A DNA stretch of 44,529 nucleotides from positions 1 through 44,529 of the forward strand of contig CACOIH010000011.1 of the NCBI GenBank assembly GCA_902627245.1, given 5' to 3'. Source of the DNA: an uncultured Alphaproteobacteria bacterium (GTDB lineage: Bacteria > Pseudomonadota > Alphaproteobacteria > HIMB59 > GCA-002718135). A program made the translations under genes and the position numbers. A model generated the notes under the pieces. It did not search any database. It was not told the DNA's origin and saw nothing but the letters and a program-made list of their open reading frames with translations. Shown piece by piece: positions 1-44,529 of the stretch (positions within the stretch are counted from its first letter, which is position 1; every line of letters begins with the position of its first letter).

Positions 1-102
1 AAAATCTTCTATATTATTTTTTGTATCAATCTTTAAAAATTCTGACTGGAATATATACTGTATAAAAGCAAGTCTTGTTTGTGACTTGGTAAAATTTTGC
101 AT
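1..102 (-). CDS. nusB: NusB transcription antitermination factor, N-terminal fragment
   Basis: The minus strand opens with ATG at 102-100 and stays open for 34 codons to the window edge, so only the N-terminus is present. The visible peptide has the TKSQTRLAFIQYIFQSEF pattern, resembling the first helix of NusB (the R-x-A-x-x-x-x-Y-x-x-x region). In the family, NusB pairs with NusE (S10) to bind boxA RNA and support antitermination of rRNA operons. The start lies one base beyond the ribH stop (TAA-A-ATG), so the two are translationally coupled, and nusB after ribH is the usual proteobacterial order. The identification rests on about 18 informative residues plus position. Confidence 0.7.
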   Translation of the reverse strand, partial: MQNFTKSQTRLAFIQYIFQSEFLKIDTKNNIEDF

Positions 103-103
103 T

Positions 104-505
104 TTATTTTAATAATTCAATGCAAGCTAAAGCAGCTTCTCGACCTTTGTTTTTTTGATTAATATCACTTCTTATAGTAGCTTGTTGTAAATTATAGCAA
201 GTAAGAATTCCTAAGCCTATAGGTATTGTGAATTCAACTGATAGATCTAATATTTTTCTAGATGTTTCATTTGAAATAATTTCAAAATGATATGTTTCTC
301 CTTTAATTACACAACCTAAGGCTATAAAACCATCATAATTGTTTATATTTTTTTTTATCAAATAAGGTATTTCAAAGCACCCAGGAGCATGAATAATCTC
401 ATATTCAAAATTGCTTTCTTTTAATGTATTAACTGCACCAGTCTCTAAATTGTTAGAAATATTAGAATAATAATTAGAAGATACAATTAATATTTTTTTA
501 CTCAT
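104..505 (-). CDS. ribH: 6,7-dimethyl-8-ribityllumazine synthase
   Basis: RibH condenses 5-amino-6-ribitylaminouracil with 3,4-dihydroxy-2-butanone 4-phosphate, the penultimate step of riboflavin synthesis, in the cytoplasm. The 133-residue protein is slightly short for the family (about 140-160). It has the substrate loop APGCFEIP (40-47), the GCVIKGETYHFE block (64-75) with the general base His73, the PIGLGILT strand (95-102) and the closing NKGREAA helix (119-125). The usual T-x-E-Q-A after LT is here NLQQA, a mild change. The start ATG overlaps the ribBX stop by 4 nt (ATGA), which fixes the start and implies translational coupling. It is the seventh gene of the rpiB to nusB unit. Confidence 0.95.
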   Translation of the reverse strand: MSKKILIVSSNYYSNISNNLETGAVNTLKESNFEYEIIHAPGCFEIPYLIKKNINNYDGFIALGCVIKGETYHFEIISNETSRKILDLSVEFTIPIGLGILTCYNLQQATIRSDINQKNKGREAALACIELLK

Positions 506-1605
506 ATTTTATTTTGATCTATAATTTCTATATTAAAACCTTCAAGTGCAATAATCCGTTTCTTAGTATTTGTTAATAATATTATTTTTTTAATGTTTAA
601 AAGAGATAATATTTGAGCTCCGACACCATATTCTCTTAATTCTAATTTATTATTAGTTTTTTTTCTTTTATTAAATGTTTTAAGGATGTTAGGTGACATA
701 TCACTATTAATTAATACAATTGCCCCTGAGCCAGATTTTTCAATTAATTTGAAAGCACTTTTGATTTCTCTGCCGAATATATTTTTTTCTTCAAAAATAT
801 CTTTTGTAATATTCAATCTATGCATTCTTACTAAACAAGGTTCGTTATAATCTTTAATATTTTTAACCAATGCATAATGTTTTTCACCAGAAATTGTATT
901 CTGAAATACTTTTAAATAAAAACCCGATCCCATTTCACTCTCAAAAGGTCTTTCTGAAATTAGCTCTACAATTTTAGTTTTTTTTAGTTTAAATTTAATC
1001 AAGTCACTTACTGTACCAACTTTAAGATTATGTTTTTTTGCGAATTTAATAATTTCTGGCAATCTTGCCATTGATCCATCATCACTCATTATTTCACATA
1101 TGACACCTGATGGATTTAAATTTGCTAATTTAGATATATCAATAGCAGCTTCTGTATGTCCAGCGCGCTCAAGAACACCGCCATCCCATGCCATCAATGG
1201 AAAAACATGGCCAGGATAAACCAGATCTTCTTTATTTCTATTGTTGTTGATTGCTACAGATATAGTGTGAGCTCTATCGGCAGCGGAAATTCCAGTGGTA
1301 ACGCCTTCTCTAGCTTCTATTGAAACGGTAAAGGCAGTTAAATCGTTTTTTTGATTATTGGGATTCATTAGTGGTAAATCTAGTTGCTTAATTCTCTCTT
1401 TTGTCATTGCTAGACAAATCAAGCCTCTACCAAACTTTGCCATAAAATTTATCGCTTCTGGATTTGCATATTGACCAGGTATAATTAAATCTCCTTCATT
1501 CTCTCTATCTGGATCGTCAACCAAAATATACATTTTGCCATTACGTGCATCTTCAATTATTTCATCTATAGTTGATAAATTCATGTCATCATTATTAATA
1601 TTCAT
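502..1605 (-). CDS. ribBX: 3,4-dihydroxy-2-butanone 4-phosphate synthase with degenerate RibA-like domain (RibBX type)
   Basis: The N-terminal half (about 10-205) is RibB, which makes the four-carbon unit for lumazine synthase from ribulose 5-phosphate. DDPDRENEGDL (30-40), GHVFPL (132-137), RAGHTEAAID (147-156) and EIMSDDGSMAR (171-181) are intact. The C-terminal part (about 210-367) has the GTP cyclohydrolase II fold pattern, including YGVGAQIL (326-333) and LLTNTKKR (343-350). However, the zinc cysteine motif is gone: the HSECLTGD position reads HRLNITKD (262-269), the RCDCG position reads KNIFG (274-278), and only Cys257 remains in the domain. The EGRGIGL loop is also absent. This matches the RibBX variant described in Proteobacteria, so GTP cyclohydrolase II activity is not expected here. 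It overlaps ribE and ribH by 4 nt each. Confidence 0.92.
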   Translation of the reverse strand: MNINNDDMNLSTIDEIIEDARNGKMYILVDDPDRENEGDLIIPGQYANPEAINFMAKFGRGLICLAMTKERIKQLDLPLMNPNNQKNDLTAFTVSIEAREGVTTGISAADRAHTISVAINNNRNKEDLVYPGHVFPLMAWDGGVLERAGHTEAAIDISKLANLNPSGVICEIMSDDGSMARLPEIIKFAKKHNLKVGTVSDLIKFKLKKTKIVELISERPFESEMGSGFYLKVFQNTISGEKHYALVKNIKDYNEPCLVRMHRLNITKDIFEEKNIFGREIKSAFKLIEKSGSGAIVLINSDMSPNILKTFNKRKKTNNKLELREYGVGAQILSLLNIKKIILLTNTKKRIIALEGFNIEIIDQNKI

Positions 1606-2189
1606 TTTGTCAAAATAAACCTAGCTAAATAATCAAACTCTATATTTACATCATCGTTAGATCTAAGAAATCGAAGATTAGTATTATTATATGTATGTTC
1701 AATTACAGAAATTTTAAAATAATCTTTAAATACGTTTGCTATAGTCAATGATATACCATTTATTGAAATAGAAGCCTTTTCAGAAATAAATTTGTTGTTA
1801 ATATCAAAATTTTTTTTGAAATGGTATTCCCAACTATTTTCCAATTTTACAATTTTTATTAATGGAGTAACAGTGTCAACATGGCCATAGACAAAGTGGC
1901 CACTAATTTCATCACCAATAGTTAAAGATTTTTCTATATTTATCAAATTTTTACTTTCTATATATTTTTTTAAGTTTGTTCTCTCAAGTGTTTCCTCTCC
2001 AATATTTACTTCAAATTTATATAAATCATTAATTTTAGTAATATTTTTAGCTGTCAAACATACTCCATTACATGAAATTGAAGAGCCTTCATTAGAATTG
2101 CTAAGATCAAGTTTAGTTGTAACATTAAATAAACTTTGGTTTAATTGACTTAAAGTGCCTAAATCTTGAATAATACCTGTGAACATCAA
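1602..2189 (-). CDS. ribE: riboflavin synthase, alpha subunit
   Basis: Riboflavin synthase dismutates two 6,7-dimethyl-8-ribityllumazine molecules to riboflavin and the pyrimidine precursor. The 195-residue sequence has the expected tandem lumazine-binding barrels. The first runs from MFTGIIQDLG (2-11) through NGVCLTA (41-47). The second starts near GDEISGHFVYGHVDT (92-106) and contains the matching SINGISLTI (142-150). The start region reads ATGATG, and the second Met (position 2) fits the family MFTGI start, so the true start may be 2186. Four-nucleotide overlaps with ribD upstream and ribBX downstream place it inside the riboflavin unit. Confidence 0.95.
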   Translation of the reverse strand: MMFTGIIQDLGTLSQLNQSLFNVTTKLDLSNSNEGSSISCNGVCLTAKNITKINDLYKFEVNIGEETLERTNLKKYIESKNLINIEKSLTIGDEISGHFVYGHVDTVTPLIKIVKLENSWEYHFKKNFDINNKFISEKASISINGISLTIANVFKDYFKISVIEHTYNNTNLRFLRSNDDVNIEFDYLARFILTK

Positions 2190-3268
2190 ATTACATTATA
2201 TTTAAAATAGTTATCACTTCTAAATTTTCTTGTTTCTTGAAGTGATAAATTTAATTTATTTATTTTATTTCCTAAAATAGCAGGTTTACCATTTTGTCCA
2301 ATAATTTTTTTTGACTCAAATAAATGAATTTCATCAACTAAATTATTTTTCAATAAATCAGTAAATAAAATGCCTCCAGCTTCTACGAGAATGTCAGATA
2401 TTTTTAATGAATAAATTTTATTAAATATTCTTTTTAGATTTAATTTATTATCTTTATTTAATTTACAATAAATAATTTCACATCCCAGTTTTGTTAAATT
2501 TTCAGTTTTTTTATTTTTTTTTGAAGTAAAAATTATAATTCTTTTCTTAGAAATATTTTGTAATATATTAGATGTTAATGGAATTTTAAGATTTTTATCC
2601 AAAATAATTATTGGAAGGTGAATTTCTTTTTTTTTCTTCATTCTAACAGTCAAATTTGGATTGTCTTTAATTACAGTTTTTGAAGTTGTTAATATTGCTT
2701 GACTAAAATATCTTAGTTTATGACCATACTGCCTACTATATTCATTTGATATCCATTTACTTTTATAATTACTCCAAGCAATTTTTTCATCTTTTGAGAT
2801 TGCAAGCTTAACCTTTGTAAAGGGTTGTTTTTTTTTAAGACTTTTAAAAAAAAATTTATTCAAATTGTATGTTTTTTCGTTTTCCAAGCCAACATTTACA
2901 GCAACATTATTTTTTCTTAGTTTATTAATACTTTTTTTATTAGTCCTTAGATCAGGATCAGACGCTGAAATAAATATCTCTTTAATTCCTGACCTTAATA
3001 TTTGATCAGTACATGATCCATTTTTTGAACTGTGATAACAGGGTTCTAAAGTAACATACATAGTTGCACCTTTTGAGTTACTACCAGCTCTTTCTAAAGC
3101 AATTTCTTCTGCATGAGGTCTTCCAGAGTAATTTGTTACCGCCTTTGAAATAATCTTAGAGTTTTTAGCTATTATGCAACCAACTGTTGGATTTGGAAAA
3201 GTTTGACCAAATTTTTTTTTTGCGAGTTCGTGTGCAAGGTTAATCATTTTTAAATTATTGTCAGACAC
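2186..3268 (-). CDS. ribD: bifunctional riboflavin deaminase/reductase
   Basis: RibD carries out the deamination and ribosyl side-chain reduction after GTP cyclohydrolase II. The deaminase half (1 to about 130) shows FPNPTVGCIIAK (24-35), the zinc/proton-shuttle motif HAE at 52-54, and the two further zinc ligands Cys77 and Cys86 in LEPCYHSSKNGSC. That loop diverges from the common G-R-T-P-P-C form. The reductase half (about 150-360) contains a TVIKDNPNLTVR-like substrate loop and the VEAGGILFTDLL cofactor-binding segment. Length (360) is normal. It ends 4 nt inside ribE and begins 5 nt after nrdR, within the same unit. Confidence 0.94.
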   Translation of the reverse strand: MSDNNLKMINLAHELAKKKFGQTFPNPTVGCIIAKNSKIISKAVTNYSGRPHAEEIALERAGSNSKGATMYVTLEPCYHSSKNGSCTDQILRSGIKEIFISASDPDLRTNKKSINKLRKNNVAVNVGLENEKTYNLNKFFFKSLKKKQPFTKVKLAISKDEKIAWSNYKSKWISNEYSRQYGHKLRYFSQAILTTSKTVIKDNPNLTVRMKKKKEIHLPIIILDKNLKIPLTSNILQNISKKRIIIFTSKKNKKTENLTKLGCEIIYCKLNKDNKLNLKRIFNKIYSLKISDILVEAGGILFTDLLKNNLVDEIHLFESKKIIGQNGKPAILGNKINKLNLSLQETRKFRSDNYFKYNVI

Positions 3269-3273
3269 TAAAA

Positions 3274-3726
3274 TTACTTGTCTTCTAAATTACCTAAAAA
3301 ATCCTCAAAATCTTTAGCTTCTCTAAAATTTTTATAAACTGAAGCAAATCTAACATAAGCTACTTGGTCTAAGTGCATCAAAGCCTCCATTATATATTGA
3401 CCAATGATATTTGATCTTATTTCAGTTTCACCTGAATTTTCCAGTTTTCTAACTATTGCATTAACTATTTTTTCAATTTTTTCATTTTCGATATCTCTTT
3501 TTCTAAGAGCAAGAGATAATGATCTGAACATCTTGTCTCTGTCAAAATTTTCTTTTTGACCTTTGCTTTTTAAAACTACCAGATCTCTAAGTTGAATTCT
3601 TTCAAATGTGGTAAACCTAGAGCCACACTGTTCGCATATTCTTCTTCTTCTTATGGCAGTATTATCTTCTGTTGGTCTTGAATCTTTAACTTGTGAATCT
3701 TCATTACTACAGAAGGGGCATCTCAT
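3274..3726 (-). CDS. nrdR: transcriptional repressor NrdR
   Basis: NrdR senses ATP/dATP through an ATP-cone and represses ribonucleotide reductase genes at NrdR boxes. The 150-residue protein starts with the zinc ribbon [10 protein letters not shown] (Cys3, Cys6) and its second half [13 protein letters not shown] (Cys31, Cys34), preceded by the basic RRRR patch (26-29) used in DNA contact. The ATP-cone spans about 49-139. The start codon overlaps the glyA stop by one base, and ribD follows after 5 nt. The glyA-nrdR-ribD order is widespread in Alphaproteobacteria. Confidence 0.96.
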
Positions 3727-5015
3727 TAAAAAGCCTCGTTATAAATAGGATATTTGTTACATAAAGAAACTACATCTTTTCTAGTTTTATTGAAAACTTC
3801 TTTACGCTCATTATCATCTAAAAGTAAACTGTCCAAGATATCTGCAATCATATTACCTACTTGTTTAAAATCCTCTTGAGTAAAACCTCTTGTGGTTGCA
3901 GCAGCGGTACCAAACCTTAAACCACTTGTAACCTTTGGAGGATTTGGATCATAAGGAATTGCATTTTTATTACAAGCAAGTCCAACATCTTCTAATATTT
4001 TCTCAGCTTTATCTCCTGTTAATCCCTTAGGAGTAAGGTCTAACCAAACAATATGAGAATCTGTTCCTCCAGTTACAATCCTAAAACCTCTATCAACAAG
4101 TGTTTGAGCCATTGCTTTAGCACTTGAAATAACGTTTTTGATGTATTCTTCAAATTCTGGCTTTAAAGCTTCTCCAAAACATACAGCTCTTGCGGCAATA
4201 ACATGCATTAAAGGACCTCCTTGCAAGCCTGGAAATACTGCGGAATTTATTTTTTTATATAAATCCTCATGATTTGTTAAAATCATAGCACTCCTAGCAC
4301 CTCTTAAGGTTTTATGAGTTGTAGAAGTTACTATGTGAGCGTGTTCAATTGGATTTGGATATTGTTTTCCAGCAACTAAACCAGAATAGTGAGCCATATC
4401 TACCAAAAAATAAGCACCAACTTTATCTGCAATTGCTCTAAAACGTTTCCAGTCAATAATTCTAGGATAAGCAGATGCTCCAGCTATTAGCATTTTTGGT
4501 TTATGCTCTAATGCTAATGCCTCTACCTCGTCATAATCAATTAAATCTTTATCATTTCCATCTTGCTTTACACCATATTGAATAGCATTAAACCACTTGC
4601 CGGACAAATTAGGTTTAGCACCATGAGTTAAATGTCCACCTGAAGCAAGAGACATACCTAAAATTGTGTCATGTGGTTGAAGCAATGCGAGGAATACAGC
4701 TTGGTTAGCCTGCGCGCCACTGTGTGGTTGAAGATTTGCATATTTGCAATTAAAAAGTTTTTTTACTCTTTCAAGAGCTATTTCCTCTGCTTGATCAACA
4801 AATTCACAACCTCCATAATATCTTTTACCTGGATACCCTTCTGCATATTTATTGGTCATTACTGAGCCTTGAGCGTTTAGTATTGATTTTGATGCAATAT
4901 TCTCTGAAGCAATCAATTCTATTTGATTTTGTTGTCTCTCTAATTCACTTTTTAAAGTTCCATAAACTTCTGGATCAGCCTCTTTAATACCTTTTGTAAA
5001 CAAATCTGACATCAT
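3726..5015 (-). CDS. glyA: serine hydroxymethyltransferase
   Basis: This PLP enzyme interconverts serine and glycine with tetrahydrofolate, feeding one-carbon units to purines, thymidylate and methionine. The 429-residue sequence carries the family landmarks IELIASEN (32-39), [13 protein letters not shown] (57-69), PHSGAQAN (97-104), [11 protein letters not shown] (206-216) and STTHKTLRG (231-239), with the PLP lysine at 235. The gene begins ATGATG, and the first ATG overlaps the rpiB stop codon (4 nt). It is followed by nrdR with a 1-nt overlap. Base usage matches its neighbours. Confidence 0.97.
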
Positions 5016-5431
5016 ATCTTATTTATCCTTTTCTTGTGACGTCCCGACTCAAATTCTGTTGAAAGAAAAGTCTGAACACATTTTTTTGCTTCGTTTATAT
5101 TAATAAACCTACCCGGTAAAACAAGTACATTAGCATCATTGTGCTTTCTTATCAATCTTGCTGTTTTTGCATTATTGACTAGACCAGCTCTAATACCTTT
5201 TTTTCTATTTGCTGCTATACTCATTCCTACCCCAGTTCCGCATATTAAAATACCAAAGTTGTTTTTATTCTTAACTATTTCCTTAGTTAATTTGTGTGCA
5301 AAATCAGGATAGTCAACACTTTCATCAGACTTTGTGCCTAAATCAGCCATCTTTGAGAATATTTTCAATAGCTGTGATTTAAGCTTAAATCCAGCATGAT
5401 CTGAGGCAATATATACTGTTTTATTTTTCAT
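5012..5431 (-). CDS. rpiB: ribose-5-phosphate isomerase B
   Basis: RpiB interconverts ribose 5-phosphate and ribulose 5-phosphate, and ribulose 5-phosphate is the RibB substrate made downstream in this unit. The 139-residue protein shows [10 protein letters not shown] (9-18), the ESVDYPDFA segment (37-45) and [20 protein letters not shown] (63-82) with the catalytic Cys65. It is probably the first gene of the eight-gene minus-strand unit, since the next gene upstream (gcdH) is divergent and 51 bp away. LacA/LacB family isomerases are an alternative, but the context favours RpiB. Confidence 0.93.
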
Positions 5432-5482
5432 ATTTAATTTTATGGTTATTTACATTAAAAAAATGATAATGCCTAATATTGT
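5432..5482. promoter_or_regulatory. 51-bp divergent intergenic region between rpiB and gcdH
   Basis: The only space between the two divergent start codons must hold both leaders. It is almost pure A/T. On the plus strand TTTACA (5449-5454) and TAATAT (5474-5479) resemble -35 and -10 boxes but with a 19-bp spacer and only three bases before the gcdH ATG. No Shine-Dalgarno sequence is visible for either gene. Exact promoter positions are not supported; only the location of a bidirectional regulatory region is. Confidence 0.4.
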
Positions 5483-6658
5483 ATGAAACAAAATAATTGG
5501 TTTGATCCGTTCCATATCCAATCCCATCTCTCCGAAGAGGAATTAGGAATTCAAAAAAATGTAAGACAATTTTGTGAAAAAGAACTTAGACCTTCAGTTG
5601 TTAAAATGAATAGAAATCATGAGTTTAATATTAATCTTTACCCTAGGTTTGGGTCACTCGGTGTTTTAGGCCAAACAGTTAAATCTCATGGAGGCTCAGG
5701 TACATCAAATCTTGCTTATGGTCTTGTTGCTTATGAATTTGAAAAAATTGACAGTAGCTACAGATCATCAATTTCCGTTCAATCTTCATTAGTAATTCAT
5801 CCTATAAATGAGTTTGGCTCTAAAGATCAAAAAGATAAATATTTACCTGAACTAATTAATGGTGAAAAAATTGGATGTTTCGGATTAACTGAAAGTGAAG
5901 CTGGATCCGATCCTTCATCGATGAAAACAACATTTAAAGAAACTAAAGATGGCTATATTTTAAATGGTTCAAAAAATTGGATTACAAATGCACCTATTGC
6001 AGATATATTTATAATTTGGGCTCTAGATGAAAATAAAGATCATAAAAGTATTAAAGGTTTCATATTAGAAAAAAATTTTAAAGGATTAAAAACATCTCAC
6101 ATCGAAAATAAAACAAGTCTAAAAATTAGTCCAACTGGACAAATTACTTTAGATAAAGTTCATGTGCCAAAAGACTCGCTTCTAGAAAATACTAATGGTT
6201 GGAAATCAGTATTTAGTTGTTTAAATAAGGCAAGATTTGGAATTAGTTGGGGTGTGTTAGGTGCAGCAACTGAATGTTGGATGATTTCAAAAGAATATGT
6301 AGAAAATAGAATTATGTTTAAAAAACCACTTGCATCCAATCAATTAATTCAAAAAAAATTATCTGAGATGCAAATTGAGATTAATCTCGGATTATCATCA
6401 TGTTTATTAAGCGCGAAAGCCTTAGATGACGGTAAGGATATTATCAATGCAATAAGTATTTTAAAAAAGAATAATTGCCAGAAGGCTCTTGATATTTGTA
6501 GAGATTCCAGAGATATGCTTGGAGCTAATGGATTAATTGATGAATATCATATTATGAGACATCTGGTTAATTTAGAAACAGTTAAAACGTATGAAGGTGC
6601 AGAAGATATTCATTCACTAATATTAGGCAAAAATCAGACAGGTATTTCTAGTTTTTAA
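5483..6658 (+). CDS. gcdH: glutaryl-CoA dehydrogenase (acyl-CoA dehydrogenase family)
   Basis: GcdH oxidises and decarboxylates glutaryl-CoA to crotonyl-CoA in lysine, tryptophan and aromatic-acid degradation, passing electrons to ETF. The 391-residue protein resembles that subfamily throughout: DSSYRSSISVQSSLVIHP (90-107) with the substrate-binding Arg94, CFGLTESEAGSDP (132-144), NWITNAPIAD (165-174), CLNKARFGISWGVLGAA (246-262), and TYEGAEDIHSLILG (369-382) in which Glu371 is the expected catalytic base. The start at 5483 gives the family's usual NxWFDPF-type opening. A TRAP transporter follows on the same strand after a 105-nt gap that seems to hold its own promoter, so co-transcription is uncertain. 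Confidence 0.92.
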   Translation: MKQNNWFDPFHIQSHLSEEELGIQKNVRQFCEKELRPSVVKMNRNHEFNINLYPRFGSLGVLGQTVKSHGGSGTSNLAYGLVAYEFEKIDSSYRSSISVQSSLVIHPINEFGSKDQKDKYLPELINGEKIGCFGLTESEAGSDPSSMKTTFKETKDGYILNGSKNWITNAPIADIFIIWALDENKDHKSIKGFILEKNFKGLKTSHIENKTSLKISPTGQITLDKVHVPKDSLLENTNGWKSVFSCLNKARFGISWGVLGAATECWMISKEYVENRIMFKKPLASNQLIQKKLSEMQIEINLGLSSCLLSAKALDDGKDIINAISILKKNNCQKALDICRDSRDMLGANGLIDEYHIMRHLVNLETVKTYEGAEDIHSLILGKNQTGISSF

Positions 6659-6689
6659 TAATTTTCTACTTATTTAATACTATTAGAAA

Positions 6690-6716
6690 TTGATAGATAT
6701 TCTATTTTTGTATAGT
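6690..6716 (+). promoter_or_regulatory. possible sigma70-type promoter for the TRAP operon
   Basis: TTGATA (6690-6695) and TATAGT (6711-6716) lie 47-74 nt before the binding-protein start codon, separated by 15 bp, which is shorter than the optimal 17. The gap after gcdH (6659-6763) is one of the longer non-coding stretches on this strand, which supports a promoter here. The assignment is from consensus similarity only. Confidence 0.3.
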
Positions 6717-6753
6717 TCTATCAGTAAATTAATTAATTAATTCATATTATCTC

Positions 6754-6760
6754 GGGAGGA
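6754..6760 (+). promoter_or_regulatory. strong ribosome binding site GGGAGGA
   Basis: GGGAGGA lies 3 nt before the ATG of the TRAP binding protein, in a window where most genes have no recognisable Shine-Dalgarno sequence. It fixes the start at 6764 and fits the high synthesis needed for a periplasmic binding protein. Confidence 0.75.
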
Positions 6761-6763
6761 CAT

Positions 6764-7870
6764 ATGAAAAAAAACTTTAAAAGACGTGACTTCCTCAAAA
6801 AAGCAGGAATAGGTGGAGCAGCTGCGGCTGCGGTATCATCATTCCCTGCACCAGCTATTGCGGCTGATAGGATTGAAGTCAATTGCGTTGCTACATGGGG
6901 AAGAGGTTATCCTGGTCTAGGTACAGGTGCAGAAGCTGTTTCTCAAAGAATATCAGACTTAAGTGATGGACGTATTATAGTAAATCATTTTGCTGGTGGA
7001 GAGAGAGTTGGACCACTAGATGTATTTACAGAAGTTACATCAGGTAACGCTCAAATGTATAATAGTGCTGACTACTATTGGGTTGGACAACATCCTGGTT
7101 GGGGATTTTTCGCAGCAGTTCCATTTGGAATGATCGCAACAGAAATCAACGGATGGATAAGACATGGTGGTGGACAAGAGCTATGGGATGAGCTTGGTGA
7201 TGAATTTGGATTAAAAAACTTTATGGCAGGAAACTCTGGAGTTCAAATGGGTGGATGGTTTAATAAAGAGATTAATTCACCGGATGACTTTAAAGGTCTG
7301 AAAATGAGAATTCCTGGATTAGGTGGAATGATGATGTCAAAACTTGGTTTATCTGTAGTTGGTGTACCAGGTGGACAAATTTATGAAAACTTAATAAATG
7401 GAACAATTGATGCAACAGAGTGGGTAGGACCATGGAATGATGAAAGATCAAGATTCTATGAAGCTGCGAAATATTATTACTGGCCTGGTTGTCATGAGCC
7501 AGGAACATTGATTACACTTGGTTGCAATAAATCTTGGTTAACAAGCTTAAGTAAAACAGATCAAATGATTATTGAGCATGCATCAACAGTTCAAAATGAA
7601 AGAATGTTGACTGAATATAATGCTAACAATGGTGCTGCGTTGCAGAGACTTGTAAATGATCATGGTGTAGAACTAAGAGAATTCAATGAAGATGTTATCG
7701 ACGCAATGGGTGAAGCAGCAGAAGAACTGTATGAAGAACTTGCTGAAGGTAATGAACTTACAGGAAGAATTCTTGCAAGCTTTAAACAGTCAAGAAGTGA
7801 AATAAGTGGCTGGTTGAAAAAAGCTGATTCAGCATTCTTTACTCAGAGAAACAGAGTACTAGAAAGCTAA
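6764..7870 (+). CDS. TRAP transporter periplasmic substrate-binding protein (2-oxoacid/lactate-type)
   Basis: This extracytoplasmic protein captures an organic acid for the DctQM permease encoded next. Residues 1-33 form a Tat signal: KRRDFLKK (6-13), a hydrophobic Ala-rich segment and a probable cleavage after APAIA (29-33). The mature part keeps the signature GLKMRIPG (178-185), with Arg182 expected to salt-bridge the substrate carboxylate. It also has GTIDATEWVGPWNDE (213-227) and YYYWPGCHEPG (237-247), a pattern shared with the alpha-keto acid protein TakP and the calcium-lactate binding protein rather than C4-dicarboxylate DctP. A monocarboxylate or 2-oxoacid ligand is inferred, not shown. 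The upstream gcdH could hint at a glutarate-related acid, but that is weak. Confidence 0.88.
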   Translation: MKKNFKRRDFLKKAGIGGAAAAAVSSFPAPAIAADRIEVNCVATWGRGYPGLGTGAEAVSQRISDLSDGRIIVNHFAGGERVGPLDVFTEVTSGNAQMYNSADYYWVGQHPGWGFFAAVPFGMIATEINGWIRHGGGQELWDELGDEFGLKNFMAGNSGVQMGGWFNKEINSPDDFKGLKMRIPGLGGMMMSKLGLSVVGVPGGQIYENLINGTIDATEWVGPWNDERSRFYEAAKYYYWPGCHEPGTLITLGCNKSWLTSLSKTDQMIIEHASTVQNERMLTEYNANNGAALQRLVNDHGVELREFNEDVIDAMGEAAEELYEELAEGNELTGRILASFKQSRSEISGWLKKADSAFFTQRNRVLES

Positions 7871-7882
7871 AAATCTAATTTG

Positions 7883-7905
7883 AGTGGGGAGTTAACCTCC
7901 CCACT
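7883..7905 (+). terminator. intercistronic GC-rich hairpin between binding protein and small permease
   Basis: AGTGGGGAG (7883-7891), loop TTAAC, CTCCCCACT (7897-7905) form a perfect 9-bp stem, the most GC-rich structure in the window. It sits 12 nt after the binding-protein stop and 9 nt before the dctQ start, and no T-run follows. It is therefore more likely a 3' stabiliser or partial attenuator that keeps binding-protein mRNA in excess over permease mRNA than a full terminator. Confidence 0.8.
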
Positions 7906-7914
7906 GCAATTTAT

Positions 7915-8838
7915 ATGAACATCACAAATATTTCTAAATTTTTTTCAATTAGCCTAATATTAGTTGTATTTGCTTTTTTAATTAATAATTATCTTACATT
8001 CGCGGGTGATTGGCCTGGCCCATTTACACTAAATCAATCTATAAATATTTACTCATCAATTCAATTTTTACTTTATGTTTTTGCAATTATTATTCCAATA
8101 ATTTTTATCAATTACAATAAAAATTTAGATAACCTTACTCTTGCCAATAATTTAGAAAAACTTAATGATTATATAATAAGATTTGGTTTTTGGTCTGTTC
8201 TTATCATTGGGATAGTAGACGCAATTATTTCATTATTAATTATTGAGGGGTTTCTTGAACAGCTTATAGGTAAAAGCTGGAATATAAAATTTTCAAACAA
8301 TTCTTTTAGAGCTCCTTATATACATTTTCCACTTTTATTTTTGTCTTTGATATTTGCATATTATTTTAAAGCTCTTAATTTTTATTGGCTAGCATTTCTA
8401 GTTGTTATAGCAGAGTTTCAAATAGTTATCTTAAGATTTGTTTTTTCATATGAACAAACCTTAATGAGTGATTTAGTAAGATTTTGGTATGGAAGTTTAT
8501 TTTTATTTGGAAGCTATTATACTCTAATTAAAGATGGGCATGTACGTGTTGATGTTTTGTATACAAATTTTAGTGAAAAAAATAAAGCAAGAGTCAATCT
8601 CTTTGGAAGTTTAATATTAGGTATTCCACTTTGTTTGACTGTTTTCTTTCTTGGTATGTACTGCAAACAGTGTGTTTTAAATCAGCCGATAATGAATTTT
8701 GAAACATCGCAGAGTACTCAAGGAATGAATATTAAATATTTAATGGCAGGGTTTTTAATAATTTTTGCTTTAACGATGTTAATTCAATTTACAATTTACT
8801 CATTAAGAAGTTTAGAAGTAATAAGAAAGAATAAATAA
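7915..8838 (+). CDS. dctQ: TRAP transporter small permease (DctQ family), long form
   Basis: DctQ partners with DctM in the inner membrane. The family core is in the C-terminal half: DLVRFWYGSLFLFGSYYTL (186-204), the hallmark DGHVRVDVLY (207-216) and SQSTQGMNIKYLMAG (265-279) before the last membrane helix. At 307 residues it is much longer than common DctQ proteins (about 160-200). The extra about 150 N-terminal residues hold several further hydrophobic segments (near 8-26, 48-66, 90-112, 137-150). The start ATG is 44 nt after the binding-protein stop, just past the hairpin. Its stop overlaps the dctM start by one base (TAATG). The long form resembles permeases paired with TakP-type binding proteins. 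Confidence 0.87.
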   Translation: MNITNISKFFSISLILVVFAFLINNYLTFAGDWPGPFTLNQSINIYSSIQFLLYVFAIIIPIIFINYNKNLDNLTLANNLEKLNDYIIRFGFWSVLIIGIVDAIISLLIIEGFLEQLIGKSWNIKFSNNSFRAPYIHFPLLFLSLIFAYYFKALNFYWLAFLVVIAEFQIVILRFVFSYEQTLMSDLVRFWYGSLFLFGSYYTLIKDGHVRVDVLYTNFSEKNKARVNLFGSLILGIPLCLTVFFLGMYCKQCVLNQPIMNFETSQSTQGMNIKYLMAGFLIIFALTMLIQFTIYSLRSLEVIRKNK

Positions 8839-11480
8839 TGGAATTGTTTTTTCTTTTTTTATTAATTTTTTTAATGGCATTTGCTCTTGCATCTGGGTAT
8901 CCACTAGCTTTTGCTCTTCCAGGTTCAGCGATCATTTCAATTTTTTTAGCAGGTTTAGCAGGATATTTAATTGATGGAAATCCTAACGAATATTTTATTT
9001 CTGATGGACCATTTCAATGGTTAAATGCAGGAATAACAAATTTTAGAGGAGTATATTGGGAAGTTGAAAGAGATACATTGATAGCAATTCCTCTATTTAT
9101 ATTTATGGGAATAATGCTTGAAAAATCTAAAATTGCAGAAGACTTACTTATTAGTATGGGTCAGTTATTTGGGCCTATACCAGGTGGCTTAGGTATATCT
9201 GTTATATTTGTTGGTGCATTACTAGCTGCTACTACTGGAATAGTAGGAGCTACTGTAGTTGCGATGGGTTTAATTTCTCTTCCTGCTATGATGAAGAATA
9301 ATTATAATAAATCTCTTGCGTCTGGTATTGTTTGTTCCTCAGGAACCCTTGGACAAATAATACCTCCATCAATAGTTCTAATAATTTTATCTGATCAGTT
9401 AGCATCTGCCTCTGATGCTGCGGATAACATGAGAATTGAAAATTACCAAAATATTACTGGCTCAACAAATATTCCAAGTCAATTCAGTGTAGATTCAGTG
9501 AGTGCAGGAAATATGTTTTTGGGGGCGTTTCTTCCTGGATTAGTTCTTGTCGGATTATACATGTTATATGTACTTTTTATCGGAGTATTTAAAAAAGAGG
9601 CAGTTCCACCCGTTGAATATGAAGGTAACTATGACAAAGACTTTTTTAAAAGAGTATTTCTCTCTTTGGTTCCACCATTAGCATTAATTTTTGTAGTTCT
9701 TGGTTCAATATTACTTGGTATTGCAACTGTTAATCAAGCAGGTGCAATAGGTGCAGTTGGAGCAGGTGTCATGGGTGGTTATAGATTATATAATAATAAA
9801 TATAAATATACTCCTGCAATATTAACTATACTTTCACTAATTGTAATTAGTATTATTGTTGTAAACTTTAAACTCAATATAAAAAATATTTCAACAACAT
9901 CAGAAATGATAGCTTTAATTATTGCAATTATTGCAGTTATATTTTTATTGATTGGAGTAGTTTGGAGTTTTTGGAGAACTTTTAGAATTAACAATGTCTT
10001 AAAAAATGTAATGATTGAAACAAGTTTAACAACATCTATGGTATTTATAATTCTAATTGGTGCTGCAATGTTAACAGCAGCATTTAGAGGTTTTGGTGGA
10101 GAAGAAATAGTAAAAGATTTTCTAACTAGTTTACCTGGAGGATTTTGGACGCAATTTATTGTTGTAATGGCAGTTATATTTATTTTAGGATTTTTTTTAG
10201 ATTTCATAGAAATTGCTATAGTAGTTGTGCCTATTGTAGCCCCAATATTGTTAGCTGAAACTTCAGCTAATGTTACAGCTGTTTGGTTAGGTGTAATGAT
10301 TGGTGTAAATATGCAAACATCATTTTTAACTCCACCTTTTGGATTTTCGTTATTTTATTTAAGGGGAGTTGCACCTAAATCAATTAAAACTACTGAAATA
10401 TGGAAAGGTGCGAGTGTTTTTATTATTTTGCAATTAGTAGGATTAGGAGTTGTAGGATATTTTCCTCAGTTGGTAAATTATTTACCTTTGAGATCATATT
10501 ATACATCAGAAGTATCACCTCCTCCAATCAATCCAAAACTTCAAGAATGTTTGATTGACTACACTTATGATAAATATGACAAAAACTTTTCAGAATCACT
10601 AATTATTACAGATAAATTAATTAGTAATAATCTCGATTTCTTCCCTGATAATAAGATGAAAAATTTTACTGATATGATTAATAATATAAATCTCTCTAAA
10701 GATTTAATTGATGAGGTAAAATTATCTCGCAAAATTTTTCATGATTACTCATTAAACTATAAACCGCTCCATACTAAAGTTAGAAATATTGAAAAAAATA
10801 TTTTTAAAAAGTTATCAAAGATTGAAAAAATTAAAAAAGAAATTCGACTTGAAACTGAAAATGAAAAAATACAGAAGCTCGAAAATAAAATTATAGAATT
10901 ACAAAACGAAATAGAAGAAATTAGATTAACAATTCCTGTAACATGGAAAGATGAAAATGATAATTTTAATACGATTTTAAAAAATTTTAATAAAACAAAA
11001 TTAAATTATAATAAGTCAGTAGATGGCTCATTTAATGATTTACAAAAATTTATAGAAATATTTGAAAGCTCAGAAAATTTTGCTCTTTTAGAAAATAATT
11101 ACGCTGATTTAATAAACAGTATTAATAAAGAAGAAAAAGAGATTGTGGAAATTATCAAAGATTTTGAAAGATTATTTAATCCTTTTAAAGATACTTCAGA
11201 TATTAAAAAATCATTAAAAAAAGCGCGTAAGTTATTGAAAAAGAATTATGATAAAAAAACAGAAGCTTTAGATTTAATTAATGAATCAAAAAAATTATTT
11301 TTAATTGAAAAAAATTGGAGATTAAAAGGTAGTCAAATTGTTCTAAATGATTTAATTGATTTATCAAACACAGGATCTGAAACTTTTGGTCTTAGAAAAC
11401 AAGATAAGTTAAATAAAGAACAAGCAATATATCTCGCTTCATGCAAATCAGTACATGAAGATATTTCTTTATATTTTTAA
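8838..11480 (+). CDS. dctM: TRAP transporter large permease (DctM family) with C-terminal coiled-coil tail
   Basis: DctM is the sodium-coupled transport subunit in the inner membrane. Residues 1 to about 550 are the membrane part: IPLFIFMGIMLEKSKIAEDL (84-103), PGGLGISVIFVGALLAATTG (115-134), the hairpin motif SSGTLGQIIPPSIVLI (167-182), and the second-repeat counterpart GVNMQTSFLTPPFGFSLFYL (489-508). An insert with two or three extra helices lies around 325-378. From about 560 to 880 the chain becomes hydrophilic and rich in Lys, Glu, Asn and Ile. Its heptad-like stretches (about 630-690) predict a coiled coil. I do not recognise that tail; ordinary DctM proteins are about 430 residues. The stop codon abuts the convergent gene at 11481 with no base between. 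Confidence 0.88.
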   Translation: MELFFLFLLIFLMAFALASGYPLAFALPGSAIISIFLAGLAGYLIDGNPNEYFISDGPFQWLNAGITNFRGVYWEVERDTLIAIPLFIFMGIMLEKSKIAEDLLISMGQLFGPIPGGLGISVIFVGALLAATTGIVGATVVAMGLISLPAMMKNNYNKSLASGIVCSSGTLGQIIPPSIVLIILSDQLASASDAADNMRIENYQNITGSTNIPSQFSVDSVSAGNMFLGAFLPGLVLVGLYMLYVLFIGVFKKEAVPPVEYEGNYDKDFFKRVFLSLVPPLALIFVVLGSILLGIATVNQAGAIGAVGAGVMGGYRLYNNKYKYTPAILTILSLIVISIIVVNFKLNIKNISTTSEMIALIIAIIAVIFLLIGVVWSFWRTFRINNVLKNVMIETSLTTSMVFIILIGAAMLTAAFRGFGGEEIVKDFLTSLPGGFWTQFIVVMAVIFILGFFLDFIEIAIVVVPIVAPILLAETSANVTAVWLGVMIGVNMQTSFLTPPFGFSLFYLRGVAPKSIKTTEIWKGASVFIILQLVGLGVVGYFPQLVNYLPLRSYYTSEVSPPPINPKLQECLIDYTYDKYDKNFSESLIITDKLISNNLDFFPDNKMKNFTDMINNINLSKDLIDEVKLSRKIFHDYSLNYKPLHTKVRNIEKNIFKKLSKIEKIKKEIRLETENEKIQKLENKIIELQNEIEEIRLTIPVTWKDENDNFNTILKNFNKTKLNYNKSVDGSFNDLQKFIEIFESSENFALLENNYADLINSINKEEKEIVEIIKDFERLFNPFKDTSDIKKSLKKARKLLKKNYDKKTEALDLINESKKLFLIEKNWRLKGSQIVLNDLIDLSNTGSETFGLRKQDKLNKEQAIYLASCKSVHEDISLYF

Positions 11481-12593
11481 TTAAACTTTCTCAATATCCA
11501 TAACAACATGGATGTAATCCATTGCATGACCATCAGGTTTATTAGCTACCTCTTCCAAGTAAGAATTGTAAAATTGATCAACAATTTTATTTATTTCTTC
11601 AGGCTTTCTTTTTTCTAAAGCTGTTTTAAAAACAGTTTCAGACCAACTTCTCATAGTTGGTATTAATGTTTCAGCATACTCTCTAGATGTCATACTAGAT
11701 TTGTTATTATTATAATGAACTTTGAAAGGACAATCTGTAAACATTGTTTTACATGACTTAAGAATTAATCCTGATTTTGAAACTGGTGAATTTGGATCAT
11801 CAAATGGTTTTCTAAATTCTTCAATCGTTCTATAATGCTGTGTAAAAGTGGCATTAATAAATTCCTCATTAGTAATGACTCCATCTTTTTCTAAATTTTT
11901 CCAATGTTTAGCAAAATTATTAAACATATTATGGCCACCAGTATTGCCTAAATGCCTACCCTCTTCATCTATACCAAAATTTATACAAATAAATCTTCCA
12001 CCAGAAACTAATTCTTTAGATCTATTTATTAAAATTGTTTCCCAGTCTTTGAGAGCTTGTTTTTTAAATTGTGCTTTTTCATCCTCATTTGAACCAACCA
12101 TATGAACATGATTTTGTATTAGACAAGGTCTTTCTGAAACATAATGCATTGCTGTTGCTGAAAATCCTAATGATAAACTATTATCGCTCATTAATTGATC
12201 ATGAAATCCAGTTCCACAACCATGAACGAATACATTTTCAAATTTTTTTTGATAGGCAAAATCAGAATTACCATGCATACCTTGCATCATCCTAAATAAA
12301 ACTGAAAAATCATTAGATGCTAAATCAGTATATAGTATTTCAATTTGTCTATTATCCCCAGAATTTTTAATCTTTTCAATAATATTAAACCACATTTGCT
12401 GACTTGTGCCGCCATCTGCACTTCCAAAGTCTGCAATTTTTAAGATATCATTTTTTGGTATTGTTTTAAGTGCCTGATCAATTAGGAGTTCCATTTTATC
12501 TATTGCATTTTTTGCGCCGATAGTTTTTTGAGAATAATAGCCCTCTCCTTTCATTGATAAAACAGATTGAGTATTAAGATTAGTATTACTCAT
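11481..12593 (-). CDS. SABATH-like SAM-dependent carboxyl methyltransferase
   Basis: The SABATH family (plant salicylate, jasmonate and related enzymes, with bacterial members) transfers a methyl group from SAM to small carboxylic acids. The 370-residue protein has the N-terminal MKGEGYYSQKT segment (14-24), where plant enzymes bind the substrate carboxylate. It then has the SAM motif IADFGSADGGTS (53-64, the plant form being IADLGCSSGPN), the YTDLASNDF acidic motif (88-96), and LGFSATAMHYVSERP (142-156), which matches the plant SSYSLxWLS active-site segment. A C-terminal region with helical character follows. The substrate is unknown. It lies 38 nt after parC on the same strand, with no visible terminator between, and may be read through from parC. 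Confidence 0.72.
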   Translation of the reverse strand: MSNTNLNTQSVLSMKGEGYYSQKTIGAKNAIDKMELLIDQALKTIPKNDILKIADFGSADGGTSQQMWFNIIEKIKNSGDNRQIEILYTDLASNDFSVLFRMMQGMHGNSDFAYQKKFENVFVHGCGTGFHDQLMSDNSLSLGFSATAMHYVSERPCLIQNHVHMVGSNEDEKAQFKKQALKDWETILINRSKELVSGGRFICINFGIDEEGRHLGNTGGHNMFNNFAKHWKNLEKDGVITNEEFINATFTQHYRTIEEFRKPFDDPNSPVSKSGLILKSCKTMFTDCPFKVHYNNNKSSMTSREYAETLIPTMRSWSETVFKTALEKRKPEEINKIVDQFYNSYLEEVANKPDGHAMDYIHVVMDIEKV

Positions 12594-12631
12594 AAAATAT
12601 TTCTAAACATATTGGTCATAATTAAAAGTAT

Positions 12632-14827
12632 TTATTCATTAAATTTTAAGTTTTTATTAAAAAATCTAGGTATTTTTTTACCTGCTTGAGCTCTTTTTCC
12701 TATCCAAAAATCAAAATTGTCTAACCTTCTTTTTTTTGAGCCAGTAGTCCATTCTAAACCTTCTTTTGGATTTATTTCAATTAAGTCTGAAATATAATCT
12801 TTATCTTTAATTTTAATTAATTGAACCCCAACTCCTTTACTTAATTCTGGAATTGAAGACGCTTCAAAAGCAAGCATTTTTTGGAGATTTGTTACACAGA
12901 TAATGTGTGATTTTTGCAATGAAAATACCTTTATTACCGAGTCATCACTCTTAAGATTAAAAAGTTGCTTGCCTTTTCTCTGACTAGTAATAAGTTTTTT
13001 AATATTACTAACAAAACCTTTACCATTTTTGGATGCAAGAAAAATTTTGTTATGGTTTGAAGAGAGTAATCCAACAACTTTATCATTAGGAATACTATCT
13101 ACAAAATAAATAAATGATTTTGGATTTGAATTGCCGCTAGGAATATTATTAGGGTCAATTGTAAAAACTTTTCCAGAAGAAACAAAAATTATTAACTTTT
13201 GATTAGACATTAAATTAATTGAATAAAGTAATTCACTATTATTTTTTTTGAGATATTCATAATCAAGATGATCTTTTATTCGTTTTAGATTGAAATCTTT
13301 ATTCATAATTACTGTATATTTTTCAATTTGTTTAAATTCATCTATATCGACATCTGTATTATAATTTGATTCTTTTATAATTGTGGATTTTCTCTCTTTA
13401 ATTAACGGATCGATGTCTTTTAATATTAATTCAAGTTCATTAGATATAAAATTATTTAATGTTATTTTATCAGTTATAAGTTTTTTTAAATATTTTAATT
13501 TTATATTTAAATCAGAATTTTCTTTCATAATATTTTTTTCATCAATTTTTTTTAGAGAACCAAGTCTCATAGATAAAATGGAGTCAACCTGTAATTCTGA
13601 TAACTTAAAAGTTTTTATAATAACTTTTTTAGGATTATCTTTTGTTCTTATTATTTTAATAATCCTATCAAGATTTTTAAAAACGATTTGAAAACCTTTT
13701 AATATTTCTAGTCTATTTTTAATTTTTTTAATATTAAATTCAGATTTTCTTTTAATAGATATTTTTCTATGATTTAAAAAATTTAACAACATTTCAATAA
13801 TACCAATCTGTTTTGGCTCAATTCCATTAAGTAGAACATTGAAATTACATGAAAATTTAGTTGAGAGATCAGTCAATTTAAAACATAGTTCAATTAGTTT
13901 TTGTGCATCAATATTTCTATTTTTTGGTTTCAATACTATTCTTATTATTTCATCGGACTCATCAATAACGTCTTCTAATGGAATTTTTTTAGAGTTAATT
14001 AAGCTAGCTAACTGTTCAATTATTTTAACTTTATTTACTTGATAGGGAATCTCATTAATCACAATTTGATATTGTCCACTTTTCAAGTTTTCTTTTTTCC
14101 ATCTAGAATTAATTGTAAATGAACCTCTGCCTTTATTGTATATAGTTTTTTTGTTATGTTCGTCTAAGATGACTTCACCTCCAGTTGGGAAGTCAGGACC
14201 TTTTAAGACTTTGAATAAATTTGATATTTTTGTATTTGGATTTTTTATTAAAATTTGTAAACATTGAATTAATTCATTTATATTATGTGGTGGTATATTA
14301 GTTGCCATTCCAACTGCAATACCCATTGCACCATTAACTAATATGTTAGGGAGTTGTGCAGGTAAAACTTCAGGTTCTAAGTTTTGGCCGTCATAATTCT
14401 CTTTATAATCAATCGAATTTTCTTCTATTCCATCAAAAAAATAATTCGCATATTTTTGTAATCTTGCCTCAGTATATCTCATAGCTGCAGGATTATCCCC
14501 ATCAATATTTCCAAAGTTACCTTGCCCATCAATTAATTGAATTCTTGTTGAAAACTCCTGTGCCATTCTTACTAAACTATCATAAATTGCCTGATCACCA
14601 TGAGGATGGAATTTACCCATTACATCTCCAACTATTCTTGCAGACTTTTTATAATTTGAATTATTAAATAATTTTAATTGATACATTGAAAAAATTATTC
14701 TTCTATGAACTGGCTTTAAACCATCTCTAACATCAGGTAAGGATCTAGAAACTATTGTAGATATGGCATATGAAAGATATTTTTGACTTAAAATATTATC
14801 AATTTTTTTATTTAAAATTTTATTCAT
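12632..14827 (-). CDS. parC: DNA topoisomerase IV subunit A
   Basis: ParC with ParE decatenates daughter chromosomes. The 731-residue length suits ParC and is shorter than GyrA. Seen are the 5Y-CAP start region [26 protein letters not shown] (19-44, given in parts), the quinolone-region segment [13 protein letters not shown] (71-83), and [10 protein letters not shown] (114-123) with the nucleophile Tyr118. A degenerate beta-pinwheel follows from about 490. Gln79 stands where enteric ParC has Ser80, as I recall for alphaproteobacterial ParC. The position after recO (4-nt overlap), within the lepB-rnc-era-recO-parC order, also favours ParC over GyrA. Confidence 0.92.
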
Positions 14828-15528
14828 TTAATACTTATTCTATCTATTATAATTTTTTTAAATAATTGATACTGATTTGGCAATTGAAGATTAAAATCTG
14901 ATAAATGGTTTCTAATAAATATTGTTTCAAAAATCTTGAAAATACATACTACAGAGTCATAATTTACTAAATGTTTAGTGTTCATTAATAAGCTGTGTGG
15001 AAAAATTACGCTTGAAGATGATTTTATGCTGCAAAATTCTAATGTATCTAAATCAAAATATTTTTTTTCTTTATTAGCAAAATAATTAATCTCATAACCA
15101 ATAATTTTCAATAATTTAAATAAAAAGATAAAGTAATCATTAAGCCATCTCTTATTTGAGAACATCTTAATTATAAATAGATGTGAAATTGCATATATAT
15201 TATTAACTTTTTGGCCTTCTATAATAGAAAGATTAATAAGGGATACTAAGCTAATTAAACAATTTAGTTTATACTTATCATCAATAATATTAGATATAAA
15301 AGGTTTTGATAATTCAGCATTAATTGTTGCTGGCCTATTATTTTTAAAAAAAACTTCAAAATCAAGAAAGAAACCAATTTGATAAATATTTCTTTTATTT
15401 TTTGAAAGACCGCCATATACAAGTCCAGAAATTATTTCATCCGTATTAGATAAAAATTTAATATATAAATCATTATCTTTATGAGATTTTACAAATAACA
15501 AAATTCCCTTGTACTTACTAAGCATCAA
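14824..15528 (-). CDS. recO: DNA repair protein RecO
   Basis: RecO helps RecR load RecA on SSB-coated DNA in the RecF pathway. The 234-residue sequence is divergent, but the N-terminal OB-fold pattern (KYKGILLFVKSHKDNDLYIK near 5-24, SGLVYGGLSK near 34-43) is recognisable, followed by an all-helical C-terminal domain. The cysteine zinc cluster found in many RecO proteins is not evident. The start reads ATGATG, so Met2 (15525) is possible. It overlaps era by 11 nt and parC by 4 nt, and this synteny adds most of the confidence. Confidence 0.82.
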   Translation of the reverse strand: MMLSKYKGILLFVKSHKDNDLYIKFLSNTDEIISGLVYGGLSKNKRNIYQIGFFLDFEVFFKNNRPATINAELSKPFISNIIDDKYKLNCLISLVSLINLSIIEGQKVNNIYAISHLFIIKMFSNKRWLNDYFIFLFKLLKIIGYEINYFANKEKKYFDLDTLEFCSIKSSSSVIFPHSLLMNTKHLVNYDSVVCIFKIFETIFIRNHLSDFNLQLPNQYQLFKKIIIDRISIK

Positions 15529-16366
15529 ATTTAATCACATTAATATACAGGTGTATTTTTGTTTTAAATAATCTTGATATTTCATTTTGACTTTTAATTC
15601 TTATGTCTTTTATTTTTTCTCCATTTTTTCCCAGAATTATTTTTTTGTAACGCAAATTATTTATTTGAATATTCTGCTTTATCTTTAAATCACCATTTTT
15701 TAAGTATTTGAAAACTTTATTAATCACTTTTATATTATATGGAATTTCTTTATGTATATAAGTTAAAATAAAATTTCTTGTAATCTCATTAGTTATAAAA
15801 ATATCATCTTTGTCAGAAATTTCATTTTCTTTATAAATCCATTTTGAATAATATGTTTTGTTTAAAAGATAATTTGTGATTACATCTAAACCTAACCTTT
15901 TTTTTGCAGAAATTGAAAAAAAGGTATTGATTTTCAATTTATCTTTTATTTCTTTTATCTTAGGTAAAATTAAATTTTTACTTACCAGGTCATTTTTATT
16001 AAAAATAATTGATATTTCTTTATTTAATTCATTTAATTTAGAAATATTTTTTCTAAGTTCTTCAAAATTATATTGCTTTATATCTATCAAATAGAATATT
16101 TCATCAGACTCGTTGAGTCCATGCCACAAATTTTGTTTTAATTTTATTTTTTTTTTATCTATATTTTTTAAATAATTTACCCCTGGTGTATCAATAAAAA
16201 TTAATTGATTTTCTTTAATATTAACTATACCAATAATTGAATCTTCTGTTGTATTTATTTTTTTATTTATTACAGATATTTTTTCTCCTACTAAATTATT
16301 GATAAGAGTCGATTTACCTGCATTGGTTTTTCCAACTATACTAATTTTTAGTAATTTTTTTCTCAT
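15518..16366 (-). CDS. era: GTPase Era
   Basis: Era is a KH-domain GTPase that binds the 3' end of 16S rRNA during 30S maturation. The 282-residue protein has the P-loop GKTNAGKST (12-20), the G2-region Thr (in INTTED), G3 DTPG (59-62), G4 NKND (123-126) and a SAKK G5 motif further on. A C-terminal KH domain with the KIILGKNGEKIK core follows. The DTPG region lacks the hydrophobic His-x-P-x start found in many Era proteins, but the order rnc-era-recO is diagnostic. Its start lies 26 nt inside the end of rnc, the deepest gene overlap in this unit. Confidence 0.92.
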   Translation of the reverse strand: MRKKLLKISIVGKTNAGKSTLINNLVGEKISVINKKINTTEDSIIGIVNIKENQLIFIDTPGVNYLKNIDKKKIKLKQNLWHGLNESDEIFYLIDIKQYNFEELRKNISKLNELNKEISIIFNKNDLVSKNLILPKIKEIKDKLKINTFFSISAKKRLGLDVITNYLLNKTYYSKWIYKENEISDKDDIFITNEITRNFILTYIHKEIPYNIKVINKVFKYLKNGDLKIKQNIQINNLRYKKIILGKNGEKIKDIRIKSQNEISRLFKTKIHLYINVIKFDA

Positions 16367-17051
16367 TTATTAATTTCAAAGCTTGAGTTGCTGCTTTTTT
16401 TTCAGCTTCTCTTATAGATAATCCTTCAGCTTTTATTTTTTTAATATCTAAAACATTTAACAAAACAGTGAATACAGGTGAATGGGCTGGGCCAGTTCTA
16501 TTGATAAGTTTGTATTCTGGAAGTTTTTTTAATTTTTGCTGAGATAATTCCTGAAGAATTGTTTTTGGATCCTCAGTTTTTGATATTTGAACATCAAGAT
16601 ATTCTGACCAAAATTTTTTTATAAATCTGTATGACGACTGATACCCACCATCAATAAATATTGCTCCTATTATAGACTCAACAGTATCTGAACAAATAGA
16701 AATAATCATTTTTTTATTATTTTTTTTAAAATTATAAAGTACATAATCTTTAATTAGTAATTTTTGGGAAATTTTGTATAAAAAACTTTTTTGAACTAAG
16801 TACGAATATTTTTTAGATAGATCACCTTCATCATGCTTAATATTTTTGTTAAATAGCATTGAAGCAATACTTAATCCTAAAACTCTATCACCTAAAAATT
16901 CAAATCTTTCAAATTGATTAGAATTTTTTTCATTTACACATATGTCTTTTAAATAACTTGGATGAGTTAAAGATTGCTCTAATAATTTAATATTTTTAAA
17001 TCTATATTCGATTAATTTTTCAAATAAAATTAATTTTTTTTTACTAATCAT
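16341..17051 (-). CDS. rnc: ribonuclease III
   Basis: RNase III cleaves double-stranded RNA, including the 30S pre-rRNA. The 236-residue protein contains the signature FERFEFLGDRVLGL (47-60) with catalytic Glu51 and Asp55, and SDTVESIIGAIFIDGG (121-136) with Asp122 and Glu125. A dsRNA-binding domain follows from about 163, ending in EAEKKAATQALKLI. It overlaps lepB by 4 nt and era by 26 nt, in the conserved lepB-rnc-era order. Confidence 0.95.
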   Translation of the reverse strand: MISKKKLILFEKLIEYRFKNIKLLEQSLTHPSYLKDICVNEKNSNQFERFEFLGDRVLGLSIASMLFNKNIKHDEGDLSKKYSYLVQKSFLYKISQKLLIKDYVLYNFKKNNKKMIISICSDTVESIIGAIFIDGGYQSSYRFIKKFWSEYLDVQISKTEDPKTILQELSQQKLKKLPEYKLINRTGPAHSPVFTVLLNVLDIKKIKAEGLSIREAEKKAATQALKLINEKKITKN

Positions 17052-17797
17052 TGAATTTTAGTAAAAATTCTATCGTAGCGAATAGCAGATGGCCATTTCC
17101 ATAATTGTAAAAATCTTGCATTTTCTAAAGAAAAGAAAATAAATTGCGCCTTTCCTACAATATTATCAAAAGGTATAAAACCAACATTAGGAAACCTACT
17201 ATCTTGGGAGTTGTCTCTATTATCCCCCATAACAAAAAATTTATTTTCAGGTACTGTATACTGAATTGTATTATCTACAAAAGTATAATCCTTAATATCT
17301 AATGTTTTAATTTCTTTGTTAAAAAAATATTCTAGATATTGTCGACGTCTACCATTATTCAAATCAATTTCTGAATTTTGAGTATCAATAAAATCGTCAA
17401 TTTTTTTTCTTATAATAAGTGAATTATTAATTAACAATTCTCCATTTATAACTTTAATTGTATCTCCTGGAATTCCAATAACTCTTTTAATGTAGTCAGT
17501 TCTATTATTTTCTGGTGTTTTGAATACAACAATATCACCTCTTTGAGGTTTTTTTGAAAAGATTTTACCTTTAATAATATTACCATTTTTATCACCTAGA
17601 GAAAAAGGAAATGAATGTCTGGAATACCCATAAGAGTACTTAGAAACAAAAATAAAGTCTCCAACAAGTAAATTTGGTTTCATAGAACCCGAAGGAATAT
17701 TAAAAGGTTCAAATAATAATGAACGTATAAGTAACGCTACAAAAATTGCAATAGTAATAGATATTGTATTGTTTAATATTTTATTTTTAAATTTCAT
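17048..17797 (-). CDS. lepB: signal peptidase I
   Basis: LepB removes signal peptides from secreted proteins at the outer face of the inner membrane. The 249-residue protein has one N-terminal membrane helix (about 9-28), then FNIPSGSMKPNL (32-43) with the catalytic Ser38. The lysine general base is Lys104 in DYIKRVIGIPGD (101-112), and the conserved box D/E region FFVMGDNRDNSQDSR occurs near the C-terminus. The single transmembrane anchor is the alphaproteobacterial form. Overlaps of 4 nt with acpS and rnc make it part of the same unit. Confidence 0.96.
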   Translation of the reverse strand: MKFKNKILNNTISITIAIFVALLIRSLLFEPFNIPSGSMKPNLLVGDFIFVSKYSYGYSRHSFPFSLGDKNGNIIKGKIFSKKPQRGDIVVFKTPENNRTDYIKRVIGIPGDTIKVINGELLINNSLIIRKKIDDFIDTQNSEIDLNNGRRRQYLEYFFNKEIKTLDIKDYTFVDNTIQYTVPENKFFVMGDNRDNSQDSRFPNVGFIPFDNIVGKAQFIFFSLENARFLQLWKWPSAIRYDRIFTKIQ

Positions 17798-18177
17798 CTA
17801 TAAATAACCACGTTCGCTAATGCATATTCTTTTTCATCAGTTAAAGACAATTCTACTTTAAGTTTATTCTCATCAGATGAAGAAATAAGATTTTTAGCTT
17901 TATTATGGAGTATAATGTAAGGCTTGCCATTAATATTATTTCTTACTTCTATATCTTTCCAGAAAACTCCTCTTGCCAGTCCAGTGCCAAGTGCTTTAGC
18001 ACAGGCTTCTTTTGCAGCGTATCTTTTAGCTAATGTTTCAATTTTGTTAAATCTTTTTTCTGATTTCGTTATCTCTTGTTCACTAAAACATTTATTTAAA
18101 AATCTTTGTCCATATTTCATATAAACTCTTCTAATTCTATTAATATCTATAATATCAATACCTATTCCAAAAATCAT
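17794..18177 (-). CDS. acpS: holo-[acyl-carrier-protein] synthase
   Basis: AcpS attaches the 4'-phosphopantetheine arm of CoA to the acyl carrier protein. The 127-residue protein has the two conserved metal-binding motifs: GIGIDIIDINRI (4-15) with Asp8, and KRYAAKEACAKALGTG (51-66) with Glu57. It lies 3 nt after rsh and overlaps lepB by 4 nt. In many Alphaproteobacteria pdxJ (and pyrE) stand just upstream of acpS; here they are absent and rsh abuts directly. Confidence 0.95.
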   Translation of the reverse strand: MIFGIGIDIIDINRIRRVYMKYGQRFLNKCFSEQEITKSEKRFNKIETLAKRYAAKEACAKALGTGLARGVFWKDIEVRNNINGKPYIILHNKAKNLISSSDENKLKVELSLTDEKEYALANVVIYR

Positions 18178-18180
18178 ATA

Positions 18181-20307
18181 TTAACCTTTTAATCTTTCGA
18201 GGGAAGAAACTTCAGACTCCATTCTTAATGCAGCAATTATATTTTGCAAATGATTAGCATCTCTAACTTCTATATCAATTATTATTTCAAAGAAATCTGT
18301 TTTTCTTACTGAAAAATTAATATTAGAAATATTACCATTATTTTTTGCTATAACTGTAGTTACTTTGCCCAAGCTTCCTGGCTGATTTTTTAATACAACA
18401 ACTATACGCGAGTTAGATAATGTATTATGATTAGCACTTGTTGTATCCCAGGAAATATTTAACCATCTATCTGGTGTATCTTCATAGGATATTAGAGTTT
18501 GACAATCTACAGTATGTACAGCTACACCTATTCCAGCAGTAACAATACCGACTATATTATCTCCTTTAAGTGGAGAGCAACAACCTGCTAAGTGATAAGA
18601 CATCCCAGCGGTTAGGCCTTTTAATTGAATTGTATTACTTGTATTTGTTTTAAATTTTATATTTGGTGAAAAATTATATTCAGGATATATTTTTTTCAAA
18701 ATAGAAGCAGCAGTAATTGATCCTGATCCAATGAGTTCGAATATTTCTTCAATTGAATTTAATTTAAATTCCATCTTTATTTTTTCTTTAACTGTTGAAT
18801 TAATTTCATAATTTTCTTTTTGAAAAAAATTAGTTAATATTTCTCTTCCCAATAATATGTATTCATCTTTTTTCTTTGATTTGAAAAATCTCCTCAATTG
18901 AGACTTAACCTTTGTTGTCACAGCAAATCTTTCCCACAATGGTGAGGGTTGAGATGCTTCAGAGGTAATAATTTCTATCTGATCCCCATTTTTTAATAAT
19001 GTTTTTAATGGTTGTAGCTTTTCATTAATTTTAGCTGCAACACACTTATCTCCTACTTGACTATGTATTGCATATGCAAAATCAACAGGAGTGGCATTTT
19101 TAGGAAGTTCAATAACATCACCTTTTGGTGAAAAAACATAAATATCATTTTGAAAAACCTTTAATTTTGAGTTTTCTATAAGTTCATCTTGTGAATTTGA
19201 AGCATTCATAGAGTCAACTAAATCATGTACCCATATGTATTCTTTTGTATCTTTTTCATTTATTTTTTTTGGGTCCTTGTACTTCCAATGGGCTGCAACA
19301 CCAAAATCAGCAATTTGTTCCATAACATTCGATCTAAATTGAATTTCAATTTTTTTATTCTTAGGTCCCATTACAGAAGAATGAAGAGCCCTATAACCAT
19401 TAGATTTCGGTGCCGAGATAAAATCTTTAAATCTACCCTGTATATATGGAAAACGACGATGTATAATACCTAAACATCTATAACATTCCCTAGTTGAATT
19501 TGTTATAACTCTGAAAGCCATAATATCTGATAGTTGTTCAAATGAAATATTTTTGTTTTTTATCTTATTCCATATTGAAAAAGGAGATTTTATCCTACCT
19601 TCAATTTTACAAAAAATATCTTCTTGTAAAAAAATTTTTTTTAATTCATATCTTATTTCATCTATAATATTTTCATCTTTTGATTTCAAATATTCAAGTC
19701 TGTCAATTATTGACTGCCTTGCATCAGTATTAATTATTTCAAAAGAACGGTCCTCTAGTTCATCCTGCCATTCTTTCATTCCTAGTCTTTGAGCTAAAGG
19801 AGCATAAACTTCTAGAGTCTCTAATGCGATATTTGTTTTTTTATTATTATCACTTATAAAATTAATTGTTCTCATATTGTGCAGTCTATCAGCTAATTTA
19901 ACCAATATTACTCGCAGGTCTTTTGTAGTAGCTAGAATAAGTTTTTTATAATTTTCTCCAAATTTTTGATTATTAACTTTTAATGAGTATTTGCTTATTT
20001 TGGTTAGACCTTGAACAAGTTCTGAAATTTGTTTACCAAAAATTTTATTAATTTCTTCTATACTTAAATTTGTATCCTCAACCGTATCATGTAATAGTCC
20101 AGCTGTAATTGAGTCACCATCTAATTTTATTGATGTGAGAATTTTAGCTACCTCAAGTGGATGAATTATAAAGGGATCACCTGATTTACGAAGTTGATTG
20201 CTGTGAGCATTTTCACTTAACTTCATAGCATTCTGTACTTTGTCCTTTTCTTCAGACTTAAGATAATATGTTAACTTATCAAGTTCTTTAAAAATCTCTT
20301 TTATCAT
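18181..20307 (-). CDS. rsh: RelA/SpoT homologue, (p)ppGpp synthetase/hydrolase
   Basis: This single Rsh protein would make and degrade (p)ppGpp. The 708-residue chain has the full domain order: an HD hydrolase (about 30-150) with the intact pair LLHDTVED (71-78), a nucleotidyltransferase synthetase with KSNGYRALHSSVMG and EIQFRS, a TGS domain (VFSPKGDVIELPKNATPVDF) and a C-terminal ACT domain (VVVLKNQPGSLGKV). The preserved HD and ED residues suggest that hydrolase activity is retained, as for bifunctional alphaproteobacterial Rsh. It follows rpoZ, the usual order, after 38 nt. Confidence 0.95.
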   Translation of the reverse strand: MIKEIFKELDKLTYYLKSEEKDKVQNAMKLSENAHSNQLRKSGDPFIIHPLEVAKILTSIKLDGDSITAGLLHDTVEDTNLSIEEINKIFGKQISELVQGLTKISKYSLKVNNQKFGENYKKLILATTKDLRVILVKLADRLHNMRTINFISDNNKKTNIALETLEVYAPLAQRLGMKEWQDELEDRSFEIINTDARQSIIDRLEYLKSKDENIIDEIRYELKKIFLQEDIFCKIEGRIKSPFSIWNKIKNKNISFEQLSDIMAFRVITNSTRECYRCLGIIHRRFPYIQGRFKDFISAPKSNGYRALHSSVMGPKNKKIEIQFRSNVMEQIADFGVAAHWKYKDPKKINEKDTKEYIWVHDLVDSMNASNSQDELIENSKLKVFQNDIYVFSPKGDVIELPKNATPVDFAYAIHSQVGDKCVAAKINEKLQPLKTLLKNGDQIEIITSEASQPSPLWERFAVTTKVKSQLRRFFKSKKKDEYILLGREILTNFFQKENYEINSTVKEKIKMEFKLNSIEEIFELIGSGSITAASILKKIYPEYNFSPNIKFKTNTSNTIQLKGLTAGMSYHLAGCCSPLKGDNIVGIVTAGIGVAVHTVDCQTLISYEDTPDRWLNISWDTTSANHNTLSNSRIVVVLKNQPGSLGKVTTVIAKNNGNISNINFSVRKTDFFEIIIDIEVRDANHLQNIIAALRMESEVSSLERLKG

Positions 20308-20345
20308 TTTATTTAGAGATATTATTGGTTCTAATAAAATTTCTT

Positions 20346-20861
20346 TTAATTGTTGTCCTGGGTAGGAGTTTCAACATTTTCAGTTAGTTCTTCAACTTTT
20401 TTATCATCTTCTAGTTTGTTATCTGCTTGTAAATCATTTTCTAAAGAACTTTCATTTGGGATTTGAAAACTTGTTACGTCATTTTTTTCGTCATCTTTTT
20501 GTGAACTTTCTTCATGGTTTGTGTCTTCAACTGTTTCACCAGAAACTTCAATCAGTTTCTCACCTTTATTAATTGAATTATCGTTTAGGACTTCATCTTC
20601 ATCTTTAGAGTCGCTAAGATCCTCATCCTCGCTAAATGTAATTGTTTGATATTCTTCAATTAAATCATTTTTAAGTTCATCGACAGTCAGAGTTTCTTGG
20701 GCGATTTCTCTAAGAGCTATAACTGTATTCTTATCATTGTCTTTATCTACGGTAGGATTTTCTCCAGAATGGAGTTTTCTAGCTCTATTAGATGCGACAA
20801 GTACTAACTCAAATCTACTTGGGAATTTATCAATACAATCCTCGACCGTTATTCTTGCCAT
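20346..20861 (-). CDS. rpoZ: RNA polymerase omega subunit with long acidic tail
   Basis: Omega binds the beta' subunit and aids polymerase assembly. It also forms part of a ppGpp site in Proteobacteria, which fits its place before rsh. Residues 1 to about 68 match the family: [20 protein letters not shown] (1-20), [11 protein letters not shown] (23-33) and the TVIALREIA helix (46-54). Beyond about 75 the chain is a low-complexity tail of about 95 residues rich in Asp, Glu, Ser and Asn, making the protein longer (171) than typical omega (about 90-135). The tail is probably disordered. smpB starts 38 nt upstream in the same direction. Confidence 0.9.
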
Positions 20862-20899
20862 ATGGGGCTTATAGTTATCAAATAAAAAAAGTAAACAAT

Positions 20900-21346
20900 T
20901 TAATTGTTTTTAAGAAGTCTTTCTTTTTTCATATTCCAATCTTTTTCTTTAATTGATTGCCTTTTATCATATTTTTTCTTACCTTTGCCTAAGCCTATTG
21001 TAAGTTTAGCAAGTCCAATTTCATTAAAATATAGGGATATTGGAATTATTGAAATACCCCCATTCTTAATAGATCCTATTACTTTATTAATTTCCTTTTT
21101 TGATAGTAAAAGTTTTTTATCTCTATTTGGATTATAATTTGAAATATTTGAATTATCATATTTTTTTATGTAGCAATTTGATAGCCAAAGTTCACCATTT
21201 TTTTCAATTATATATGAACCTCTAATAGACCCTGTATTAATTCTCAAAGATTTTACTTCCGAACCTGTTAATACTAAACCAACATCGATTTTATCAGTAA
21301 TTAAATAATCGTAATTTGCCCGCGAATTTGCGGCTATTATTTTCAT
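20900..21346 (-). CDS. smpB: SsrA-binding protein
   Basis: SmpB binds tmRNA and delivers it to stalled ribosomes for trans-translation. The 148-residue protein has the beta-barrel start [11 protein letters not shown] (6-16), the [10 protein letters not shown] motif (26-35) and the basic C-terminal region [18 protein letters not shown] used in ribosome binding. Its start codon is immediately next to the dapA stop (no intervening base). No tmRNA gene was seen in this window. Confidence 0.95.
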
Positions 21347-22219
21347 TTAAATTAATTCTATTTCTTTTAAACAATTTTTAACAGCTTCTGCAGTTGCTTG
21401 ACTAATTTTAAATAATGGTAACCTTGTTTCTGGAAAGCAGAGACCAAGAAGAGATGCTGCAAACTTTACAGGTCCAGGACTTGACTCAAGAAATAAAACA
21501 TGATGTAATTTTGCTAGCTTTAGATTAATTTTTTGAGCTTGTTTAATATCTCCATTTCTCCAGGCCGTGTGCATATCAGCACAAAGTTTTGGTGCAACAT
21601 TTGCTGTAACTGAAATACAGCCATGTCCTCCCTGAGCTAGGTATGCTAAAGCGGTTCCATCCTCACCTGATAAATAACAAAAATCTGAGTTCATAATATT
21701 TTTCGTTAAAAGAGGCCTAAATAAATCATTTGTAGCATCTTTAACTCCAATAATATTTTTAAGTTTAGATAATTCTACCATTGTCTCAATCGACATATCG
21801 ACCACTGATCTACCCGGTATATTATAAATAATTATTGGTATAGACGTATTTTCAGAAATCATTTTGTAATGCTCATAAAGACCTAATTGAGTAGGCTTAT
21901 TATAATATGGAGTAACAATTAGGGCTGCATCAGCTCCTGCTTTCTCTGCATGTTGCGTATATTCAATAGCTTCAATTGTATTATTTGATCCAGTTCCAGC
22001 AATAATTGGAACTCTTTTATTAGAAACATTTATTGTTTCTTCAATTATTTTTTTATGCTCATTATGTGATAGAGTTGGAGATTCTCCAGTTGTGCCACAT
22101 GGAACTAGTCCGTTAGATCCATTTTTAATTAAAAAATCATTAATTTTATTTAATGAATCATAATCTACGTTGCTATCCTTGAATGGCGTTATAACAGCAG
22201 GTATACTTCCATAAAACAT
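21347..22219 (-). CDS. dapA: 4-hydroxy-tetrahydrodipicolinate synthase
   Basis: DapA condenses pyruvate with aspartate semialdehyde, the first committed step to lysine and diaminopimelate. The 290-residue barrel protein has GTTGESPTLS (42-51) with the proton-relay Thr, VTPYYNKP (102-109), YNIPGRS (132-138) with Tyr132, and IGVKDA (157-162) with the Schiff-base Lys160. The start lies 13 nt after the 3' end of tRNA-Ser on the same strand, so the tRNA and dapA may share a transcript. smpB abuts downstream. Confidence 0.96.
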   Translation of the reverse strand: MFYGSIPAVITPFKDSNVDYDSLNKINDFLIKNGSNGLVPCGTTGESPTLSHNEHKKIIEETINVSNKRVPIIAGTGSNNTIEAIEYTQHAEKAGADAALIVTPYYNKPTQLGLYEHYKMISENTSIPIIIYNIPGRSVVDMSIETMVELSKLKNIIGVKDATNDLFRPLLTKNIMNSDFCYLSGEDGTALAYLAQGGHGCISVTANVAPKLCADMHTAWRNGDIKQAQKINLKLAKLHHVLFLESSPGPVKFAASLLGLCFPETRLPLFKISQATAEAVKNCLKEIELI

Positions 22220-22232
22220 ATTTAAAATTTTG

Positions 22233-22324
22233 TGGCGGAGAGAGAGGGATTCGAACCCTCGGAAGGGATTACTCCCTTCGCAGGTTTAGCAAACCTGTGG
22301 TTTAAGCCACTCACCCATCTCTCC
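22233..22324 (-). tRNA. trnS-GCU: tRNA-Ser (GCU anticodon)
   Basis: The minus strand folds as a class II tRNA with a GGAGAGA/TCTCTCC acceptor stem (22318-22324 with 22237-22243). The anticodon stem CAGGT/ACCTG encloses TTGCTAA with anticodon GCT, reading AGC and AGU. It has a long variable arm (GAAGGGA...TCCCTTC), the T-loop TTCGAAT and an encoded 3' CCA (22233-22235). It lies just upstream of dapA. Confidence 0.97.
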
Positions 22325-22540
22325 TGTTCGTTAATCATGATCTTCTAATAAGCTTCCATATTTAAATATACTCAATAAAGAAAAGATTTCACAGTTTCAA
22401 TCTCTCTTATATATTCATAACATTATCACAATGGGATAAAATGAGATAGTATAAAGTTTAACTTTTATTGCCAAATGGTATCAAAAGGCATCTTTTATAA
22501 ATGGTAGTAAATTATAATTTTTCAGCATGACAAGAATTAA
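22325..22540. other. 216-nt non-coding gap upstream of tRNA-Ser
   Basis: No convincing open frame is present. The segment must contain the tRNA-Ser promoter on the minus strand, but no clear -35/-10 pair stands out in the A/T-rich background. Two copies of ATGGTA (22475-22480 and 22501-22506), 26 bp apart, and a TGCC/GGCA inverted pair near 22470-22490 are the only patterns I see. It marks the junction between the core minus-strand unit and the accessory block. Confidence 0.5.
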
Positions 22541-22559
22541 TTAAAAAAAATTAATTCTT
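22532..22559 (-). terminator. A/T-rich inverted repeat at the 3' end of the HupE-like gene
   Basis: AAGAATTAATT (22532-22542) and AATTAATTCTT (22549-22559) are perfect 11-bp arms around a 6-base A run. They overlap the last codons and the stop codon of the HupE-like gene. Read on the minus strand the loop is a T run, but no T tract follows, so it would be a weak terminator at best. With such base composition a chance occurrence is possible. Confidence 0.35.
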
Positions 22560-23698
22560 TCAAGAAACCAATATAGACCTATACTTGCTATCAAAATTGA
22601 TGAAGGTAATTGAAAAGCTATTCTATAATAGTTTTTTTTTGCAAATTTAATTCCAATTAATAAATATAAAAATAATATCAGTAAGATCTGAGCTACTTCA
22701 ATACCAATGTTAAAAGAAATAAGATTTAAAAATAAATTTGAGCTTCTATAACCAATATCGCTTAATACTAGAGCAAACCCAAGACCATGTAATAATCCAA
22801 AAAATAAGATAACAATATATCTCAGATATTCTTTAATGTAATTTTTAAAAATATTCTCTAATCCAACATAAAAAATTGAAAGAGCTATAATGGGCTCTAC
22901 AATATGAGAGTTAATTGAAATTAAAGATAGTGAAACAAAAATTAAAGTTATTGAATGAGCTATAGTAAATATAGTTATTTGTTTAATTAATTTATTTAAA
23001 GATGATGAAAATAAAAAGAGGCCAAAGATGAAGAGAATATGATCCAAACCTTTTGGTATTATATGTTGAACTCCTAATACAAAAAAATTTGTAAAACTAT
23101 CAATTGCTGATCTAAAATTGTTCTCTCTTAAAAAAATTTGATCTGACTCTACTCCAGATTGTAGATATTCTGTAACAAGGTCATCTTCTAATTTTGTATC
23201 ATTATTTTCTCTTAAAATAATGGGTCCATAATTATTTCTCCACTTAAAAGTGAAATATTTAGAATTTTGATTTATTTTTATTTTAAAATAAATTAATGAG
23301 TCTCTACTAATTTCAAAATTATCAACATCTTGAACTTCGATTTTAACTAAATTAATCTTACTTAATTTATTATTTATTTTAATTTCAATATTAGAGTTTA
23401 TATCTTCCCAATTTTCTAAAAAAAAATTTTTTAGTTCTTCTTTATCTAATAGTCGATATTTATCATAAATTTTACTGAGTGGAGATGAATTAGTATTAGA
23501 TATTTTGGAGGCATCAATATTTGATAAAATCAATTCAGCATTTAATCTAATTTCAAAATTTAAATAATTCTCACCAGAATAAAAATTAGCAATTGAAGGT
23601 TTTATTTCATGAGTAAATAATGTAGTGGAAAATAAATTTAAAAAAATTGTAATAATTAAGAATAGATATAATTTAAAATAATTAATGTAAGGTAACAT
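22541..23698 (-). CDS. HupE/UreJ_2-family membrane protein
   Basis: The C-terminal half (about 200-385) matches the HupE/UreJ_2 family of membrane proteins, relatives of nickel/cobalt permeases. Seen are VQHIIPKGLDHILFIFGLFL (210-229) with His212 and His220, TIFTIAHSITL (242-252) with His248, VEPIIALSIFYVGLEN (267-282), FGLLHGLGFAL (300-310) with His304, and SFNIGIEVAQI (328-338) with Glu334. These His, Asp and Glu residues in helices are candidate metal ligands. An N-terminal signal or anchor (about 8-28) is followed by a roughly 170-residue extracytoplasmic domain. The partner across the divergent start is a DUF4198 protein, another family associated with metal uptake. Metal specificity cannot be read from sequence. 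Confidence 0.8.
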   Translation of the reverse strand: MLPYINYFKLYLFLIITIFLNLFSTTLFTHEIKPSIANFYSGENYLNFEIRLNAELILSNIDASKISNTNSSPLSKIYDKYRLLDKEELKNFFLENWEDINSNIEIKINNKLSKINLVKIEVQDVDNFEISRDSLIYFKIKINQNSKYFTFKWRNNYGPIILRENNDTKLEDDLVTEYLQSGVESDQIFLRENNFRSAIDSFTNFFVLGVQHIIPKGLDHILFIFGLFLFSSSLNKLIKQITIFTIAHSITLIFVSLSLISINSHIVEPIIALSIFYVGLENIFKNYIKEYLRYIVILFFGLLHGLGFALVLSDIGYRSSNLFLNLISFNIGIEVAQILLILFLYLLIGIKFAKKNYYRIAFQLPSSILIASIGLYWFLERINFF

Positions 23699-23699
23699 A

Positions 23700-24506
23700 G
23701 TGAGATTTATATTAAATAAACTAATATTTATTATTATTCTAAGTTCAATGTCAAAAATCTGTATAAGTCATGAATATTGGATAGATCCTATAAATTATTA
23801 TTACAAAAATAATGAATTAATAACAGCTGGAGTGTTTATTGGAGATAACTTTGAGGGATCTCAAATTGCTTTTTCAAATAAATATTTTAAAAATTTAAGC
23901 TTATTTTCTAATAATAATAAAATAGATATAAAAGGAAGATTGGGTGATTTTCCTGCTCTTAAAATAAGAAAAACATTTAAAGGACTAAATATTATACAGA
24001 TAGAGTCAGAAATTAATTATATTCATTACAAAGAATTATTAAAATTTGAGATTTTTTCTAGAAAAAAAGGATATTACAATTTAGCAGATAAACATAAAGA
24101 AAAAAACTATCCTGAAAATTTTGTTGAAAGTTATAAAAGATATTCAAAGAGTTTAGTTAGTGTTGACAGTATTGATGGTAATGATGTTGACACTAACATG
24201 GAACTCGAATTAATATTTTTAGACAATCCGTTAAAAAATTTAAAAAAAAGTAAAAGGATATTATTAGAGCATAAAAATAAATCTTTAGCTGACCATCAAG
24301 TTTCAGTGATGAGTTTACGTGGAGATTACTTTAAAAGAGAATATGTAAGAACAAATAATGAAGGTTATTTTGAATTTATTTTTAGAAAAGATACAAAATA
24401 TTTGATTGAGAGTGTTGTTATAATTGAAGGAACTAATAAAAAAATAGACAAATACGCTAAATGGCATTCATTATGGACATCCTATACTTTGAAAACTCCA
24501 AATTAA
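23700..24506 (+). CDS. DUF4198-domain secreted protein
   Basis: An N-terminal signal peptide (about 1-23) leads straight into HEYWIDP (24-30), the usual opening of mature DUF4198 proteins, where the His near the new N-terminus may bind metal. The chain ends in WHSLWTSYTL (257-266), the family's C-terminal motif, and a beta-rich middle carries an NNEGYFEF-type Ig-like strand. The 268-residue length is normal. The start is GTG at 23700; the first in-frame ATG (Met17) would destroy the signal peptide. The gene is divergent from the HupE-like gene with one base between the start codons. Pairing suggests a shared role in uptake of a metal such as nickel or cobalt, which is inference. Confidence 0.75.
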   Translation: MRFILNKLIFIIILSSMSKICISHEYWIDPINYYYKNNELITAGVFIGDNFEGSQIAFSNKYFKNLSLFSNNNKIDIKGRLGDFPALKIRKTFKGLNIIQIESEINYIHYKELLKFEIFSRKKGYYNLADKHKEKNYPENFVESYKRYSKSLVSVDSIDGNDVDTNMELELIFLDNPLKNLKKSKRILLEHKNKSLADHQVSVMSLRGDYFKREYVRTNNEGYFEFIFRKDTKYLIESVVIIEGTNKKIDKYAKWHSLWTSYTLKTPN

Positions 24507-24540
24507 AGAATCTGATTATATACTACTGAAAATAGTTGAA

Positions 24541-25338
24541 TTATCTATAAAAAAGATATTCAGCATATCCTTTGTGAGGTCCTGATTTTCTCATTGAATC
24601 ATTTACTTGACTAACATCATATTGGAATTTGAAATTCTTCATAATTTTAATAATTTTTTTATCTTCTTCTCTATTTGCATTAATTTCAACTAATATAGAT
24701 TTTAATAATGGTGATGATAGAAGTTTGCTTGACCTAGAGATAATTTTACTTTCGATACCATCTACATCTATTTTCAAATATGATGGTATTTGAAATTTCC
24801 ATTTTTCGCATAAATCATCAAGTGTTGTTGAAAAAATGCCTTGTTTATATTTACTCACTATAGGTTGTAAATTATTATGATCTAATGCATTTTCACCAAC
24901 TGTATGATGTGATAAACCAGCTGAAAAATTATTCAAATTTAATTTAGTTAATTCAGTTTTATCACTTATTCCTATTTGAAATGGCATTATTAAGTCATTT
25001 AAATTATTAGTAATAATATTTTGCATTAATACCTGAAAGTTATTTGACTCAGGTTCAAAAGAATAAACTTTTGATGAATTGTTTATTGCAGCAAAAATAC
25101 TGTACACGCCAACATTAGCACCTACATCAAAAAATAAGGATTTTTTTTCAAATGATCTTATCCACTTAATTGTTATAAGCTCTTTTGTAAATAATGTCCT
25201 TGCTCTCCACAAAGTATGATCATTAATGACATTAAATTTAATAATATTTTTAGAAATTGGATCAGTTATGGATGCAATAATAGATTGATTTTTTTGTTTG
25301 ATTTTATCATTAAGCTCATCTTGATTTTTCATTTTCAA
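24541..25338 (-). CDS. FkbM-family methyltransferase
   Basis: FkbM proteins are SAM-dependent O-methyltransferases acting on sugars, glycolipids or polyketides. In this 265-residue protein the Rossmann motif FFDVGANVGVYS (69-80) binds SAM, and YSFEPESNNF (92-101) carries the acidic ribose-binding residue. The family's SYLKIDVDGIESKII segment lies near 186-200. The C-terminal GPHKGYAEYLFYR region also resembles family ends. It converges with the DUF4198 gene (34-nt gap) and diverges from the oxygenase gene at 25442. The acceptor is unknown; neighbouring tailoring enzymes suggest a surface glycan or a small molecule. Confidence 0.85.
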   Translation of the reverse strand: MKMKNQDELNDKIKQKNQSIIASITDPISKNIIKFNVINDHTLWRARTLFTKELITIKWIRSFEKKSLFFDVGANVGVYSIFAAINNSSKVYSFEPESNNFQVLMQNIITNNLNDLIMPFQIGISDKTELTKLNLNNFSAGLSHHTVGENALDHNNLQPIVSKYKQGIFSTTLDDLCEKWKFQIPSYLKIDVDGIESKIISRSSKLLSSPLLKSILVEINANREEDKKIIKIMKNFKFQYDVSQVNDSMRKSGPHKGYAEYLFYR

Positions 25339-25441
25339 ATCTTTGCTACGATTGTTATATATTTTATTATAATATAGTATTTAATTGATTTTGTTATTTT
25401 TTTTTGGGGATTTTAACATTATAGTAAATCAATTATATTAA

Positions 25442-26185
25442 ATGATTAATGAGATTCTAAATAATTTTAAAGAAGAAAAAATTGATAATAATCCTTTTGC
25501 GCATAAAGTAATAAATAAAATATTTCCTGATAATTTTTATAAAGATTTAATTAATAATTTACCAAGTAAAGATCTTTACACTGCTATAAATAAAACTGGT
25601 AGAGTTTCAGCTAATTATCCTCCAGAAAGATTTATTTTTGAACTTAATAATGAATCAATAAATAAGTTAAATAATGTTCAACAAAAAACTTTTTCTGAAA
25701 TAATCAAAGTTTTTACAAATCCTCTTTTTTTTAATGTAATTGCTAATGAGTTTCGAGACTCAATAAATAAAAGAATTAGTGAATTTAGTAGTGAAGAAAA
25801 AAAATTATTTGGAACATCTAACTTTAAATTCACTATTGGCTCATCTCTAGTCAAAGATATAACAAAATATAAACTTGGTGTTCATACTGATTCACCTTCA
25901 AAATTTTTAACATTCTTATTTTATATACCTAAAGATAATAGCTTAAAAGATCTTGGTACTGCGCTTTATGAGCCGAAGGATAAGGAATTTCATAAAAAAA
26001 ATGAAATAAAAGGTCACTATGATGTACAAGATTTTAATTTAGTTAAAAAGGTAAATTTTTTACCAAATACTTTATTTATCTTTCCGAGAACAAATCATTC
26101 TTATCACGGAGTTCAAACAATAAATATAGAGAGTGCTGAAAGAAATTTGTTACTATTAAATTATTATCTGAAAAATATTAATTAA
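25442..26185 (+). CDS. 2-oxoglutarate/Fe(II)-dependent oxygenase-like protein
   Basis: The C-terminal two-thirds shows the jelly-roll iron-binding pattern: GVHTDSP (146-152) gives His148 and Asp150, SYHGVQ (220-225) gives His222, and Arg234 in SAERNLLLLNY (231-241) is placed to bind 2-oxoglutarate. Between them are FLTFLFYIPKD (155-165) and the FIFPRTNHS strand (212-220). Such proteins hydroxylate small molecules, sugars or protein residues. The substrate is unknown. The gene faces the FkbM methyltransferase across a 103-nt divergent region and converges on a second methyltransferase 19 nt away, so the three may form a modification set. Confidence 0.75.
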   Translation: MINEILNNFKEEKIDNNPFAHKVINKIFPDNFYKDLINNLPSKDLYTAINKTGRVSANYPPERFIFELNNESINKLNNVQQKTFSEIIKVFTNPLFFNVIANEFRDSINKRISEFSSEEKKLFGTSNFKFTIGSSLVKDITKYKLGVHTDSPSKFLTFLFYIPKDNSLKDLGTALYEPKDKEFHKKNEIKGHYDVQDFNLVKKVNFLPNTLFIFPRTNHSYHGVQTINIESAERNLLLLNYYLKNIN

Positions 26186-26204
26186 ATATTTTAAGCATAA
26201 ATAT

Positions 26205-26819
26205 CTAGGATACTGCTATAAAACTATTTCTATTAGTAGAACAAATTACATATGGTGAAACATTAGAATATTTACCTTTGATAGTACTTATTATTTCTCT
26301 CCATTCCTCTGCAGGTTTGATTGAAAGATGTACATTTCTTCCATCAGGAAGTATTTTTTTAGCTGGGTAACAAGCTATTACTATAAAAACAAATTTATTT
26401 GCCAATGAAAATATCTCTTCTATAAAATCTACTACATCAAATTCTGGGATATGCTCCACTACATCAGTACATATTACTCCATCAGCTTTTTTATCAGGAT
26501 ACTTTGAATAAAGTTCTACTCCCGGGTCATATAAACAAAAATCATCTATTTTCCAAAATTTAGTAATATTTAAATATTTTGTATTATTGATAACAATTTC
26601 TTCATTATAATATTTTCCTTTACCACATCCAAAATCAATAATGGATTTACTATCTGTTAATTCAATTACTTGTTTGATTGGATGAAAAAAATATTTTAAT
26701 GATTTTCCATCAAATGTATTTTTTGGGCTATCAAACTCAGTACCTTCATTGTGGAGTTTTTTATAAATTTCTAGTGTTCTATTATATTCTTCGCTATATA
26801 TTTTTGTTTTAATTTTCAT
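26205..26819 (-). CDS. class I SAM-dependent methyltransferase
   Basis: The 204-residue protein contains the SAM-binding motif SIIDFGCGKGKYY (59-71), an LYDPG acidic position (96-100), and DGVICTDVVEHIPE (113-126), a common post-II motif. The substrate is unknown. I see a YYNEEI segment and a basic N-terminus but no membrane segment. It converges with the oxygenase gene and has an 82-nt divergent gap to the small membrane protein gene at 26902. Confidence 0.8.
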   Translation of the reverse strand: MKIKTKIYSEEYNRTLEIYKKLHNEGTEFDSPKNTFDGKSLKYFFHPIKQVIELTDSKSIIDFGCGKGKYYNEEIVINNTKYLNITKFWKIDDFCLYDPGVELYSKYPDKKADGVICTDVVEHIPEFDVVDFIEEIFSLANKFVFIVIACYPAKKILPDGRNVHLSIKPAEEWREIISTIKGKYSNVSPYVICSTNRNSFIAVS

Positions 26820-26901
26820 TTATTAAATTATATGTTTGTTTAATATAATATACTCAATCATAATTGAATAAGCCAAAATAAATCTATAATATATTAATTC
26901 T

Positions 26902-27243
26902 ATGAATAAACAAATCATAACAGATTTTTGGGAAGGGAAAATTAAATTATGGAAATCATACTGGTTAGTTGGAGAATTATTAAATGGGTTAGTATTATTA
27001 ATAATTTTTAATTTAGAAATTTATTTATTCAATACAAATAGTTCTGTTTCCCAAATACCCTTTTTGAATTTTAGTAATCTTACAATTATTTCTAAAATTA
27101 TTATTTTTTTATGGACAATATTTATTTCAATTGGGATATGGAAATCAGCAGAAAATTACAGAGGTAATATAATTTGGATTATTTTAACTTTTATAATTAT
27201 TGCTTATAGACTCTTTACTTTAAGATTAATTTTTTTTAATTAA
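26902..27243 (+). CDS. small hydrophobic membrane protein of unknown function
   Basis: The 113-residue protein starts with a short amphipathic region (MNKQIITDFWEGKIKLWKSY) and has three likely membrane helices (about 23-43, 61-80, 88-110). The pattern SIGIWKSAENY (76-86) between helices resembles short inner-membrane proteins that often follow transporters, but I do not recognise a family. Its 3' end overlaps the convergent gatB by 18 nt. Base composition is like the surroundings. Confidence 0.6.
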   Translation: MNKQIITDFWEGKIKLWKSYWLVGELLNGLVLLIIFNLEIYLFNTNSSVSQIPFLNFSNLTIISKIIIFLWTIFISIGIWKSAENYRGNIIWIILTFIIIAYRLFTLRLIFFN

Positions 27244-28701
27244 TTTGCTTTTTAAAATATCATTTAGTATTTTGGGATTGGCCTTACCTTTAGTTTCTTT
27301 CATTGCCTGACCAACAAAAAAACCAAGCAGTTTATCTTTACCTCCTAAATACTCCTGTACCATTTTTGAGTTTTCTGAAATTACTTTTTCAATAACTTTT
27401 TCAATTTCCCCTTGATCGGTTACTTGTTTTAATCCTTTTTCATTAACTATTTCTCTAGCGCTTTTTCTTGAGGTAAACATTTCTTCCAATACATCTTTGC
27501 CAATTTTACCAGAGATTTCATTTGATGTGATTAATTTTACAAGTTGGCCTAAGTTTTTGGCAGATACTGGAGAGTTTTTTAGATCAAGATTATTTTTATT
27601 TAATAAAGAAAATAATTCAGATGTAATCCAATTAACAATAATTTTTGGAAAATTTTTTAAATCAGGATCTGAATTAATTGCGTCATTAAAGTAATCGGAT
27701 GTTTGTTTTTCTGCAGTTAAGACTGAAGCATCGTAGTTTGAAAGTTTAAATGTTTCAATAAATTTATTTTTTAGGTCATCAGGTAATTCTGGAATAGAAG
27801 ATTGTATTAATTTTATATCATCTTCTGGAATTTTAAGTGGAAGTAAATCTGGGTCTGGAAAATATCTATAATCATGAGCTTCTTCTTTATTTCTCATTGG
27901 TCTAGTTTTTCCAGTTGCAGTATTAAACAGCATAGTATTTTGTTCAATTGTTCCACCTGACTCTAAAATCTCTATTTGCCTTTTTGCCTCATAATTAATT
28001 GCTTGTTTTATAAATTTAATAGAATTTAAATTTTTTATTTCACAACGAGTCCCGTATTCTTCACCTGGTTTTCTCACCGAAATATTAACATCTGCCCTTA
28101 ATGATCCTTCTTGCATATTTCCATCACAAGTATCTAAATACATCAATATTGATCTAATTTTTGATATATACATTCCTGCTTCTTCAGGAGTTCTTATATC
28201 AGGCTCGCTTACAATTTCCATTAAAGCAACTCCCGATCTATTCAAATCAACGTAAGTTTTTGAAGGATTTTGATCATGTAAACTTTTTCCCGCATCTTGC
28301 TCTAGGTGCAACCTAACAATTCTTATGTCTTTTGAAGTTCCATCTTTGAAATCTATTGTAACCTTTCCCTCACCAACTATTGGATATTTATATTGGCTTA
28401 TTTGATATCCTTGAGGTAAATCGGCGTAAAAATAGTTTTTTCTATCAAAAACTGAGTAGTTATTTATCTTTGCATTTAAGCCTATACCTGTCTTAACTGC
28501 TTGTTCCACACAATACTTATTAATTACTGGTAACATACCTGGCATTGCAGCATCTACGAGGGATACTTGACTATTTGGTGATGAACCAAATTTTGTAGAA
28601 GAAGAACTAAATAATTTTGAATTTGATTTTACTTGAGCGTGAACTTCAAGACCAATAACCATTTCCCAATAATGCTTATCACCCTTGATTAGATTATCCA
28701 T
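27226..28701 (-). CDS. gatB: Asp-tRNA(Asn)/Glu-tRNA(Gln) amidotransferase subunit B
   Basis: GatB is the kinase/tRNA-binding subunit of the amidotransferase that converts misacylated Glu-tRNA(Gln) or Asp-tRNA(Asn) to the correct aminoacyl-tRNA. The 491-residue protein shows the N-terminal IGLEVHAQVKSNSKLFSS (17-34), the SGVALMEIVSEPDIRTPEEA block (152-171), CDGNMQEGSLRADVN, the TRPMRNKEEAHDYRYFPDPD catalytic segment, and a C-terminal YqeY-like tail with GKANPKILNDIL. It overlaps gatA by 8 nt, and the three subunits are encoded gatC-gatA-gatB in transcription order. Confidence 0.97.
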   Translation of the reverse strand: MDNLIKGDKHYWEMVIGLEVHAQVKSNSKLFSSSSTKFGSSPNSQVSLVDAAMPGMLPVINKYCVEQAVKTGIGLNAKINNYSVFDRKNYFYADLPQGYQISQYKYPIVGEGKVTIDFKDGTSKDIRIVRLHLEQDAGKSLHDQNPSKTYVDLNRSGVALMEIVSEPDIRTPEEAGMYISKIRSILMYLDTCDGNMQEGSLRADVNISVRKPGEEYGTRCEIKNLNSIKFIKQAINYEAKRQIEILESGGTIEQNTMLFNTATGKTRPMRNKEEAHDYRYFPDPDLLPLKIPEDDIKLIQSSIPELPDDLKNKFIETFKLSNYDASVLTAEKQTSDYFNDAINSDPDLKNFPKIIVNWITSELFSLLNKNNLDLKNSPVSAKNLGQLVKLITSNEISGKIGKDVLEEMFTSRKSAREIVNEKGLKQVTDQGEIEKVIEKVISENSKMVQEYLGGKDKLLGFFVGQAMKETKGKANPKILNDILKSKLIKKN

Positions 28702-30118
28702 TTGATCTCTCCAATGACAATGCTCCGTTTAAAACTTGTTGTTCATCAAAATGTTTTCCTAAAATTTGTATTCCTAGTGGCAAATTATTTTTATCCTTTC
28801 CATAAGGTATTGAAATACCTGGCAACCCAGCTAAAGAGGCCGGAACAGTAAATACATCATTAAGATACATTTTTATTGGATCATCTTGCTCTTGATGAAG
28901 TGGGAAAGCTGCACTTGGGGCAGTTGGAGTAACAATTAAATCACATTCCTTAAATGCTTCATTGAAATCGTTAGCTATTAATTTTCGTACTTTTTGAGCT
29001 TTAAGATAATATGCATCGTAGTAACCTGCTGACAGAACATAAGTACCTATTAAAATCCTTCTTTTAACCTCTTTACCAAAACCTTGGCCTCTCGTATTTT
29101 CATACATTTCATCAAGAGAATTAATTTCTTTAGATCTATATCCATACTTTACCCCATCATATCTTGCTAAGTTTGAAGATGCTTCTGCTGGAGCAATTAT
29201 GTAATAAGTAGGAAGTGCATATTTAGTATGAGGTAAAGAAATATTTTTTATTTTAACTCCTTTTTTTTCTAAAACTTTAATTGCATCTTCCCATATTTGA
29301 CTGACCTCTTCTGGAGTTCCATCTATTGAATATTCTTTTGGTATTCCAATTGTCTTTCCAGAAATATCATCATTTAAATTTTCAAAATAATTTGGTATTT
29401 TGACATTTGCACTTGTGCTATCTCTTTTGTCAAATCCTGCAGATGACTCAAGCAATATAGAAGCATCTTCTACATTATGTGTAAAGACGCCTGCCTGATC
29501 TAAACTTGAAGCAAATGCGGCAATTCCCCATCTAGAACACAGACCATAAGTTGGTTTAATACCTACTACACCACAAAAACTTGCAGGTTGCCTTATTGAG
29601 CCTCCAGTATCAGTTCCTGTTGCTCCTAAACATAAATTTGCTGCGACTGCCGCTGCAGAACCTCCAGATGATCCTCCAGGAGCTAGTGGTGTGTCATCTG
29701 CTGATAAAGGATTAATAGTATTACCAAAGTAGCTTGTATCTGTTGCCGAACCCATAGCAAATTCATCTAAATTTGTTTTTCCAACAAATATAGCACCATC
29801 ATCTAATAACTTCTGTGTAACAAATGATTCATATGTTGGGTTAAAGTTTTCCAAAATTTTTGATGCAGCAGTTGTTGGCATATTTTTTGTACAGAATAGA
29901 TCTTTAATGGCTAGAGGTATGCCTTTTAATCTTTTATTTGAATTATCTTTTTCTAACTCAGTGACTTGATCTAAAATTTTTTGTTCTTCGAAATGAATAA
30001 AAATATTTAAATTTGATTTTTCTTTTATTTTTTTTATGTATTCTTGATTTAATTCTCTAATTGAAATATCTTTTTGTTCTAAACTTTGAAGAGTTTTTTT
30101 TATTGATTTTGATATCAT
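28694..30118 (-). CDS. gatA: Asp-tRNA(Asn)/Glu-tRNA(Gln) amidotransferase subunit A
   Basis: GatA is the amidase that releases ammonia from glutamine for the GatB reaction. The 474-residue protein has the amidase-signature triad: Lys72 in PLAIKD (68-73), the cis-Ser150 in PGGSSGGSAAA (147-157) and the nucleophile Ser174 in DTGGSIRQPA (170-179). The C-terminal half, including VTPTAPSAAF and GLPGISIPYG, is typical. It overlaps gatC by one base and gatB by 8 nt. Confidence 0.97.
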   Translation of the reverse strand: MISKSIKKTLQSLEQKDISIRELNQEYIKKIKEKSNLNIFIHFEEQKILDQVTELEKDNSNKRLKGIPLAIKDLFCTKNMPTTAASKILENFNPTYESFVTQKLLDDGAIFVGKTNLDEFAMGSATDTSYFGNTINPLSADDTPLAPGGSSGGSAAAVAANLCLGATGTDTGGSIRQPASFCGVVGIKPTYGLCSRWGIAAFASSLDQAGVFTHNVEDASILLESSAGFDKRDSTSANVKIPNYFENLNDDISGKTIGIPKEYSIDGTPEEVSQIWEDAIKVLEKKGVKIKNISLPHTKYALPTYYIIAPAEASSNLARYDGVKYGYRSKEINSLDEMYENTRGQGFGKEVKRRILIGTYVLSAGYYDAYYLKAQKVRKLIANDFNEAFKECDLIVTPTAPSAAFPLHQEQDDPIKMYLNDVFTVPASLAGLPGISIPYGKDKNNLPLGIQILGKHFDEQQVLNGALSLERSNG

Positions 30119-30405
30119 TACTCAACTACCTTGGGTACTGCAAAGAATCCTTCAAGCTTATCAGGTGCATTTTCAAGAATTTCATCACTTGAGTTAACAT
30201 CTTTAGAAACGTCTTCTCTTTTAGGTAATATAGATGACGAAATATTGCTAAGTGGCTCAACTTTATCAGTATTTACTTCATTTAACTGTTCAACCCAATC
30301 AAGTATAGAATTTAAATCTTTAATATAATCTTCAGATTCTTTATCTTCTATCTTTATTCTCGATAGACGAGCAATTTTATTTATTGTATTTTTATCAATT
30401 TTCAA
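30118..30405 (-). CDS. gatC: Asp-tRNA(Asn)/Glu-tRNA(Gln) amidotransferase subunit C
   Basis: GatC is the small scaffold that wraps around GatA. The 95-residue protein has the family opening INKIARLSRIKIED (9-22), a DLNSILDWVEQLNEVNTD segment (30-47) and the C-terminal FFAVPKVVE-like end. It heads the minus-strand gat unit. The divergent ruvX start is only 16 bp away, so promoters for both must overlap each other's 5' ends. Confidence 0.95.
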   Translation of the reverse strand: MKIDKNTINKIARLSRIKIEDKESEDYIKDLNSILDWVEQLNEVNTDKVEPLSNISSSILPKREDVSKDVNSSDEILENAPDKLEGFFAVPKVVE

Positions 30406-30421
30406 ATTATGAGCCTCATAT

Positions 30422-30883
30422 ATGGATAATCAATCAAATTTAATCGAAAGCCTTAATACATCACAAATTCTTGTAGGTCTAGACCTAGGAACTAAAACTC
30501 TTGGTGTTGCTGTAAGTGATAGGCTAAAAATAATAGCTTCTCCACTTTCAACAATACAAAGAAAAGGAATAAAAAAAGATATATTAAAGCTTCAAGAAAT
30601 ATTAAAAGAATATGAAATTGGTGGATTTATCATAGGCCTACCTTTAAGTTTAGACAATTCAGAAAATAAGCAAACTCAATTAGTACGAGATTTTAATAGT
30701 GAAATAAATAAATTTTTTAATTTACCTTCTATCCTTTGGGACGAGCGGTTTTCAAGTGATGTAATTTTTAAAGAATTGAGAAAAGCTAATATGAGCAAAA
30801 CTAAAATTAAGAACAAATTAGACCAACAGTCAGCATCCTATATATTACAAGGTTATTTAGATAGATATAGAAATAATAATTAA
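30422..30883 (+). CDS. ruvX: putative pre-16S rRNA nuclease/Holliday junction resolvase YqgF
   Basis: YqgF/RuvX proteins have an RNase H-like fold and take part in 16S rRNA 5'-end processing; a resolvase role was proposed earlier. The 153-residue protein has LVGLDLGTKTLGVAVSD (17-33) with the first catalytic Asp21, FIIGLPLSLD (near 74-83) and WDERFSSDV (near 109-117). The start ATG sits 16 bp from the gatC start. It is followed after 35 nt by pyrB on the same strand; that gap holds three short direct repeats. Confidence 0.92.
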   Translation: MDNQSNLIESLNTSQILVGLDLGTKTLGVAVSDRLKIIASPLSTIQRKGIKKDILKLQEILKEYEIGGFIIGLPLSLDNSENKQTQLVRDFNSEINKFFNLPSILWDERFSSDVIFKELRKANMSKTKIKNKLDQQSASYILQGYLDRYRNNN

Positions 30884-30887
30884 ATTA

Positions 30888-30921
30888 GTGTACACATAAT
30901 GACACATAATTAACACATATG
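30888..30921 (+). repeat. three in-phase ACACATAAT-type repeats before the pyrB start
   Basis: ACACATAAT occurs at 30892-30900 and 30902-30910, and ACACATATG at 30913-30921, the last including the pyrB start codon. Spacings of 10 and 11 bp put the copies on one face of the helix. The first copy is joined to the palindrome GTGTACAC (30888-30895). Iterated sites ahead of an integrase-like coding segment resemble arm-type binding sites of a tyrosine recombinase, which is inference. Confidence 0.6.
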
Positions 30922-32067
30922 AATACAAAAATTCTAAAATCAGGTCATATTAAACTTTACAAACGTGAAAATTCACAATTCTGGCAAATGAAAATAAAAT
31001 TACCTAAATTAAAAGCAATTAGATCGTCCACAGGAACTAAAATACTGAAAGATGCCGAAACTATTGCAGTTAAATATTATAATTCTATTAGTTCCAAAAC
31101 AAAATTAAGTATCAGTAGAACAAGCAACATTTTTAAAAAGATACATTTAGTTGAGACTGCAGACTTAACAAAAAAAGAAATTCTCTATATATTAAATGAA
31201 TCAAAGAAGTATATTTCATTTAATAAAAGAAAAATAAAAAGAATAAATATTCTGGAAGGTCGTACAATATTTAATCTCTTCTTTGAAGACTCAACAAGAA
31301 CGCGGACTAGTTTTGAAGTTGCTGCTAAAAGATTAGGTGCAGATTTAATAAATGTAGTTGTTAAAGATAGTTCCATTAATAAAGGCGAAACCCTTCTTGA
31401 CACTATGACAACAATTAATTCCATGAATCCTGATGTCTTAATAGTTAGACATCCAGAAGAGGGAATAAGCAAAAAAATCTCTGAAACAGTTGATGCATCT
31501 GTTATTAATGCAGGTGATGGAAGCCATGAACATCCAACCCAAGCGTTGTTAGACGCATTAACAATTAAAAATAAGTTTAATAATTTTGCCAAATTAAAAA
31601 TTGCTATATGTGGAGATATTCTTCATAGTCGTGTGGCAAGATCAAATATTATTATCCTTTCAAAACTAGGTGCGAAAATAAATGTTATTGGTCCTAAAGA
31701 ATGGCTTCCAAAAAATATTAAGAAGCTTCCTGTAAATGTTTTTACAGATATGAGACCGGGATTAAAAAACTGTGATATTGTTATGATGCTTAGAATTCAA
31801 AAGGAAAGAATAGTTGGGAAAATTATGCCTAATCAAAAGACTTATTTCAAAAAATATGGATTAGACTACAATAAACTTAAATATGCTAAGAGGAATGCAT
31901 TTGTTATGCATCCAGGCCCTATGAATAGAGGTGTCGAAATTGATTCTACTTTGGCTGATGATATTACTAGAAGCTTAATACAGGAACAAGTAGCAATGGG
32001 AGTTGCAGTACGTATGGCTTGTTTAGATTTAATAATTAAAAATAGAGACAGTCGTGTATATAACTAA
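30919..32067 (+). CDS. pyrB: aspartate carbamoyltransferase with integrase-like N-terminal extension
   Basis: PyrB joins carbamoyl phosphate and aspartate in pyrimidine synthesis. Residues from about 72 on are a complete catalytic chain: FEDSTRTRTSFE (122-133), VINAGDGSHEHPTQALLD (195-212), the HSRVARSN loop (236-243) and HPGPMNRGVEID near the C-terminus. The total of 382 residues exceeds the normal about 310 by about 71. The extra N-terminus (GHIKLYKRENSQFWQMKI at 9-26, SSTGTKILKDAETIA at 36-50) reads like the N-terminal DNA-binding domain of tyrosine integrases. The only in-frame ATGs before the catalytic part are Met1 and Met24, both inside the extension, so PyrB translation seems to depend on it. 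plsY overlaps the end by 14 nt; pyrC, often next in related genomes, is absent. Confidence 0.93.
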   Translation: MNTKILKSGHIKLYKRENSQFWQMKIKLPKLKAIRSSTGTKILKDAETIAVKYYNSISSKTKLSISRTSNIFKKIHLVETADLTKKEILYILNESKKYISFNKRKIKRINILEGRTIFNLFFEDSTRTRTSFEVAAKRLGADLINVVVKDSSINKGETLLDTMTTINSMNPDVLIVRHPEEGISKKISETVDASVINAGDGSHEHPTQALLDALTIKNKFNNFAKLKIAICGDILHSRVARSNIIILSKLGAKINVIGPKEWLPKNIKKLPVNVFTDMRPGLKNCDIVMMLRIQKERIVGKIMPNQKTYFKKYGLDYNKLKYAKRNAFVMHPGPMNRGVEIDSTLADDITRSLIQEQVAMGVAVRMACLDLIIKNRDSRVYN

Positions 32068-32656
32068 CATAAGTTTAATAATCATTTTCTATCTTATTGG
32101 ATCATTACCTTTTGCATTAATTTTAACGAAGATATCGGGATTTGGAGATATTCGTAATATTGGGTCAGGTAATGTTGGGGCAACCAATGTTTTGCGCACA
32201 GGAAATAAATATTTAGCTTTTATTGTACTTTCTTTAGATATTATTAAAGGTTTTATTCCTCTTATTATCTTACAATTTTATTTTGAAGACTTAAGCATGC
32301 TTAATAAAATAATTTTAGGACATTTTGCTATTATTGGACACATCTTTCCAATATGGTTAAAATTCAAAGGTGGTAAAGGTGTTGCAACATATATTGGTTT
32401 CTTATTTAGCATTAACCCATATATTGGTTTATCATTTTTAATATTGTGGCTGGCAATTGCACTTAGCACCAAATATTCTTCATTAGGATCATTGACATCA
32501 ATATTAATTGCTCCAATTTATTTTATTTTTATAAATTTTAATTTGTATATTGGAATTTTTTTTATTTATTTAAGTTTAATAATTTATTTGAAACATAGTG
32601 AAAATATAAAAAGATTGTTAAATAAAACTGAAAGTAAAATTAAATTAACCAAGTAG
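32054..32656 (+). CDS. plsY: glycerol-3-phosphate acyltransferase PlsY
   Basis: PlsY acylates glycerol 3-phosphate from acyl-phosphate in the inner membrane, the first step of phospholipid synthesis. The 200-residue protein has five or so membrane helices and the three cytoplasmic motifs: IGSLPFALILTK (15-26), the GSGNVGATNVLRT segment (37-49) and FKGGKGVATYIG (103-114). It starts with GTG at 32054, inside the end of pyrB (14-nt overlap); no ATG is available nearby. In many Alphaproteobacteria dprA separates plsY from topA, but here topA follows directly. Confidence 0.93.
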   Translation: MYITNISLIIIFYLIGSLPFALILTKISGFGDIRNIGSGNVGATNVLRTGNKYLAFIVLSLDIIKGFIPLIILQFYFEDLSMLNKIILGHFAIIGHIFPIWLKFKGGKGVATYIGFLFSINPYIGLSFLILWLAIALSTKYSSLGSLTSILIAPIYFIFINFNLYIGIFFIYLSLIIYLKHSENIKRLLNKTESKIKLTK

Positions 32657-32721
32657 AATTATACGTTTTTTAAAAATTTCTTGACGAATTATCTTTAAAC
32701 TGAAATTTGGACTCAAAATTT

Positions 32722-35235
32722 ATGAATGTTTTAATAGTTGAATCACCTTCTAAAGCAAAGTCTATTAATAAATATTTAGGTTCTGACTTTAAAGTACTAG
32801 CAAGTGTTGGTCATGTTCGTGATTTATCAGCTAAAAACGATGCCATAGACACAGAAAATGATTTTCAAATGAAATGGGAAACGAGTGATCGTGGTAAAAA
32901 AGTAATTAAAGAAATTACAGATGCTGCAAAAAAATCAGATAATCTATATTTAGCTACTGACCCTGATCGTGAGGGAGAGGCAATAGCTTGGCACGTTGAA
33001 AAATTACTTAGAGATAACTCATCTCTTTCAAAACTTAACATACACCGAGTGACTTTTAACGAAATTACTAAAAATGCTGTTTTGGACAGCCTGAAGGAGC
33101 CAAGAGAGATTGATGAAAACTTGGTAAATGCTTATCTAGCAAGGAGAGCTTTAGATTTTCTCGTTGGATTTACATTATCACCCGTTCTCTGGAGAAAACT
33201 ACCAGGTTCAAAATCTGCAGGAAGGGTCCAATCAGTTGCTTTAAGAATAATTAGTGAAAGAGAATTAGAAATAGAAAAATTTATTCCTCAGGAATATTGG
33301 TCTCTTCAAGGAGAGTTTAATAATAAAGAAGATAAAACAATAAATTCAAGACTTACCATTTATGAAGGAAATAAAGTTGATAAACTTGATATTAAAGATG
33401 AAGCTCAAGCATCAAAAATCTATGATGATATTAAAAAATCAACCTTCACAGTTGGGAATATTACTAAGAAAGAAGCGAGAAGAAATCCCTACCCTGCTTT
33501 TACAACATCAACAATGCAAATTGAATCAAGTAGAAAACTTGGACTCAGTGCAAATCAAACAATGCGTACTGCACAAAAATTATACGAAGGAACAGAAATT
33601 AAAGGAGAAACAACTGGGCTTATTACTTATATGAGAACAGATAGCGTTGTGATGTCTAATGATGCTATAAATCAAATACGCAATTTTGTTACAAATAATT
33701 ATGGTGCTAACTATTTACCAGACACTCCACGAATTTATAAATCTAAGGCTAAAAATGCTCAAGAAGCTCACGAATGTATAAGACCCACTAATATTGATTT
33801 AACACCCAAAGATATCAAACAATATATTACATTAGAAGAATTCAAACTTTATGAAATAATTTGGCAAAGAGCTGTAAGTTCTCAAATGGCTAGTGCCATT
33901 TTAGATCAAGTTGCAGTTGATATTACTAATCAAGATAAGAAAATTGTTTTAAGAGCTAATGGATCAACTATTAAATTTCCAGGAATGTATAAAGTTTATC
34001 AAGAGGCTAAAGACGATGACAAAGATGAAGAAAAAGAAACTATACTTCCTGTAATGAATGAGGGAGATAGCTTAAACTTAAAAGAAGTTATAAAAACGCA
34101 GCACTTCACTTCACCTCCACCTCGTTATACTGAAGCTAGTTTAGTAAAAAAATTAGAAGAACTTGGAATTGGTAGACCGTCAACTTATGCATCTATAATA
34201 AAAGTACTTCAAGACAGAGATTATGTTGTACTAGATAAAAAACGTTTTAATCCTCATGACAGAGGTCGAATAGTATCAATTTTTTTAGAAAAATATTTTA
34301 ATCAATATGTTGAGTATGATTTTACTGCAGATTTAGAGAATCAATTAGATGAAATATCTGATGGTAAACTTGATTGGAAAGAAGTGCTTAGAAAATTTTG
34401 GGAAACATTTAAACAATTGTGTGATGAAACAGTTGGTAAATCAAATAGAGAAGTTATTGATGTACTTGATGAAGCATTAGGTCCACATTTCTTTCCTCCA
34501 AATGGTTCCGATGAAAAAAGAAAATGTCAAACATGTGAAAATGGTCGACTAGGAATAAAAGTAGGAAAGTTCGGCGGATTTATTGGTTGCTCCAATTATC
34601 CTGATTGTAAATACACAGTTCAATTCAATCAACTTAATGATAAAGACGGCACGGCTCTTAGTGGTCCAAAAGAAATTGGAATTTATCCTGAAACAGGTGA
34701 AATGATTACATTGCGAAAAGGTCCTTATGGATTTTATATGCAAGTTGGAGAAGGAACGAAGGAAAAGAAACCTAAAAGAGTTTCTATTCCAAAAAATTAT
34801 GAGCCAGATGAGATAGGATTAAATACTGCTATACAATTATTGGGTCTACCTAGAAAGTTAGGTTTTCATCCAGAGACAAATAAGACAGTAAGTGCAGGTA
34901 TTGGAATGTATGGACCATATATTCTGCATGATAAAAAATATAAAGCACTTGAAAAAACAGATAATATTTTAGATATCGAATTGGATAGAGCAATAGAACT
35001 TATTGCTAAACCTACTCAAAGAGGAAATGCTACACTTAAAACTTTTGGGGAACATCCAAGTGAAAAGAAAAATATTACCGCACATGATGGTAAATTTGGC
35101 CCTTATGTAAAATGTGGAAAAATTAATGCATCAATTCTTGGAGATCAATCTATCGATAGCTTAAAATTAGAAGATGCTATTAGATTAATTGATGAGCGAA
35201 AAGCAAAAATGGGTCTTAAAAAGAAGAAAAAATAA
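32722..35235 (+). CDS. topA: DNA topoisomerase I
   Basis: TopA relaxes negative supercoils. I place the start at ATG 32722, giving MNVLIVESPSKAK, the family N-terminus; a TTG 15 nt upstream (32707) is possible but less likely. The 837-residue protein has the Toprim motif ATDPDREGEAIAWH (78-91), SKSAGRVQSVALR (163-175) and the nucleophile Tyr303 in ITYMRTDS. One four-cysteine zinc ribbon follows (CQTC and CSNYPDC, about 30 residues apart), then glycine-rich repeat units such as LRKGPYGFYMQVG near the end. A TTGACG sequence at 32681-32686 might be a -35 box, but no matching -10 is clear. The stop abuts the convergent gene. Confidence 0.95.
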   Translation: MNVLIVESPSKAKSINKYLGSDFKVLASVGHVRDLSAKNDAIDTENDFQMKWETSDRGKKVIKEITDAAKKSDNLYLATDPDREGEAIAWHVEKLLRDNSSLSKLNIHRVTFNEITKNAVLDSLKEPREIDENLVNAYLARRALDFLVGFTLSPVLWRKLPGSKSAGRVQSVALRIISERELEIEKFIPQEYWSLQGEFNNKEDKTINSRLTIYEGNKVDKLDIKDEAQASKIYDDIKKSTFTVGNITKKEARRNPYPAFTTSTMQIESSRKLGLSANQTMRTAQKLYEGTEIKGETTGLITYMRTDSVVMSNDAINQIRNFVTNNYGANYLPDTPRIYKSKAKNAQEAHECIRPTNIDLTPKDIKQYITLEEFKLYEIIWQRAVSSQMASAILDQVAVDITNQDKKIVLRANGSTIKFPGMYKVYQEAKDDDKDEEKETILPVMNEGDSLNLKEVIKTQHFTSPPPRYTEASLVKKLEELGIGRPSTYASIIKVLQDRDYVVLDKKRFNPHDRGRIVSIFLEKYFNQYVEYDFTADLENQLDEISDGKLDWKEVLRKFWETFKQLCDETVGKSNREVIDVLDEALGPHFFPPNGSDEKRKCQTCENGRLGIKVGKFGGFIGCSNYPDCKYTVQFNQLNDKDGTALSGPKEIGIYPETGEMITLRKGPYGFYMQVGEGTKEKKPKRVSIPKNYEPDEIGLNTAIQLLGLPRKLGFHPETNKTVSAGIGMYGPYILHDKKYKALEKTDNILDIELDRAIELIAKPTQRGNATLKTFGEHPSEKKNITAHDGKFGPYVKCGKINASILGDQSIDSLKLEDAIRLIDERKAKMGLKKKKK

Positions 35236-36435
35236 TTAATTAAATTTTTTTATACCTTCATTAATAATTTTATCTCTTATTTTATTTCTATCACTCCCTT
35301 TATTTAGTTGAGTATCCCAGTCTAATTTTTCTACCTCTGCTTCAACCCACTGAAATACATCTGATAAATTTGCATTAGTTTTAGTCATAATTTTTTTTGA
35401 TATTTTTTTTATAAGAGTGTTAATAATTCTTTTTCTTTTTGCTGGATCATCATTATTTTCAAACTGCCCTACAATTTGTGTATTATCATTATTACTTATT
35501 AATTTTTGTTTTAGTAAATTATCACAATCAAATGTTTTAAAACTTTCACAATTACCCAAAGCCTTCATATTATCATAATAAAAAACCTGATCACCATTTT
35601 CTCCTTGGCTGTAAATCCCAAATCTAAATTCAGGTCCCATTTTTTTATTTTTTTTATTTCTTACAATTTTTGAAATTGATTTACCCAATTTTTGATAAAT
35701 TAGCTTTTCATTTAACCATAATTTAATTTTACCATCTTCTTGATCAGTCCAGTTAACATTTAATAAAATATTATGCCATTTGCCAATTACATCATTTTTA
35801 TTAATGATTATTTTATTATCATGTCCACCACATTTTAATACACCAGATCTTTCAACATAAATACCATCTTCACGTAAACTAAAATATAAATTCATTTCAG
35901 GACAAATTACATTGAATTCATCAATCTTTTCTGATGTGAGTAAATTTCTGGTCAATTTTTCATGTTCTAGACTCATTTTAAATTGACCCATATGTATAAA
36001 ACTTTTTTTTGGTGGTATTTGAGATGATGGGTCAATAAAAAAAGACCATGAGTACCAATATTCTCCTAATTGCCCTTTAATATTTTGATCTTCTTTTGGG
36101 TTAAAAAACATAAGCTCAGATCTGCCTATAAATTTTTTTTCTTTTCTATCACAGTCATCTGATCCACAATCACCTAAACGTTTTTCAAAACGCAAGGAGT
36201 ATTCATTCGTGTTAGTTATTTCATTACTATATCTTAATGCCCAAGGATTTTGATGAATTCGACTATGTGTTTCAAGTTGCCCCCATAAACCTGTTTTATA
36301 TGGGTATTTTATATTTTGTTCTGGTTGAAATATAAAATTTTCATCGAGAAATTTTTTTGGGGGTTTTTTAGCAATCGAATTATTAGAAATAGCAAATAAA
36401 ATTAAAATAATAGTTAATAATGATATTTTTTTCAT
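35236..36435 (-). CDS. secreted polysaccharide lyase-like protein (heparin-lyase-I type jelly-roll)
   Basis: Residues 1-22 form a Sec signal peptide ending NNSIA. The mature protein resembles the heparin lyase/alginate-lyase-like concanavalin-A fold: GQLGEYWYSWSFFIDPS (about 121-137), SFIHMGQFKM, IGKWHNILLNVNW and GKIKLWLNEKLIYQK. The last about 100 residues are helical and charged and not part of that fold. Several Cys pairs (CGSDDC, CDNLL region) suggest disulfides, which fits export. Catalytic residues cannot be assigned with confidence, so it could be a glycan-binding protein instead. It converges on topA without a gap and diverges from pepC across 55 nt. Confidence 0.65.
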   Translation of the reverse strand: MKKISLLTIILILFAISNNSIAKKPPKKFLDENFIFQPEQNIKYPYKTGLWGQLETHSRIHQNPWALRYSNEITNTNEYSLRFEKRLGDCGSDDCDRKEKKFIGRSELMFFNPKEDQNIKGQLGEYWYSWSFFIDPSSQIPPKKSFIHMGQFKMSLEHEKLTRNLLTSEKIDEFNVICPEMNLYFSLREDGIYVERSGVLKCGGHDNKIIINKNDVIGKWHNILLNVNWTDQEDGKIKLWLNEKLIYQKLGKSISKIVRNKKNKKMGPEFRFGIYSQGENGDQVFYYDNMKALGNCESFKTFDCDNLLKQKLISNNDNTQIVGQFENNDDPAKRKRIINTLIKKISKKIMTKTNANLSDVFQWVEAEVEKLDWDTQLNKGSDRNKIRDKIINEGIKKFN

Positions 36436-36462
36436 TTAATTTGTAAATATATTAAGTTGAAA

Positions 36463-36480
36463 TAAAACTAAATAGTTTTA
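36463..36480. repeat. 18-bp palindrome in the divergent region before pepC
   Basis: TAAAACTA-AA-TAGTTTTA is a perfect 8-2-8 inverted repeat, ending 10 nt before the pepC ATG. It lies in the 55-bp region shared with the divergent secreted-protein gene. It could be an operator or overlap a promoter. In such A/T-rich DNA chance cannot be excluded. Confidence 0.4.
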
Positions 36481-36490
36481 AATAGTACCA

Positions 36491-37813
36491 ATGGCAAAAA
36501 ATATATCTCTTTCAACTATTAAATCTTATAAAAATAAATTTCTTAGAAATAATAAAAATACAGCTTCACGAAATGCTTTAATTAAAAATGACTTGGCAAA
36601 TGTCGCTCTTAATTGGGAAAATTTCAGTCAAATTAATCATAATTTTTCAAACTTAATAAAAAAAGAACTTCCAGCAACAAATCAAATGGCGTCTGGAAGA
36701 TGTTGGGGGTTTGCTGGACTTAATCTTATGCGTTTGCAAGTAGTAGACAGTTTAGACTTAAATACATTTGAGTTTTCACAAAACTATTTCATGTTTTGGG
36801 ATAAACTTGAAAAAGCTAATTATTTTTTAGAAAATATTATCAAATCAAGAGGTGAGTCTTATGAGAGTCGATTAATTACTCATTTACTTAAAGCACCGGT
36901 ACAAGATGGTGGACAATGGGATATGTTTGTTAATTTAATTAATAAATACGGTGCTGTTCCTAAAGACGTTATGCCAGAAACAAATCATAGTAGTAAGTCT
37001 GGTGCTATGAATTATATTTTGACACATAAGTTAAGAGAATTTGCTTCTATACTAAGAAAAAAAACTGCCAAGAACTCTGCTGCACTTAAAAAAGATATGA
37101 TGGAAACCATCTATAACTTACTTGCAATGTTTCTTGGTCAACCACCAGATATAATAAATTGGTCTACAAGAAATAAAGATAATAGACATATAGTCATTTC
37201 GGATATGACACCGATAGATTTTTGTAAAAAATATGCTGATATTAATATTAAAGATAAAGTTTGTTTAATTCATGCCCCTATGAGCAATAAAAAATTTAAT
37301 ACAATGTATACTGTAGAATACCTTGGTAATGTTGTAGAAGGTCAAATTATAAAATATTTAAATGTTGATATTAAAGAACTAAAAAAATCAGCTATGGACT
37401 CAATTAAAAATAATGAAGCCGTATGGTTTGGTTGTGATGTTGGTAAACGTTTTAGTCGAGACATGGGTGTTCTTGATATGGGAATCTATGATTATGAAAA
37501 TGTCTTTCAAACGTCTTTCAAAATGAATAAACAAACTCGCTTAGAGTATGGTGATAGTGAGATGACTCATGCCATGCTTTTAACTGGTGTTGATATTAAA
37601 AAGAGAAACTCCACAAAATGGAAAATTGAAAATAGCTGGGGAACTAAAAGTGGTAATCAAGGCTATATGATGATGACAGATGAATGGTTTGATGAATATA
37701 CTTATGAAGTCGTCATTGATAAAAAATATTTAAACAAAAGACTTCTAAAATACTTAGATATGGAACCAGTTTCTCTTGCTCCGTGGGACCCAATGGGAGC
37801 ATTAGCTAGATAA
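36491..37813 (+). CDS. pepC: aminopeptidase C (bleomycin hydrolase family, C1 peptidase)
   Basis: PepC is a cytoplasmic papain-like aminopeptidase, usually hexameric with the active sites inside the barrel. The 440-residue length fits the family. Catalytic residues are visible: Cys71 in NQMASGRCWGFAG (64-76), His360 in DSEMTHAMLLTGV (355-367) and Asn381 in KIENSWGTKSGNQGY (378-392). The C-terminal arm ends in ALAR, close to the family's self-capping tail. The SGRCWGF motif has Gly in place of the more common Ile/Leu. The role is probably peptide turnover. The next gene starts 2 nt after the stop. Confidence 0.93.
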   Translation: MAKNISLSTIKSYKNKFLRNNKNTASRNALIKNDLANVALNWENFSQINHNFSNLIKKELPATNQMASGRCWGFAGLNLMRLQVVDSLDLNTFEFSQNYFMFWDKLEKANYFLENIIKSRGESYESRLITHLLKAPVQDGGQWDMFVNLINKYGAVPKDVMPETNHSSKSGAMNYILTHKLREFASILRKKTAKNSAALKKDMMETIYNLLAMFLGQPPDIINWSTRNKDNRHIVISDMTPIDFCKKYADINIKDKVCLIHAPMSNKKFNTMYTVEYLGNVVEGQIIKYLNVDIKELKKSAMDSIKNNEAVWFGCDVGKRFSRDMGVLDMGIYDYENVFQTSFKMNKQTRLEYGDSEMTHAMLLTGVDIKKRNSTKWKIENSWGTKSGNQGYMMMTDEWFDEYTYEVVIDKKYLNKRLLKYLDMEPVSLAPWDPMGALAR

Positions 37814-37815
37814 CG

Positions 37816-38040
37816 TTGAATAAAGAAAACGCGTCTAAAATTTGGAAGCATATTCAAGAAACAGGAGATTTTTTAAAAGGCAAATTACCCGATCACCCCA
37901 ATCATCCTAAGGGTAGAAATCCATACGCACACGTTGCTTTAGAGGTTAAAAACCATTTTGGCATGACTTACAAAGATATACCTGATGAAAAGTATAATGA
38001 CGTTTTAAAGTTTATAGAAAACTTAAAAGTAAACGTATAA
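37816..38040 (+). CDS. small conserved-looking protein of unknown function
   Basis: This 74-residue frame begins with TTG two bases after the pepC stop; a stop codon just upstream (37807-37809) leaves no ATG or GTG start. It reads as a compact helical domain with GRNPYAHVALEV (33-44), then FGMTYKDIPDEKYNDVLKFI (48-67). That end is vaguely like the small C-terminal helical domain of phage ORF6C/antirepressor-type proteins, but I cannot name a family. Its placement between pepC and the methyltransferase gene, with 13 nt to the latter, suggests it is transcribed with one or both. Confidence 0.55.
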   Translation: MNKENASKIWKHIQETGDFLKGKLPDHPNHPKGRNPYAHVALEVKNHFGMTYKDIPDEKYNDVLKFIENLKVNV

Positions 38041-38053
38041 TAATTCATTTAAA

Positions 38054-39022
38054 ATGAAAAATAAAAAATTTACTGTTGGAGGGCTCTTTTCTGGTGTTGG
38101 TGGAATAGAATTGGCATTTGAAAGAGCAGGATTTGATATTAGTTGGGCAAATGAATTTGATAAGAATGCTTGTAAGACTTATAGATTAAACCATCCAAAT
38201 CATAATTTGATTGAAGAAGATATCTACAAATTAGATCCCAAAAAAATGAAATCCGTTGACGTTCTTGTTGGTGGTTTTCCATGCCAGGCTTTTTCTGTTG
38301 CTGGTTATAGAAAAGGATTTAAGGATCCAAGAGGTAATTTATTTTATGAAATTGCTAGATTTATTGATGAGCTTAAAGTCAAACCAAAAGCATTAATGCT
38401 AGAAAATGTTAAGAACTTAAGTGGTCATGATAAAGGAAATACAAGAAAAGCAATTGAGAAAATACTAATTGATTTTGGATATAATGTTCACTGGCAGGTT
38501 TACAATACTTATAAATATTCTGATATTCCACAAAATCGAGAAAGAACAATAATATGTTGTTTTAAAAATAAAAAAACATATTTAAATTTTTTAAACAACC
38601 CAATAAAAAGAATAAGTTCTTTGAAATCTATTTCATCAATGCTTGAAAAGAATAAAATTGATGAAAAATATTATTACTTTCAGGACTCTCAGTATTATAA
38701 AATGTTAAAGAAAGAGATTAAAAATCCAAATACATTCTATCAATTAAGAAGAATTTATGTGAGAGAGAATAAAAGTAATTTATGTCCAACATTAACAGCC
38801 AATATGGGAACTGGTGGACACAATGTTCCACTTTTACTTGATAAAGATGGGATTAGAAAACTTACACCTAAAGAATGCTTTAATTTTCAAGGTTACAATA
38901 ATATCAAATTCCCTAGAGATGTTCCTAATACACAGCTTTATAAACAAGCTGGGAATTCAGTAACTGTGCCTTTAATTGTAAGTATTGCTAAGAATATTAA
39001 ATTAGCATTAAATGAATCATGA
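38054..39022 (+). CDS. type II DNA (cytosine-5) methyltransferase
   Basis: This enzyme methylates C5 of cytosine within a short recognition site. The 322-residue protein has the ordered C5 motifs: GLFSGVGGIELAF (10-22, SAM site), VGGFPCQAFSVAG (72-84) with the nucleophile Cys77, LENVKNL (116-122), IPQNRERTIICC (158-169), a compact target-recognition region including TLTANMGTGGHNVP, LTPKECFNFQGY and AGNSVTVPLIVSIA near the end. The next gene overlaps by 4 nt and looks like the matching nuclease. The target sequence cannot be read from the protein by eye. Confidence 0.93.
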   Translation: MKNKKFTVGGLFSGVGGIELAFERAGFDISWANEFDKNACKTYRLNHPNHNLIEEDIYKLDPKKMKSVDVLVGGFPCQAFSVAGYRKGFKDPRGNLFYEIARFIDELKVKPKALMLENVKNLSGHDKGNTRKAIEKILIDFGYNVHWQVYNTYKYSDIPQNRERTIICCFKNKKTYLNFLNNPIKRISSLKSISSMLEKNKIDEKYYYFQDSQYYKMLKKEIKNPNTFYQLRRIYVRENKSNLCPTLTANMGTGGHNVPLLLDKDGIRKLTPKECFNFQGYNNIKFPRDVPNTQLYKQAGNSVTVPLIVSIAKNIKLALNES

Positions 39023-39519
39023 TTAATGAAAAAGATAGATCAATAATAGGCAAAGAAGCTGCTAATAAAGGTATAGCAAACGAGCATATTGCTCTTGGAA
39101 TACTGATGCATAGATACAATGCTTCAAAAGTTGATCTTCCATCTAGTAAATACGATATTATAATTGAATTGAAAAAAAATGATTATATTAGAATTCAGTC
39201 TAAAGCTTCTGATAAATCAATAAGTTTTTTGGGAAATGTAAGAGCAGGTAAAGCAAATAAAGGATCATCTAATCTTAAGTACTCATACCGATACAATGTG
39301 GAACATTGTGATATTATTATGGGGGTAAAAACATCAATTAATAAAAAAGGTGTATTAGAGAAAGTCGATTTGTATTTTGTGCCAACATTATATATTGAAA
39401 CTTTAAAACAGAATTCTATTAGTTATGGAAGAATTGAGTCATTTAAAAATAATTGGAATATTTTAGAAAATTCAAAAGATTTTAATTATGTAAAAAAATT
39501 TCTTATAAAAAATAATTAA
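39019..39519 (+). CDS. putative restriction endonuclease, PD-(D/E)XK type
   Basis: The 166-residue protein overlaps the cytosine methyltransferase gene by 4 nt and has a plausible nuclease core: Glu22 in ANEHIALGILM (20-30), Asp46 in SSKYDIIIE (42-50), and Gln60-x-Lys62 in IRIQSKAS (57-64), a known D-(Q/E)-x-K variant of the PD-(D/E)XK site. A later CDIIMGV segment and the VDLYFVPT strand fit the alpha/beta core. It is most simply the restriction partner of the methyltransferase. A nuclease of another role (for example a Vsr-like or repair enzyme) is less likely. No controller protein gene is present. Confidence 0.75.
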   Translation: MINEKDRSIIGKEAANKGIANEHIALGILMHRYNASKVDLPSSKYDIIIELKKNDYIRIQSKASDKSISFLGNVRAGKANKGSSNLKYSYRYNVEHCDIIMGVKTSINKKGVLEKVDLYFVPTLYIETLKQNSISYGRIESFKNNWNILENSKDFNYVKKFLIKNN

Positions 39520-39535
39520 TAGTTATTATAATATT

Positions 39536-39868
39536 TTAAATCTTTGACTTTCCTTTATACTTTTCAATCGGGTATTTCTTTCTATTTTTTTCCATTTTTT
39601 CATAGAAAGACTTTTCTAAATCAATATTTGTTTTGTGGCACATTCTCATCAAGTAGAAAAATATGTCAACTAACTCATCTTTTACTGCATCTTTAATTTT
39701 AACATCATCAGTTTTATAATCATCTTCTTTTTGCCACTGATAAATTTCTACTAATTCTGATGCTTCAACTGAAAGAGCCATTGAAAGATTTTTAGGTGAG
39801 TGAAATTGATCCCAATCTCTTTCTTCAACAAATTTCTTAATTTCATTATTTATTTTTTCATAATTCAT
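39536..39868 (-). CDS. MazG-like nucleotide pyrophosphohydrolase
   Basis: Members of this all-alpha NTP pyrophosphatase group (MazG/RS21-C6-like, dCTPase-type) hydrolyse non-canonical or excess nucleoside triphosphates to monophosphates. The 110-residue protein has FVEERDWDQFHSPKNLSMAL (13-32) followed by the magnesium-binding helices: Glu35 and Glu38 in VEASELVEIYQW (34-45), and Glu65 with Asp68 in KDELVDIFFYLMRM (63-76). It is the last gene of the minus-strand unit at the right side and converges on the restriction gene (16-nt gap). A 26-bp palindrome lies 26 nt before its start. Confidence 0.88.
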   Translation of the reverse strand: MNYEKINNEIKKFVEERDWDQFHSPKNLSMALSVEASELVEIYQWQKEDDYKTDDVKIKDAVKDELVDIFFYLMRMCHKTNIDLEKSFYEKMEKNRKKYPIEKYKGKSKI

Positions 39869-39894
39869 AGATTACCTATTTGTAGATATTTATT

Positions 39895-39920
39895 CTTAAG
39901 ATTAATAAATTAATCTTAAG
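39895..39920 (-). repeat. 26-bp perfect palindrome between the MFS gene and the MazG-like gene
   Basis: CTTAAGATTAAT-AA-ATTAATCTTAAG has perfect 12-bp arms. It overlaps the MFS stop codon (39916-39918) and ends 26 nt before the MazG-like start. As RNA it could form an 11-bp stem with a TAAA loop. No T-run follows on the minus strand, so it could be a processing or attenuation hairpin, or a DNA operator controlling the downstream gene. Confidence 0.6.
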
Positions 39921-41091
39921 TAGCAAGACTTTGATTCTTTTGAATTGGTAAAAAAAGAATAAATATTGAGACTAAAGCCATCATAGCAGCATTAATTAAG
40001 AAAAGATAAGTAAACTCAAGGGTAATAGAATATATTTCAGATATTAAAAATACAGATATTGGCCCTGAACCAAATGCTAAGATGAATTTAATACCATAAA
40101 CTACACCATGGTATTTTTGAGGAGTAAATTTACTTAAAAGAAGATTTTCTGTTGGAAGAACACTAGCATTAAATACAGCAGCCAATATACATAAGATTAC
40201 AATTGAATAACCAGACATGTAAGCAATACCTAAGTAACATGGAAACTGCATAAATATGCCAATAAGATAAATAGCTTTTAGATTAAATCGGTCAGCCATA
40301 AGACCTCCAACAAAAGTTGTAGCGCCAGAAATAAAATAAATAATGCCAATCATAAAACCAATTTGAATAGAATTTATGTTACCTATGCGTATTTCAAAAA
40401 CTTTAGGTAAAGCTGTTTGTGTATTATGAAATGACAACCCAAGTGCAAACATGGATAAAAGCATAATAAATGCAATTAGCACCATTTCATTTCGAGAATG
40501 ATCTTGCTTATCATTACTAATGAAAAAATTTTTATAGGAAATTTTATCTATAAATATCAAGTAGATAAGAATAAAACCAATAATAATTGATAGAAAGCCT
40601 GGCAGTATAAAGGCTAATTGCCAATTAAGTAATTCTGTTAAAGTTCCTGCAACAAAAGCTCCAGAGCCTATTCCGACACCACCAAAGATCCCGTTTATGC
40701 CAAGCGCTCTTCCCTGCCTGTTTGCAGAATTAATAACCCAAGGAATGCCAACTGGATGATAAATTGAACAAAATAAGCCTAGTAATGATAACGAAACAAA
40801 TAAATATGATACTGATGTACTAAAACCGCATAAAATGGAGGCTAAACCCATTCCAATAAACATTATTGTCATAGTTCCTGATCGACTCCATCGATCACTA
40901 AGCCATCCAAAAGGAATGGCACCTAGCCCAATAAGTAAAGCTCCTAAGGTCCACAAACGAATAAGTTGATCATACGAAATATTCCATTCTTTTTCTATTG
41001 TTAATACAATTACGAAATAAAATGCTGCAAACATATGCATTAAAGCATGTCCGATAGATGAAAATAATAAAGTGTAAGAAGTGTTATTCAA
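39916..41091 (-). CDS. major facilitator superfamily transporter
   Basis: The 391-residue protein has 12 predicted membrane helices. The MFS signature loop between helices 2 and 3 is GWLSDRWSRSGTM (62-74, compare G-x-x-x-D-R-x-G-R-R), and the second-half counterpart is GGLMADRFNLK. The YHPVGIPWV segment (111-119) recalls fosmidomycin-resistance-type exporters, though this is weak evidence for substrate. It overlaps msrB by 8 nt, so it is translated with it. Confidence 0.83.
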   Translation of the reverse strand: MNNTSYTLLFSSIGHALMHMFAAFYFVIVLTIEKEWNISYDQLIRLWTLGALLIGLGAIPFGWLSDRWSRSGTMTIMFIGMGLASILCGFSTSVSYLFVSLSLLGLFCSIYHPVGIPWVINSANRQGRALGINGIFGGVGIGSGAFVAGTLTELLNWQLAFILPGFLSIIIGFILIYLIFIDKISYKNFFISNDKQDHSRNEMVLIAFIMLLSMFALGLSFHNTQTALPKVFEIRIGNINSIQIGFMIGIIYFISGATTFVGGLMADRFNLKAIYLIGIFMQFPCYLGIAYMSGYSIVILCILAAVFNASVLPTENLLLSKFTPQKYHGVVYGIKFILAFGSGPISVFLISEIYSITLEFTYLFLINAAMMALVSIFILFLPIQKNQSLAT

Positions 41092-41479
41092 CTTCTTCGT
41101 AGTTTATTGACAAAGAATTAACACAGTATCTTTTTCCTGTGGGCTGTGGCCCATCATCAAATACATGACCTAAATGTGCATCACACTTTGCACACATAAT
41201 TTCTATTCGAACCATGCCATGTGATTTGTCCACTTCTGTTTTAATTGCTTCTGGCGATAATTGCTCAAAAAAACTTGGCCAGCCACAACCTGATTCATAT
41301 TTACTAGAACTATTGAATAACTCGTTACCACAACATTTACATTTAAAAACACCACCATTTACAATTTCAAAATTTTTTCCTGAAAATGGAGGTTCCGTTC
41401 CTTTTTGCCTGGTTACATAATATTCGTCATCAGTTAAAAGTGATTTCCATTCTGCTTCTGTTTTAATAATTTTATTCAT
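41084..41479 (-). CDS. msrB: peptide methionine (R)-S-oxide reductase
   Basis: MsrB repairs methionine R-sulfoxide in proteins. The 131-residue protein has the whole set of landmarks: the zinc pairs Cys47/Cys50 and Cys96/Cys99, ESGCGWPSFF (62-71) with probable resolving Cys65, HLGHVFDDGP (102-111), and GKRYCVNSLSI (115-125) with catalytic Cys119. It overlaps the EamA gene (8 nt) and the MFS gene (8 nt). Confidence 0.96.
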   Translation of the reverse strand: MNKIIKTEAEWKSLLTDDEYYVTRQKGTEPPFSGKNFEIVNGGVFKCKCCGNELFNSSSKYESGCGWPSFFEQLSPEAIKTEVDKSHGMVRIEIMCAKCDAHLGHVFDDGPQPTGKRYCVNSLSINYEEVE

Positions 41480-42371
41480 TAGATAGCTTTATATTAGATA
41501 ATATAATTCCCGATAGTATAAAAAGTACTCCAATGACATGAAAAAAAGCAAATTTCTCATTTAAAAAAGAAATTGCCCATATAGCACTAAAGACAGGTAT
41601 TAAATGTAAAAAAAGACTCGCCCTATTTGGGCCAATAATAGATACACCCTTATTCCAAGAAAAAAATGCAACTATACTTGCAAACACAGCTACATAGCCA
41701 ATTATAGCTAAATCTAATCCAGTTGATGGAAGATATGACGTATTAAAAGACTCAATAATATAGAATGGAATAATAAAGATCACACCAATAATAATCATTA
41801 CTTCTAAATTAGCTAACTGTGATGTCTTACTATCTATTTTTTTTAGTAACACTGAATATAAACACCAAGAAAAAACTGCACCTAACATCCATAAGTCACC
41901 CGCTGTAAAATATAAATTATATAAATTATTTAAATTACCTTTTAAAATTATAGCAAAAGCTCCTAGTAGAGATAAAATTATACCTGTAAACTGAAGTGTT
42001 GTTGTTTTAGTTCTAAATATTAACCAAGAAAAACCAATCATCATCACTGGTGCTACTGATGCCATTAACGTTGAATTAATTACCAAGGTAGTTTGAAGGG
42101 AAATATATGTAAAAGAATTAAAGATTGTGACCCCTAAGATAGAAATTACAGTCATTAATAGAATATTTTTTTTATAATACTCTAAATCTTTAATGATTTG
42201 AGCATAAGTAAAAGGTAGCAAAATAAGTAAAGCTAGTATCCAGCGAAAAAAACTTAATTTAAAGGGAGTTAAATCTGATAAAAAAGCTAACTTTCCAGAA
42301 AAAAAATTTCCTGACCAAAAAAATGATGAAGCTATTAGTAAAATAATTGCTAAAACTAAGTTTCTTGACAT
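41472..42371 (-). CDS. EamA/DMT-superfamily transporter
   Basis: The 299-residue protein has about ten hydrophobic helices arranged as two EamA repeats. These include the N-terminal SSFFWSGNFFSGKLA (15-29), the FSWCLYSVLLKKID segment at the start of the second repeat, and the closing FLNEKFAFFHVIGVLFILSG. Family members export amino acids and other metabolites. The substrate is unknown. It directly abuts the dehydrogenase gene upstream (no spacer). Confidence 0.85.
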   Translation of the reverse strand: MSRNLVLAIILLIASSFFWSGNFFSGKLAFLSDLTPFKLSFFRWILALLILLPFTYAQIIKDLEYYKKNILLMTVISILGVTIFNSFTYISLQTTLVINSTLMASVAPVMMIGFSWLIFRTKTTTLQFTGIILSLLGAFAIILKGNLNNLYNLYFTAGDLWMLGAVFSWCLYSVLLKKIDSKTSQLANLEVMIIIGVIFIIPFYIIESFNTSYLPSTGLDLAIIGYVAVFASIVAFFSWNKGVSIIGPNRASLFLHLIPVFSAIWAISFLNEKFAFFHVIGVLFILSGIILSNIKLSNE

Positions 42372-43244
42372 TTATTTATCGACTAATGTCATTAGCGAAG
42401 ATGTATCAAGTCTATTACCACCATTTTTTTGAACTTGTTCATAATACTTATCTACAATTTCAGTAATAGGTAAGGAAGCGCCATTTTTTTTGGCTTCATT
42501 AAAACATATAGATAAATCTTTTCTCATCCAATCAACTGCAAAACCATAATCGAATTTACCATCTATCATAGTTCTATATCTATTTTCCATTTGCCAAGAC
42601 TGAGCAGCGCCCTTTGAAATAACACTTAATACCTTTTCCATATCAACTTTTGACTTTTTACCAAATGCCATTGCTTCGGAAAGTCCTTGCACGAGACCTG
42701 CAATACATATTTGATTTATCATTTTTGCTATTTGGCCAGATCCAGATGGTCCAATTAACTCAATTGCTTTTCCGTAAGACTGTAAAACTGGTTTTACAAC
42801 TTCAAAATCATTTTCTTGACCACCAATCATAATAGATAAAGTGCCATTTTCAGCTCCAGCTTGTCCGCCAGAAATTGGTGCGTCTAAAAAAGCAACATTC
42901 CTTTTTTTTAGTTTAGCAAAATATGTTCTAGCTATTTCTGCAGATGCAGTTGTGTGATCAACAATTATTAATCCTTTCTTTGCAGAAGATAAAATACCAT
43001 TATCACCTTCCATTACCTCAATAATATCTTCATCACGACCAACACACATAAAAACAATTTCTGCATTTAAAGAAGCTTCATTTGGAGTCTTTCCCATCTG
43101 ACCACCATATTCCTCAACCCATTTTTTTGCTTTAGACTCGGTACGATTAAAAACAGTAACATTGTATCCATTTTTTTGTAGATGACCCGCCATTGGATAT
43201 CCCATTACACCTAAACCAATAAATGAAACATTTTTAACACTCAT
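42372..43244 (-). CDS. 3-hydroxyisobutyrate dehydrogenase-family NAD(P)-dependent oxidoreductase
   Basis: Members of this beta-hydroxyacid dehydrogenase family oxidise 3-hydroxyisobutyrate or reduce tartronate semialdehyde and succinic semialdehyde. The 290-residue protein has the Rossmann motif FIGLGVMGYPMAGHL (8-22) and FNRTES (32-37), where the Asn-Arg favours NADPH. It also has the substrate signature DAPISGGQAGAENGTL (121-136) and the catalytic Lys174 in GQIAKMINQ (170-178). The exact substrate is not determined by sequence. It is between the IMPase-family gene (1-nt gap) and the EamA gene (no gap). Confidence 0.87.
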   Translation of the reverse strand: MSVKNVSFIGLGVMGYPMAGHLQKNGYNVTVFNRTESKAKKWVEEYGGQMGKTPNEASLNAEIVFMCVGRDEDIIEVMEGDNGILSSAKKGLIIVDHTTASAEIARTYFAKLKKRNVAFLDAPISGGQAGAENGTLSIMIGGQENDFEVVKPVLQSYGKAIELIGPSGSGQIAKMINQICIAGLVQGLSEAMAFGKKSKVDMEKVLSVISKGAAQSWQMENRYRTMIDGKFDYGFAVDWMRKDLSICFNEAKKNGASLPITEIVDKYYEQVQKNGGNRLDTSSLMTLVDK

Positions 43245-43245
43245 A

Positions 43246-44046
43246 TTAAACTCCTAATTTATTTAAAATTTGTAGATTAAATTCTTTTGTATTCCCAACA
43301 ATTAAATTGTTATTTTTTTTTGTAAAATTATATGGTTGATGGTCAAAATCAATATCTGATCCGCCTGCCTCTCTAACAAACAATACTCCAGGAATATGAT
43401 CCCAAGGGGATAGTTTAGATAAAATAGCAAAGTTTCTTTGGCCTAGACCAATATCTATATATTCGTACCCAATACATCTATAAGATTTAACTTCTGCAAA
43501 TTCATTTTTTAAATTTTTAATTTGATCCCAATATTTTTCATCCCAATACTTAGTACTAATTGATCCAATTGCTTTATCTAAATTATTTACGCCATTTGTT
43601 TTTATTTTTTTATTATCAATATATGACCCTTCATTATAAATGGCATGAGACATTACATTTTCTAATGGTTTATATATCCACGAATATAAAATCTGTTCTT
43701 TTTTTGTTAAAGCAATCATAATAGCAAATTTATCTCTTCCTTTAACAAAGTTTGTTGTTCCATCTATTGGATCTACAGTCCAACAATAATTATCTTCTTG
43801 ATATGATTTCAATATATTTTGATTAGAAGCATACTCTTCTTCACCAATAAAACCAGAGGATGGAATAATCTTTAAGAGATTTTTTTTTAATTCTTTTTCA
43901 GCTGCAATATCAGCAGAAGTAACTAGATCAGATCCATTTTTATATTTTATATCATCTTCTTTAAGATTTTGATATTTTGGTAAAATGATTTCCTTGCTAA
44001 TTTTAAAGCAAATATCATGAATATCTTCCTGTTTTAAATTATCCAT
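43246..44046 (-). CDS. inositol monophosphatase-family phosphatase
   Basis: The family hydrolyses inositol phosphates, histidinol phosphate or 3'-phosphoadenosine phosphates with magnesium. From ATG 44046 the protein is 266 residues and begins MDNLKQEDIHD. An earlier ATG at 44076 would add 10 unrelated residues and lengthen the overlap with the upstream gene from 8 to 38 nt, so I prefer the later start. Metal ligands lie in GEEE (68-71) and VDPIDGTTNF (91-100), and the third site is SPWDHIPGVLFVREAGG near the C-terminus. The particular substrate is unknown. Confidence 0.85.
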   Translation of the reverse strand: MDNLKQEDIHDICFKISKEIILPKYQNLKEDDIKYKNGSDLVTSADIAAEKELKKNLLKIIPSSGFIGEEEYASNQNILKSYQEDNYCWTVDPIDGTTNFVKGRDKFAIMIALTKKEQILYSWIYKPLENVMSHAIYNEGSYIDNKKIKTNGVNNLDKAIGSISTKYWDEKYWDQIKNLKNEFAEVKSYRCIGYEYIDIGLGQRNFAILSKLSPWDHIPGVLFVREAGGSDIDFDHQPYNFTKKNNNLIVGNTKEFNLQILNKLGV

Positions 44047-44529
44047 GCATACATGATTTAGAGTACATTTCTGCAAGTTTCAAAGTAATATTTCCAATTT
44101 TGCCGTTATTAATTTTCTTTTTATCAATTTTGAGTATTGGCGTTATAAAACTACCTGAACTCGTTAAGAATACCTCATCAGCATCTAATAATTGTTTATG
44201 AGTAAAACTTTTTTCTACTAATTTTAGTGAGGTTTTTTTAATAATTTTTAAAATTGATGTTCTTGTAACACCTTTTAAAATATCAGTATTAGCGGGATGA
44301 GTTATCAAATTATTTTTTTTAATTATCCAAATATTGGAGGAAGTGCCCTCAGTTACTTTACCATTTTGTAATAAAATTGCCTCATATGCTTTCATTTTTT
44401 TTGCTTTGTTTGCTGCAATTATATTTGGAAGAAGGTTCACAGTTTTAATATCTCTTCTTTTCCAGCGTAAATCTTCATGGGTTATAGTGTTTACACCTTT
44501 GAAATTTATACCTGGGAGATTAAATTTTT
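44039..44529 (-). CDS. class IV aminotransferase (D-amino-acid/branched-chain type), 5' end cut by window
   Basis: The minus-strand frame stays open to the right edge, so the N-terminus is missing; a GTG at 44440 is internal, not the start. The 163 visible codons contain LRWKRRDIKTVNLLPN with the PLP lysine in DIKT, then GKVTEGTSSNIW with the phosphate-cofactor Glu, and the SSGSFITPI segment. Fold-type IV members include D-alanine aminotransferase, branched-chain aminotransferase and aminodeoxychorismate lyase. The DLRWKRRDIKT pattern favours D-amino-acid aminotransferase. It overlaps the IMPase-family gene by 8 nt. Confidence 0.82.
   Translation of the reverse strand, partial: KFNLPGINFKGVNTITHEDLRWKRRDIKTVNLLPNIIAANKAKKMKAYEAILLQNGKVTEGTSSNIWIIKKNNLITHPANTDILKGVTRTSILKIIKKTSLKLVEKSFTHKQLLDADEVFLTSSGSFITPILKIDKKKINNGKIGNITLKLAEMYSKSCMHG

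Follow-up and report, generated by a model that had tools for sequence, protein, structure and literature searches.

The large membrane subunit (DctM) of a TRAP transporter from an uncultured alphaproteobacterium carries a tail of ~335 residues beyond its last membrane helix, and the DctM proteins that share this tail form a single clade. We tentatively propose, at somewhat less than an even chance, that the tail is a conserved helical domain on the periplasmic side, belonging to a subfamily of alphaproteobacterial TRAP transporters for 2-oxoacids (TakP-type DctP, extended DctQ and tailed DctM), and that it docks or steadies the binding protein. The window analysed here is a stretch of 44,529 nucleotides, in which the ORF list and Pfam place the three genes of a TRAP operon side by side on the + strand: dctP (6764-7870), encoding a TakP-family binding protein of 368 aa with a twin-arginine-type signal (Pfam DctP, E 7.8e-49); dctQ (7915-8838), encoding a long-form small permease of 307 aa with the Pfam DctQ match at residues 170-291; and dctM (8838-11480), encoding 880 aa in a single ORF.

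Residues 1-544 of DctM (8838-10469) form the membrane body, which matches PF06808 (213 bits, E 8.5e-63, cut-off 23.8) and TRAP permeases in the PDB; the NCBIfam model TIGR00786 scores 252.7 bits, below its cut-off of 268.45. The protein shares with the DctM/SiaM family (PF06808, TIGR00786) its membrane body and the grouping of P, Q and M genes, and differs in adding the C-terminal domain and a two-helix insert. This insert (residues 316-388, 9783-10001), located by hydropathy and alignment, has a counterpart of 67-69 residues in three DctMs without a tail (522-650 aa) and of 9 residues in forms of 457-458 aa. The last hydrophobic peak of the body spans residues 524-542, and the tail proper comprises residues 545-880 (10470-11477). 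The first-pass annotation had reported a long tail after the last DctM helix, which is confirmed within one open frame of 880 codons; compared with the span it gave, 10515-11480, the start lies slightly earlier, near residue 545 (base 10470). Three parts were distinguished on the + strand: a conserved linker (residues 545-575, 10470-10562; mean pairwise identity 0.67 in 32 DctMs) with the motif LVNYLP...PPP.NP.LQ.C and Cys571, a variable part predicted by AlphaFold to be helical (residues 576-845, 10563-11372; identity 0.27), and a conserved end (residues 846-880, 11373-11477; identity 0.51) with the motif G.R.Q ... C...H.DISL.F, which contains Cys869.

An error of frame or the joining of two genes, raised in the first-pass annotation as a possible origin of the tail, is excluded by its presence in frame in homologues across many assemblies. 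Of 61 near genomes, 12 encode the whole DctM with no internal stop, namely its own and 11 of the same genus at 70-87% identity. The tail is also encoded in eleven loci from records titled as MAG or isolate: 10 of them retain 301 or more of 306 tail residues, and the eleventh ends with its contig; short tail matches in two further genomes (G464, G488) are likewise contig ends. Across 21 pairs of seven genes, pN/pS ranged from 0.17 to 0.53 for the tail and from 0.01 to 0.17 for the body, a ratio of 2.8-4.8 in 18 pairs and higher in three, with synonymous change near saturation in many of the pairs. The tail is under looser yet purifying selection. Several irregular copies were also recorded. In the 53% complete genome G445 (L180, 1-1639) the open frame is lost partway through the tail, near its position 203, and G443 contains a loose 65-codon piece of the tail end (L183) plus a whole copy elsewhere. 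Locus L033 (4684-6921) encodes a DctM of 745 aa whose tail is whole but whose membrane body lacks ~135 central residues, and a 749-codon frame in G499 resembles it; this shortened body is either an assembly artefact or a real deletion.

Comparison of 42 tails (7 near, 35 distant) revealed a domain of nearly constant length, 335-345 aa in 41 and 318 aa in one, with a mean pairwise identity of 0.33 (32 DctMs); the conservation profile was drawn from 38 of the 42 rows, four near ones being omitted. Two cysteines, Cys571 and Cys869 in the window, are present in all 42 tails, and in 15 of 32 DctMs they are the sole cysteines of the whole protein. L134 (799 aa), in which the tail is shortened, also has two cysteines there. 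These residues fit an oxidising compartment, and DsbB was found in 9 of the 12 tailed genomes, the three without a detected copy being the window's own (62% complete) and 2 of the 11 others. The tail of the window contains 14% Lys, 11% Asn, 9% Glu and 7% Asp, in keeping with its first-pass description as charged and rich in Lys, Glu and Asn. However, across the 42 tails the content of Lys plus Asn is negatively correlated with locus GC (r -0.92) and that of Ala positively (r 0.93), so the richness in Lys and Asn mostly reflects base composition.

A profile of the tail matched 31 genomes in a sample of 385 Alphaproteobacteria, in 24 of 276 genera, and 30 of the 314 good-quality genomes of the class. 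The tailed frames measure 881-904 codons from stop to stop in 27 of the 31; the other four have 838, 916, 929 and 960. Within its own order, 45 of 162 genomes carry the tail. There were 46 matches, of which the one in G442 (E 7.6e-4) was rejected as spurious, falling in an unrelated 495-codon frame. A draw from the phylum yielded 7 matches in 398 genomes, all in the window's own class, the number of the 398 from outside the class not being given. The window tail had no match in a phage collection, and neither it nor two distant tails had one in a plasmid collection; two plasmid records were searched without a positive control.

In a tree of DctM bodies, a quick build with long branches flagged, the 32 tailed DctMs formed one clade (SH-aLRT 100). 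These derive from 36 loci; the tail genes of L124, L126 and L131 were missed by the ORF picker and are present in the profile searches, and L140 (G442) has none. One genome, G166, encodes a second, diverged tailed DctM (L135, 5545-8205) that keeps both cysteines, its other copy being L109. Among 22 aligned tail-less DctMs, 18 of them from the window's own order, 21 stop 4-7 residues beyond the aligned body and the last is cut by a contig end, which bears out the earlier remark that TRAP permeases normally end soon after the last helix. The tail-less DctMs of 457-541 aa (L014-L031, L144, L145) are 45-49% identical in the body over the stretch matched at the N-terminus, among the loci listed; most of their loci have a TakP-family DctP nearby, and they have no tail and a DctQ of 167-222 aa. 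The gene context hints at vertical inheritance of the tailed operon: a parC cluster occurs in 16 of 36 fetched loci and an arginyltransferase cluster in 9 of 36 (one or two members of each identified by name), and in the window the operon is followed by era, rnc, lepB and a recO-like gene that scores under its cut-off. Two other neighbours were noted. An acyl-CoA dehydrogenase gene (5483-6658, + strand) lies directly upstream of the operon, as in L136, L138, L139 and L142, and is a possible hint to metabolic context. A SAM-dependent carboxyl methyltransferase gene (11481-12593, - strand; PF03492, E 1.6e-32) ends at the dctM stop on the opposite strand, and its cluster adjoins a tailed dctM in five other loci, L110 and L116 being distant.

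The tail is accompanied by an enlarged small permease. The DctQ of the window has ~150 extra N-terminal residues (7915-8409) with, on our reading of the hydropathy plot, about four more hydrophobic segments. A profile of this extension, built from tailed operons, matched 33 of the 385 class genomes, and 30 genomes had both extension and tail. The four mismatches comprise three contig ends and one spurious match: in G168 the tail is present and DctQ lies beyond the contig end, in G067 and G095 the extension is present and DctM is cut at the contig edge, and the match in G250 (E 6.6e-4), in a 39-codon frame with stops, was discarded. In G253 the extension match is on a different contig from the tail. 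Directly upstream of 28 of the 32 tailed DctMs is a DctQ of 307-369 aa, counting rows with more than 100 bits to the window DctQ. The remaining four are two contig-cut loci (L117, L141) and two in which DctQ was uncalled and the extension profile matched at the right place (L121, L125). By comparison, DctQ has 167-222 aa in 18 of 18 tail-less loci, and 183 and 171 aa in two plasmids. Because tail, long DctQ and the DctP motif described below come from a single lineage, finding them together counts as little more than one event. Tail and long DctQ thus make up a fixed set of parts, which is no independent proof of contact.

The binding protein aligns over residues 6-357 with TakP (PDB 2hzk/2hzl, E 3.9e-74) and matches the NCBIfam TAT signal domain (4.6e-05). 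The TakP study (PMC1839085) lists Y100, Q156, R177, E214, W215 and E240 as ligands of Na-pyruvate. All six are conserved in 27 of 27 DctPs, the window included, these being the DctPs among the 36 loci that score above 300 bits to the window DctP; identity at W215 says little because its ligand is the main chain (PMC1839085). Since the six ligand residues are kept, the substrate is most likely a 2-oxoacid. The TakPQM system of Rhodobacter sphaeroides shares the binding-protein family and the six residues, a likeness known from TakP alone. TakP is a helix-swapped dimer through its C-terminal helix (PMC1839085), and dimers of this kind are compatible with the TRAP complex, their second monomer facing upward (PMC9352664). 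The C-terminal region of the window DctP aligns up to TakP residue 351 and extends 11 residues more, and by homology the protein is probably dimeric. Near the C-terminus, RN[RA][VA][LI] is found in 22 of the 27 DctPs of tailed operons, the other five reading as variants. It is absent from all 17 DctPs used for comparison whose C-terminus is complete; 15 of these belong to one order and 2 come from plasmids. TakP, an eighteenth comparison row, lacks its own end. This pattern, which was found by eye and written after viewing the sequences, is a candidate docking point and no more.

The position of the tail was considered in the light of known structures. The body aligns piecewise to the PDB permeases 9pym, 7qe5, 8thi, 7qha and 8y4w over residues 76-184 and 393-545, and weakly over 221-313; in the best structure, 9pym, the piece 393-545 reaches residue 629 of 635. 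The M subunit of SiaQM is N-out/C-out (PMC9971032), the insert 316-388 adds an even number (two) of hydrophobic segments by hydropathy, and the loop before the last helix (489-523) is positive, with 4 K/R and 1 D/E. Together with the alignment, these observations indicate that the tail is probably periplasmic, outside the inner membrane. In HiSiaQM (PMC9352664) the last helix, TM11, is part of the bundle enclosed by the cradle, and the binding protein attaches to the elevator through its C-lobe. By homology, the tail may be seated on this moving domain, next to the binding protein in its docked state.

Structure prediction bears out an unusual charged helical extension. An AlphaFold model of the tail from 11 close sequences is all-helical (mean pLDDT 77.9, pTM 0.67), with a predicted helix of 68 residues (604-671), ~100 A long by arithmetic; of the heptad-like stretches reported earlier, what stands is these predicted long helices. 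Both conserved ends of the tail have low confidence, which would fit packing on an absent partner, or just too few sequences. A full-length DctM model was poor (mean pLDDT 45.5), with an unusable body. The best Foldseek match to the tail model was not significant (E 0.046), and the best VIA alignment (Z 9.4, rmsd 11.5) falls within the helical-bundle background stated for the tool; VIA-align covers Foldseek-ranked chains only, so absence from it is no evidence. Long-helix bundles of the PDB, such as AhlB/AhlC and SMC coiled coils, share with the tail side-by-side long helices alone, and nothing was concluded from the AhlB-type toxins, which are among the fold matches for their long helices. 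In family searches the tail reached no Pfam cut-off, the best match being ArlX (19.4 bits versus 28.7), and NCBIfam searched with the whole DctM gave only PspA at 8.2 bits against a cut-off of 850 and SMC at 17.4 bits against one of 567.35 for this part. The ArlX, AAA_23, SMC and PspA matches were set aside as reflecting coiled-coil make-up. A PDB sequence search with the tail profile gave at best a small-RNA nuclease (E 0.019).

Among the readings of these data we give most weight, short of an even chance, to docking, then to a brace on DctQ and then to an envelope anchor. In the docking model the tail would emerge from the membrane where the last DctM helix ends, a helix that by homology is part of the moving elevator; the Pro-rich linker would lead to the helical part, and the two conserved ends would be tied by a putative Cys571-Cys869 disulfide. 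The arm might then dock DctP on the transporter or steady it there, either from alongside or by extending to the second protomer of a TakP-like dimer, and could in this way affect transport. Against docking, TakP-family DctPs also adjoin tail-less DctMs and so can do without the tail; one lineage inherited tail, long DctQ and DctP motif, which comes near to a single event; and the seat of the tail derives from homology, the full-length model having no usable body. Further points against this model are the low AlphaFold confidence of both conserved ends and the gaps in DsbB detection, in the incomplete window genome and two others. A more specific version, in which the elevator carries a disulfide-closed periplasmic arm that tethers a dimeric 2-oxoacid binding protein as a held subunit, not a free shuttle, is unlikely as a whole. 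The tail might instead pack against the extended DctQ or another DctM and so build a transporter that is larger or oligomeric, making no contact with the binding protein; this is possible though rather doubtful. The nearly complete co-occurrence of tail and DctQ extension, with its mismatches explained, speaks for such a brace, as do the long DctQs upstream of tailed DctMs and the short ones of tail-less loci. Yet in one clade this co-occurrence amounts to about one event, the profile derives from tailed operons, and a 68-residue helix in a soluble arm would seem excessive for a brace.

A role as an envelope spacer or anchor, in which the tail attaches to peptidoglycan, to the outer membrane or to another envelope protein and positions the pump without taking part directly in transport, would suit the length of the predicted helix and a middle part that varies (identity 0.27) while its length is kept. 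We consider this improbable: no peptidoglycan-binding family is among the six Pfam models that touch the tail at E up to 1, and the shortened tail of L134 suggests that exact reach is not essential. Coiled-coil tails are common in cytoplasmic signalling proteins, and the periplasmic side is assigned by homology, which leaves a slight chance for a cytoplasmic regulatory tail. This placement runs against the N-out/C-out topology of SiaM (PMC9971032, as above), the positive loop 489-523, which is as in a cytoplasmic loop, and the two invariant cysteines, which would suit an oxidising compartment. Among the partners named in the first-pass annotation, the long DctQ does accompany the tail and the C-terminal motif of DctP fits, while a cytoplasmic regulator is unlikely because homology puts the tail outside. 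Finally, an artefact or a neutral addition, whether by an error of frame, a joining of two genes or the drift of low-complexity sequence, is scarcely credible. It could draw on the pN/pS of the tail, which is 2.8-4.8 times the body value in 18 of 21 pairs and a larger multiple in the other three, on a composition that follows GC, and on the frame break in G445 and the loose piece in G443, but the tail is in frame in many assemblies, under purifying selection and marked by invariant residues.

The FcbT/mannitol-chloroaromatic group of TRAP transporters corresponds to COG4663-4665. In a full-text literature search, with subscription papers mostly outside its reach, no title or abstract opening among the matches listed described such a DctM domain. 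The first-pass annotation had allowed that the tail might be a standard part of a described, large subfamily. It is standard within an alphaproteobacterial subfamily, while its scores lie below all Pfam and NCBIfam cut-offs and no description appeared among those literature matches. The passages of the review PMC5812351 that bear on DctM assign it 12 helices and mention no domain of this kind; they also state that how dimeric binding proteins work with DctQM remains unclear. Taken together, these results delineate an alphaproteobacterial transporter subfamily, marked out by the tail, for which no family model or description was found in the literature and families searched. A conserved domain fused to the elevator, together with an enlarged DctQ, would provide a removable part with which the question of the dimeric binding proteins may be tested.
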